From positions 1-46,496 of the forward strand of contig JAAZNV010000014.1 in assembly GCA_012798115.1 (NCBI GenBank): a DNA stretch of 46,496 nucleotides, in the 5' to 3' direction. This document shows positions 1 through 46,496 of this stretch, in pieces (the stretch's first letter is position 1; the number at the start of each line of letters is the position of its first letter). The stretch is from a candidate division WWE3 bacterium. GTDB taxonomy: Bacteria; Patescibacteriota; WWE3; UBA101185; UBA10185. A program made the translations under genes and the position numbers. The notes beneath the pieces were generated by a model that saw nothing but the letters and a program-made list of their open reading frames with translations, searched no databases and was not told the DNA's origin.

Positions 1-482
1 CCATTATCAAAAGACACCGTATCAGGGTAGAAAATAAGCAATCCCATTTTAGAAATTTTAATTGGTTTAGCTTGTTTGGGATTTTCCATTGCAAATTTAT
101 AAGCAGTTAATTGAGTTCTGTACTTTTCGATTTTATCTTCACCCGGTTGGCTGATTTTGAGGTCAACAAGTGTATAGGTATCATCAGAGTTTTTACATAT
201 TAGATCGTACTTTCCTTTAATAAAGCAGGTCGTGCCAGGGACTGTAATAGATTCTACAAAACCTTCTTGGCTGATTACTTGGCAGTCTGGTAAGGTATCG
301 GATAGTGTATTAAGATTCTTGCCCACAAGACTCCCTTGAATTCTGGTATTAAGCGCTGAAAACACACCGGGCATAGGCATACTTGGTTGAGTAATCCCAT
401 ATTTTATTTTGAGGTAGTAACAGTGTTTGCATTCTTCATAGAGATAGGCGAAGTCTGATGGTGATAATTTGTAAATACTCAT
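1..482 (-). CDS. PD-(D/E)XK-like nuclease (RecB/Cas4-like), C-terminus cut by window edge
   Basis: Hand translation of minus strand from ATG at 482..480: MSIYKLSPSDFAYLYEECKHCYYLKIKYGITQPSMPMPG...FIKGKYDLICKNSDDTYTLVDLKISQPGEDKIEKYRTQLTAYKFAMENP. 'GKYDLI...LVDLKIS...YRTQLTAYKFA' matches the PD-(D/E)XK pattern. Start overlaps the stop of the upstream methylase (ATAATG). Not in the ORF track. Confidence 0.75.
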   Translation of the reverse strand, partial: MSIYKLSPSDFAYLYEECKHCYYLKIKYGITQPSMPMPGVFSALNTRIQGSLVGKNLNTLSDTLPDCQVISQEGFVESITVPGTTCFIKGKYDLICKNSDDTYTLVDLKISQPGEDKIEKYRTQLTAYKFAMENPKQAKPIKISKMGLLIFYPDTVSFDN

Positions 483-3400
483 TATATTGTTCCTTCAATC
501 AAACTTATCTCATCTGAGTCAAACCCGTATAATTCATAAAATAGTGAGTCTATCTGCTTTTCATAATTATTAACTTCTTTCTGCTTCTCTATATTAATAG
601 AGTAGTCGGTAGTGTTAGTTATATCGAGGATATCATTAACGAGGCTGATAAATGGCTTTTGATCTTCTAATGAAAGCTTTATTACTGGGATTTTTTCTAC
701 AGCAAATTTTTTCCATTGGATAGTGGCCATACCTGAACTATTACAAATTAGAGAAAAATAAAAATGGCATAATTTTGAATTTAAGAAAGCTAGTAAGTAC
801 TTTAAAGAATCTCCAACCATTAGAAATGCACCGGCTAGAATATAGTCTTCCTTATCAGAATATGCGAACTTATTCCTATTTGTAAGCTCAATCCATATAA
901 TTTTTTCACTCGTAAAATCTTGCATAAAAGCACAATCCCTAAGATTATAAATAGTTTGGCCTTTGTCCTGCCGTTTCTCGAGATTAGACTTATATTTATT
1001 TAAATGGCTCTTTATAGAGGGAAAGTCTTCAACATCTATCCTTGGAATTTCTGAACCCTCCTCAGTTTTATAGCCGTTGTGGGTAGTAATTAGGTATAAA
1101 CCTGACTCTCTATAGAAATATCTGCCTATATCCCTGCCTCTTATAATTGGTTTTATTATGCTTTCAGATTTTTTATCCTCTTTTACAACCTCTTCTTTTA
1201 TCTGATGGTCAATAATGAAGGCCTCATTAAAACCGGTTTTAATTCCATAATTTATTCTTATATTCCACTCAACCAATTCGGTCCCTCTGTCTTCTATTAT
1301 TTTCTTGATACTTATAATCTCAGGTTTTTCTATAGTCCATTCCCTTTCGTTTAGGTCATCTTGAAGAAATTCAAATTCATAGGGATTTCCAATACTTCTA
1401 GAGAAATAAAACCTGTTTTTACTAGTGTGTATTTTTGAAGCTATGAGTATAAGTGTATTTGTAATCGCTTCGAAAATATGTTGATCCCCAAAGTTTATTA
1501 TATTTCTAAGTGTCACGTTATATTTTATGTAACTTCTTAAAAATGAGCCATATCTTGCACGCAAGAATTTATTAGAAGTAATAAATGTTAAAGTTCCAGT
1601 AGTGTTTAGTAGCTTAAAACCCCTCTCATAAAAGTATGTGTAGAGATCTGATACTGAATTATATACGTCATATTCCTTTTCCAGCCCCTCCTTATACGTA
1701 ATTTCTTCTTGTCTTACGTAGGGTGGGTTAGCTATTATAACGTCAAAGCCTCCCTTGTCTTGAAATACTTCGCTATAGTTAAGCTTCCAAAGGAAAAATG
1801 GACGAATATTAGCTTTCTTAAATTTTTCAATTTCCCTCAGTTTAATATCATTCTTCTGTTCCTTAATCGTGGCTTCTATAAGATCCCAGGTTAGGGCATC
1901 AATCTGCTTCTTTATAGAGTCTTTTTGTTTTTTTTGTGAAATACTAAAGAATTCCTTCTGAAGTTCTTTAAGTTTATCTGCTTTTAACTTAGCCTCACTA
2001 ACGAGCTCAAATAGACTAGTATTGTTCGCCTTACTTTTTGTCGCCTTACTTAATTTTTTTAACATTTCATTGTGTTTCTTTATTTCAGACTCTATTTGAA
2101 TCCTTCTGTCAGAATTAAGACCGCCGTTGGAGTATAGATTGAAAAACTCTCTTTGTAATTCATTAATCTTGTTTTTAATTTCATTCATTTGTGAACTGCT
2201 ATCATAGGTTGGATTGTTTATTATTTCTTCATCAAACAGTTTTATACCTTCGTATTCTTGGAGTAGACTATTACCTTGCATTATTTTATAGTCGAGGTTC
2301 GGCAATGGTTTTATAAGGTTTATGTCTTTTTCTTCTACAATCAAGGACAACCAAAGTCTAAGTTTAGCTATTTCAGTGGCACCGAGGTCTATGTCTACAC
2401 CATATAAATTATCTTGAATTGCGTGATGTTTTAAAGCATAAACAGACCTATCTCCATCTACTAAATAACTTGAGATGATACTTCTTACCTTAACGATTTC
2501 GGTCATCATTCCTACCAAAAAGGCACCAGAACCGACCGCAGGGTCACAAACTCTGATATTGGATAATGCTTCATCTATTTCTTTAGCGTTTGATACAACA
2601 CTTGCGGGCAACTTATAAAAATAGGTCGCAGTTTCCTCTCCAGCTTTAGTTACCACCTTATCGTTCTCGACAGCAGCCTCGCCAACTTTAATAAGTGTGT
2701 CTATGTCTTTCTTATCAATTTTTTCTTTTAGCTCTCCGACAAGGTAATTTGCTAAACTCTCCTGGCACATATAATGTACGATCTCACGTGGTGTGTAATA
2801 TGCTCCTTTTGATTTTCTATCCTTAATCTCCAGCAGGTTTTCAAATACTTTCCCGAGCATCTCAGGATCTACTGCAACTTCTTTTTCTAAGGGCTCATCC
2901 TCCTTAACTGTAAAGTTATATCTGTCGAAAACATCCAATATTGCTGTCCCTAAATCTCCCTCAGCAGTTTTTTCCTTGTTAGAAAAAAGGCTATTTGGTA
3001 GTTGTATGTCTGTATGTACCCAGTCGTAATTATTTAATGGATCAAATAAACCTCCGTTCAAAAAAGGAATCTTACTGTTAAATCTACTATAAAAATTATC
3101 GGGTCTTTCTGTAGCGAGTGCTTCGTAGAAGAGTGGTTCTAAAATATCATTGAAAAAGTTAGTGTAATTAGTTATTTGACTATCAAATAATTTCCTAAGA
3201 AAATCTTTTGGACCCGTACCCCATTCATCGTCTCGCTTTACACCAAACCACCCCTTTTTTTGTAAGAAATATAAAAATACAATTTGTCCTAGAAGTTTTT
3301 TGGAAAAGTCAGATGTGCTAATACTCTTATCTTCGAAATCTTTTTTTATCAAAGGGTCGTTTTTCAGTTGTTCATCAAGCTCATCCTTTACTTTCAAAAA

Positions 3401-4021
3401 CAATTCTCTATATTTTTCAAAGAATTCTTTGGTTACCTTTTCAATATTAAAAGCCTCCTCAAGTTGGTTTAATGTGGGGTTATCCTTATCATCCTCGATA
3501 ATTGGTACGAGTCGGCTTTGAGCAGTGTGGCTTGATTCGTTGTTTCCTACAAGAAAGGAAAATCTTTTAGCGGGAGTTAATTCCTTCTTAATCTTTACTT
3601 TACCATTTTGGCTGTTATCGATAGCATACTCCATTCTTACTAGTGAAAAGCGCCAATCGATCTCGTTCGGGGAAACAAATGCTACTAAAGCAGCGTCCTT
3701 TAATATGTCTCCTCTACTGCCGTTTAAGTACCAAGCAACAAAGTTTCTTTGCATGCTTCTTGCTTGCTCCAGTGAAGTTTCTTTGTTTAGATTTACTATC
3801 AATATGTCAATTTCGTTTTCCTCAGAGTCTTTATACTTTCCAAGCCTTTCAAGTGTATTTATATAATCTCTATACGCGGTGGGGATATAATTACCACGGT
3901 ATACAAATGTTTTTTCTTCAAATACGTTTAATAGGTTTTTAATGAAATAGTGGAATTTCTCTTTATCAAATTTGTTTTCAAAAGTGTCTTTAACAATCTT
4001 TCTGGCTAATTCTTTATTCAC
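482..4021 (-). CDS. Eco57I-like / type IIG-like N6-adenine DNA methylase
   Basis: 1179 aa; SAM motif VCDPAVGSGAFLVGMM and catalytic NPPY (DVIIANPPYVRQEE); C-terminal TRD-like region; GTG start immediately after the helicase stop. Confidence 0.85.
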   Translation of the reverse strand: MNKELARKIVKDTFENKFDKEKFHYFIKNLLNVFEEKTFVYRGNYIPTAYRDYINTLERLGKYKDSEENEIDILIVNLNKETSLEQARSMQRNFVAWYLNGSRGDILKDAALVAFVSPNEIDWRFSLVRMEYAIDNSQNGKVKIKKELTPAKRFSFLVGNNESSHTAQSRLVPIIEDDKDNPTLNQLEEAFNIEKVTKEFFEKYRELFLKVKDELDEQLKNDPLIKKDFEDKSISTSDFSKKLLGQIVFLYFLQKKGWFGVKRDDEWGTGPKDFLRKLFDSQITNYTNFFNDILEPLFYEALATERPDNFYSRFNSKIPFLNGGLFDPLNNYDWVHTDIQLPNSLFSNKEKTAEGDLGTAILDVFDRYNFTVKEDEPLEKEVAVDPEMLGKVFENLLEIKDRKSKGAYYTPREIVHYMCQESLANYLVGELKEKIDKKDIDTLIKVGEAAVENDKVVTKAGEETATYFYKLPASVVSNAKEIDEALSNIRVCDPAVGSGAFLVGMMTEIVKVRSIISSYLVDGDRSVYALKHHAIQDNLYGVDIDLGATEIAKLRLWLSLIVEEKDINLIKPLPNLDYKIMQGNSLLQEYEGIKLFDEEIINNPTYDSSSQMNEIKNKINELQREFFNLYSNGGLNSDRRIQIESEIKKHNEMLKKLSKATKSKANNTSLFELVSEAKLKADKLKELQKEFFSISQKKQKDSIKKQIDALTWDLIEATIKEQKNDIKLREIEKFKKANIRPFFLWKLNYSEVFQDKGGFDVIIANPPYVRQEEITYKEGLEKEYDVYNSVSDLYTYFYERGFKLLNTTGTLTFITSNKFLRARYGSFLRSYIKYNVTLRNIINFGDQHIFEAITNTLILIASKIHTSKNRFYFSRSIGNPYEFEFLQDDLNEREWTIEKPEIISIKKIIEDRGTELVEWNIRINYGIKTGFNEAFIIDHQIKEEVVKEDKKSESIIKPIIRGRDIGRYFYRESGLYLITTHNGYKTEEGSEIPRIDVEDFPSIKSHLNKYKSNLEKRQDKGQTIYNLRDCAFMQDFTSEKIIWIELTNRNKFAYSDKEDYILAGAFLMVGDSLKYLLAFLNSKLCHFYFSLICNSSGMATIQWKKFAVEKIPVIKLSLEDQKPFISLVNDILDITNTTDYSINIEKQKEVNNYEKQIDSLFYELYGFDSDEISLIEGTI

Positions 4022-4022
4022 C

Positions 4023-7000
4023 TTACTGTCCTTTCCCAGTGAAATACTCAGATAGTATTACTTCCCTAGGGCCAGAAGTCTGTGCAGAACTCTCCGCTAA
4101 AGACTCTTTGAAAAGCTCATTAGGTATATCTCGTTTACAAACTGCAATTACTTTCAATGGGTCAATTGATGATTTTAATTCCTCATCTATTTCTTGTTTT
4201 AGCACTTTCAGAGTTTGCCTTGGTAATACACCTTCCTCCAATAAACGTATAACGTCTTTAAGATACTGTTCTTGATCCTCAGTAAATCCTTGATAGTGTT
4301 TGATTTGATTACTATTGAGATATTTCAATAACTGAGTTGCATTATCTCTTCCACTTGTTTTCTCAGCGATTTCGGCTTCATCGGTTGTTGCAAAGGTAAA
4401 CTCTTCTTTACTTTTTTCTAATAGTTCATAGTAATTCTTTCCCATCTTTTCTCTCTGAGTTTCTGGTTCTACTGTTAATAGATTAGCGGTAGTTATAAAA
4501 TCTAATTCGGTCGCTGTCTTACTGTCACTCAAGTAGAACTTTTCAAGTCTTCCCTTTCTCATGTATGAAAGCAGGGAGTTTTTATGCTCGTTTTGTGTAC
4601 GTGCAGTACGAGCTTTTCTGGGAAGCCTCTTTATTTTTTCGAACAAATCTACTTCTTTATCGCGAATATCCTTTATTACATGTAAGAACTTAAGCTCGCT
4701 CTCCTCATCCTTACCTTCGCCAGTGATAGTCTCTTTCATAGTCAACTGTTGGAATAAGTCGTGAGATTTGATTTCTTCTCCATCAGTTAATAAGCGAGCG
4801 TCATTACCCAACATCTCTATAAACATTTTAATTTTATATTCAGCAGCTTCCTTTAGTTGTATTTGATTATTGGCTTGCTGTGTTGGAAAGAAATTAAAAG
4901 TATATATAACATCAAACTTTGTATCGACGCGATTTATACGTCCCACTCTCTGCATTAATCTGGTTGGATTCCAAGGAAGGTCGTAGTTTATAACAACATT
5001 GGATCGGTGTAAATTTACACCTTCTGCTAAAACCTCTGTTGTAACCAGTATTCTAAAGTCATCACTTCTGTTTCTAGCTCTTGCGTCGAAGTTGTCTATA
5101 ACTTGATTTCTAATAATGTTACTTGAGGCACCAGTAAAAAGCAGTGTTTGGGTAGGAAAGTTACTTTCCAAATTCTTCTGAATATATTCTGCTGTTTCTT
5201 TAGATTCTGTAAATATTATTAACTTATTTTCCTTTAAGATGTTGTTTGATTTAAGGTTTGAAACAAATTCCAAAAGCTTTGGATCCCTATTAATCTTATT
5301 CCACAATTTCTGTATATCTGTAAGTATCCTCATATCATTTAATAGATTTTCTTTAAGCTGCGGATCGAAGTCATCTGTTGAGTATTTTTGAGCCTTATCC
5401 TCATCAATTAGCCTTTGTACTGCCTCATCATCATCGTTTTCAAGCATTTCAAATATCTTGTCTACATATCCTTTACTCACATAAACGTTTCCCTTCTCAT
5501 ATTCGTTTATAAACTGCTCATACGAGTAAAGAAATCTTTTTAATGTTTGCTTGAATGCAAAGAAACTACTTTCAAGACGTTTTATCAGGAGTATTTTCAT
5601 GAAACGACCCATATTTCTTTGTCCTTGTTCCTCAATGTTTTTTTGTTCACCGGTGAAATAAAGCATCGGCATATATCTTGAATAGGTAAATTCTTTTGTT
5701 ATTAATTCGATGGTTTTATTAAAAATCTCATCCTCCTCAGTATCTAGTTGATAAAATATCGGTTCGGGGTTCGCTACCTCAGGAAACTTTAAATTTTGCC
5801 TTTTTAAATCCTCACCAAAGTATTTTTGTATCTCGCTTCTGGTTCTTCTAACCATAAGGTGCTTTAGCACCTTCTCACGAATATCCCTTGAGTTTTGTTC
5901 TACCACAGACATATACTCCTCGTGGTCATCTTGTCTGTTTAACCCCTTAAGGTTGTTATCAAGTTTTGCAAAGAAAGATTCAAGATTGGGTAGTCCAGGC
6001 AAAGTGCTTTTTTTGGATTTTTGAAAAAGTTTTATTTGGCTCAGAATATCCTTAGGTGAATTATTTAAAGGTGTGGCTGTAATTAATATAACCCTCTTAC
6101 CCCAGCATATTTGTTTTAACAACTCGTATCTTCCTGTGACTTCGTTCCTAAAATTGTGGGATTCGTCTATAAAAACATTTTTATACTCCTCGGTTCCTTT
6201 CGCCACTAGTTTGTGCAATGATCCTATCGACTCAAAAGTTGCCGGTATATTGAAGTCTTTGAATACATTTCTCCATGAACCCAGATTTCTCTCGTCCAAA
6301 AGGTTAGGAGGTGCAAGAACTAAATTCCTACCCTCAAGTTGTTGGGCTAGCATGGAGGCGATATATGTTTTACCAAGACCCACGACATCCGAAATGAAAA
6401 CACCTCCATACTCTTCAACAATTCTTTTTGCGTTTAATACCGCCTGTTCTTGGTATTCCAAAGATTTAAAATTCTCGGGTATGTATTTATAAAATAACTC
6501 CTCAGATTGACTCAAGTCTGTTTTAAAATACTCATATAAAAACTTCAAATATAACTCATAAGGCGTGATCGTATCATTTAGCCAAGTTCTTTGCTGTACT
6601 GTTTCTATATATTTCTCGCTTACATCTACTGCCGACTCCCACAAGTGATTAAATTGTTTCTGTGCAAAAGAAACATCCTCAGGTCTACTCAATTCAACGT
6701 TAAACTCTAGGTTGTCAACAAGACCACTTTTTGTAAAATTGCTCGATCCTGTAATAACCCTTCCGACATCTCTATCTCCTTCCTTAAAACCCATAATATA
6801 GAGTTTTGCGTGTAGATTCTCTGTAGGATAAGCCTTTATCTCGAGCTTGCCCGATCTTAACCACTCGATAAATTTGTACACACCTTTTTCAACAGCTTCG
6901 GAATCTTTGGAGTTTTCTAACTCACTAAAAATCATGTTTTCAAAGTGTGTTTTTGTTTCTGAGTAAGAATATTCAAGCTCAAGTTGTTTTGATTTCTCTA

Positions 7001-7229
7001 TGAAAGTAGTTACTTCACTACTGGTACCTATACCAATAAGTATTCTTATTTTATTTGTTGTTTCTAAAGACTCGTATAATTCATGGAAACCACTTGAGTA
7101 AAAATACCCAACCAAAACATCAAAATACGCAGTATCTTTTATGAGTGTTCTAAATCTATCTAAAAGGGAGCTATTATTCTCGTTTGTAATAAAGCTTGTG
7201 TCTGTGCTCATATTGTCATTATAACTCAA
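4023..7229 (-). CDS. PLD-like nuclease domain fused to SNF2-type helicase
   Basis: 1068 aa; N-terminal HKD-like motif (NLHAKLYIMGF...VITGSSNFTKSGL), Walker A SDVVGLGKTYIAS, DEAH-like FIDESHNFRN, helicase C motif RLMQRVGRINRVDTKFDVIYTFNFFPT. Confidence 0.85.
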   Translation of the reverse strand: MSYNDNMSTDTSFITNENNSSLLDRFRTLIKDTAYFDVLVGYFYSSGFHELYESLETTNKIRILIGIGTSSEVTTFIEKSKQLELEYSYSETKTHFENMIFSELENSKDSEAVEKGVYKFIEWLRSGKLEIKAYPTENLHAKLYIMGFKEGDRDVGRVITGSSNFTKSGLVDNLEFNVELSRPEDVSFAQKQFNHLWESAVDVSEKYIETVQQRTWLNDTITPYELYLKFLYEYFKTDLSQSEELFYKYIPENFKSLEYQEQAVLNAKRIVEEYGGVFISDVVGLGKTYIASMLAQQLEGRNLVLAPPNLLDERNLGSWRNVFKDFNIPATFESIGSLHKLVAKGTEEYKNVFIDESHNFRNEVTGRYELLKQICWGKRVILITATPLNNSPKDILSQIKLFQKSKKSTLPGLPNLESFFAKLDNNLKGLNRQDDHEEYMSVVEQNSRDIREKVLKHLMVRRTRSEIQKYFGEDLKRQNLKFPEVANPEPIFYQLDTEEDEIFNKTIELITKEFTYSRYMPMLYFTGEQKNIEEQGQRNMGRFMKILLIKRLESSFFAFKQTLKRFLYSYEQFINEYEKGNVYVSKGYVDKIFEMLENDDDEAVQRLIDEDKAQKYSTDDFDPQLKENLLNDMRILTDIQKLWNKINRDPKLLEFVSNLKSNNILKENKLIIFTESKETAEYIQKNLESNFPTQTLLFTGASSNIIRNQVIDNFDARARNRSDDFRILVTTEVLAEGVNLHRSNVVINYDLPWNPTRLMQRVGRINRVDTKFDVIYTFNFFPTQQANNQIQLKEAAEYKIKMFIEMLGNDARLLTDGEEIKSHDLFQQLTMKETITGEGKDEESELKFLHVIKDIRDKEVDLFEKIKRLPRKARTARTQNEHKNSLLSYMRKGRLEKFYLSDSKTATELDFITTANLLTVEPETQREKMGKNYYELLEKSKEEFTFATTDEAEIAEKTSGRDNATQLLKYLNSNQIKHYQGFTEDQEQYLKDVIRLLEEGVLPRQTLKVLKQEIDEELKSSIDPLKVIAVCKRDIPNELFKESLAESSAQTSGPREVILSEYFTGKGQ

Positions 7230-7328
7230 CTTATAAAGTAATCGAATATTGAAAATATACTAATGAAATATTATATAGAAGAGTGTAGGTAATTATTGAC
7301 TATTTACTGTATTGACGGGAATAACCTT

Positions 7329-7357
7329 TTGACTAATCTTTTTGTTAGTGCTATAAA
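7329..7357 (+). promoter_or_regulatory. sigma70-like promoter for phage-island operon
   Basis: TTGACT (7329-7334), 17-nt spacer, TATAAA (7352-7357), upstream of the 7449 CDS. Confidence 0.5.
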
Positions 7358-7390
7358 AGAATTACAACTTAATAGAACTTAATCTACCAA

Positions 7391-7436
7391 GGGAGGTTTG
7401 AAATGTAATAAATTTTGCCTCCTTTTTTGTGGAGGC
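7391..7436 (+). promoter_or_regulatory. Leader with SD + AUG-UAA start-stop and hairpin
   Basis: GGGAGG (7391-7396), ATGTAA (7403-7408), then GCCTCC (7417-7422) able to pair with GGAGGC (7431-7436) or with the upstream GGGAGG. Confidence 0.35.
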
Positions 7437-7448
7437 TGAAAGGAAAGT

Positions 7449-8786
7449 ATGTTGCAAAACAGACCTCTACAGGTAAATAACGTATCTGTAAAGAACCTTG
7501 TACCTAGTTTTTATAATCCCCGTAAGTGGTCGAAAGAATCCGTAGAACAGTTAAAGGAAAGTATTAGCAAATTCGGACTAGTAGATCCGATTATTGTTAA
7601 TAATGCCAAAAACAGAAAAGGTGTCATTATCGGAGGACACTTTAGATTTCATGTAGCCAAACTACTAAATTATAATGAGATACCCGTTGTATACGTAAAT
7701 ATTCCGAATATAGAAAAAGAAAAGGAGCTAAACCTGCGTTTAAACAAGAATATCGGAGATTGGGATTACAAACTTCTGGCTGAATTTGATCCGTCAATCC
7801 TTGGAAATATAGGTTTTTCCGGTGAGGATCTTGATGACATATTCGGCTTAGATGAAACACCAGAGATTTTTGACTTGGAAAAAGAGCTGGCAAAGCTTGA
7901 TATCAAGAAGATCCGAATCAAAAAGGGAGATGTATTAAGACTGGGTGAAAGCAAACTCATGTGTGGAGACTCAACAGTTGAGACCGATGTATTAAAGCTT
8001 ATGGGCAAAGAAAAAGCTGATATGTGTTTTACTGATCCCCCATACATATTGGACTACCTTAAAGGAAAGAAGAAGGCTGGTAACGCTATAACAGGATTTG
8101 GAGCTAAAAGAGATAGAAGATATCTGGAAACTGATGTGTTACCAGATGATTTTACTGAGAAATGGATGGCTAACATTCATAAAGTCCAGAACGAAAGCTT
8201 CTCAATTATTGTTTATGAGAACTGGAAAAACCTTAGAACTATTTGGGGCGAAATGGAAAAGTACTGGAAGGTCAAAAACATGATCGTGTGGCACTTGCCC
8301 AATAGAACCCAAGGCTTCGCAGGAAAATACAGATTTTTCTCTAAGCACGACATAGCAATGATTGGTGCAAGTCCAAATGTTGATATACCGTTTAACTTAG
8401 AACCTGAAAAAGATGGCTTACAGAATGAGTATGAGACAGCTCTTTACGCAATTTCTGGTAAGCCGCAATGGGAAAGCTATAAACACGGTAAGAAATATCA
8501 GCCAACAGATTTTATAGAATACGTAGCATCGGATGAAAAAAGCTCTGGCCAAGGAATAATCTTTGGAACCAAGCCTATTGAGATACTCATCCCCTACATT
8601 AAGGTGCTAACAAAACGTGATGACTTAATAATAGAACCATTTGGTGGCTCAGGATCGACGCTTATCGCTGCAACAAAGATGAAAAGGAGATGCTACGTCA
8701 TGGAAAAGTCCCCCGTGTACGCTGAGGTTATTAAAAGAAGGTGGGAAAAGTTAACAGGTAAGAAAGGAGAAATAATCCATGAATAA
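7449..8786 (+). CDS. ParB-like nuclease domain fused to DNA methylase (phage type)
   Basis: 445 aa; ParB-like N-terminus (LVPSFYNPRKWSKESVEQLKESISKFGLVDPIIVN...IIGGHFR), DPPY motif (MCFTDPPYILDY), EPFGGSGSTLIA. Confidence 0.88.
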   Translation: MLQNRPLQVNNVSVKNLVPSFYNPRKWSKESVEQLKESISKFGLVDPIIVNNAKNRKGVIIGGHFRFHVAKLLNYNEIPVVYVNIPNIEKEKELNLRLNKNIGDWDYKLLAEFDPSILGNIGFSGEDLDDIFGLDETPEIFDLEKELAKLDIKKIRIKKGDVLRLGESKLMCGDSTVETDVLKLMGKEKADMCFTDPPYILDYLKGKKKAGNAITGFGAKRDRRYLETDVLPDDFTEKWMANIHKVQNESFSIIVYENWKNLRTIWGEMEKYWKVKNMIVWHLPNRTQGFAGKYRFFSKHDIAMIGASPNVDIPFNLEPEKDGLQNEYETALYAISGKPQWESYKHGKKYQPTDFIEYVASDEKSSGQGIIFGTKPIEILIPYIKVLTKRDDLIIEPFGGSGSTLIAATKMKRRCYVMEKSPVYAEVIKRRWEKLTGKKGEIIHE

Positions 8787-9192
8787 AACAATCCAAAAAA
8801 GACAACAGAAAGAAAAGGCATTACTTCTAGAACACTTGGAAAAGACGCCTATTATCCAGTTTGCCTGTGAGAAGACAGGAGTGTCCCGAGCTACATTTTA
8901 CAGGTGGAAACTGGACGATAAAGAGTTTGCTGAAAAAGCTGATAAAGCATTGCAGGAAGGTGTAGCACTTATGAACGACTATGCCGAGTCACAGCTAATA
9001 TCTTCAATCAGGGATAAAAACATGACAGCAATAATATATTGGTTAAAGCATCGACATAAAGAGTATTCCAACAGAATTCAGGTTACAGGATATATGGAAC
9101 ATAAAAATGTAGAGATAAGCGCTGAATACAGAGAGCTTATCGAAAAAGCTTTGGACTTATCTCTTCCGGAAGGAGGCATAAACGATGCTTAA
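8779..9192 (+). CDS. Terminase small subunit-like HTH protein
   Basis: 137 aa; HTH (IIQFACEKTGVSRATFYRWKLDDKEFAEKADKAL); overlaps both the methylase gene and TerL. Confidence 0.7.
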   Translation: MNKTIQKRQQKEKALLLEHLEKTPIIQFACEKTGVSRATFYRWKLDDKEFAEKADKALQEGVALMNDYAESQLISSIRDKNMTAIIYWLKHRHKEYSNRIQVTGYMEHKNVEISAEYRELIEKALDLSLPEGGINDA

Positions 9193-10708
9193 AGATAACT
9201 ACCCTAAACTAATATTAGATAAGGCTGTTTCTGATCCGATATTCAGAGAAGCCTTAGTAAGAGAAAACTTTTATTGGTTTATTCTTATATATTTTCCGGA
9301 TTACATAACCTATCCGTTTGCTAAGTTCCACAAGGAGATGGTCTTCTCACTTCAGGAAATTAAAGACAATTTGATAATTGCTGCATTTAGGGGTTCGGGC
9401 AAGTCAACAATTGTATCTTTGACTTATGTTATTTGGTCGATGATCGGAAAACACAATAAACGATTTGTAGTACTTTGCAGCAACACTAGCCGCCAGGCAG
9501 AGCTTTTAATGTTTAACATTAAGAATACCCTGGAAACGCACCCACTACTTAAGGATGATTTGGGACCTTTCTCCGAGTTTTCGGAAGAGTGGAATGTGTC
9601 GTCTTTAGTATTTAAGAAATATGACGCAAAAATCATGGCCATCTCAGTGAACGAAAGCGTAAGAGGTATAAGATACAAAAACCAAAGACCTGATCTGATA
9701 ATTTTGGATGATGTAGAAACCCTAGATTCAGTAAGAACAGAGGAAAACAGAGACAGGCTTAATACATGGTTTGATAGAGACATAATTCCCCTGGGAGACG
9801 AAAAGACAAACATCATAGTTATAGGAACCATAATGACAACAGGTTCCCTAATTCAGACTTTAAACGAAAGGATAAAACTTAAACTTCTGGCAGGTTCGTC
9901 AAAAAGATATCCAATCGTAGACGAAAAGGGAAAGATCCTTTGGCCTGATAGATGGAAAACAAAACAGGATATAGAAAACTACAGAAAAAAGTTTGGAATT
10001 GTAGACAGAACATGGGAAACGGAATACCTGTTAAACGACTATGTTGAGGAAGATCAGATAGTTAAACCTGAGATGATTAAGTACTACGATGAACTGCCCT
10101 TTGGTTCTGCTTATTTCTTAGGTGGCTACATTGGGGTTGATCTTGCAATCTCTATGAAAACGACTGCATCAAAAACAGCTATAGTGGCAGGGTATGCTTT
10201 TAAGATAGATGGTAAAAGTAAATTATACCTTCTGGCTAATCCTGTTAATAAAAGATTAGACAGCCACGAAACTATAGAAGCGATAAAGAATCTGGCTGAT
10301 AGTATGCACTCGGGTAGAAACACTAAAATATTTGTAGAAGATGTTGGGTATCAAAGATCTGTTATTGAAACACTTAACAACGAAGGGTACAACGCCAACC
10401 CGTTTGAAGTAAGAGGGCAGGATAAAGAATCAAGGCTTGAGATTACACTACACAATCTTGTTCAGGGTCTAGTTCTGTTTCCAAAGAAGGGATGTGAGGA
10501 TTTGATCGTTCAGTTGATAAGGTTCAGATTAGAAAAGTTTAAAGACCTGGGAGATGCATACTCCATTGTTGTTATAAAGGCATTTGATGAGCTTAATAAA
10601 GGACCTAGTGTTATATCGGTGCCTTTTAAATGTGTTAAAAACTCAAGTAACTACTTGGATTATGGACACAGACATATACCTAAATTCTCGATCGAATTGC
10701 CTTCTTAG
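9185..10708 (+). CDS. terL: Phage terminase large subunit
   Basis: 507 aa; Walker A AAFRGSGKST, Walker B PDLIILDDVETLD, RuvC-like nuclease motif GYIGVDLAIS and KIFVEDVGYQ. Confidence 0.9.
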   Translation: MLKDNYPKLILDKAVSDPIFREALVRENFYWFILIYFPDYITYPFAKFHKEMVFSLQEIKDNLIIAAFRGSGKSTIVSLTYVIWSMIGKHNKRFVVLCSNTSRQAELLMFNIKNTLETHPLLKDDLGPFSEFSEEWNVSSLVFKKYDAKIMAISVNESVRGIRYKNQRPDLIILDDVETLDSVRTEENRDRLNTWFDRDIIPLGDEKTNIIVIGTIMTTGSLIQTLNERIKLKLLAGSSKRYPIVDEKGKILWPDRWKTKQDIENYRKKFGIVDRTWETEYLLNDYVEEDQIVKPEMIKYYDELPFGSAYFLGGYIGVDLAISMKTTASKTAIVAGYAFKIDGKSKLYLLANPVNKRLDSHETIEAIKNLADSMHSGRNTKIFVEDVGYQRSVIETLNNEGYNANPFEVRGQDKESRLEITLHNLVQGLVLFPKKGCEDLIVQLIRFRLEKFKDLGDAYSIVVIKAFDELNKGPSVISVPFKCVKNSSNYLDYGHRHIPKFSIELPS

Positions 10709-10750
10709 GTCTGGACTTGAACTGGTTTATACGTCATCCATTGTGTTGCA

Positions 10751-12046
10751 ATGGAATCACAACAAACACTCAAATACTGCCTGTATGCAAGAAAAAGCTC
10801 GGAGTCAGATGAACGCCAGGCAATGTCGATTGACTCTCAAATAAAGGAGATGTCTGCTCTGGCTGTAAAAGAGCAACTTCAGATAGTAGATATAAAACAG
10901 GAATCTCACTCGGCTAAAATATCAGGAGCAAGACCTCTTTTCATGGAGATGCTTTCTGATCTGAATAACGAAAAATACAATGCAATTTTAACCTGGGCTC
11001 CAGATAGGTTAAGCAGAAATGCTGGAGATTTAGGATCCTTGGTTGACATGATTGATCAGAAAAAACTTTTAAGAATTAGAACTATCAGCCAATCATTTTC
11101 AGATAACCCTGCTGAGAAATTCCTGCTTATGATTCTTTGCTCACAGGCGAAGTTAGAAAACGACAACCGAGGCTTGAACGTTAAAAGAGGAATAAGAAGC
11201 AAGTGTGAGATGGGTTGGAGACCATGCCCGGCACCTTTGGGCTATATTAATTATTCTCATGCGGGAACAAAGAAGGTAATGCTTGATAAGGAAATAGCAC
11301 CAAAGGTAAAGGAGCTATTCGAGCTTGTTGCAGAAGCAGGCTACAGCGGAAGAGACCTTAAAAGAATGATTGACCGGGAGGGAATATTTAAAAAGCATGC
11401 AGGAAGACAGGTTCCTCTATCCATGATTTATCGAATACTTAAGGCATCTTTCTACTATGGGAGGTTTGAATATCCTGAAGGAAGCGGAAACTGGTATACA
11501 GGCGCTCATGAGCCATTAATCACAAAGGAGCTTTTTGATAAAGTGCAAAAGAAACTTCGGGTTCCTATCAAACCCAAATGGGGTCAGAAATATTTTCTGT
11601 TTAAGGATTTATTTAAATGCGCATATTGTGGAGCAAGCATAGTAGCTGAAGAAAAGTTCAAAATACAGGATAACGGAAATAAACATAGGTACGTTTATTA
11701 TCACTGCACAAAGAAACTTGATTCAACCTGCCCGGAACAATATGTAACTGAAAGTATTATTAGAGATGAGCTTATAAACTACGTAGTTTTTGCTGAAAAG
11801 AAACATCTGGACACCATAAATATCACTCCTGAAATTAAGAAAAGGATGGAAGGTTTTAAGAAAGTGAAAAATCAGGTTCTATCCGAACAGAAAATCGAGA
11901 ACGTTAGCAAAACACTAAAATATTCTGATTACTTCAAATACATAATTATTAACGGAACCAAAGAGGAAAAGGAGATAGTACTAAGCGGATTGAAAACTCC
12001 TCTTTTTATTCATAATAAATCGATTCTATCTCAACCCTTAAACTAA
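10751..12046 (+). CDS. Large serine recombinase (resolvase + recombinase + zinc ribbon)
   Basis: 431 aa; YCLYARKSSESDERQAMSIDSQ, WAPDRLSRNAGD, FKCAYCGASIVAEEK...YYHCTKK. Confidence 0.92.
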   Translation: MESQQTLKYCLYARKSSESDERQAMSIDSQIKEMSALAVKEQLQIVDIKQESHSAKISGARPLFMEMLSDLNNEKYNAILTWAPDRLSRNAGDLGSLVDMIDQKKLLRIRTISQSFSDNPAEKFLLMILCSQAKLENDNRGLNVKRGIRSKCEMGWRPCPAPLGYINYSHAGTKKVMLDKEIAPKVKELFELVAEAGYSGRDLKRMIDREGIFKKHAGRQVPLSMIYRILKASFYYGRFEYPEGSGNWYTGAHEPLITKELFDKVQKKLRVPIKPKWGQKYFLFKDLFKCAYCGASIVAEEKFKIQDNGNKHRYVYYHCTKKLDSTCPEQYVTESIIRDELINYVVFAEKKHLDTINITPEIKKRMEGFKKVKNQVLSEQKIENVSKTLKYSDYFKYIIINGTKEEKEIVLSGLKTPLFIHNKSILSQPLN

Positions 12047-12070
12047 AAAACTTATCCACAATAAACCCAT

Positions 12071-12098
12071 GGGAGAACAGGGACTCGAACCTGCTACC
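12071..12098 (-). other. tRNA 3'-half-like fragment, candidate attachment-site scar
   Basis: Minus strand GGTAGCAGGTTCGAGTCCCTGTTCTCCC has a T-loop TTCGAGT and acceptor-like end, with no 5' half nearby. Confidence 0.45.
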
Positions 12099-12218
12099 AT
12101 TTCAATATTATCAAGCCATTACAACATAAAACGAGGTTCGGATTGAAATTTACGAAGCGAGTTATTTACAAGGTGTAACAAGGCTTTTAAGGCTTTGTGG
12201 TCTCGTAGAAGCACTCTC

Positions 12219-12292
12219 TGGCTGGGGGATAGGGATTCGAACCCCAATAGGCGGGACCAAAACCCGCAGTCCTACCGTTAGACGATCCCCCA
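12219..12292 (-). tRNA. tRNA-Gln(TTG)
   Basis: Cloverleaf TGGGGGATCGTCTAACGGTAGGAC TGCGGG TTTTGGT CCCGC...GGGGTTCGAATCCCTATCCCCCAG + CCA. Confidence 0.92.
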
Positions 12293-12324
12293 ACAATCAT
12301 AACTAGTGGTGTAATTATATAACA

Positions 12325-12364
12325 AAGAGAAAAGGTCTGTACTAAAAAGTAAAGCACAGACCTT
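12325..12364 (-). terminator. Rho-independent terminator
   Basis: AAAGGTCTGT / ACAGACCTTT stem with minus-strand T-rich tail, downstream of the 12370 CDS. Confidence 0.7.
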
Positions 12365-12369
12365 TCTTA

Positions 12370-13032
12370 TTAAACAAGAGAAAGAAGATTATTTATTTGT
12401 TCTTCTCTCCTTTTTAAACCTTGAAGTCTAGCCAAATATCTAGCTAGATACAATAATGGTTTTCCGATCTTGTCATGGATAGAAACATAATCCATAAGCA
12501 AACCATCAAGCCATACATTTCTTTCAAGCTTAGGAGTTTTGTTCCAAACTTTAATTAAAGCCTTTATTTCTCTTCTTAGGATAAACTTAAGTTTATCTTT
12601 TTCTCCTAAAACTTCTGTTGCAGAAAAAAGACCATGCAAGAACCAAGGAAGATCTTTTCTACCTAGATTTTCTGCTATGCTAACAGCTTCTTCTGCACAG
12701 CTTAATGCTTGGACTAAACCACTTCCGTTTAAGTAGAGTTGTTTTCTTGAAAGATTTCTGAGTGCTACTGCTTGACCATTATAGTCTTTAGCTTTTACAG
12801 CAATTTTATAAGCTTTCTGCCATGTTTTTTTAGCTTTTTCTTGGTTGCCGTTATGGTAGTAAGAAAGACCTAAATGGCTTAATACTTCAACAATCTTTTT
12901 ATTGTCTCTCTCAGCAAACAGTAAAGTCTTTTCAAAACATTTTATTGATTGCTTAACGCTTCCTTTTTCTCTTTCTTCAATTCCTAACTTTAACAATTCT
13001 TCATAAGTTGGAATCTTCACAGCCTTTTCCAT
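12370..13032 (-). CDS. TPR-like hypothetical protein
   Basis: Start revised from the track to MEKAVKIPTYEE, preceded by AAAGGAGA. TPR-like repeats; paralogue of next gene. Confidence 0.7.
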   Translation of the reverse strand: MEKAVKIPTYEELLKLGIEEREKGSVKQSIKCFEKTLLFAERDNKKIVEVLSHLGLSYYHNGNQEKAKKTWQKAYKIAVKAKDYNGQAVALRNLSRKQLYLNGSGLVQALSCAEEAVSIAENLGRKDLPWFLHGLFSATEVLGEKDKLKFILRREIKALIKVWNKTPKLERNVWLDGLLMDYVSIHDKIGKPLLYLARYLARLQGLKRREEQINNLLSLV

Positions 13033-13149
13033 TATCTCTCCTTTTTTGTGTTGATACGTTGCTATTATAGCTTCAATAGTCAAATAATCAACTATGAGAT
13101 AAGAAGATAAGATGCTGTGAAGTAAGGAAAAGTTATGCTTGTCTTCTAT

Positions 13150-13788
13150 TTACTGCTCCAAAAGCTTACTTATTTGCTCTATTCTTCTAGATAAATTGAA
13201 CTGTTCAGCAATAATTTTAGCAGTATATAAATCTGCTTTCGTGTTATAAACCTTATATCTATCGATCAAAAGACCAGTTAACCAAACCCATTTAGCTATT
13301 TGATCTTTTGTCTTTTGGCTAATATTATATAAATCTTCGGATTCTTTTAAAAACCAGGATTCTATTTCATCCTTTGAGGAATTATTAGCAATCATTGCAT
13401 CAACAACTCCATGATCAAACCAGACTATATCTTCCCTACTTGATTTAAAAGCTAGCTCCCTAGCTTCTCTTGCAAGATCAATAGCTTTTATTTTGTCTTC
13501 AGTATTAAATTCTGATCTGGATAATTGCCTTAAAGATACTGCTTTATAGGAATCGTTATTCAAGTCTCCAGCTAATTTCTTAGATCTTTCAAACATTTCT
13601 TTAGCTTCTCCATATTTCTTTAAATGCCAAAGAGTTAATCCTTTCTCACCTAAATATGTAAATAGCTGATCAGAATCAAGTTGTGCTTCATCAATCTCAT
13701 TGAACAAACCTAAAGCTTTATTTAAATCTCCTGTTTCTCTTTCATCTCTTGCTATACTTAGTTGTTTTTTAAATTGATCTTTATCCAT
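13150..13788 (-). CDS. TPR-like hypothetical protein
   Basis: 212 aa; shares AVSLRQLSR and VWFDHG-type motifs with neighbour. Confidence 0.75.
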   Translation of the reverse strand: MDKDQFKKQLSIARDERETGDLNKALGLFNEIDEAQLDSDQLFTYLGEKGLTLWHLKKYGEAKEMFERSKKLAGDLNNDSYKAVSLRQLSRSEFNTEDKIKAIDLAREARELAFKSSREDIVWFDHGVVDAMIANNSSKDEIESWFLKESEDLYNISQKTKDQIAKWVWLTGLLIDRYKVYNTKADLYTAKIIAEQFNLSRRIEQISKLLEQ

Positions 13789-13804
13789 ATTAACCTCCTT
13801 GTAA

Positions 13805-13881
13805 TGGTGGGCGATGTAGGGGTCGAACCTACGACCTTTCGGATGTAAACCGAATGCTCTAACCAGCTGAGCTAATCGCCC
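13805..13881 (-). tRNA. tRNA-Val(TAC)
   Basis: GGGCGATTAGCTCAGCTGGTTAGAGC ATTCGG TTTACAT CCGAA...GTAGGTTCGACCCCTACATCGCCCA + CCA. Confidence 0.95.
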
Positions 13882-13921
13882 TAATATTCGTATTTTAACA
13901 ATTTAATTAAGAAATTTCACT

Positions 13922-14335
13922 TCATTTTTCTTTGATTTCAGGATATCTGTCGGGGTTATTCAAATAGTACTTAGTCCATTTATTATCCTTAGTAACACCA
14001 ACACAATCTAAATAAATTCTTTTATCAAACCCTCCTACTCCTTTTCTTTTTTCCTTGAGTAATTTCTTAAACTCCTTATCAGATAATTTAAGGTGATATC
14101 TTAGATAATCAGTAACTTCAATAACATCAACTAACTCTTCTTTAAGCTTATCTATATCTTTTATCTTTAACATTTCTGTAGATTCTTCTACTAATTTTAA
14201 AACTAATTCTTTAATAAACCTCTTTTCACTTAAAACCTTTACACCAACTGGTTTTTCCCCACATTCTTTCATAAGCTCAACTATTCTATCTCTGACAAGC
14301 TTCTTGAAAGAAAAGTACCTCATGGTCTTAGTCAT
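13922..14335 (-). CDS. MazG/HisE-like nucleoside triphosphate pyrophosphohydrolase
   Basis: KKLVRDRIVELM...KLVEESTEMLKIKDIDKLKEELVDVIEV. Confidence 0.75.
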   Translation of the reverse strand: MTKTMRYFSFKKLVRDRIVELMKECGEKPVGVKVLSEKRFIKELVLKLVEESTEMLKIKDIDKLKEELVDVIEVTDYLRYHLKLSDKEFKKLLKEKRKGVGGFDKRIYLDCVGVTKDNKWTKYYLNNPDRYPEIKEK

Positions 14336-14366
14336 ATGGTAATTATATCAGTAACAAACAACTTAG

Positions 14367-15209
14367 CTATTCGTTAATCGTTTTTAAGTTAAAATGAAAA
14401 ATGGGATTGATAATCTCTCCTATTAATATGGTCTTATTGTGTAAAATACTCCTGTTAATCATCGTACCAGTATAATAATCTTGAACTAACATAGCTTGCT
14501 GCTCCAGATTGTACTCCCTAAAAGTTTTTCCATTAGCAATATCATCTCTAAGATTATTTTCATTACCATTGTTATAAAGTGCTTCTACATTCGTGAAATA
14601 CAACCAATAATAATTAATCCACTTTGGTATCCATGCAAGACCAAATCCTTGGCCATCCTGGTATTGCCAGACATGTGTAAGCTCATGGACATAAACAGCG
14701 GTTTTTATTTTATTACATGCATAATCTTTATGAACATAGATATAGTTTCCCCATGTAGAGGCTCTTGCTAACAAAACCTTTGGAAAAGGTACATAACCGT
14801 ATGTATGTATTGAAATTACAGAACCATCAATTCTATCTCCAAAATAAAACAAAGCATCTTTATAGTTGTTAAAACTCGGGCACCTAGAATAAAAATCGTA
14901 TCTCTCAACGATTCCAAGTTTTATCAGAGTTTTTTCTGGTAAAAAAGAGTGATTTGGTGTTAAAGCAAGCAATACGTACTGAAAAGCGATAAAAGTGCTT
15001 ATGAAATACATCACAATATATTTTAAAGATAGTTTTCCCTTCCCTACCACCCAAAAAGTAATGCATACAAATACTAATGCTAAAATGATTGTTAAATTCA
15101 TTGTTAACTTTTCGCTAAACGAAAAGACAATTATACTTACTATTGTTATAACAGAACTAAGGACAAAAAATGCTAACCAATATAAACACAAGGTAAGGGT
15201 TTTCTTCAT
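14367..15209 (-). CDS. Membrane protein with HExxH (HELTH) metallopeptidase-like motif
   Basis: Start revised to MKKTLTLCLYW (track N-terminus runs back into tRNA-Phe); TM segments then AVYVHELTHVWQYQDG. Confidence 0.65.
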   Translation of the reverse strand: MKKTLTLCLYWLAFFVLSSVITIVSIIVFSFSEKLTMNLTIILALVFVCITFWVVGKGKLSLKYIVMYFISTFIAFQYVLLALTPNHSFLPEKTLIKLGIVERYDFYSRCPSFNNYKDALFYFGDRIDGSVISIHTYGYVPFPKVLLARASTWGNYIYVHKDYACNKIKTAVYVHELTHVWQYQDGQGFGLAWIPKWINYYWLYFTNVEALYNNGNENNLRDDIANGKTFREYNLEQQAMLVQDYYTGTMINRSILHNKTILIGEIINPIFHFNLKTINE

Positions 15210-15286
15210 AGTATAGGAAAAGTATATCAGTCTTGTCATAAACAAGGTATCGGAAATCTTTAGATAACCACATAAAAGAGTAGAGT

Positions 15287-15362
15287 TGGTGGGGAGGGTG
15301 GGAGTCGAACCCACATAGCCGGTTTTTCAGACCGGTGCCGTGACCACCTTGGCTACCGCCCC
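15287..15362 (-). tRNA. tRNA-Phe(GAA)
   Basis: GGGGCGGTAGCC... ACCGGT CTGAAAA ACCGGC ...GTGGGTTCGACTCCCACCCTCCCCA + CCA; one acceptor mismatch C5/U68. Confidence 0.88.
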
Positions 15363-15377
15363 ATATTTCATATTCCT

Positions 15378-15454
15378 TGGAGCGACGGACCGGACTCGAA
15401 CCGGCGACCTTCTCCTTGGCAAGGAGACGTTCTAACCAGCTGAACTACCGTCGC
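15378..15454 (-). tRNA. tRNA-Gly(GCC)
   Basis: GCGACGGTAGTTCAGCTGGTTAGAAC GTCTCC TTGCCAA GGAGA...GCCGGTTCGAGTCCGGTCCGTCGCT + CCA. Confidence 0.95.
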
Positions 15455-15498
15455 AAGATAAGATATTATAACATTAGAAAAACTAAATCCTCTATAGA

Positions 15499-17193
15499 CT
15501 ACCAGCTTCCTCCTCCGCCCCCACCGCCTCCGCCACCTGAAGATCCTCCAGAAAAACCAGAAGAAAAACCAGACGAGCTAGAAGTGGGAGTCATAGAAGA
15601 GCGAATGGAGTTAGAAAAGCTATGAGACATTGCAGTAAAAGCATAAACACTAGAAAAATCTTCTCCATCATACCAGTCAGGTTTAATCATATTTAAGTCT
15701 TTAAACCTTTCAGCCCATATCTTTTCTACACCAAATGCAGTTGCATAAGGTAGCAGTTTTTCAAAAAACATTTGATTTTGAGCCTGAAAATCAAGCTTCT
15801 CATCTTGACTTTTAAGAAAATTAAACAACGACTTTGCTTCTGAATACTTCTCTACTCCAATAAGAGTTCTTTTTGCAGATTTTCTACCAAAAACAAGAGA
15901 AGCAATAGCTAATGGAATATTCATAGTAAACACAGAAACTACCCCAAGAGCTATCATTTTTGCTTCTATATTTGATGGTTTCTTCTCAAACATTTGACCA
16001 TCAAGTAACTCATCTTCAATACTTTTCTTAAACTTTTGAACAGACTTCAAAAAAGATTGAGAATCTTTTAAACTTTTAACATTAACTTCATCTTTGTTCT
16101 TGAAGATAATATTTAATATATCTTTCTCAAAACTCTTGATACTAGAATCCTCTAAGTAGTTTTTAGTTTTAATAAGAATGAATTTATTTTTATCTTCATG
16201 CTTAATCTTTAAATAACCTCTTTGAGCAAGATGAATAATAGTACCAGTAAGCTCCTTATGATCTATAGATTTATCAATAATAAAGCCTGTTTCGGCTGGA
16301 GAAAAAACAACCTTGTTTTTGTATTGTGGTGGCTCAAACCATGCTGGAAGTATCTTTTCATGCTTTTTAGTAAACTTCTTTTCCTTAATGGATTCTACTA
16401 AGATCTTTACAGGCAATAAAACAAACCAAAGGAAAGATAAAATTTTAACTATTATTGATGAAATTTGATCAATAAGTCTTGATTTATCTTCTTTAGGCTC
16501 CAAAACATTAACTTGACCTTTAGGAAAAGACACTGCAAATGTTATACCTTCTTTTGCATTTAGTTGCTTACTTGAAGATACTAAAGCACTATTATTTACT
16601 TGATTTATATTTTTAAGACAATCTTGAGATGTACTTCCTTTATATCCTTCATAACAAACTACGTTTAAGAATCTACTATTTATACCCGTGTTAAATTCAA
16701 CCTTTGAAGAAGCAGATAAGATAGGAACTTCCCATTCATTTCCTGTAAAATTCCAGTAAAGCTCATCGTGATCAGAAAAGTAAGTAAGAGCACCTGATAC
16801 TAAGTATCTAATAACATATATGTGTTCTCCAGTTATTAGCTTATCGACATCTCCTATTTTAATAGATAAGTAGCTAGAATTATTTGATGTTGTGTAATTA
16901 TATGCATTTCCCTTTTCATCTATAACAGACTGAACATATGTGTCTAGTTTATATATTTTTCCATCAGAATTTTCTTTAGTTACTGGTATATTTCTGTATA
17001 TCCCATGTTTTTCAAGTGATCCAAAGTCATAGTGAATGTTTTCTTCTACAAGGATAGTTCCATCTTTGTTTATCTTTATGTTTGACTGAAAGTTTTTAAT
17101 GGATTCAGCAAGTGCAGATTTTCCTATACCTTTAGACAAAGATAAAACAAAGGCTAAAGAAAATATTATTAAGTATTTAATATTCCTTTTCAT
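15499..17193 (-). CDS. DUF2207-type membrane protein with Gly-rich C-terminus
   Basis: 564 aa; signal/TM N-terminus, DUF2207-like region (IHYDFGSLEKHGIYRNIPV), terminal GGSSGGGGGGGGGGSW. Confidence 0.85.
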   Translation of the reverse strand: MKRNIKYLIIFSLAFVLSLSKGIGKSALAESIKNFQSNIKINKDGTILVEENIHYDFGSLEKHGIYRNIPVTKENSDGKIYKLDTYVQSVIDEKGNAYNYTTSNNSSYLSIKIGDVDKLITGEHIYVIRYLVSGALTYFSDHDELYWNFTGNEWEVPILSASSKVEFNTGINSRFLNVVCYEGYKGSTSQDCLKNINQVNNSALVSSSKQLNAKEGITFAVSFPKGQVNVLEPKEDKSRLIDQISSIIVKILSFLWFVLLPVKILVESIKEKKFTKKHEKILPAWFEPPQYKNKVVFSPAETGFIIDKSIDHKELTGTIIHLAQRGYLKIKHEDKNKFILIKTKNYLEDSSIKSFEKDILNIIFKNKDEVNVKSLKDSQSFLKSVQKFKKSIEDELLDGQMFEKKPSNIEAKMIALGVVSVFTMNIPLAIASLVFGRKSAKRTLIGVEKYSEAKSLFNFLKSQDEKLDFQAQNQMFFEKLLPYATAFGVEKIWAERFKDLNMIKPDWYDGEDFSSVYAFTAMSHSFSNSIRSSMTPTSSSSGFSSGFSGGSSGGGGGGGGGGSW

Positions 17194-17198
17194 TTCTT

Positions 17199-17285
17199 TG
17201 GTGGGCGGGACAGGACTTGAACCTGCACGGGTTTTACCCCATTAGCTCCTTAGGCTAACGCGTATGCCAATTCCGCCACCCGCCC
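17199..17285 (-). tRNA. tRNA-Leu(AAG)
   Basis: Class II tRNA; anticodon arm TTAGC CTAAGGA GCTAA; long variable arm; encoded CCA. Confidence 0.9.
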
Positions 17286-17396
17286 TAGATAATATGTAGA
17301 TTATACAATAAAATGCTAGTTTAATAATATAAACACAGTTATATAACCAAAAAGGCTATAATATTATTACTTAAAAAGTAGACTTAAACTTATGAA

Positions 17397-19178
17397 ATGA
17401 ACAAAATAGAAAACCTACTAAACAACAAGAACATAATAAATCCACTAACTATTACTATCTTGATATATGTATTTTCGTTGTTAATCTTAGGATCTTGGTA
17501 TAACTTTCCTATAAGCGATGACTTTTATTACACTATGCAAGTAGAAGCTTTTTCCATGGGTATCTTTACAAAAAGTGCATTAATAGGACCAACTTTAATC
17601 CTTCAGTCATTTATAGGATTAATATGGGGCAGATTATTTGGTATAAATTATGCGTCTCTTAGAGTCTTAACAATACTGTTTTCCATCTTATGTATTGTAA
17701 TAGTAGATAAAATATTAAAACTACTGAAGGTAAAAGATACAACAAGACTTCCTACTCTTTTATTAATATTGTTCATTCCACAGTTTTATGCTTGTTCTGT
17801 TACGTTTATGTCAGAAAACTACTTTTTATTCTTTATACTTTTATCTTTATATCACTTTCTTTCATTTTTAAACAAAGATGATGAAAAACATATGTTATTA
17901 GCATCTATATTTGGAGGTCTTTCAATAATGGTGAGACAGTATGGAGTTGTTCTTCTTATCACTTACTTATTTGTTTATGTAATGTTAGTGCTAAAGTATA
18001 AGAAATTAAACATAAGATTAATTCTTGAACTTCTTGTTCCTTTTATTTTGCTAGGATCTTTAGGTGTGTTTTGGCCAAAATTCAAAAGCTTATCTGATCC
18101 TAAGAGTATGGATGTTTCTTTGTTTTTTGTTGGATTTAAAGATGTCATTCCAAGAATATTCAACATTTGGGTATTACCTTACATAGGCTTTTATTTACTT
18201 CCTTTTTCAGTAGTTTTGTTTGGCAAAATAAATAATAAATTAAAAGCATTAATAATGATTTTATCTGTGCCTCTTTCATATTTAATATACAAAATAAATA
18301 TATTTAAGATTGGAAACTTATTTTATCTGGAAGGTCTTTATGCAAGATTGGTTGTAAATATTAGACAAAACTTGTTTAATAACGTTCCTTTTAAACTATT
18401 CTTAGCTTACTTAATTTCATTATCGTTAATTACACTTTTAATATGGATAATACAAAGCTTAGTATCTAAAAGAAGTAGTTTGGAAAAAAAGAATTTTAAG
18501 ATTAACTTAAAATCAATTACTAAAGACTTAAATACTCTTACTCTTATTGTTTCAATAATAGGTTTTTTCTTAATAGTCATGGTTACAGATAGAGTATTTG
18601 ATAGGTATCTTCTTAATTTCTTTATTTTCCTTGTAATCTTAGTTTCTTATATCTTTAGCAAAAACAGATTAAATTTAAATTCATATTCTTTATTGATGTG
18701 TATTTTGATTAGCTTTGTTACTTTTCTTGTTACGTTTGATTACTATAGAGGGAATCAACTTAAATGGGTATTAGCAAACAAGTTGTCAACTGAATACAAG
18801 GTTGATAAATACAATATTTTTGTTGACAATGTTTATGCAAGAACAATGTATATGTATAAAATGCAAAACTACAAAGGACTTTATCCTGCAAAACCAGCAG
18901 AGTATCATCCATTTTGTTTTGTTCAGGAATATGTAAGGCAAAAAGATAATGTTATTAATAAACTTGTTAATAGTTTTGAAGGAAGAGGTTTTGTGAAAAA
19001 ATATATAGAAAATCCTAAGATTTCAAATGCAGGGTTATTGAAAGAAAAAAGTAATCATTTTGATTCTACAGATATATTAATATATGATGTTGAGTATCCA
19101 AGTCCAATATATAATTTATTAGGAAAGAAGATGTTTATTAGAGCTTTTTGCTTATATAACTACAAGGATTTGCAATAA
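17397..19178 (+). CDS. Polytopic membrane protein, glycosyltransferase-39/ArnT-like
   Basis: 593 aa, many TM segments, early PISDDFYYTMQVEAF acidic motif. Confidence 0.65.
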   Translation: MNKIENLLNNKNIINPLTITILIYVFSLLILGSWYNFPISDDFYYTMQVEAFSMGIFTKSALIGPTLILQSFIGLIWGRLFGINYASLRVLTILFSILCIVIVDKILKLLKVKDTTRLPTLLLILFIPQFYACSVTFMSENYFLFFILLSLYHFLSFLNKDDEKHMLLASIFGGLSIMVRQYGVVLLITYLFVYVMLVLKYKKLNIRLILELLVPFILLGSLGVFWPKFKSLSDPKSMDVSLFFVGFKDVIPRIFNIWVLPYIGFYLLPFSVVLFGKINNKLKALIMILSVPLSYLIYKINIFKIGNLFYLEGLYARLVVNIRQNLFNNVPFKLFLAYLISLSLITLLIWIIQSLVSKRSSLEKKNFKINLKSITKDLNTLTLIVSIIGFFLIVMVTDRVFDRYLLNFFIFLVILVSYIFSKNRLNLNSYSLLMCILISFVTFLVTFDYYRGNQLKWVLANKLSTEYKVDKYNIFVDNVYARTMYMYKMQNYKGLYPAKPAEYHPFCFVQEYVRQKDNVINKLVNSFEGRGFVKKYIENPKISNAGLLKEKSNHFDSTDILIYDVEYPSPIYNLLGKKMFIRAFCLYNYKDLQ

Positions 19179-19188
19179 ATTAATTTAT

Positions 19189-19273
19189 TGGTGCCAGAGA
19201 CAGGACTCGAACCTGCAAGCCTTACGGCACAGCCTTCTGAAGACTGCGTGTATACCAATTTCACCACTCTGGC
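19189..19273 (-). tRNA. tRNA-Leu(CAG)
   Basis: GCCAGAGTGGTGAAATTGGTATACACG CAGTC TTCAGAA GGCTG..., class II, encoded CCA. Confidence 0.93.
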
Positions 19274-19307
19274 TGATTAGAAGTATTTTAACAGTATTTA
19301 AAAGAAT

Positions 19308-19341
19308 ATAAAAAGCCCGGAATAATAAAAAGTACCGGGCT
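19308..19341 (-). terminator. Rho-independent terminator of the 47-aa small gene
   Basis: AGCCCGG (19314-19320) / CCGGGCT (19335-19341) followed on minus strand by TTTTTAT. Confidence 0.8.
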
Positions 19342-19355
19342 GCTAGTAATGCTTA

Positions 19356-19499
19356 CTACTTTCTTCTCTTCTTTTTTCTACCGTTTAATAAACCTGTTTT
19401 TTCCTTACGGTTCTGACCTAAGAAACGAGGCTTGTGGGACACATTAAATACGTGTACCCTTAACGCGCATAAATTCACGTCCTTGTAGTTTTGTGACAA
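19356..19499 (-). CDS. Small basic protein, 47 aa, TTG start
   Basis: Hand translation: MSQNYKDVNLCALRVHVFNVSHKPRFLGQNRKEKTGLLNGRKKKRRK*. SD-like AGGAGAG upstream, terminator downstream. Absent from ORF track. Confidence 0.65.
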   Translation of the reverse strand: MSQNYKDVNLCALRVHVFNVSHKPRFLGQNRKEKTGLLNGRKKKRRK

Positions 19500-19538
19500 G
19501 AACTCTCCTTTCTTGTTGTTAACAGTAGAATACTAACA

Positions 19539-20162
19539 CTAATCTAAAAGCTTTAAAAGATCTTTTGGCTGATAGATTATATAATCAGGGTTATTTGAAG
19601 ATAAGACAGACTCTAAATTATAGCCCCAAGCAACTGATGCTATCTTTACTCCAGAGGATCTTGCAGCATTTATATCTCTTATTTCATCTCCAATATATAT
19701 AACATCGTCCTTGTTTGCCTTGCATTTCTTAATTGCCTTTTTAAGTAATTTATCTTTGCCTAAATAATTAACAGTGCTATATATAAAGTCAAAATAGTTT
19801 AAATTATTCTTTTCTAAGAACTTAAGCACGTTTCTTTTAGAATTAGATGTAGCTATTCCCATTTTAATATTTCTTGAGCTTAGTTCTTCTAAGATCCCAG
19901 GAAGTCCCTTAAAAGTACTTATGTTCTTTAGTTCTTTATGCATCTTCCTTTGAATTTGAAACAAAAACCAAAATAGATCTCTCTTTCTAATACCAAGTGT
20001 TGCAACAAAATCATATAACCCCATTTTTCTAAATTCTTCAAAATTAATTTTTTCTTTAGAAAGAAGTTTTCTTTTTCTGTTAAATTCATAAGCATAATTA
20101 ACAGAATAAGAAAGGGTGTCTGCTAATGTTCCATCAAAATCAAATATTAATATCTTACTCAT
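19539..20162 (-). CDS. HAD-superfamily hydrolase, phosphoglycolate phosphatase-like
   Basis: ILIFDFDGTLADTLS, VIYIGDEIRDINAARSSGVKIASVAWGYN. Confidence 0.9.
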   Translation of the reverse strand: MSKILIFDFDGTLADTLSYSVNYAYEFNRKRKLLSKEKINFEEFRKMGLYDFVATLGIRKRDLFWFLFQIQRKMHKELKNISTFKGLPGILEELSSRNIKMGIATSNSKRNVLKFLEKNNLNYFDFIYSTVNYLGKDKLLKKAIKKCKANKDDVIYIGDEIRDINAARSSGVKIASVAWGYNLESVLSSNNPDYIIYQPKDLLKLLD

Positions 20163-20250
20163 AAATCAATTAAATCACATTTAAGTAATTAAAAAAGGGT
20201 GAAGCAACCTTTTAACACTAAGCGATAAGGATTGAGCAGCATATCTAACA

Positions 20251-20991
20251 TTAGATTTTGTAATACCTCAACCTCTCAAAGTTCTTTTCAGGTTCAAGTT
20301 TTGTTTCTTCAAGAAATTCTTCTTCAACAATTTCAGGGGTAAATGCATTTTTGTGTTTTAATAAAGCGTTTCTTTTCTTATTAATATATTTTGTAATATC
20401 AAAATAACTAACGTCAGGATACGAATATGCATCAGAAAATAAAATCTCTGAAACTATATGGGGTTCTAGATTATACTTTGTAAAGTGATCAGGAAAGAAA
20501 CCTCTGTCTCTTGAGTAGGGATATGCTGCATCTATTGTTAAAAGTGCAGTATGTCTGTGATCTCGATGATTTACCCAATGGGTTTCAGAATTAAATGTGT
20601 TTATGTTATCGAAAGGGTTTTGAGTAATTATTATATCGGGCTTAAATTGTCTAATGTGAAAAACTACTTTTTCTATATTTTCTAAGTTATCTTCTAGTTC
20701 ACCATCAGGTATATCTAAATTAAAAATATCTTCTTTTGCTAACCCAAGTTCTTTCCCTGCTTCTAATTGTTCATTCTTTCTAATCTCTCCAAACTCCTTC
20801 TCATTTATATCCGTTCTGTTTTGAAATCCCTTGCCACCATTTGTCATTGCAATTGATCTTACTTTTTTCCCTTCTGACAGTAATCTTGCTACAATGCCAC
20901 CGCATATAATCTCGTTATCATCGGGATGTCCTAACACAACTAAAACTCTATTTTTATCCCCAAATATTTCTGAAAAAGAATCTTTAATCAT
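20251..20991 (-). CDS. PIG-L/LmbE family deacetylase
   Basis: VLVVLGHPDDNEIICGG; NHRDHRHTALLTIDAAYPYSRDR. Confidence 0.9.
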   Translation of the reverse strand: MIKDSFSEIFGDKNRVLVVLGHPDDNEIICGGIVARLLSEGKKVRSIAMTNGGKGFQNRTDINEKEFGEIRKNEQLEAGKELGLAKEDIFNLDIPDGELEDNLENIEKVVFHIRQFKPDIIITQNPFDNINTFNSETHWVNHRDHRHTALLTIDAAYPYSRDRGFFPDHFTKYNLEPHIVSEILFSDAYSYPDVSYFDITKYINKKRNALLKHKNAFTPEIVEEEFLEETKLEPEKNFERLRYYKI

Positions 20992-21026
20992 GCTTATATT
21001 TTACCGGTTTTTAGTAACTTTTAAAA

Positions 21027-21101
21027 TGGTGAGGACGGAGGGATTCGAACCCTCGACAACCCGGTTAAGAGCCGGATGCTCTACCACTGAGCTACGTCCC
21101 C
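21027..21101 (-). tRNA. tRNA-Lys(CTT)
   Basis: GGGGACGTAGCTCAGTGGTAGAGCA TCCGG CTCTTAA CCGGG...GAGGGTTCGAATCCCTCCGTCCTCA + CCA. Confidence 0.93.
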
Positions 21102-21201
21102 ATGTCTTATGTATTATACATTATGTATTCACTGTTAAGAAACAAAACAGCGGTTCTTTTGCAAGAGCTACTTAAACCGCTGTTATCTTCTTAATAGAAG
21201 G

Positions 21202-21279
21202 TTACTTCTTTTTCTTTCTTTTCACTACCTTCTTCTTTACAGCTTTCTTTGCTGTCTTCTTTTTCTTCTTTGCTGGCAT
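21202..21279 (-). CDS. 25-aa lysine-rich peptide
   Basis: MPAKKKKKTAKKAVKKKVVKRKKKK*; ATG at 21279..21277 preceded by AAAGGAGGG. Below ORF-track length cutoff. Confidence 0.65.
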   Translation of the reverse strand: MPAKKKKKTAKKAVKKKVVKRKKKK

Positions 21280-21326
21280 GTTAGGGGCCCTCCTTTTGCC
21301 TTTAATTAAGTACACTGTTAAACTAA

Positions 21327-21524
21327 CTATAATTCTTCTTCATTATCTTCTTCCTCATCGTTATCTTCTGATTCATCAAAATTATTTTCATCTGCATCTT
21401 CTTCACCACTCATTTCTCTTTTGACTTCAAGATACGTATCCCAATCTTCATCAGTTGCATCATCAGGTAATGTATAACTGTGATCTTCTTCTAATTTCTT
21501 TTTAATCTCTTCTTTTGTTAACAA
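21327..21524 (-). CDS. Small acidic protein
   Basis: Likely TTG start (LLTKEEIKKKLEEDHSYTLPDDATDEDW...DEEEDNEEEL) because AGGAGG lies inside the longer track ORF, 9 nt upstream of the TTG. Confidence 0.65.
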   Translation of the reverse strand: MLTKEEIKKKLEEDHSYTLPDDATDEDWDTYLEVKREMSGEEDADENNFDESEDNDEEEDNEEEL

Positions 21525-21785
21525 ACAAATGCACCTCCTAAAAAACAAAAACACTTTGTATCAAAACAAAGCGTTTCTAATTTTTTAAATTTTTATTCTT
21601 AAATTTTTTGGGCAGGTCTTATTCATTTTCTTTAATAATAAAATTGTTATTTTTATTTTATTAAATGTCAATACTTAATAAATATTTTTTAACAAAAATA
21701 ATTTTTAGAAAATTAAAAAATTATAAAACAGAATAAATAGGAAAAAGCGTAAAAATCAGAGTATCCTTGTGTGAGTTGGTTGAAA

Positions 21786-22541
21786 CTATAAAGAACGTAG
21801 CTTATATTGAAAATTATTTCTACTCCAAAACCAAAGAGGAGGGTGCATTTGAATAGGTAGTATACCAGAATTATCTAATACATCCCTCCATCTTTTAGAT
21901 ATTTCTTCCTTTGTTAATACTTCCGCTTCTTTTTGTGTAATTACATTAAGAATTACAGAGCATTTAGTTATATGGGTGTCTGGAGCAATATCAATATACT
22001 CTGTATTTCTTAGAGGGACTTTTCCATACTCTATCATAATAAATGACCAATAATTAAATATCTTGGGTCCACTTAGATAAGGAAAGTCCCTTTTTAAATC
22101 TTTTTGAATAAGTTTTTTTAATTTAAGAAAATCAAAATCTACTGATTCAAACATTTTAGTCAAAGTCTCCCATTTATTACCAATAGTCAGCGATAGTGTT
22201 TTCCATGTTTGAATGTGTTTATTAGGCTGCAACGCAACTTTATATTTGAGCAATTTCTTTTGTAATTCCTCATTAGACATTTTAGTCACCTTTTCGACAG
22301 AAAACACATCTGAGGTTAAATTATCGAGGTATGTATATTTAGCGGCTTTCCAAAGTTTATAACTGTCTCTTTGGTAGTTTAGACTCATGGGAAAAGTAAA
22401 ATAGGCCAAGCTCTTTTCTTTTTCATTATCTTTAAAACCAGGGTTTGTATCTTCTGGCATTACAGAATAGCCTAACAATCCTTCTTTGTAGGCGTCTAAT
22501 AACTCCCTACATTGTTTTTGGAGTAATACACTATCAACCAT
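21786..22541 (-). CDS. Hypothetical protein, possible divergent HhH-GPD-like fold
   Basis: 251 aa; FPYLSGPKIFNYWSFIMIEYG...IDIAPDTHITKCSVIL recalls the HhH-GPD (V)DTHV region; weak. Confidence 0.55.
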   Translation of the reverse strand: MVDSVLLQKQCRELLDAYKEGLLGYSVMPEDTNPGFKDNEKEKSLAYFTFPMSLNYQRDSYKLWKAAKYTYLDNLTSDVFSVEKVTKMSNEELQKKLLKYKVALQPNKHIQTWKTLSLTIGNKWETLTKMFESVDFDFLKLKKLIQKDLKRDFPYLSGPKIFNYWSFIMIEYGKVPLRNTEYIDIAPDTHITKCSVILNVITQKEAEVLTKEEISKRWRDVLDNSGILPIQMHPPLWFWSRNNFQYKLRSL

Positions 22542-22653
22542 AGTTATATATTACATTGTTATTATAGGAAGAAACAATTCAAATCTCATTGGCACCCACT
22601 TATGGGAGCTGGTTGGAACTGTAAAATCAAACTTTCCATTACAAGCGTTTACT

Positions 22654-23220
22654 TTACCAATAACCCCTTCCCACATGCAAAGGTGCTACTCCATTTTGAA
22701 TTTTATTAACAAGATTAGCATTACCTAAAGGAACTATCATACCATCGGTGCCACTTTTAATTTCACCTTTTATACTTTCATAAGTATATGGAATACTCAA
22801 TTGCCGCCAGCCATATTTTTCATATAAAGGAACTGTACCAGGAGCTGCTGCTAAAAAACCAAAGTCATATGATTGAGATTTTAAATGCTCCATGGCGTAT
22901 GTTATTAGTTTCCCACCATAGCCATATTTTCTATATTCGGCTAGTATTCCAATGCTTAAACCTCCTATGGAAACTTCAATTCCCTCATAACTGCCCTTAG
23001 ACTTATGCAAATCTAGAAAACCTACAATTTTGGAACCATCTTTTAACAAAAAATGTGCGTAGGGTATATTAATAAAATCTTCAGAAGCTTCAATATCATC
23101 TATCATGCTGCCGAAAACTTTTTTCTGCATTTCATGCAACTTATATTCCTCTTCAGAGCTAAGCACTTCTGTAAATTGAATATTTACCGACTTCTCTTTT
23201 TCTACATCAGCGTGATTCAT
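22654..23220 (-). CDS. GNAT family N-acetyltransferase
   Basis: GGLSIGILAEYRKYGYGGKLITYAMEHLKSQ; GFLAAAPGTVPLYEKYGW. Confidence 0.85.
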   Translation of the reverse strand: MNHADVEKEKSVNIQFTEVLSSEEEYKLHEMQKKVFGSMIDDIEASEDFINIPYAHFLLKDGSKIVGFLDLHKSKGSYEGIEVSIGGLSIGILAEYRKYGYGGKLITYAMEHLKSQSYDFGFLAAAPGTVPLYEKYGWRQLSIPYTYESIKGEIKSGTDGMIVPLGNANLVNKIQNGVAPLHVGRGYW

Positions 23221-23251
23221 ATATACTTACTAACACTATACAAAAAGTCCT

Positions 23252-23328
23252 TGGCGCCTCCAGAGAGACTTGAACTCCCGACCCCTCGTTCCGAAGACGA
23301 GTGCTCTAATCCACTGAGCTATGGAGGC
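23252..23328 (-). tRNA. tRNA-Arg(TCG)
   Basis: GCCTCCATAGCTCAGTGGATTAGAGCA CTCGT CTTCGGA ACGAG...TCTGGAGGCG + CCA. Confidence 0.92.
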
Positions 23329-23360
23329 TTACTTGCTAACTATATTATACCTAAAAATAC

Positions 23361-23810
23361 ATGATAAAATTAAGAGCAATGAAGAAAAAGACAAAAATAT
23401 TCATAGTTGTATATATAGTACTTCTCATTCTAGGATCCTTGTATGTTAAATCTGTGTTAAAAGAATCCCCTGTTGAAGAAAAAGAAGCAGAGGAAGAAGT
23501 AGAAGAAACCCATCTAGTGAACATATCTTTGAAAGTAATAAATGGAACAGCTACAAATATGTACAATGCAAAATTAAAAAACGTAGACACTGTAAAAGAT
23601 TTGCTGGAAGAAATTAGGGATCACAGTGATTTTTCTTATGAAATTACAGAATATTTTCACAAAATAGAAATTGATACAGTAAACAAAGTTAAAACTCCTA
23701 CTGGATATAAATGGATAGTAATGTCAAACAACAATGACATTACAAATGATATTGGAAACACTTATTTAGAAAACAATGCAGTCTATGAATTAAAACTAAT
23801 CAAACAATAG
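23361..23810 (+). CDS. Membrane-anchored protein, possibly DUF4430-like
   Basis: 149 aa; N-terminal TM, acidic linker, NISLKVINGTA...VKDLLEEI...YKWIVMSNNNDI...LENNAVYELKLIK. Confidence 0.6.
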   Translation: MIKLRAMKKKTKIFIVVYIVLLILGSLYVKSVLKESPVEEKEAEEEVEETHLVNISLKVINGTATNMYNAKLKNVDTVKDLLEEIRDHSDFSYEITEYFHKIEIDTVNKVKTPTGYKWIVMSNNNDITNDIGNTYLENNAVYELKLIKQ

Positions 23811-23822
23811 TTTCTTGCTTTC

Positions 23823-25010
23823 TTACTCATATCTCAATGCTTGAATCGGATCTTTTTGACTTGCTTTAATAGCTGGGTAAGTACCAAAAACAACACCAAC
23901 AACTGCAGAAAAACCTAAAGATACAAGAATTGACCATACTGGTATTTCTGCTCTAACAAAGGCTTTCAAAGCAAAGGTAGCTAACCAACCTAAGATAAGA
24001 CCTATAATTCCTCCTGTAATGCTAATTAAAACTGCTTCTAACATAAATTGAAGTTTAATTTTTTTGGATGTTGCACCAAGTGCTTTTCTCAAGCCAATTT
24101 CTCTTGTTCTTTCAGTAACAGATACAAGCATAATATTCATAATTCCAATACCCCCAACAAGAAGAGATATTCCAGCAATTGCACCTAAAGCAATGGAAAT
24201 GATGCTTAAAATAGAGTCAATTGATTCTAAGAAGTCTTTCTGAGTAAGAATAGAAAAGTCATCTTTCTTTAAATCTTTCATTAGCACTATTTCAATTTGT
24301 TGAACAAAAAACTCCAAATCTTGATCATCTTTTGCTTTAATTGCAATAGTACTTATCTTGCTGTTAAAATCTTGCATTAACGTTGTGTATGGAGCAAGGG
24401 TACTTGCATCAAAATTAGGACCTTTTTTAGCCATTACTCCAACAACCTCATAAGTTTGAGAATCTATCTTAACTTTATGGCCAACGGAATTTTGCCCATC
24501 AAATAATTCATCATTTACAGAGTATCCTAAGACAATAACTCTTGCTTTAGTTAATTGTTCTAACTTAGAGAAAGATCTTCCATACAATATTTCAATATTA
24601 AAAATATCTTTACCTTGATAATTTGAACCTAGGATAGTCGCATAATATTCTTTTGTTTTGTATTTTATTGTTTTTCCTGTTTCAACAGAGGGTGTAACTG
24701 CATCAATATATTCTTTTGCATAGGTTTCTATTAAGTCAACATGTTTTTCTTCCAGCTTTCCACTCATCATTCCTGCACCAATGTTACTATTTGAACCTCC
24801 AGTACTAACTTTTCCTGGCATTACATAAACTGTATTAGAACCTAACAGTTTAAACTGATCACCAATATAGTTTTGAACGCCTTTAACAAGAGAAGTTAGA
24901 GTAATAACTGAGAATACGCCAATGATTACTCCAAGCATAGTCAAGAAAGATCTAGCTTTATTTAAAAGTAAAGAATCTAACGATGTTTTAAATGTTTCAT
25001 TTATCCTCAT
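23823..25010 (-). CDS. ABC transporter permease, MacB-like
   Basis: [40 protein letters not shown]. Confidence 0.92.
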
Positions 25011-25683
25011 TTACTACCTTCCCATCTCTTAAAGTAACTCTTCTCTTAGCAATTAAGGCTAAATCACTGTCGTGGGTAACAATGACAATAGTTATTCCTT
25101 TTTTGTTAAGATCTATAAACATTTTTTCAATTTCTTCACCTGTTTTTGAATCAAGATTCCCTGTAGGTTCATCTGCAAGAACTATTGAAGGGTTATTTAT
25201 TAAAGCCCTAGCTATTGCTACTCGTTGTCTTTCCCCTCCAGATAACTCATTTGATTTATTGTTAAGTCTTCCCTCAAGTCCTACTTGTTTAAGTAACTTC
25301 TTAGCTAATTCTTCTCTATCTCTTTCTTCAATTTTTTGTTTTGAATATTTTAATGGGAGCATAACATTTTCAAGAACTGTAGATCTAGGTAAGAGATTAA
25401 AGTCTTGAAATACAAATCCAATCTCCTTATTTCTAACTTCGGCTAATTCTTCCTCCGTCATTCCCTTAGTATTCTTATTATTTACGATTATTTCCCCACT
25501 TGTAGGAGTATCTAAAAGACCAATCATATGCATTAAACTTGATTTCCCAGCCCCAGATTTACCTGTAATTGATAAGAAATCACCTTTATAAACATCTAAA
25601 TTTACATTGGATACAGAAACTATCCTAGTTTTTCCCATATCGTATACTTTGCATACATTTTTAGCTTGTAGTACTGGAGTCAT
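24997..25683 (-). CDS. ABC transporter ATPase, MacB/LolD-like
   Basis: [38 protein letters not shown]. Confidence 0.95.
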
Positions 25684-25686
25684 AGT

Positions 25687-26745
25687 TTAGTTAATAATTT
25701 TAGTAATATAACCTTCCTTAATTTCTACCTCATCTTTAGCTGGAACAACTATAATTTTATCTATTGATGTCTTTACTTCTGTATACAAATCACCCTCAAG
25801 TCCAATTTCAATGCTTTGTTTCATGGCCTTACCTTTATCTGATACCCAAACATACGGCTTATCATCGTCGTCAAAAAGGATATCACTATACAGTAAAGAA
25901 GGAACTTCCTTGGTAGACGAAGCAACAAGCATGTAAGCATCGCCTGTCATCCCAACAGCAAGATTATCTTCTGGTGATTTATCTATATCAACTTCTATGG
26001 TAAAACTACCATCAGAAGCATTTGCATGAGAAGGAAGCTTATTTACCTTACCTGTAAAAACCTTATCTCCATAAGAGTCTAGCTTTATTTCAACTTCTTG
26101 ATCAATTTTTATGCTTCCGTAGTCTTCTTGATCAACCAAGACTTCAAAGATAAAGTTATCAAGGCTTCCAACAGTCACAACTGTTTCTCCTAAAGTTGCA
26201 GTTTCCCCAACCTCTTTGGTTATATCAATAACAGTTCCATTAATTGGGGAAGAAATATTTGTTTTGGATAACGTTGCTACTTGAGCTTGATAACTGGCTT
26301 CTGCTTGGCTTAGAGATTCTTCGTATTCTTTAAGCTTAATTCCATAAGCTGTTGGCCCTCCTAATAGATCTTCGTTATCTTTCTTATTATGAATGAAAAG
26401 CTCCAATTCTTTTTTAGCAATATCCCTTGCATCTTTATAATATTGAACAGTTTGTTTTTGAGTATCGCTATCAATGCTAGCCAATATTTTTCCAGTCCAA
26501 ACCCCTTGACCTTCTTTTACGTAAATATCTTTAATAGCACCTGTTGAAACAAAACTAACATTTGCTTGTTCCTTGGCTTTTACATACCCGCTTGCAGATA
26601 TAGTCTTTTTTACCACTCTATTTTCAATGCTAGTTTTCTTAACAACTGAAGTTAAGTTTGTTCTAGAGTTAAAGTAAATGAACATACCAACTAGGATAAT
26701 AATAAATGGAATGAACTTTCTAGTTTTCTTATAAATACTTTTCAT
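25687..26745 (-). CDS. HlyD/MacA-like efflux adaptor subunit
   Basis: N-terminal TM, biotinyl-lipoyl-like region (GAIKDIYVKEGQGVWTGKILASID), SSPINGTVIDITKEVGETAT. Confidence 0.9.
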   Translation of the reverse strand: MKSIYKKTRKFIPFIIILVGMFIYFNSRTNLTSVVKKTSIENRVVKKTISASGYVKAKEQANVSFVSTGAIKDIYVKEGQGVWTGKILASIDSDTQKQTVQYYKDARDIAKKELELFIHNKKDNEDLLGGPTAYGIKLKEYEESLSQAEASYQAQVATLSKTNISSPINGTVIDITKEVGETATLGETVVTVGSLDNFIFEVLVDQEDYGSIKIDQEVEIKLDSYGDKVFTGKVNKLPSHANASDGSFTIEVDIDKSPEDNLAVGMTGDAYMLVASSTKEVPSLLYSDILFDDDDKPYVWVSDKGKAMKQSIEIGLEGDLYTEVKTSIDKIIVVPAKDEVEIKEGYITKIIN

Positions 26746-26748
26746 AGT

Positions 26749-27144
26749 GTGTTATGTTATCATTTTAGCATGATAAAACTATTCAACCATCGCCATCCTA
26801 TAAGACAAGTTAAAAGTTTTAAGTATGCTTTTGAAGGCATCCTCCATGCCATAATTAACGAACCGAACTTTAGAATTCAAATGTTCATTGTAGCACTTGC
26901 ATCATTCCTTGGCAAATTCTATAAAATAACAAATATAGAATGGTCAATTATGATAATTGCTCTTGGGCTTTTACTAGCTGCAGAAATAATAAATACAGTT
27001 GTAGAAGAAATAATGGATCATTTTACCAAAGAAAATGATCCAGTCGTTAAAATAATAAAAGATTTATCTGCTAGTTTCGTATTAGTGTTTGCACTTACAG
27101 CAGGAACAATTTTATACTTAACATTCTACCAAAAGATATTTTAA
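26749..27144 (+). CDS. Diacylglycerol kinase family membrane protein
   Basis: SFKYAFEGILHAIINEPNFRIQM...LGLLLAAEIINTVVEEIMD...KDLSASFVLV. Confidence 0.9.
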   Translation: MLCYHFSMIKLFNHRHPIRQVKSFKYAFEGILHAIINEPNFRIQMFIVALASFLGKFYKITNIEWSIMIIALGLLLAAEIINTVVEEIMDHFTKENDPVVKIIKDLSASFVLVFALTAGTILYLTFYQKIF

Positions 27145-27150
27145 TCTAAA

Positions 27151-28770
27151 CTAATAACCTTTAGAAACAATTTCTTCTAAAGTTCCAGGAGCCATAATGT
27201 ATATCCTTACAAAATCTCTTCCATCTCTTGTTAAAGTATGAACAGGTTCATAATGTTGTGTCCAATAAGATGCCTTTTCTGATAAGGTATCATTAGTAAA
27301 ACTTTGAGGGTTTTTAACGTGGATATAAAAACCTGCTTTGTCAGAACCTTTTTCTAACCCAACGTAATGTCTAGCTATAGATTTTCTTTCATTAGTAGTA
27401 TAAGCATCGATCTCAGGATGAGCTAAAATGAAATCTCTTATTCCTTCCCAATCTCTAAAGTATGGAAAACCAAACATACTTAAATGATATACAACCGATG
27501 GCTTTGGAAATGTCCAAATCAAAAACTTTTCTTCTTCCCAAGGATATTCCTTATTATTATCAACAAATACTGCATATGATTGAGCAGCTAAAAATCCAAA
27601 TAAAAGAAAGGATCCTAAGAAATTGAGCATCTTAACTAAATCTACTTCAAATATCTTGAATGCAAAACTCTCTAAAGCTACAAAACCAAAAGCTAAAATA
27701 ATAAACGACGGTAGTATATAGTTATAAATATGTGTACCTGGAAGGTACATTACAAACTCATAAGCAAAAACTGAAAGACCCACCCACAGTAATAAACAAG
27801 CCACTTTCAACTTTTCTTCATTTATTAAACTCATAAGTTCAGTGGTTCCTTTAAAAGCTCTTGTAATAATTTCTGGGACTTTAATAATCTTGTGAATCTT
27901 TTCCCTGGAAAGACCTAACCCAATAAAAAGAATGCCCATTGCAAAAAGAATAAGATAAATGTGAATAACGTAAATAGGTTGATAAACAGTAAATAAATAT
28001 TTAGAGCTAGATACTTTTCCAGATTCTTCGCCAGTTATCCTAGAAGCCCAGTAATCCTTTGTTTTATCACTTACAAACATTGCAAAAGGAACATAAAAAG
28101 ATAAAAGAAGAAAAGAAGAAAGAATTCCAGATAACACAAATGTAACTAGCTTTTGTTTTTTTGGAAGATTTGTATTTTTAAACCACTTAAATAGTAAGTA
28201 AAAAACAAATGGAGCAATAAATATACCATCATAATGTGAAAGAATAGATAAAGCCCAAAATATCAACCCAAGATATATACCTTTAACTGTATATTTTTCT
28301 TCTTTAACAGATAAACTTAAAAAATATAAAGCTAGTACACTAAACAAGATAACAAAAGACTGATATTGAGCAATTCTAGAAAAAGCTACAAAGAAACCGT
28401 TTGTTGCCATAAAAAGAGATGCATAAAAAGCAATCTTTTTCCCAAAGTTAATCTCAACAAATCTAAAAAAGAAATAAACAGCTAAAAACCCTGCTATTGC
28501 AAAAGGTAGTCTTACTAAGAATTGGTTGTTATATAAAGGATCTAAAAACTTTAGAAGATATGTAATAATAAACTGAACTGGGCCTTTTCTTTGATCCATA
28601 ATGTATCCAAAAAAAGATTGACCTGGCAAAGGAAGATATAATGCTTTTATTTCATCTCCTTGAAAATCTGAATATCCAAGATTTACAAATCTTAAAACAA
28701 AAGAAATTACCAAAACAATTATCAACTGAATATTTTCCTTTATAAGTTTAGCTGAAAGTAATTTTTTCAT
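27151..28770 (-). CDS. Glycosyltransferase family 39-like membrane protein
   Basis: NLGYSDFQGDEIKALY and multiple TM helices. Confidence 0.8.
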   Translation of the reverse strand: MKKLLSAKLIKENIQLIIVLVISFVLRFVNLGYSDFQGDEIKALYLPLPGQSFFGYIMDQRKGPVQFIITYLLKFLDPLYNNQFLVRLPFAIAGFLAVYFFFRFVEINFGKKIAFYASLFMATNGFFVAFSRIAQYQSFVILFSVLALYFLSLSVKEEKYTVKGIYLGLIFWALSILSHYDGIFIAPFVFYLLFKWFKNTNLPKKQKLVTFVLSGILSSFLLLSFYVPFAMFVSDKTKDYWASRITGEESGKVSSSKYLFTVYQPIYVIHIYLILFAMGILFIGLGLSREKIHKIIKVPEIITRAFKGTTELMSLINEEKLKVACLLLWVGLSVFAYEFVMYLPGTHIYNYILPSFIILAFGFVALESFAFKIFEVDLVKMLNFLGSFLLFGFLAAQSYAVFVDNNKEYPWEEEKFLIWTFPKPSVVYHLSMFGFPYFRDWEGIRDFILAHPEIDAYTTNERKSIARHYVGLEKGSDKAGFYIHVKNPQSFTNDTLSEKASYWTQHYEPVHTLTRDGRDFVRIYIMAPGTLEEIVSKGY

Positions 28771-28785
28771 TGCTATTATTTTATA

Positions 28786-30843
28786 TTATTTTACTCCATA
28801 AATATAAAGTTCGTTCATTGCTCTTGTTGCTGATACAAAAGCTTCTCTTGCTTCACTAAAGCTTTTAATCTTTTTTAAATTCAACCCAAGCACATAAACT
28901 TTAGAAAACTCTAATCCTTTGCAATCCTTTTCACTCATCAAATAAATTCCTTTTGATGTATACCAGGTTTTTTCATTTGATTGGAGCTTAATTATTTTCT
29001 TTTTAGCTTCTTTAATGCTAAAAAGAATCTCTTGTGCCTTATCAAGATAATCATTAAAACATATTATTCCAATGCTTTTGTTTACTTCCTTTAGATCCTT
29101 TTTAATATCAATCTCAAACTTAGCAAGTAAATCTTCACTTGTTCTAAATAGTTCTATAACTGGATCATCTCCTACTCTATTTATAGATTTAGGAAGGTAA
29201 TCTTTTGTGTAAGGTTTAAGTATCTTATTTGCAAGACTTATTATTTGTTTTGTACTTCTATAGTTCTTGTTTAGTTCGAATTTTGAAGCATTCTTAGCTT
29301 CTTTGATGATTTCAGGAATAACTTTCCAATCTTCAATTCCACCTGGCTCTAAGGATTGATTTAAATCTCCAAATAAAGCAAATCTTCCTCTTAAGACTAT
29401 CTTGCTCAAAAAGAGATATTCTAAAGCACTAAAATCTTGAGCTTCATCAACAACACAATACTCAAACTTTTTCATTTTCCTTATTCCTACCAATTCAGAA
29501 TAAACATACAAGTAAACCAAGGTTTCACAGTAATTGAGCTTCTTCGAAGTATTTATTTCCAAGTTCTTTACAAATTTTCTAAGGGTATCATTTCTAATCT
29601 CATTTTTGATTTTATTTGCTAATCTTAATATTTTTCTTAAGGCTATAATATTTTCTTTATAAAACCATGTTCTAGGAGAATCTGGATTTTTTCTTAACAA
29701 ATCTTTTTGAACGTTAAGTTCTTCTATCACATCTTCTAAGATATCAAAGATGTTTTCATAAGGAGTTTCATCATAACTATACTTAAAGCTTGCAAAAGAT
29801 TCAAGATCAGGATCTTTAAATATATCATTTATTTTCTTTTCATACTTCTTTTGAGTAGCCTTAATTAAAAATTGAATTTTTTTAACTTTGCTTGTGTTAA
29901 ATTCTCCTTTTCTTTCCATATCATTTAAATCAACACTAATACCCAATCCTTCCCTTAGTGCCATGTTAAACGCTACTTCTCTTATGGTTTTATAGGAAAC
30001 ATCAAAAATACCTAATTTTGGAAATAATGTAGATAAATAACCAGATAAAATTTGGCTCTTAGCAACAAGAAGACATCTTTCAGGTCTAATAACTTTAGGG
30101 TAATTAAAAAAAATGTGAGCTAATTTATGTATTGCTACTGTACTTTTTCCGCTTCCAACACATCCTTGAACAATACATATTTGTCTTGGATCCAGCTCAA
30201 TGATATCAAGTTGAGATTCTTGAATAGTTTGAATAATATCTTCAAGTACACCTCCTGTTCTTTTTTTAATTTTTTCAACTACAATAGTAGATTCATCTAA
30301 TTGAAGATCGTTATTGTAGTATCTAATGAATTCTCCATCTTGTATTTCAAATGTTCTTTTTAACTTTAAATCCTTAATCTCTCTACCAACAGGAGTATCA
30401 TAAAATACATTCTTTTGAGGATATCTGTATCTATAGTAAACGGATGCTACTTTGCTTCTCCAATCAGTAATAATAGGTTTATCTTCAGTGTATGAAAACT
30501 TCCCAATATAGTATTGATCTTCTTTCTTAGTTTTGCCATCATACAAATCTACTCTAGAAAAATATGGCTCCTTAAGTAAAAATTCTAATTCTTCAATTAC
30601 TCTATACTTGTCTCTAATGTTTAAGGCAGCGTTTTTTTGTTGAAGTTGATCAATAAACACATCAAAATCAGTCATTTCATAACCAAATGATCCAGTACCA
30701 CCTTCTCTTAGCTCTTTTAATCTTTCTATATTTTCACTGCTTATCACACTTAACGATTCACTGGCTGATTTACTAGCTTTTCTAAGTTTTGTTTTAACAC
30801 TTTTTAAATGAGATATTTCTTGTTTTTTAACCCTAGGATTCAT
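28786..30843 (-). CDS. HelD-like UvrD-family helicase
   Basis: QGCVGSGKSTVAIHKLAHIF; CVVDEAQDFSALEY; ELNKNYRSTKQI; FVSATRAMNELYIYG. Confidence 0.85.
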   Translation of the reverse strand: MNPRVKKQEISHLKSVKTKLRKASKSASESLSVISSENIERLKELREGGTGSFGYEMTDFDVFIDQLQQKNAALNIRDKYRVIEELEFLLKEPYFSRVDLYDGKTKKEDQYYIGKFSYTEDKPIITDWRSKVASVYYRYRYPQKNVFYDTPVGREIKDLKLKRTFEIQDGEFIRYYNNDLQLDESTIVVEKIKKRTGGVLEDIIQTIQESQLDIIELDPRQICIVQGCVGSGKSTVAIHKLAHIFFNYPKVIRPERCLLVAKSQILSGYLSTLFPKLGIFDVSYKTIREVAFNMALREGLGISVDLNDMERKGEFNTSKVKKIQFLIKATQKKYEKKINDIFKDPDLESFASFKYSYDETPYENIFDILEDVIEELNVQKDLLRKNPDSPRTWFYKENIIALRKILRLANKIKNEIRNDTLRKFVKNLEINTSKKLNYCETLVYLYVYSELVGIRKMKKFEYCVVDEAQDFSALEYLFLSKIVLRGRFALFGDLNQSLEPGGIEDWKVIPEIIKEAKNASKFELNKNYRSTKQIISLANKILKPYTKDYLPKSINRVGDDPVIELFRTSEDLLAKFEIDIKKDLKEVNKSIGIICFNDYLDKAQEILFSIKEAKKKIIKLQSNEKTWYTSKGIYLMSEKDCKGLEFSKVYVLGLNLKKIKSFSEAREAFVSATRAMNELYIYGVK

Positions 30844-31526
30844 AAATTAAATCCTTCTTTACCAACTAAAACTACATATTCTCCCCTTAGTTTTTTATCT
30901 TTTAAAGTTGTGAGTAATGAAGAAACACTACTTCTAACAAATTTTTCATGTATCTTTGTCATTTCATTAGCTAAACATACATACCTATCTCCCAATACCT
31001 CCTTTATTTCTTCAAGAAGTTTTATAATCCTATATGGAGATTCATATATAACAAGAGTTGACTCTAAGTTGCCATAGCTTTTTAATATTTTTTTTCTGTC
31101 ACTTGATGACTTAGGTAAAAAGCCGATAAATGAAAATTTATCAGTAGGAAGTCCTGAAGAAATAAGAGAAGAGATTACTGCTGATGGCCCAGGGATAGAT
31201 ACAATATTAAAGCTTTCTTGTATTAAATCTCTTACTAACTTATACCCAGGATCAGATATTAATGGGGTGCCGCTATCTGATATTATGGCAATGTTATGCC
31301 CAGAGCTTAATATATCTATAATCTTAGGAAGCATAACATTATGATTTTGATCTCTGTATGAAAGTTGAGATTTAGTAATATTATACTTTTTAAGTATTTT
31401 ATCTGTTTCTCTTGTATCTTCTGAGAGGATTAAATCTACACTCTTAAGTGTTTCTATTGCTCTAAGAGTAATGTCGGACAGGTTCCCTATTGGTGTAGCC
31501 ACGATAAAGAGAGTACCTTTGTTCAT
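30840..31526 (-). CDS. rsmI: 16S rRNA (cytidine(1402)-2'-O)-methyltransferase
   Basis: MNKGTLFIVATPIGNLSDITLRAIETL; SDSGTPLISDPG; SIPGPSAVISSLISSGLPTDKFSFIGFLP. Confidence 0.95.
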   Translation of the reverse strand: MNKGTLFIVATPIGNLSDITLRAIETLKSVDLILSEDTRETDKILKKYNITKSQLSYRDQNHNVMLPKIIDILSSGHNIAIISDSGTPLISDPGYKLVRDLIQESFNIVSIPGPSAVISSLISSGLPTDKFSFIGFLPKSSSDRKKILKSYGNLESTLVIYESPYRIIKLLEEIKEVLGDRYVCLANEMTKIHEKFVRSSVSSLLTTLKDKKLRGEYVVLVGKEGFNL

Positions 31527-31609
31527 TTTTTACTGAATAACTCAGTACGGATGAACAGTATATCACTTTTAACCCTCTAAGTGAAGTTAAGGCAAGAGGA
31601 TACTACTAC

Positions 31610-31635
31610 AAAAGAAAGCCCCTAATAAAGGAGCC
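31610..31635 (-). terminator. Rho-independent terminator downstream of rpmG
   Basis: Minus strand GGCTCC TTTATTA GGGGCT TTCTTTT. Confidence 0.6.
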
Positions 31636-31663
31636 AAAATAAGGAGAAAACACGTATAAATTA

Positions 31664-31840
31664 CTACTTTAACCTTTGGATTTCTTTATGAACAGTGTGC
31701 CTTCTTAGTTTTGGGTTGTATTTCTTAAGTTCTACCTTCCCTTCTGTATTAATACGATTCTTTTGTGTGATGTAGGAACGCATACCAGTTTCTGTGCACT
31801 CTAGTGCTATTAATATTCTATTGCCTTTCTTCTTAGCCAT
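31664..31840 (-). CDS. rpmG: 50S ribosomal protein bL33
   Basis: MAKKKGNRILIALECTETGMRSYITQKNRINTEGKVELKKYNPKLRRHTVHKEIQRLK; start revised from track. Confidence 0.93.
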   Translation of the reverse strand: MAKKKGNRILIALECTETGMRSYITQKNRINTEGKVELKKYNPKLRRHTVHKEIQRLK

Positions 31841-31883
31841 GTATTGCAATATATTATAAAATCGTTTAGATTTCAACTATATT

Positions 31884-34334
31884 ATGGAAGCTTATGATCA
31901 TAAGAAAATAGAAGAAAAATGGAAGGACATATGGTTTAAAGAAAATCTTTACGAAGCTGAGGACTTTTCTAGCAAGCCTAAAAGATACATTTTAGCAGAG
32001 TTCCCTTATCCGTCAGGTAAAGCTATACATGTTGGTCATGCAATGAGGTATACAGTTCCTGATGTTTATTCAAGGTATCTAAGAATGAAAGGTTATAATG
32101 TAATGTTTCCAATGGGATGGGATGCTTTTGGTCTTCCAGCTGAAAATTATGCCATTAAAACCGGAGAACATCCATCTAAACTAACACATCAAATCATTAT
32201 TGATTACAAAGAAGCAGTTCAAAGAATGGGATATAGTTTTGATTGGAACAGAGAAATAGCCACCACTGATCCAAGTTACTATAAGTGGACACAATGGTTA
32301 TTTTTAAAGTTTTTTAATGCGGGACTTGCAGAATATAAAGAAGCTCCTGTTTGGTGGTGTGAAAGAATGAAAACAGTTCTAGCAGATGAGGAGGTAATAA
32401 ACGATAAGGATGGGAACAAAATATCTGAAAGAGGTGAATACCCTGTTGAAAAAAGAATGTTTAAGCAATGGGTATTAAAGACCCCTCAATATGCAGAAAA
32501 ACTCCTTGAAGGTTTGGATAAAGTTGATTTTCCAGACACAATTAAAACAGCTCAGAGAAATTGGATTGGTAAAAGTGAAGGTGCTGGAGTTTTATTTGAT
32601 ATTGAAGGAGAAAAAGCTCTTGTATTTACTACAAGACCAGATACTTTGTATGGAGTTACATTTATAGCAATAGCCCCAGAAAACCCCTTAGTTACAAAGC
32701 TAATTGATAGAGTTAAGAACAAAGAAGATGTCTTGCAGTATATAAACAAAGTAAAAGACAGATCTGACCTAGAAAGACAAATTGAAAAGGAAAAAACTGG
32801 AGTAATTCTGGAAGGGATAAGGGCAACTGTTCCTTTAGCAGGTAAAAAAGTTCCTGTCTTTGTTGCAGATTATGTTCTTGCAGGATATGGAACTGCTACC
32901 GTCATGGGAGTTCCTGCTCATGATGAGAGGGACTTTGACTTTGCAAAGAAGTTTAATTTAGAAATGGTGAAGGTTATTGAAAGCAAAGAAGGAAAGGTAG
33001 AAGAAAACAAGTGTTATGTAGGAGAAGGTACTATGGTAAACAGTGATAAGTACAATGGGATGAAATCTGAAGATTTTAAACAAAAGATAATGGAAGATTT
33101 AGAAAAAGAAGGATTAGGGAAACAAAGTACAATATTCAAGATTAGAGATTGGGTCTTTTCTAGGCAAAGATACTGGGGAGAGCCTATTCCACTTGTTCAT
33201 CTTGAAGATGGAACAATTAAGCCTATTGTTGATGTTAACAATCCTAGTGATGTCAAAAAGAAATTACCATTGGTTCTACCGGAGCTTCCAAACTATAGTC
33301 CTAACGAAGATGGATCTTCCCCTCTTGATAGAGATAAAGAATGGGTAAATACTGATTTTGATGGAAGAAAAGCAAAAAGAGAAACAAATACAATGCCAAA
33401 CTGGGCAGGATCTTGTTGGTATTACCTAAGGTATTGCGACCCTAAAAATGATGAAGCTTTTGCAGATAAAGAAAAGCTCAAGTATTGGCTTCCTGTAGAT
33501 AAATATTTTGGAGGTGCTGAACATACAACAATGCACCTTCTTTATTCAAGATTTTGGCATAGGTTCTTATATGACCAAAAACTAGTTCCAACTGAAGAAC
33601 CTTATCAATGGAGACTAAATGGAGGCCTTCTTCTTGGAGCTGATGGGAGAAAAATGTCTAAGTCTTATGGTAATGTTGTTGAACCAGGAGAATACATAGA
33701 AAAATATGGTGCTGATTCCTTAAGACTAAGCATATGTTTCTTAGGGCCATATGAGGACACATATCCTTGGAACTCCAACAGTATAAAAGCTACAAATAGG
33801 TTAATTCAGACAATTTACTCACTAAAAGACAAGTTAAGTAATGATAAACCAACAAAAGATGTTGAAAAGAGCTACAACTTGATGGTTAAGAATGTCACCA
33901 ATATGATAGAAAATCTAAAAATAAATACTTGTATTAGTGAAATTATGATTTTTGTTTCTAAATTTAAGAATGAAAAAAAGATAAATGAAGACATATACAA
34001 AGGATTAGTTAAAGTCATTTCTCCATTTGCTCCTTTTGTAGCGGAGGAGATATGGCAAGAAATAAACAAATTTAAGGAATGGAAAAGGGAGAACAGTGTT
34101 CATTTACAAGAATGGCCTTTATTTAATGAAAGTTTAATAGAAGAAAATATACTAACCATTCCAGTTCAAGTTAACGGAAAGGTAAGAACAAGCATTAAGG
34201 TAACAAAAGATGAAAGTGAAGATAGTGTCAAGGAAAGAGTTGAGAATAATGAAAAAGTTATTAAGTATTTAGAAGGAAAACCAATAAAAAAGTTTATTTA
34301 CATAAAAGGTAAGATTATTAATGTTGTTGTTTAA
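31884..34334 (+). CDS. leuS: Leucine-tRNA ligase
   Basis: FPYPSGKAIHVGHAMRYTVPDVYSRYLRMKGYNVMFPMGWDAFGLPAENYA; KMSKSYGNVV. Confidence 0.97.
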   Translation: MEAYDHKKIEEKWKDIWFKENLYEAEDFSSKPKRYILAEFPYPSGKAIHVGHAMRYTVPDVYSRYLRMKGYNVMFPMGWDAFGLPAENYAIKTGEHPSKLTHQIIIDYKEAVQRMGYSFDWNREIATTDPSYYKWTQWLFLKFFNAGLAEYKEAPVWWCERMKTVLADEEVINDKDGNKISERGEYPVEKRMFKQWVLKTPQYAEKLLEGLDKVDFPDTIKTAQRNWIGKSEGAGVLFDIEGEKALVFTTRPDTLYGVTFIAIAPENPLVTKLIDRVKNKEDVLQYINKVKDRSDLERQIEKEKTGVILEGIRATVPLAGKKVPVFVADYVLAGYGTATVMGVPAHDERDFDFAKKFNLEMVKVIESKEGKVEENKCYVGEGTMVNSDKYNGMKSEDFKQKIMEDLEKEGLGKQSTIFKIRDWVFSRQRYWGEPIPLVHLEDGTIKPIVDVNNPSDVKKKLPLVLPELPNYSPNEDGSSPLDRDKEWVNTDFDGRKAKRETNTMPNWAGSCWYYLRYCDPKNDEAFADKEKLKYWLPVDKYFGGAEHTTMHLLYSRFWHRFLYDQKLVPTEEPYQWRLNGGLLLGADGRKMSKSYGNVVEPGEYIEKYGADSLRLSICFLGPYEDTYPWNSNSIKATNRLIQTIYSLKDKLSNDKPTKDVEKSYNLMVKNVTNMIENLKINTCISEIMIFVSKFKNEKKINEDIYKGLVKVISPFAPFVAEEIWQEINKFKEWKRENSVHLQEWPLFNESLIEENILTIPVQVNGKVRTSIKVTKDESEDSVKERVENNEKVIKYLEGKPIKKFIYIKGKIINVVV

Positions 34335-34390
34335 ACTATCTTAGTTGGTTTGATTTGATTTTTAATATAGTTTCCTTTTATAATGTGTAC

Positions 34391-34563
34391 ACTCTCTTTT
34401 TGTTAGGAGTTTTTGTGGTTTTGTTTTAACGCAAGCAACCACAAAATCTAAAGTTCGCATTTGATGGGATACGTTGTGATACTAATCTGGGTTGCAACGC
34501 TCCCGCGGACACCAAGCCAGAAGGACGGACATTTTTTCTTTAAAATTTGTCCGTCCGTTTTTG
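34391..34563 (+). ncRNA. Candidate structured ncRNA (unassigned family)
   Basis: TATAAT at 34379-34384; hairpin TTTTGTGGTT/AACCACAAAA (34411-34420/34437-34446); hairpin GGGA-ta-CGTTG...CAACG-c-TCCC; terminator GGACGGACA...TGTCCGTCC + T-tract. No ORF. Confidence 0.55.
34523..34563 (+). terminator. Strong Rho-independent terminator
   Basis: GGACGGACA / TGTCCGTCC then GTTTTTG. Confidence 0.85.
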
Positions 34564-34589
34564 TTATATTAACCTGTTGTTACTTATTA

Positions 34590-35327
34590 TTACTTTAATC
34601 TAAAAGTTACAGTTACACTCTTGGATACCGTAGTTGATCCTGGCTCTACTGAAAAACCACTTCCACCAGCGCCTCCTGCACTATCCATTGTTTTTAACAT
34701 TGGGTAACTATTATAAGATCCAGTTTCTACTATACTTATTACTTCACCAAGCTTTTTACCGCTACCAATGGCAAGCTTTTCAGCCTTATTCTTTGCATCT
34801 TCTATAGCTTTAGAAAGGATTTCTGCTTCATTAATGGCTTGATCGTCTACTCTAAGGTTAGGACCCCACATTGTACTGTTTTCTACTTTTACTAAAGCAG
34901 CTGTTAATTCATCTGATTTAGTTAGATCCCTCAATGTTATATCTACTGTGTAACTAGCATACCAATCACCTGATTTATATTTTGTTACACCGTTTTCATA
35001 GTAAGGATCCTCTCTTTGGTATACATTTAAGCTTTGAGTTAGTATGTCCTTAGGTTCAATCCCAAAGCTTTTGGCTGCATCTACAACAGTTTGAGAACCA
35101 AGTGTGGCTGCCTCTACTGCTTTCGACTTATCCTTGTCGTGTTTTTCTACAGTTACAGAGTATGATGAGATTTGGTTAGTAATTTGAACTTCAGCAGTAC
35201 CACTTACTGTTATGGTTTTGCTAGTCTTCATTTTGTAAAACCAGTAGCCACCAATTATTAATGTTATTACTAAAAGAACAGATAAAATAATTACTACTAT
35301 ATTTTTCTTTTTATTATTTTCTTTCAT
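34590..35327 (-). CDS. SIMPL domain (DUF541) protein
   Basis: Start revised to MKENNKKKNIVVIILSVL; KTITVSGTAEVQITNQISSYSVTVEK...KNKAEKLAIGSGKKLGEVISI. Confidence 0.88.
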   Translation of the reverse strand: MKENNKKKNIVVIILSVLLVITLIIGGYWFYKMKTSKTITVSGTAEVQITNQISSYSVTVEKHDKDKSKAVEAATLGSQTVVDAAKSFGIEPKDILTQSLNVYQREDPYYENGVTKYKSGDWYASYTVDITLRDLTKSDELTAALVKVENSTMWGPNLRVDDQAINEAEILSKAIEDAKNKAEKLAIGSGKKLGEVISIVETGSYNSYPMLKTMDSAGGAGGSGFSVEPGSTTVSKSVTVTFRLK

Positions 35328-35343
35328 GAAATAATAATACCAT

Positions 35344-35856
35344 ATGGATAAATACCCTATCTTAATATTTGTGAGAGGACTCCCAGGATCTGGAAAGTCT
35401 TCGATCTCTCTAGAGCTATCGAAATTTGTGAATGGTAAAATAATAGACCCTGATATGCTCGAAGCAAAACTTCCAAAGTCTTTAAGAAGCGAAAGATTAC
35501 GAAAATTCAGGGCTTGTGTGAGAAAAACCAAGGGATATTTAAAAGAAGGCAAAAACGTAATTTGGTGTCAACCGTTTAGAAAGCCACAAAATATAGAGTT
35601 GCTAGTAAATATGCTAGAAAGAAAAAGTTCAAATACCTTCTTGATGGATATATCAATTCCTTTGGAAGTTTCTTGGATTAGGAGCAAAGGTAACTTTCAC
35701 AACGAGAGAGAAACCTTTGATGATTTTGTTTCTAAGTACTCATCTATTGCTAATTCTTGCACTATACCGGTATTAAAACTAAATGGTGAAGACAAAATAG
35801 CATCGAACGTTGATAAAATTCTAGCTTTCATAAGATATAATATTTCAAATGAATAA
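35344..35856 (+). CDS. P-loop ATPase/kinase-like protein
   Basis: LIFVRGLPGSGKSSISLELSKF. Confidence 0.8.
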   Translation: MDKYPILIFVRGLPGSGKSSISLELSKFVNGKIIDPDMLEAKLPKSLRSERLRKFRACVRKTKGYLKEGKNVIWCQPFRKPQNIELLVNMLERKSSNTFLMDISIPLEVSWIRSKGNFHNERETFDDFVSKYSSIANSCTIPVLKLNGEDKIASNVDKILAFIRYNISNE

Positions 35857-36616
35857 AATAAGCATTAAAACAGACAAAGAAAAGGAAACAATGAGAAAAG
35901 CAGGAAAAATACTTGCTGAAATGTTATTGGAACTTAAAAACAATATTAGATCTGGAGTTGATGTTTGGGAATTAGAAGAAAAATTTATACAAATGTGTAA
36001 AGAAAACAATGTAACACCTAGTTGTAAAGGATACGATAGTGATGGTTTTTTACCACCTTTTCCAACAGGGTTATGTTTAAGTATAAATAACCAATCTGTT
36101 CATTGTTATCCTAAAAAGGGAGTCATTCTAAAAAATGGAGATATAGTCAATATAGACACAGTAATAAATCTTGAGGGTTTACATGTGGATAGTTCAGTAT
36201 GTATACCAGTAGGAGATGTTAGTAAAGACGCCAAAGATTTAATAGAAACCACAAAGAAAGCTTTATATGAAGCAGCAAGTAAAGTCAAACATGGAGTAAG
36301 AGTTGGAGTTTTATCAGAAACAATTCAAAAAACAGTAGAAAAAGCTGGGTTTAATGTACTAAAAGACTACGCTGGACATGGAATTGGTTATTCAATGCAT
36401 GAAGAACCAGAAATAGTTTGCTATGGTAATAAGCATGAGGGGCCAAAGCTTAAAGATGGAATGACAATATGTATTGAAACACTTGTATGTACTGGGAATG
36501 ATGAGGTCTTTAATGTAAATGCATGGGAAACAAGAATGAAAGATGGTGGTTTATTTTGTATATTTGAACACACTATTTTAGTAACAAGAAAAGGTTATGA
36601 GATTCTTACAAGATAA
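35849..36616 (+). CDS. map: Type I methionyl aminopeptidase
   Basis: MRKAGKILAEML...CLSINNQSVHCYPKKGVILKNGDIVNIDTV...DYAGHGIGYSMHEEPEIV. Confidence 0.95.
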   Translation: MNKISIKTDKEKETMRKAGKILAEMLLELKNNIRSGVDVWELEEKFIQMCKENNVTPSCKGYDSDGFLPPFPTGLCLSINNQSVHCYPKKGVILKNGDIVNIDTVINLEGLHVDSSVCIPVGDVSKDAKDLIETTKKALYEAASKVKHGVRVGVLSETIQKTVEKAGFNVLKDYAGHGIGYSMHEEPEIVCYGNKHEGPKLKDGMTICIETLVCTGNDEVFNVNAWETRMKDGGLFCIFEHTILVTRKGYEILTR

Positions 36617-36630
36617 CACTAATAAATAAC

Positions 36631-38058
36631 TTAATTAGTACCCGTTCTCTTCCAGTTATATAAATCTAAAAACCTATCCCAATAAGTAAATGTATATTTT
36701 TGACCAATTCCTGATATGCGTTTAGAAACATAGTAATGAACATAAGGATGGTAAATAAATATTGCAGGAACCTGATCATTTACTACTTTTTGGAACTCGT
36801 CATAGTGAGTTACTCTTGCTTCACTATCAAGTGTGTACCTTCCTTCTTCTAAGGCTCTATCTGCTCTTATTTGATCAAATCCAGACAAATTAAGCCCAGG
36901 GTAATCCTTTTGAGCAGAATGCCACAAAACATACCTATCTGGATCTCTACCTACTTCTTGACCGTAAAATAATACTTGAAAATCTCTTGGTTTAATTACT
37001 TTCTCAATAAAAGAATCTGAGTTTTCTTTCTTAACCGTGATGTTTACACCTAACTTATCTTCCCATACATTTTTAATCTCATTAATAAGATTAACATGAT
37101 CTTTTTCATCAGGAACTTTAATTTCTAAAGATATATTAGGCAAAGAGTCAGTAAAATCAGGATCATACTTGTCTGTTAATATTTCTCTGTTAGTGTATAA
37201 ACTCCTGCTAATTGGACCTTGAACGGCAATACCCTTGTCAATGATTAAGTCTTGAATGGGTAATACCTTTTCAAGTTTTACTCTTAAATTTTGATCCTTT
37301 AACACTTCATCTCTTAAATTGAAGTAAAGAGAATAATAAATACCTTGAACAGGGAACTTATAATCCTGAAAGTTTTTAAGATCATTGCAACAAACCTTCT
37401 CTGAAGTAAAACCATCTATCTCACCTAGTTTAGCTGCAGTAACAAGTTCTTCTTCATTGGGATAGAATCTAAATACTAGTCTTTTTATTTTGTAATCTTT
37501 TTTTGTAGTAACAAGAGTAATTTTATTAACAAAAGATCCAGACTTCTCTACCCTAGCCACTCTAAAGTCACCACTTGATACTGGTAAAAGGGGGTTCATC
37601 TTTTCTTCTGCATTTACAGGCATTATTCTTACAGTAAGAAGGCTTAAAAATGGGGCATATTTATTTGGAAGAGTATATCTAACAGTAAGTGCATCAACTT
37701 TATCTGTAGCAACACCTGCAAGATCAGGAGACTTGTATGAAGTATAAATTAAGTCATCAGATGTAATTTTTCTACCGTTGTTCCAGTATTGGTTGTCTTT
37801 CAGTTTAATGGTGTAAACTAAACCATCCTCAGACACTGACCAAGTGTCTGCAAGATCTGGAATGGTTGCACCATAAATATCATACTTAAATAGTCCTCTA
37901 AAGATTAGGTTAGACACAGTTCTTTCTATTTGGTTATCAGCCTGAGTGGGCAAAAAAGATTGAGGTTGCCCAATATCACCTTCAACATACTTGGTTGTTG
38001 GCAAAATAGCAAGAAAAAGAGAATATATGTAGATTACAATACTTTGGATTATGCTCAT
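36631..38058 (-). CDS. ABC transporter substrate-binding protein (SBP_bac_5-like)
   Basis: NLIFRGLFKYDIYGATIPDLADTWSVSEDGLVYTIKLKDNQYWNNGRKITSDDLIYT. Confidence 0.9.
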   Translation of the reverse strand: MSIIQSIVIYIYSLFLAILPTTKYVEGDIGQPQSFLPTQADNQIERTVSNLIFRGLFKYDIYGATIPDLADTWSVSEDGLVYTIKLKDNQYWNNGRKITSDDLIYTSYKSPDLAGVATDKVDALTVRYTLPNKYAPFLSLLTVRIMPVNAEEKMNPLLPVSSGDFRVARVEKSGSFVNKITLVTTKKDYKIKRLVFRFYPNEEELVTAAKLGEIDGFTSEKVCCNDLKNFQDYKFPVQGIYYSLYFNLRDEVLKDQNLRVKLEKVLPIQDLIIDKGIAVQGPISRSLYTNREILTDKYDPDFTDSLPNISLEIKVPDEKDHVNLINEIKNVWEDKLGVNITVKKENSDSFIEKVIKPRDFQVLFYGQEVGRDPDRYVLWHSAQKDYPGLNLSGFDQIRADRALEEGRYTLDSEARVTHYDEFQKVVNDQVPAIFIYHPYVHYYVSKRISGIGQKYTFTYWDRFLDLYNWKRTGTN

Positions 38059-38119
38059 TTTAGATTAATTCTATCAAAATATATTTAAATATGCTTAGTT
38101 ATTTTCTTATATCTTATAG

Positions 38120-38148
38120 TTGACAAGACGTGCTTAGAATGTTAAGAT
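38120..38148 (+). promoter_or_regulatory. sigma70-like promoter
   Basis: TTGACA, 17-nt spacer, TAAGAT. Confidence 0.6.
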
Positions 38149-38154
38149 TAAACC

Positions 38155-38345
38155 CTAACGTACTGGGAAGTTTATTCTGAAGCAAAAATAGTCTTAACTT
38201 GTACATCTGAGTAAGCCGAAAGGCTACAAAGAGAGGAGAAATCCTTTAGACAAGGGTAAATTATTGAAGCTGAAAGAAGAAAACTTCCAAAATTCTGCTA
38301 AAGCCTTAGGTATAAGACAACTTCTACCTAAGGCTTGTTTTTTAC
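38155..38345 (+). ncRNA. Candidate structured ncRNA with GAAA-tetraloop hairpins (unassigned family)
   Basis: Promoter 38120-38148; closing pair GGAAGTTT...AAACTTCC; inner CTTGT/ACAAG and TCTGAG/TTTAGA; hairpins AGCC-GAAA-GGCT and AGGA-GAAA-TCCT; terminator AGCCTTAGGTA...TACCTAAGGCT + T-tract. Confidence 0.65.
38302..38344 (+). terminator. Rho-independent terminator of ncRNA
   Basis: AGCCTTAGGTA / TACCTAAGGCT TGTTTTTT. Confidence 0.85.
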
Positions 38346-38440
38346 CTGTGTACTATTACAGCCATCACTTAATGCCACTTTAACTTTTCAAATAAATTTG
38401 CTTAAAAAGGATATTTACTGATATTATATGGAATATTCTA

Positions 38441-38515
38441 GGCCTTATCGTCTAACGGTTAGGACACTGGGTTTTCATCCCAGCAATCCGGGTTCGATTC
38501 CCGGTAAGGTCACCA
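38441..38515 (+). tRNA. tRNA-Glu(TTC)
   Basis: GGCCTTATCGTCTAACGGTTAGGACA CTGGG TTTTCAT CCCAG...CCGGGTTCGATTCCCGGTAAGGTCACCA. Confidence 0.97.
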
Positions 38516-38777
38516 AGTGAGATTTTGATTTGATATATTCCCTATTAGCTTGAAAAGACTAGATAATTTTGGTGTTCCATATACTATCTTGTACTCTTTA
38601 TTATTTTCTCCATGTCTACTTGTTTATGGTCTTTTTTCCTATTCTCTAGCGTCTTTTACAGATTATTGAAGTACTTTAATTTGTGAATCCACATCTAATG
38701 AAATAAAAGGTACCTTACTAATGCCACTTTCTAATTTTGTGGTAATATATCGTTAATAACAAAAGGAGAGGTGAGAA

Positions 38778-39344
38778 ATGTTTGAGATAGAAAAGTGGGT
38801 GCAAAAAGGTCGAGATCGGAGAAAAGAAGATCTTGAAGAACGAGCAATACAAGGAGAACGGAAGGATCCTGAAGGAACAGCAAGAAAAGCTGATTTTGAT
38901 AAGGCTCTGACTTATATGGAGCCTTATATTAAAAAGATAGATGCCCTAGCTAAACAAGCATCTGGAGTTGGAATAAACTTTGAAGGTCCTACTCAAAGTG
39001 TATGGGAATTTGGTAAGTATGATACTCCAAGCTTATATGAAGTTTTTGACATACATCCATTGTTTCAGCGCGTTGTAGAGCACCCTGGTTTTGATTGTGC
39101 CCCAAATTACACAAGTTACTGCACTTTGTTTATATCATGGGAGCTATGTGGGTCAGGGTTGCTCCACGGCATTAACAGTTACTACATCGGAATAACCAAA
39201 ACAAATAAGGGCATTCTGATCCATATTCATAACAGGATTGAAGACCCTCTTTATGATATCAATCTATTTACAAACTACTGTTCTGATCTTGAAGAAGAGT
39301 TTGGTGAGTGGATAGCAGACATTGTAAGAACAAGAGGTTTGTAG
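38778..39344 (+). CDS. Hypothetical protein, paralogue-like to 41200 CDS
   Basis: 188 aa; AAAGGAGAGGTGAGAAATG RBS; motif PYIKKIDALAKQASGVGINFEGP. Confidence 0.75.
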   Translation: MFEIEKWVQKGRDRRKEDLEERAIQGERKDPEGTARKADFDKALTYMEPYIKKIDALAKQASGVGINFEGPTQSVWEFGKYDTPSLYEVFDIHPLFQRVVEHPGFDCAPNYTSYCTLFISWELCGSGLLHGINSYYIGITKTNKGILIHIHNRIEDPLYDINLFTNYCSDLEEEFGEWIADIVRTRGL

Positions 39345-39354
39345 TAACCCTACT

Positions 39355-39391
39355 AAGTCCCTTCTAAGAATAATTAGAGAAGGGACTTTTA
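39355..39391 (+). terminator. Rho-independent terminator
   Basis: AAGTCCCTTCT...AGAAGGGACTTTT. Confidence 0.8.
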
Positions 39392-39421
39392 ATTTACAAT
39401 AATGATATTATATCCTTATAT

Positions 39422-40459
39422 ATGAATGAAATTTCTACAACTTCTGATAGTAAACATTCTAGAAAAACATCATCAATATTCTTTTATATTGTAACCTTTG
39501 CTTTATTTATTGTAGGTATACGTTACTTTGGTAATATTGGAAATGATATAAAGCTATTTAAACAAGTAAAGCCAATTTGGTTGATTACAGCATTAATGGC
39601 ACAAATAGGAACATACTTTTTTAATGCTATTACATATCAAGTGTTGCTGCAAAAGCATGAACACAATAATAATCTTTCTTTAAAAGAGTTATTTGAAGCA
39701 AGTGTTGTCATGCTCTTCTTGAATCAAACAATACCAAGTGTAGGAGTAAGTGGAGGCACCTTCCTTTTAAAACTACTTCATAAAAAGGGTGTTTCAACAG
39801 AAGGATCAATATTTATAGTACTAGCTGATCTATTCATTCACTATATTTCAATGATACTTTTTGCTATCTTACTAATTATTTTGACACCTTTTTTTCACTT
39901 CCCTCACAATTACATTATTATCTTAATAATTGGAATAGTAATTTATTTAATACTTGGAATAGTGGTAACAGTTGGGAGTAACAGAAAGATTCAAACATTT
40001 ATATCTTCAAAGATAAGCCATATAGGTTTAACAAGAAGGCTTCTTCAGAAGTACAAATCCTCAATTGGTATAGAGTTTAATGGTGAGAGAAGACTAATAG
40101 AAACATTAGCTTTAGATAAGACTGCAACATTACACGCCATAGTTTATGACATTGGTGTTGTTGTCTGTGATATTTTTACTATTTACACACTCTTTCTTGG
40201 TTTAGGTGTTTCAACTAATTTTATTGCTATTACTACTGGTTATATATTGATTCAAATTATTACTTTATTACCAATACTGCCAGGATCCTTATTAGTTTAT
40301 GAAGGTGGTATGTCATTTTTCTTTAGTCAATTAGGATTACCTCTAGAAACTTCTATTACAGTAACCCTCTTATATCGTTGCCTTTCATTTTGGATCCCAA
40401 TCCCATTAGGTTATATTCTTTATAGAAAGCTCTATAAAGTAAACGATGAGCCTATTTGA
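39422..40459 (+). CDS. YbhN/LPG-synthase-TM family membrane protein (flippase-like)
   Basis: 345 aa polytopic; MLFLNQTIPSVGVSGGTFLLKLL and LPILPGSLLVYEGGMSFFFSQLGLP motifs. Confidence 0.85.
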   Translation: MNEISTTSDSKHSRKTSSIFFYIVTFALFIVGIRYFGNIGNDIKLFKQVKPIWLITALMAQIGTYFFNAITYQVLLQKHEHNNNLSLKELFEASVVMLFLNQTIPSVGVSGGTFLLKLLHKKGVSTEGSIFIVLADLFIHYISMILFAILLIILTPFFHFPHNYIIILIIGIVIYLILGIVVTVGSNRKIQTFISSKISHIGLTRRLLQKYKSSIGIEFNGERRLIETLALDKTATLHAIVYDIGVVVCDIFTIYTLFLGLGVSTNFIAITTGYILIQIITLLPILPGSLLVYEGGMSFFFSQLGLPLETSITVTLLYRCLSFWIPIPLGYILYRKLYKVNDEPI

Positions 40460-40474
40460 CATCCTCTAGTATGT

Positions 40475-40502
40475 TTGACTAAATTCACTTCTTAAGTACA
40501 AT
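40475..40502 (+). promoter_or_regulatory. sigma70-like promoter
   Basis: TTGACT N16 TACAAT upstream of 40538 CDS. Confidence 0.5.
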
Positions 40503-40537
40503 CCAGCTCAATAAACAAATATCTAGAAGGAGATAAA

Positions 40538-41011
40538 ATGTTTTTATATTACATGAATTTTTGGGGCTTTTCCAAAACCTTAGCACCATTCAGCAACACT
40601 ATAGGGGTATTAATATCCTTGCTAGGGCTGATTATGTTTGTTGAACGTGGCATCAAGTTGGGATCATATAAACAGAAGGCTTTAGGTAAACGTCCACTAG
40701 AAGAAGATGATATACATAAACTTGACGAAGTATATCTAAATAAAGGAGTGATTAAGTTCAAGAAAAAACTAGATCAACGCATTGTGCAACAACCAACGTT
40801 GGCTGCACAGGTCCCGCAGGGAGACACAGAAAGAGACTTTTTTATACTCTATTTGTACACCAAAAGAGAAGGTATAAAGATATTAACAATAAGTACTCTG
40901 TTAGGAGCTGGCCACATAATCTTTAATGAGTACGTCATTGGAATTGATCTTTTGGTTTTTCTGCTTGGACTCCTAATATGGACTATTAAAGGAATAAAAC
41001 AGTATTTTTAA
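40538..41011 (+). CDS. Hypothetical membrane protein
   Basis: 157 aa, N- and C-terminal TM segments, RBS AGAAGGAGATAAAATG. Confidence 0.7.
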   Translation: MFLYYMNFWGFSKTLAPFSNTIGVLISLLGLIMFVERGIKLGSYKQKALGKRPLEEDDIHKLDEVYLNKGVIKFKKKLDQRIVQQPTLAAQVPQGDTERDFFILYLYTKREGIKILTISTLLGAGHIIFNEYVIGIDLLVFLLGLLIWTIKGIKQYF

Positions 41012-41029
41012 CTACAACACTACAAACTA

Positions 41030-41060
41030 AACCAACTATATTCACATAGTTGGTTTTTCT
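41030..41060 (+). terminator. Rho-independent terminator
   Basis: AACCAACTA...TAGTTGGTTTTTC. Confidence 0.75.
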
Positions 41061-41113
41061 TTACCAAACAAAATGCTAAAATAGTAGCCACATGAACATA
41101 TACATAGGCTATA
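41052..41113 (+). repeat. 62-bp direct repeat, copy 1 (truncated 5' end of 42440-type gene)
   Basis: ggtttttctttaccaaacaaaatgctaaaatagtagccacatgaacatatacataggctata; 60/62 identical to 42400..42461. Confidence 0.95.
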
Positions 41114-41141
41114 GATTTGTTTGCCCTTTCCGCTAGTCTAT

Positions 41142-41170
41142 TTGACTGCATTTCTTCATTAAGATACAAT
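41142..41170 (+). promoter_or_regulatory. sigma70-like promoter
   Basis: TTGACT N17 TACAAT upstream of 41200 CDS. Confidence 0.5.
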
Positions 41171-41199
41171 TCCGCCAGTACCAAAAGAAAGGAAGAATA

Positions 41200-41799
41200 A
41201 TGAGCCTGAACAAGAGGTGGCTAAATGAAGTTGTCGCTGCTGGAATAGAGGAAGCAGCCCCACAAATCGCAAGTAGAATCATAAATCGAGACGATGTAGA
41301 TACCAAAGAGCATGATCACAAAGTAATTGACCTTCTTGAACAAATAAAAATCTTTTACATAATGTACCCTTTTGTTGATGAAATCGAGAGTCTTATGCTT
41401 CAACTAAGGAAATTGGGAATGGTCGTAGAAGGCCCTTACTTAAACAGTCCAAACGAATCAAACGAGTTATTACCATGTAACTTGTCACGCAAGGCAAGTA
41501 ACATTCCATTTTTCTTGAAGGAATTACCACATGATCTCGAAGATCTATGGATTGGTTATGTTGTCTCAGGGTTTTGGTGGTCAATTAGAACTAAAGAAGC
41601 ATCAGAAGGTATGTACAAGCTAATGATTATTGCAGAACAGCCAAATACTGATGAAGAAGAATACACTCCTTTATATATACTCTGGAGAAAAGACATCAAA
41701 GATTTTAAACCAAAAACCGATCTAGATAACATACTTAAGACTCTAGCTGGTTTATGCAAGAACCAACTATTTGATTTAATAATGGGATCTCGGTTGTGA
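41200..41799 (+). CDS. Hypothetical protein, paralogue-like to 38778 CDS
   Basis: 199 aa; RBS AAAGGAAG; motif PFVDEIESLMLQLRKLGMVVEGP. Confidence 0.75.
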   Translation: MSLNKRWLNEVVAAGIEEAAPQIASRIINRDDVDTKEHDHKVIDLLEQIKIFYIMYPFVDEIESLMLQLRKLGMVVEGPYLNSPNESNELLPCNLSRKASNIPFFLKELPHDLEDLWIGYVVSGFWWSIRTKEASEGMYKLMIIAEQPNTDEEEYTPLYILWRKDIKDFKPKTDLDNILKTLAGLCKNQLFDLIMGSRL

Positions 41800-41807
41800 A
41801 CCAAATT

Positions 41808-41850
41808 AGAACCAATCTTATAAAACTAAAGGTTGGTTCTCCCTTTTTAT
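41808..41850 (+). terminator. Rho-independent terminator
   Basis: AGAACCAA / TTGGTTCT then CCCTTTTTAT. Confidence 0.7.
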
Positions 41851-41865
41851 ACCTTCTAACGCAAT

Positions 41866-41894
41866 TTGACTATATCTTTCACTTATAGTATACT
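41866..41894 (+). promoter_or_regulatory. sigma70-like promoter
   Basis: TTGACT N17 TATACT upstream of 41931 CDS. Confidence 0.55.
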
Positions 41895-41930
41895 TACACA
41901 CAATAGACTAATCTCAGAAAGGAGATTAAA

Positions 41931-42356
41931 ATGTTGGATTGGTTCACGATTATAACCGAGTTTGTTAAATCGGCATGGGAGGAGGCTTACATCCCTCCTA
42001 CAGACGTTTTAGTCCCAACCTACTTTGGATGGATAGCAATTGCAATTGCAATTATTAGTATGTCGGTACTTGGCCAAGCTAGGGATAATCTTAAGATACA
42101 AGCTTCAGGGAAATACCGACAAAAAAAACTATCAGAAGCAGAGAATCTGAAGAAAAAAGGGATAACATACGGCATTGCCCTCATTTTGCTTGGTATAGTA
42201 ATTTTGCTTCTGCAAGAATATGTTTTGCAAGCACTATTTGCAGTTATTTGCTTTATTGCAGCAGCAATTGTACTCTGTGTGGCCATGGGATTAGTAGCTC
42301 TCTTAATTATCATTCTTATAAATGTGTCTATGGGGGTGATTTTCTTATTTGAATAA
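41931..42356 (+). CDS. Hypothetical membrane protein
   Basis: 141 aa, several TM segments, RBS AGAAAGGAGATTAAAATG. Confidence 0.7.
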   Translation: MLDWFTIITEFVKSAWEEAYIPPTDVLVPTYFGWIAIAIAIISMSVLGQARDNLKIQASGKYRQKKLSEAENLKKKGITYGIALILLGIVILLLQEYVLQALFAVICFIAAAIVLCVAMGLVALLIIILINVSMGVIFLFE

Positions 42357-42373
42357 AAATGGTGAGGGGAATT

Positions 42374-42407
42374 AACCGGTCTAAATATAATTTAAGACCG
42401 GTTTTTC
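42374..42407 (+). terminator. Rho-independent terminator
   Basis: AACCGGTCTaaatataatttAAGACCGGTTTTTC. Confidence 0.75.
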
Positions 42408-42461
42408 TTTGCCAAACAAAATGCTAAAATAGTAGCCACATGAACATATACATAGGTTATA
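42400..42461 (+). repeat. 62-bp direct repeat, copy 2 (5' end of 42440 CDS)
   Basis: ggtttttctttgccaaacaaaatgctaaaatagtagccacatgaacatatacataggttata. Confidence 0.95.
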
Positions 42462-42856
42462 AGTATAGAAACGTGGAAGATAAACAAAACTTAAAAGACA
42501 GTCTTCAGAAGATATCAGAAGCTATGTCATCTTGTGGTCATAGCGTATTCATACTAGGAAGGGATAAATACAACTGGGACCATGATTCAGTTCCTGCTTC
42601 TAAAAGTATTATTCCAATAATAAAAAATATTAAAAAGTCAGATATTTTATTTGTTTATGTTGAAAATGACAAAAGAAGCACAGGATTAACGTTTGAATGC
42701 ATATGTGCAAAGATACTAGGTAAAAAAATAGTAATTGCAGCTAGAACGAATATAAAGGGTAATTTCTTTAAGAAATTCTCAAACAATATAATTGAATTTT
42801 TCAGCACTGAAGATTTAGTACTTAAAATCAAGAATTCTCTAAACTCCTTGATATAA
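42440..42856 (+). CDS. Nucleoside 2-deoxyribosyltransferase-like protein
   Basis: MNIYIGYKYRNVED...IKKSDILFVYVENDKRSTGLTFECICAKILGKKIVIAA. Confidence 0.75.
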   Translation: MNIYIGYKYRNVEDKQNLKDSLQKISEAMSSCGHSVFILGRDKYNWDHDSVPASKSIIPIIKNIKKSDILFVYVENDKRSTGLTFECICAKILGKKIVIAARTNIKGNFFKKFSNNIIEFFSTEDLVLKIKNSLNSLI

Positions 42857-42901
42857 AATATTAAAACAAATTAAGTCCTTTGTTTAACCCTAAGTGATAT
42901 T

Positions 42902-43429
42902 ATGTACAAAATGAATAAGATAAAACAAAAATTAAGGAGAATAACTAGCAAGTATCATATGGTTATTCACATACTAATTGGGTTACTTGCATCTTTAATT
43001 GTTAGATATTTGTTTCTAGACTACAACTACTTAAAAATATTATTCTTTTCTATCATTGGATCAATTCTTCCTGATGTTGACCATCTTTTGTACATTTTTT
43101 GGTACAAAAAGAAGGAAGACTATGCAAAAGATGCTAGAGCCTTCTTAAAAAAGCACCATATCAAAGCTTATATTAACTTTGTAAAAGAAAATCATAAGAA
43201 ACTAACTGATGTGTACTCTCACAACCTTTTTACAGTTTTTCTTTCTACTGCTTTTTGTCACTCATACTTTAGTGAAGAAAAAGTACTTGGAGTAACTCTT
43301 TGCTTATCAATAATATTTCACCTTTTATTTGATGTAGCAGAAGATTTTCTTTTGCTAGGAAAATTAAATAGCAACTGGATGCTAAAATTTGGCAGGGATA
43401 ATCCAAACAAATATAAATCAGCTGAGTAA
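42902..43429 (+). CDS. Membrane-bound metal-dependent hydrolase-like (DUF457/YdjM-like)
   Basis: HILIGLLASLIVRYLFLDYNYLKILFFSIIGSILPDVDHLLYIF. Confidence 0.75.
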   Translation: MYKMNKIKQKLRRITSKYHMVIHILIGLLASLIVRYLFLDYNYLKILFFSIIGSILPDVDHLLYIFWYKKKEDYAKDARAFLKKHHIKAYINFVKENHKKLTDVYSHNLFTVFLSTAFCHSYFSEEKVLGVTLCLSIIFHLLFDVAEDFLLLGKLNSNWMLKFGRDNPNKYKSAE

Positions 43430-43430
43430 G

Positions 43431-44645
43431 CTATAAATATTTTCTACCTTTTAACTTCTCTGGCATATACTCTTGATCTGTTTTCTTAGCTTCTAAACTA
43501 TGTTCATATTTATAACCTTTACCATACCCTATTTCCTTCATAAATTTAGTAGGAGCATTTCTAATTTCAAAAGGAACAGGTAAGTTACCATACTTTTCTA
43601 CGTCTTCTTTTACCTTCCCATAAGCAGTATAAAGTTTATTTGATTTAGGAGCTTTAGCTAAGTATGTAACAGTCTCTGCAAGTGCTAAGTTGCACTCAGG
43701 CATTCCAATAACCTCACATGCTTTAAATGCAGATACAGCAAGAATAAGAGCTTGAGGATCTTCTAAACCTACATCTTCTGATGCAAATCTAACTAATCTT
43801 CTTGCAACATAGATAGGATCTTGTCCTGCTTCAAGCATTCTGCCTAACCAATATAAAGCAGAATCAGGATCAGAACCTCTTAAAGACTTATGAAGAGCAG
43901 ATATTGTGTTATAAAACTCCTCACCTTTTAAATCAAATCCTAAATTTCTTCTCTGAAGAGCATTTTCTATGTGATTCATTTCTATCTTTTTTGATTTACT
44001 TAAGTTTGAAGCTATTTCTAAAACATTCAAAGCAATTCTTGCATCTCCGTTTGAGGATAAAGATAAGAAATCTAAAACATTAGACTCAACTTCTATTTTA
44101 AGTAAACTCACTCCCCTATTAATAATTGTTTTCAAATCATCTTCATCATGCTGTTTAAGAATCAATACTCTACATCTGGACATTAATGGTGATATAACTT
44201 CAAACGATGGGTTTTCAGTTGTTGCACCAATGAAGATAATGCTTCCCTTTTCAACATGGGGAAGAAGTGAATCTTGTTGTGCTTTATTAAATCTATGTAT
44301 TTCATCAACAAATACAATAGGAGGTATCTCATCCTTTTCTTCAGGAAGAATACCCAAACCCTTATCCTTTCTATTTTCTTGATTGGGAATTATCTTTTCT
44401 ATTTCTTTAGTAGATGTGTTTACTGCAGAAAATTCATAAAAGGTTCTACCAAGTTCGTTTGATATTATTCTTGCTAAGGTAGTTTTTCCTGATCCTGGGG
44501 GACCCCAGAATATTAATGAAGGAAAGAAATCAGTTTCTTTTGATCTTAGAAGAAGAGTTTTAATTACACCTACTATTTGTTCTTGACCAACAAAATCATC
44601 AATACCTTTAGGTCTTAATCTTTCTGCTAAGGGTTGAAGAGACAT
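43431..44645 (-). CDS. rarA: Replication-associated recombination protein A (AAA ATPase)
   Basis: PLAERLRPKGIDDFVGQEQIVG; FWGPPGSGKTTLARII; VFVDEIHRFNKAQQDSLLPHVEKG. Confidence 0.95.
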   Translation of the reverse strand: MSLQPLAERLRPKGIDDFVGQEQIVGVIKTLLLRSKETDFFPSLIFWGPPGSGKTTLARIISNELGRTFYEFSAVNTSTKEIEKIIPNQENRKDKGLGILPEEKDEIPPIVFVDEIHRFNKAQQDSLLPHVEKGSIIFIGATTENPSFEVISPLMSRCRVLILKQHDEDDLKTIINRGVSLLKIEVESNVLDFLSLSSNGDARIALNVLEIASNLSKSKKIEMNHIENALQRRNLGFDLKGEEFYNTISALHKSLRGSDPDSALYWLGRMLEAGQDPIYVARRLVRFASEDVGLEDPQALILAVSAFKACEVIGMPECNLALAETVTYLAKAPKSNKLYTAYGKVKEDVEKYGNLPVPFEIRNAPTKFMKEIGYGKGYKYEHSLEAKKTDQEYMPEKLKGRKYL

Positions 44646-44709
44646 ATACTAAGTTTACACTAATGCAAGTTTCGTGTAAACTTCGGGTTTGGATAATTAA
44701 TAACAAAGT

Positions 44710-44738
44710 TTGACAGAGAAGCACTGTTCTGATAGATT
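44710..44738 (+). promoter_or_regulatory. sigma70-like promoter for the tRNA-Ala transcript
   Basis: TTGACA N17 TAGATT. Confidence 0.55.
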
Positions 44739-44757
44739 ACAGACCTTAAAGGTAAAT

Positions 44758-44836
44758 GGACGTGTAGCTCAGTTGGCTAATTTAGAGCGCTTCCATGGCA
44801 TGGAAGAGGTCGGGGGTTCAAATCCTCCCGCGTCCA
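44758..44836 (+). tRNA. tRNA-Ala(GGC), atypical (A3:U70, CTA instead of CCA)
   Basis: GGACGTG TA GCTC...GAGC G CTTCC ATGGCAT GGAAG AGGTC GGGGG TTCAAAT CCTCC CGCGTCC A, then CTAG. Confidence 0.85.
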
Positions 44837-44982
44837 CTAGAGACATTAAGCATTCTTGATATGTCTCTAATGTTTACAGGGTGCTAAGTTAATACGGTAT
44901 GTTCACCCCTTCATACTGTAACCTCTAGCACCACTTTATATTACTCGCTAATTTTTATAAGAAGATTAGCGAGTTTTTTTAT
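44837..44982 (+). ncRNA. Structured tail downstream of tRNA-Ala, candidate sRNA
   Basis: Hairpin AGAGACAT...ATGTCTCT; long hairpin GGTGCTA...TACGGTATG...CATACTGTA...TAGCACC with C-rich loop TTCACCCCTT; terminator ACTCGCTAAT...ATTAGCGAGTTTTTTT. Confidence 0.5.
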
Positions 44983-45045
44983 CCTAGTTGATGATATTTC
45001 TTAACTATTAATAAACACAAAGCATATAATGTATTTAAGTTAATT

Positions 45046-46116
45046 ATGGTAGATACAAATGAAGGTAAAATTAAACAAATAGAAAATTTCTTAGACTCAA
45101 GGTATCCATCTTTTACTATTAAACAAATAACAAATGCAATTTATAAGCAAGGAGTAAAAAGTTATACTGATATATCAACAATCAAGAAAGAGCTAAGAGA
45201 AGAACTTAAAGATAAGTTTGGAAATGTATTATCACTTAAACCAATTGCTGTAACTAAAGAAAAACAAGCTCAAAAGATTCTTTTTGAAACAACAGATAAG
45301 CATAGAATTGAATCTGTAAGGATGGTTTATAAACCAAATGAAGAAAGAAAAGTTGAACATCAAGCTTTATGTGTTTCTACTCAAAGTGGGTGTGCAATGG
45401 GATGTAAATTTTGTGCAACAGGAGCTACAGGGTTTAGAAGAAACTTAACAGCTGATGAGATTGTAGATCAGTTTTTATACTTTATTCAAGAAAACATAAA
45501 TCTTGATACAGTATTTTTTAGTGGGATGGGAGAACCTTTAAATAACCCAAATTTTTTTAAATCTCTTGATATGTTTATCAACTATATAGGGCTGAGTCAA
45601 AGAAAGTTAAGTGTTTCAACATGCGGAATTACATCTGGTATTAGGAATATTACTAAAAAGTATCCTCAAGTAAATATTACATTGTCATTACATTTTCCTT
45701 TTCAAAGACAAAGAGAATCTTTAATGCCAGCAACGAAGAAATATCCATTACCTGAGGTATTGACTGCATTAAGAGAACATGTGTATAAAACAAATAAGAA
45801 GGTATTTCTAGCTTATGTTATGTTATCTAAAGTAAATGATACTGAAGAGCATGCTAAGGAACTATGTAGAATAATTAATAGGTCAGGAAGAAAAAATTAT
45901 CTTTTTCATGTTAATTTGATTAAGTTTCATGAAGGCTCTACTTTATCTTCTTTCAAACATTCTACAAAGGAAGATTTTAATAAGTTTTGCAAGATATTAG
46001 AAAGTAAACATATTAATTATACTATTAGACAAAACTTTGGGTCTGATATTGAAGCAGCTTGTGGTCAATTGTATGCAAGATACACATCCAAATCTTCCAA
46101 TTTGACAAGATTTTGA
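45046..46116 (+). CDS. rlmN: 23S rRNA (adenine(2503)-C2)-methyltransferase, radical SAM
   Basis: CVSTQSGCAMGCKFCATGATGFRRNLTADEIVDQ; FFSGMGEPLNN. Confidence 0.95.
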   Translation: MVDTNEGKIKQIENFLDSRYPSFTIKQITNAIYKQGVKSYTDISTIKKELREELKDKFGNVLSLKPIAVTKEKQAQKILFETTDKHRIESVRMVYKPNEERKVEHQALCVSTQSGCAMGCKFCATGATGFRRNLTADEIVDQFLYFIQENINLDTVFFSGMGEPLNNPNFFKSLDMFINYIGLSQRKLSVSTCGITSGIRNITKKYPQVNITLSLHFPFQRQRESLMPATKKYPLPEVLTALREHVYKTNKKVFLAYVMLSKVNDTEEHAKELCRIINRSGRKNYLFHVNLIKFHEGSTLSSFKHSTKEDFNKFCKILESKHINYTIRQNFGSDIEAACGQLYARYTSKSSNLTRF

Positions 46117-46163
46117 GGTTTTGATAGATTGATATTCTTGAAAATTAAAAGGAAGGAAGTATT

Positions 46164-46237
46164 TGGGACCTAGATCAATTGGTTAGATCGTCCTCTTACC
46201 AAGAGGAAGGTTCTAGGTTCAAATCCTAGGGTCTTAT
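46164..46237 (+). tRNA. tRNA-Gly(ACC), atypical (U1:A72, G3:U70, CTA instead of CCA)
   Basis: TGGGACC TA GATC AATTGGTTA GATC G TCCTC TTACCAA GAGGA AGGTT CTAGG TTCAAAT CCTAG GGTCTTA T, then CTAG. Confidence 0.75.
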
Positions 46238-46371
46238 CTAGGGCATTTGGGTAGATCCTCCTTTCTATGTTTAGGATAAGAAATAAGCCCTCCTATCCCT
46301 GCATTTCCCAAATGCCCTTAAAAACTTTACTCGCTATGTTTAATCTAAAGACGTAGCGAGTTTTTTTATTT
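46238..46371 (+). ncRNA. Structured tail downstream of tRNA-Gly(ACC), candidate sRNA
   Basis: Long stem AGGGCATTTGGG...CCCAAATGCCCT enclosing GATCCTCCTTTCT and CCCTCCTATCC; terminator ACTCGCTA...TAGCGAGTTTTTTT. Confidence 0.5.
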
Positions 46372-46421
46372 CAAAAAAGGAGGATATAGTCTATAATATC
46401 AAAGACAATCTCATTAGATTA

Positions 46422-46496
46422 GGGGGCGTAGCTCAGCGGTAGAGCAGCGGCCTTTTAAGCCGCGTGTCATGGGTTCGATCCCCATCGCCCTCACCA
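46422..46496 (+). tRNA. tRNA-Lys(TTT)
   Basis: GGGGGCGTAGCTCAGCGGTAGAGCA GCGGC CTTTTAA GCCGC...CATGGGTTCGATCCCCATCGCCCTCACCA, ends at window edge. Confidence 0.96.

Follow-up and report, generated by a model that had tools for sequence, protein, structure and literature searches.

Two predicted transcription units with CCA-less tRNA-like heads in a WWE3 genome look like maintained tRNA mimics

Toward the right end of a contig from a candidate division WWE3 bacterium, two tRNA-like sequences that lack an encoded CCA end stand on either side of a methyltransferase gene, each leading into a structured tail and a terminator. The question raised by this locus is whether the two are tRNAs, remnants of tRNAs, or RNA genes in which a tRNA fold serves some other purpose. 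The stretch analyzed here, called the window, is an entire contig (C7; 46,496 nucleotides) of the source genome, G000, which comprises 760,854 bp in 14 contigs at 33% GC and is 95.28% complete. A 141-bp overlap between the right end of the window and the end of contig C4 indicates that C4 continues past the tRNA-Lys gene. Among the genomes compared were three congeners (G001, G002, and G003), a member of another genus (G004), and G016, which is 87% complete. We give roughly even odds (about 0.5) to the reading that the two units are dedicated noncoding RNA genes making tRNA-mimic RNAs, whose role would most likely be regulation by mimicry.

Both of the tRNA-headed cassettes described in a sequence-only reading of this DNA are present, and each belongs to a longer unit, designated A (positions 44710 to 44981) or B (46102 to 46368), with the components listed in Table 1. 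Each unit begins with a putative promoter that the earlier reading had not mentioned. Its form, TTGACA-N14-TGATAGATT, is common to A and B and has just two copies in the 760,854 bp of the genome, those of the two units. As had been read, CTAG directly adjoins the discriminator of both tRNA-like heads, with no CCA. The shared terminator ACTCGCTA...TAGCGAGTTTTTTTAT, likewise reported before, is found in both units and nowhere else in the genome, and the form ACTCGCTA..TAGCGAGTTTT also has exactly two genomic copies, both at A and B. The recurring lead-in ACTTTA..ACTCGCTA and the internal CTA(A)TGTTTA were recovered in both units as well. Since no other copies of these promoter and terminator forms exist in the genome, A and B are most simply read as paralogues. 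The layout that the two had been said to share extends to the CTAG, the short motif, and the terminator with its lead-in, but not to the fold of the tail, which forms two hairpins in A and one long branched hairpin in B. Both tails are predicted to fold far more stably than their dinucleotide shuffles, with z scores of −7.9 (A) and −6.1 (B). This anatomy supports the view that A and B are homologous, self-contained units that would be separately promoted and terminated.

Table 1. Features of the islet in the window and of the Tyr T-box locus elsewhere in the source genome
Feature	Position	Strand	Description
rarA (MgsA-type AAA+ ATPase)	43431..44645	-	Left islet border
Unit A promoter	44710..44738	+	TTGACA-N17-TAGATT, TG before -10 (sequence; motif count)
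Unit A head	44758..44836	+	Ala GGC anticodon arm, A3:U70 acceptor, long D loop, discriminator A, no CCA
Unit A tail	44837..44942	+	CTAG, hairpin 1 (44838-44869), hairpin 2 (44878-44935), C-rich loop UUCACCCCUU
Unit A intrinsic terminator	44943..44981	+	Stem 44943-44974 and T-run
RlmN/Cfr-family radical SAM 23S rRNA A2503 methyltransferase gene	45046..46116	+	Own promoter-like site 45001-45030
Unit B promoter	46102..46130	+	TTGACA-N17-TAGATT, TG before -10 (sequence; motif count)
Unit B head	46164..46237	+	Gly-like arm, anticodon ACC, acceptor U1:A72, G2:U71, G3:U70, discriminator U, no CCA
Unit B tail	46238..46328	+	CTAG, long branched hairpin (46240-46318); 46257-46267 is CCTCCTTTCTA
Unit B intrinsic terminator	46329..46368	+	Stem 46329-46361 and T-run
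Genuine tRNA-Lys(UUU)	46422..46496	+	CCA encoded; right islet border
Tyr T-box leader	G000:C14:27424-27667 (L282:7424-7667)	-	RF00230, 112.4 bits, specifier UAC
Tyr-like gene	G000 C14:24998-25080		No CCA, intact fold; then CCGG-closed hairpin, then genuine tRNA-Tyr

The heads score well as tRNAs. Against the Rfam tRNA model (RF00005; gathering score, 29), head A reaches 56.1 bits and head B 55.8 bits, and in each of them 21 of 21 stem pairs are intact. ARAGORN called head A a Gly TCC tRNA, but that call is shifted and wrong, as the 7-nt loop ATGGCAT gives the anticodon GGC. Indeed, a 27-nt stretch of head A, GAGCGCTTCCATGGCATGGAAGAGGTC, in the anticodon arm region, is identical to the genuine tRNA-Ala(GGC) of the same genome. 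Two-sided, compensated changes number 7 in A when it is compared with tRNA-Ala(GGC) and 12 in B when it is compared with tRNA-Gly(GCC), a count that presumes descent from those two tRNAs, although the fold is maintained even otherwise. Only three of the 50 tRNA-type genes in this genome (A, B, and a Tyr-like gene) lack an encoded CCA, which the other 47 have. All ten other tRNAs in the window encode it. A fragment that looks like the T arm and acceptor of a tRNA-Gln, again CCA-less, was also seen in the window (12069 to 12091, minus strand), near an intact tRNA-Gln (12219 to 12292).

Alanyl-tRNA synthetase recognizes the pair G3:U70, and the acceptor identity pairs of tRNA-Gly are G1-C72 and C2-G71. 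In head A, G3:U70 is replaced by A3:U70, and in head B both Gly pairs are lost, the acceptor now reading U1:A72, G2:U71, and G3:U70. By these established identity rules, neither head would be expected to be charged. A CCA-adding enzyme was not detected in the open reading frames (ORFs) of G000, G003, and G016 with Escherichia coli Cca and PcnB as queries and a small hidden Markov model (HMM), a search that a very divergent enzyme could escape. For the source genome, phmmer and a 3-sequence HMM for CCA-adding enzymes and poly(A) polymerases gave a best E value of 0.26 among its ORFs, and the motif GG.[VIL]RD...D.D was absent. An RNase Z search that used the E. coli enzyme likewise gave no clear match. 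Heads A and B thus have the cloverleaf of a functional tRNA, with T and D arms, and lack its CCA end and synthetase identity elements. A tmRNA has tRNA-Ala-like ends around a tag reading frame and no full anticodon arm; A and B keep complete anticodon arms, and the tmRNA of this genome lies elsewhere (G000:C2:6080-6453). On these features it is unlikely that the heads act in translation, and A and B look like maintained tRNA mimics, neither tRNAs nor decaying pseudogenes.

The units occupy a variable islet between rarA and tRNA-Lys(UUU), and its presence differs even within the genus. In G001 and G003, rarA adjoins tRNA-Lys(UUU) with nothing between them, and in the window the gap holds A, the methyltransferase gene, and B. 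In G002, three CCA-less tRNA-likes lie in the same gap, together with a putative TTGACA-N17-TAATCT promoter and a C-rich hairpin terminator whose loop is GCCTCCCCACCCT. The flanks of the islet correspond across genomes, with CGTGTAAACTTCGGGT on the rarA side, and ATAGTCTATAATATCAAAGAC and close variants of it preceding tRNA-Lys in G000, G001, and G002. In G004, from the other genus, the stretch just upstream of tRNA-Lys(UUU) carries a Val-like mimic followed by a tRNA-like whose anticodon arm is very long, along with a terminator. The long arm (G004:C75, L350, bases ~1175 to 1280) has its stem extended by an inner TGTTGTC/GGCAACA helix. A further cassette, in G016, runs from a TTGACA promoter through a Val-like sequence, a hairpin, a Gly-like sequence, and a long hairpin to a terminator.

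The sequence-only reading had itself named missing conservation of the tails among relatives as a result that would count against it. No homologue of either tail was found, and with that the idea of a conserved tail fails. Searching 38 relatives with unit A DNA recovered no relative of its tail, and a pattern combining the T arm with CTAG found no relative of A or B in 27 genomes of the family and 45 of the class. The pattern itself matched in 2 of those 45 genomes, and the second (G033) was set aside, as its matches are apparently ordinary CCA-less tRNAs. Viral contigs searched with the same pattern or with the terminator yielded no cassette, and the phages searched held no relative of either unit. 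What is conserved is the predicted architecture, one or more CCA-less tRNA-likes with a hairpin or terminator, which recurs in a congener, again between rarA and tRNA-Lys, and in other places within the family. Among the few close genomes and the relatives covered here, the similar cassettes suggest a family of tRNA-mimic RNAs.

Other CCA-less tRNA-likes were noted along the way. One in G003 (G003:C3:121165-121242; L219:1446-1523) has its own terminator and the anticodon UUA, which would read the UAA stop codon; it lies just downstream of a trpS-like gene assigned by eye. In G016, the sole tRNA-Trp found (G016:C6:142069-142142, minus strand) has no CCA, a discriminator A, and a G1:U72 pair, and the terminator after it is directly upstream of a trpS-like gene, again assigned by eye. 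The possibility that this tRNA-Trp and terminator form a synthetase leader was set aside because no other tRNA-Trp was found in G016, whose genome is incomplete. On G002:C70 (L313; 2732 to 3696), groES/groEL-like genes are preceded by an array of eight divergent tRNAs, most of them lacking CCA; this array may be phage or a bin contaminant.

The best mechanistic clue comes from a third CCA-less gene of the source genome. A Tyr T-box leader is followed, on the same strand, by genes for an AstE/AspA-type hydrolase and a GCS2-type ligase, then by a CCA-less Tyr mimic with the anticodon GUA, and then by tRNA-Tyr. A TATAAT-like site precedes the mimic in G000. The mimic, the CCGG-closed hairpin, and tRNA-Tyr recur in G001, which also has a T-box (on C38) whose UAC-A specifier, by our own assignment, matches in the alignment. 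The Tyr mimic would stand at the end of a putative T-box-led operon in both genomes. T-box antitermination needs the free NCCA end of a tRNA, and a CCA-less tRNA with the matching anticodon could therefore only compete there. This putative operon with its matching-anticodon mimic makes the competitor model directly testable in vitro.

That logic does not extend to A and B, since neither the Rfam scan of parts of G000 nor a pattern search revealed a T-box for Ala or Gly. The window has no T-box, and A and B show neither a Stem I specifier nor the antiterminator T-box sequence. T-box decoying was dropped as their role. It is a tentative proposal, less likely than not, that the CCA-less mimics as a family are dead-tRNA competitors for tRNA-sensing RNAs or enzymes in this bacterial family, with the Tyr mimic, the clearest case, as built-in negative feedback and A and B as stand-alone members.

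The tail of B suggests a further activity. Its loop CCTCCTTTCTA is identical to the 3′ end of the 16S rRNA of this genome, the anti-Shine-Dalgarno (anti-SD) sequence, and its computed accessible binding to SD sequence, −11.2 kcal/mol, ranks within about the top 1% of 400 segments drawn at random from the genome. The G002 loop falls in about the best 3% of 400 such segments, whereas the C-rich loop of A is unremarkable by the same comparison. SD binding was accordingly rejected as a general property of the tails, as it holds for B and G002 only. Of 560 long ORFs, about 22% have an SD-like motif; the figure for a control stretch is 7.5%, which makes SD pairing possible but not dominant. A scan of mRNAs for targets gave no distinct one.

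Taken as regulatory mimicry or decoying, the reading that we favor, the units would work as follows. Each would be transcribed from its own strong promoter, and the cloverleaf head, with a tRNA fold and a near-native anticodon arm, could be neither completed with CCA nor charged. It might then enter, or compete at, a tRNA-binding site as a dead tRNA, whether on a processing enzyme, a synthetase, the ribosome, or a tRNA-sensing RNA. The tail would stabilize the RNA, which would end at the intrinsic terminator, and in B the unpaired anti-SD stretch could hold ribosome-binding sites.

The variability of the islet also bears on a different account, in which phage-like or conjugative DNA brought it in and the tRNA-likes are passengers, leftovers without a current role. 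Such an origin fits an islet that is empty in G001 and G003, filled with an array in G002, and occupied by A, a cfr/rlmN-like gene, and B in the window. It also fits the inner gene, which is 49% identical to its congener copy, compared with 78 to 79% for rarA, and may thus have been acquired, as well as degenerate CCA-less tRNA arrays in other contigs, such as that on G002:C70. However, the islet holds no integrase or phage genes, the promoter and terminator have been kept nearly identical between the units, all stems are intact with their changes compensated, and neither unit occurs in any phage or viral contig searched; we consider the passenger account rather unlikely. It is very improbable that A and B are ordinary extra tRNAs that receive CCA after transcription and serve in translation. 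Their cloverleaf scores of 56 bits are good, and the sole tRNA-Trp found in G016 also lacks CCA, an argument weakened by the incompleteness of that genome (87%). Against this, CCA-encoding tRNA-Ala(GGC) and three Gly isoacceptors (GCC, TCC, and CCC) are already present in G000, the identity pairs are lost, and a CCA-adding enzyme went undetected in three genomes.

If instead the RNAs drew off tRNA-cutting or tRNA-modifying toxins or phage effectors, offering sacrificial anticodon arms on molecules unneeded in translation, one would understand why the anticodon arms are the best-kept part (A matches tRNA-Ala(GGC) over its 27 nt) and the acceptor has changed. An arms race would likewise fit the rapid turnover and the variety of anticodons seen among relatives. 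No anticodon nuclease or defense gene was seen adjoining the units, though, and the tails are left unexplained, which makes this improbable. The sequence-only reading had offered, as its second idea, that tRNA processing liberates a small RNA (sRNA); in that case a cut at CTAG would release the C-rich tail to work alone, the head being only a 5′ module for processing and stability. The junction is indeed common to both units, the tails have strong separate folds, and B carries the anti-SD loop. Yet the two tails are unlike in fold and sequence, RNase Z gave no clear match to the E. coli query, and the pressure on the anticodon arm is unaccounted for; we judge release of a tail sRNA to be distinctly improbable.

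To our knowledge, very few bacterial pseudo-tRNAs with regulatory roles are known. In Bacillus cereus, tRNA-Other is a poorly charged pseudo-tRNA that forms part of a larger regulatory RNA and adjoins a genomic island (PMC3399842). The longer RNAs that contain it end at an intrinsic terminator and extend as far as 565 nt upstream of it and 523 nt downstream, and it has been linked to T-box control of trpS1 (PMC3399842). Like tRNA-Other, A and B place a tRNA-like sequence in a longer RNA with its own predicted promoter and terminator; unlike it, their heads lie near the 5′ end, their tails, about 130 to 145 nt long, are very stable, and the units form a paralogous pair with similar genes besides. 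The likeness, drawn from descriptions, is conceptual and implies no sequence relation or descent. In E. coli, sRNAs of the 3′ETS-leuZ type lie downstream of genuine tRNAs and are released on processing. The RNA of A and B is similarly downstream of a tRNA-like sequence and may be released on processing, but the heads are not usable tRNAs and each unit has a predicted promoter and terminator of its own. The TMER RNAs of murine gammaherpesvirus 68, polymerase III-transcribed viral genes that give rise to microRNAs, also place hairpins after a tRNA-like head in one short transcript, an analogue in architecture only, with no relationship. A family of compact CCA-less mimics, in a setting where all the other tRNAs of a tiny genome have CCA encoded, would make it possible to study cleanly what a dead tRNA does.

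The gene between the units had been named rlmN. A gene of that kind is indeed flanked by A and B, but its product is nearer to Cfr than to RlmN, with model scores of 391 bits for Cfr (cutoff, 530) and 268 bits for RlmN (cutoff, 290), both below the cutoff, and RlmN/Cfr-family is the better name. Copies in relatives are of the same Cfr-like type, and the synteny around the gene is not kept in them. Searches of genome contigs gave no match to the Cfr/RlmN-like protein and only distant bacteria for rarA, with no close relatives. A Cfr-like methyltransferase acting on 23S rRNA could influence antibiotics directed at the ribosome. The 23S rRNA gene of this genome has a length of about 4.8 kb (L253:3551-8382; G000:C2) and contains a group I intron (RF00028) at 6277 to 6531 and further inserted sequence.

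Follow-up and report, generated by a model that had tools for sequence, protein, structure and literature searches.

A CCA-less tRNA-Gly(ACC)-like gene in a WWE3 bacterium as the probable 5' part of a structured small RNA

A review names eight tRNA genes that are universally missing, and tRNA-Gly(ACC) is one of them (PMC8007984). What, then, is the gene with a Gly-type ACC anticodon and a G3:U70 acceptor pair that lies near the end of a contig of a candidate division WWE3 bacterium? We addressed this question in a 46,496-nt stretch of DNA (contig JAAZNV010000014.1 of assembly GCA_012798115.1; hereafter 'the window'). The original prediction left three options: that the tRNA is mischarged, that it is specialised, or that it does not take part in translation. 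We consider it probable that the gene, designated (a), is no elongator tRNA but the non-translational, tRNA-like 5' part of a structured small RNA about 220 nt long.

The tRNA shape itself is sound. ARAGORN called a tRNA at 46164-46238 and Rfam family RF00005 matched 46164-46237 at 55.8 bits (gathering score 29, E 1.8e-9). All 21 stem pairs (7+4+5+5) are formed in the sequence, which reads TGGGACC TA GATC AATTGGTTA GATC G TCCTC TTACCAA GAGGA AGGTT CTAGG TTCAAAT CCTAG GGTCTTA T, so that the complete cloverleaf with an ACC anticodon described in the original prediction is borne out. The bases of the tertiary contacts are intact as well (U8, A14, the A15-U48 Levitt pair, G18G19 and TTCAAAT), and U33 is also present. 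A pair-by-pair check confirmed U1:A72, G2:U71, G3:U70 and U73; C35 and C36 together with U73 do fit a bacterial tRNA-Gly, and an ordinary tRNA-Gly(GCC) is indeed encoded in the window, at 15378-15454. What had been overlooked is that (a) has no CCA, that tRNA-Gly(TCC) and tRNA-Gly(CCC) genes with CCA exist elsewhere, that (a) has a twin, (b), at 44758-44836, and that a cfr/rlmN-type gene occupies the space between them.

The missing CCA carries most of the argument. We took a tRNA inventory of the window's genome (G000; 760,854 bp in 14 contigs, 95% complete), reading its parts outside the window as stretches around tRNA matches. Among 49 distinct tRNAs, 46 have an encoded CCA, including tRNA-Gly GCC, TCC and CCC and tRNA-Ala TGC, CGC and GGC; CCA is missing from the remaining three, namely (a), (b) and (c), the last being a Tyr-like gene located on a different contig. 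In both (a) and (b) the discriminator base is followed by CTA. A search for the CCA-adding enzyme family PF01743 gave no match in G000, while the same search was positive in 10/10 bacterial control genomes. Likewise, PF01743 was matched in none of the four members of the genus (G000-G003), nor in most of the family, and was found in 72 of 112 good genomes among relatives up to phylum level. The probability that incompleteness explains its absence from all four congeners is about 2e-5, assuming independent misses. RNase Z, too, had no recognisable match in G000 (the highest score was 30.8 bits, the cut-off being 293). Since the gene itself does not supply the CCA end and the lineage, so far as we can see, has no means of adding one, (a) most likely cannot mature into a chargeable tRNA, although G000 may have a CCA-adding or RNase Z activity of an unrecognised kind.

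The identity elements point the same way. The bacterial Gly determinants in the acceptor stem are G1-C72, C2-G71 and G3-C70, and the five Ala determinants are G3:U70, A73, G2-C71, G4-C69 and G20 (PMC9976931). Gene (a) has none of the three Gly acceptor pairs, its own being U1:A72, G2:U71 and G3:U70; it also lacks the encoded or addable 3' CCA of a bacterial tRNA-Gly. From the Ala set it retains two elements, G3:U70 and G4-C69, without A73, G2-C71 or G20. The suggestion that G3:U70 leads to mischarging with Ala is therefore not favoured: charging requires a CCA end, the other Ala determinants are absent, and such mischarging appears unlikely from the sequence. That (a) works as a specialised tRNA-Gly, or places Ala at GGU codons, with A34 read as A or as I, we regard as improbable. 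Such a tRNA would be in keeping with the intact cloverleaf, U33, C35, C36, U73 and the Levitt pair, and with GGU being a common codon (171 of the 445 Gly codons counted), and G000 encodes a TadA with HAE and PCPMC motifs and, like G003, an A34 tRNA-Leu(AAG), which makes A34 in (a) locally less odd than had been assumed. However, it would have neither a CCA nor an enzyme to add one, it would lack the Gly acceptor pairs and most of the Ala set, and GGU is already read by tRNA-Gly(GCC). The non-translational option is the best supported of the three because CCA, PF01743, a recognisable RNase Z and all three Gly acceptor determinants are missing.

As an aside on decoding, tRNA-Leu has AAG in G000 and in G003, and GAG in several relatives (window 17199-17285; loci L336, L011, L344). 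tRNA-Arg has GCG and not ACG although TadA is present, and TadA in G000 may therefore serve tRNA-Leu(AAG).

The surroundings of (a) suggest what kind of RNA it may belong to (Table 1).

Table 1. Features of the window between rarA/mgsA and tRNA-Lys
Feature	Position	Strand	Description or basis
rarA/mgsA AAA+ ATPase	43431..44645	-	left boundary of block; homology and congener comparison
Predicted promoter of unit (b)	44710..44738	+	TTGACA-N17-TAGATT, TG extended -10; site search
tRNA-like (b)	44758..44836	+	loop ATGGCAT (GGC, Ala-type), A3:U70, A73, 14-nt D-loop, CTA end
Hairpin 1 of unit (b)	44838..44869	+	folding
Hairpin 2 of unit (b)	44878..44935	+	apical loop UUCACCCCUU at 44902-44911; folding
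Predicted intrinsic terminator of unit (b)	44943..44981	+	ACTCGCTA..TAGCGAGT-T7
Promoter-like site of Cfr-like gene	45001-45030		TTAACT-N18-TATAAT
Cfr-like/RlmN-family radical SAM methyltransferase	45046..46116	+	356 aa; between units (b) and (a)
Predicted promoter of unit (a)	46102..46130	+	TTGACA-N17-TAGATT, TG extended -10; site search
tRNA-like (a)	46164..46237	+	anticodon ACC, U1:A72, G2:U71, G3:U70, U73, then CTA instead of CCA
Long hairpin of unit (a)	46240..46318	+	starts 2 nt past U73; apical loop UCCUCCUU at 46256-46263
Predicted intrinsic terminator of unit (a)	46329..46367	+	ACTCGCTA..TAGCGAGT-T7; arm sequence identical to unit (b)
Ordinary tRNA-Lys(TTT) with CCA	46422..46496	+	right boundary; adjoins rarA in G003 and G001

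The twin shares the arrangement of (a). ARAGORN labelled (b) tRNA-Gly(TCC) (44758-44837), a label that we rejected as read in the wrong register, the consistent fold giving an Ala-type GGC arm; over 27 nt around the anticodon arm, (b) matches the host tRNA-Ala(GGC) exactly, and G3:U70 is absent. The promoter sequence common to both units occurs at two sites in the window, directly upstream of (a) and (b) (shuffle mean 0.05), and at three sites in the 0.76-Mb genome. We discarded the third site (contig C13), which is without the TG extension and upstream of an ordinary ORF. Folding of the whole units gave z-scores of -5.3 for (a) and -7.0 for (b). Rfam searched with a permissive threshold returned tRNA only for the two units, plus one sub-threshold chance match, and a DNA search with both units in 143 related genomes found similarity confined to the tRNA body. 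The hairpins 3' of (a) and (b) could be plain terminators or trailers.

These features also bear on whether (a) is a functionless, decaying tRNA pseudogene. Loss of the CCA, the odd acceptor and absence of the gene from G001 and G003 would all be expected of one, but the stem pairs are all intact and, compared with the host tRNA-Gly(GCC), 12 of the 21 differ on both sides and still pair, which argues that (a) is no decaying copy and that its structure has been retained. A dedicated near-consensus promoter and a terminator, common to (a) and its twin, speak against decay as well, and we hold this to be the least probable of the readings considered here.

How did the block come to lie between rarA and tRNA-Lys? 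The gap between these two genes is short in G003 and nearly so in G001; it holds (b), the cfr-like gene and (a) in G000. In G002 a promoter and a hairpin terminator are found there, together with three odd, closely spaced tRNA genes of the CCA-less, tRNA-like kind. Conserved motifs mark the block boundaries, TTCGTGTAAACTTCGGGT on the rarA side and the TATAAT-containing promoter of tRNA-Lys on the other. We infer that G000 and G002 acquired the DNA in this gap rather than that it was lost elsewhere. The Cfr-like protein scored 391 bits with the CfrAB model and 268 with RlmN, under both curated cut-offs, and its gene is the only RlmN/Cfr-family member found in G000 at E<=1e-40. Across the genomes searched, 36 of 143 have a family match at that threshold. 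No CCA-less tRNA-like neighbours were seen when we looked for them beside the cfr-like genes of relatives.

The main rival to our reading is that the block may have come from elsewhere: (a) might be a recently imported translational tRNA, brought by a phage or plasmid or as cargo of the cfr-like block, to which the donor adds CCA and which is an unmaturable passenger in its present host. A pattern scan for tRNA-Gly(ACC) across 85,462 cellular genomes yielded 16 stretches (L080-L095, GTDB), whereas viral contigs gave 73 (L096-L168, IMG/VR). The viral stretches are nearly all true tRNA-Gly(ACC), about 70 of them well-formed; their acceptors are of the GCG type, and many sit in clusters of phage tRNAs. 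Ordinary tRNA-Gly(ACC) is thus almost limited to phages, and, contrary to PMC8007984, the many well-formed phage copies indicate that it is not universally missing. Import would accord with this phage association, with the absence of the block in G001 and G003 and its different content in G002, and with the cfr-like gene being 50% identical to its G003 counterpart versus 78% for rarA. Moreover, of 1174 tRNAs, the one nearest to (a) is Gln-like, lacks CCA and belongs to an array in G002. However, while (a) has the TTACCAA loop and U73 in common with the phage genes, these have a GCG-type acceptor with G1:C72, and many have a CCA and lie in arrays; (a) has U1:A72, G2:U71 and G3:U70, no CCA, and a stand-alone unit with a promoter and hairpin, matched by that of its twin and different from phage arrays. 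BLAST against phages with the units gave ordinary tRNA matches only, the majority of which fell in the tRNA-Lys portion of the query, and with the G002 array it gave no match. A viral scan with the T-arm motif common to (a) and the Gln-like tRNA gave no match either, and a search for a viral relative of the cfr-like protein found none. Taken with both sides of this evidence, import strikes us as unlikely, although less so than a working tRNA.

Our preferred reading, that (a) is part of a small structured RNA, gains context from the third CCA-less gene. The Tyr-like (c) lies upstream of the normal tRNA-Tyr in G000 (L359 599-681), G001 (L355 440-523) and G002 (L328 283-365). It diverges faster than the normal tRNA-Tyr, with all examined pairs kept through compensatory changes, and a long hairpin comes after it in G000 and G002. 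The retention of (c) in three genomes, with its pairs unbroken in spite of rapid change, suggests that structured tRNA-like RNAs without CCA are characteristic of the genus. Other tRNA arrays were observed in G002 (L286 2732-3696 and L324): one, upstream of groES/groEL, has eight odd tRNAs of which most lack CCA, and a separate, phage-like one has ten tRNAs, nine encoding CCA, on a small contig.

What might such an RNA do? The fold, the missing CCA, the missing enzyme families, the promoter and terminator matched to those of the twin and the position between rarA and tRNA-Lys can be read from the DNA; that the unit is transcribed and its RNA uncharged we infer. From its own predicted promoter, unit (a) would yield a transcript in which the tRNA-like domain precedes a long hairpin, C-rich in its apical loop, and then a terminator of the intrinsic type. 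This RNA would probably be left uncut, or be cut by RNase P alone at its 5' end, since a CCA is not encoded and, it seems, not addable either, and since the 3' hairpin starts right behind the discriminator; it would act as a tRNA-shaped non-coding RNA. The apical loops are C-rich in (a), in (b) and in the rarA/tRNA-Lys unit of G002 (CCUCCC). A C-rich loop lies downstream in 3/3 odd units versus 3/46 ordinary tRNAs (Fisher p 0.001, in a post hoc comparison). More speculatively, the C-rich loop of (a) might pair with Shine-Dalgarno-like targets, or the tRNA-like part might act as a decoy or as a site where a protein binds. We offer the pairing with Shine-Dalgarno sequences as no more than a suggestion, because each of the C-rich loops arises in 10-18% of shuffles. 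Small RNAs with C-rich loops in Gram-positive bacteria (RsaE, csRNAs) have an apical loop complementary to Shine-Dalgarno sequences and an intrinsic terminator; they are not known to have a tRNA-like domain. Units (a) and (b) resemble them, as judged from sequence, in the C-rich apical loop and the predicted intrinsic terminator, and differ in having a tRNA-like domain.

Among known systems, the closest in kind to the RNA of unit (a) would, by analogy, be the pseudo-tRNA tRNA-Other of Bacillus cereus, which has a Trp anticodon and Fur-linked control, has been studied experimentally, is weakly charged with Lys in vitro, and alters antibiotic resistance when deleted (PMC3399842). Like tRNA-Other, (a) has a cloverleaf that is scored as a tRNA and borders DNA that was probably acquired, given a gap that is short in G003 and G001 and filled in G000 and G002; where deletion of tRNA-Other affects antibiotic resistance, (a) and (b) flank a Cfr-like gene. 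tRNA-Other differs from the present case, in which two paralogous units, known from DNA data, belong to a genus that has no CCA-adding enzyme. Staphylococcus has a non-proteinogenic tRNA-Gly for cell-wall pentaglycine that is efficiently glycylated (cited in PMC8007984). This too is an extra Gly-anticodon tRNA outside translation, as (a) would be, but (a) is apparently unable to gain a CCA end.

Gene (a) may illustrate how a tRNA-Gly(ACC) can arise in a cell without threatening the code, namely as an unchargeable tRNA shape. A lineage with CCA in all working tRNAs and no CCA-adding enzyme would make it possible to test cleanly, from the genome, which tRNA genes are non-translational, because the presence or absence of CCA separates these from the working ones. 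It is a tentative idea, one that we put forward with considerable doubt, that this lineage, after losing its CCA-adding enzyme, made its CCA-less tRNA genes into fast-evolving small RNAs that control gene expression, perhaps through binding to ribosome-binding sites; under the same idea, each would consist of a promoter, a tRNA-like domain, a hairpin with a C-rich loop and a terminator, at a recombination-prone site beside tRNA-Lys.

Two further observations concern the window as a whole. Contig C7 shares a 141-base overlap, running through tRNA-Lys, with contig C4 (window 46356-46496; the end of C4, L008), and C4 therefore continues the window. At its other end, positions 482-7229 hold two large genes that resemble a BREX PglX-type methyltransferase and a DISARM/phospholipase-D-type helicase, and this region is possibly a phage-defence island.
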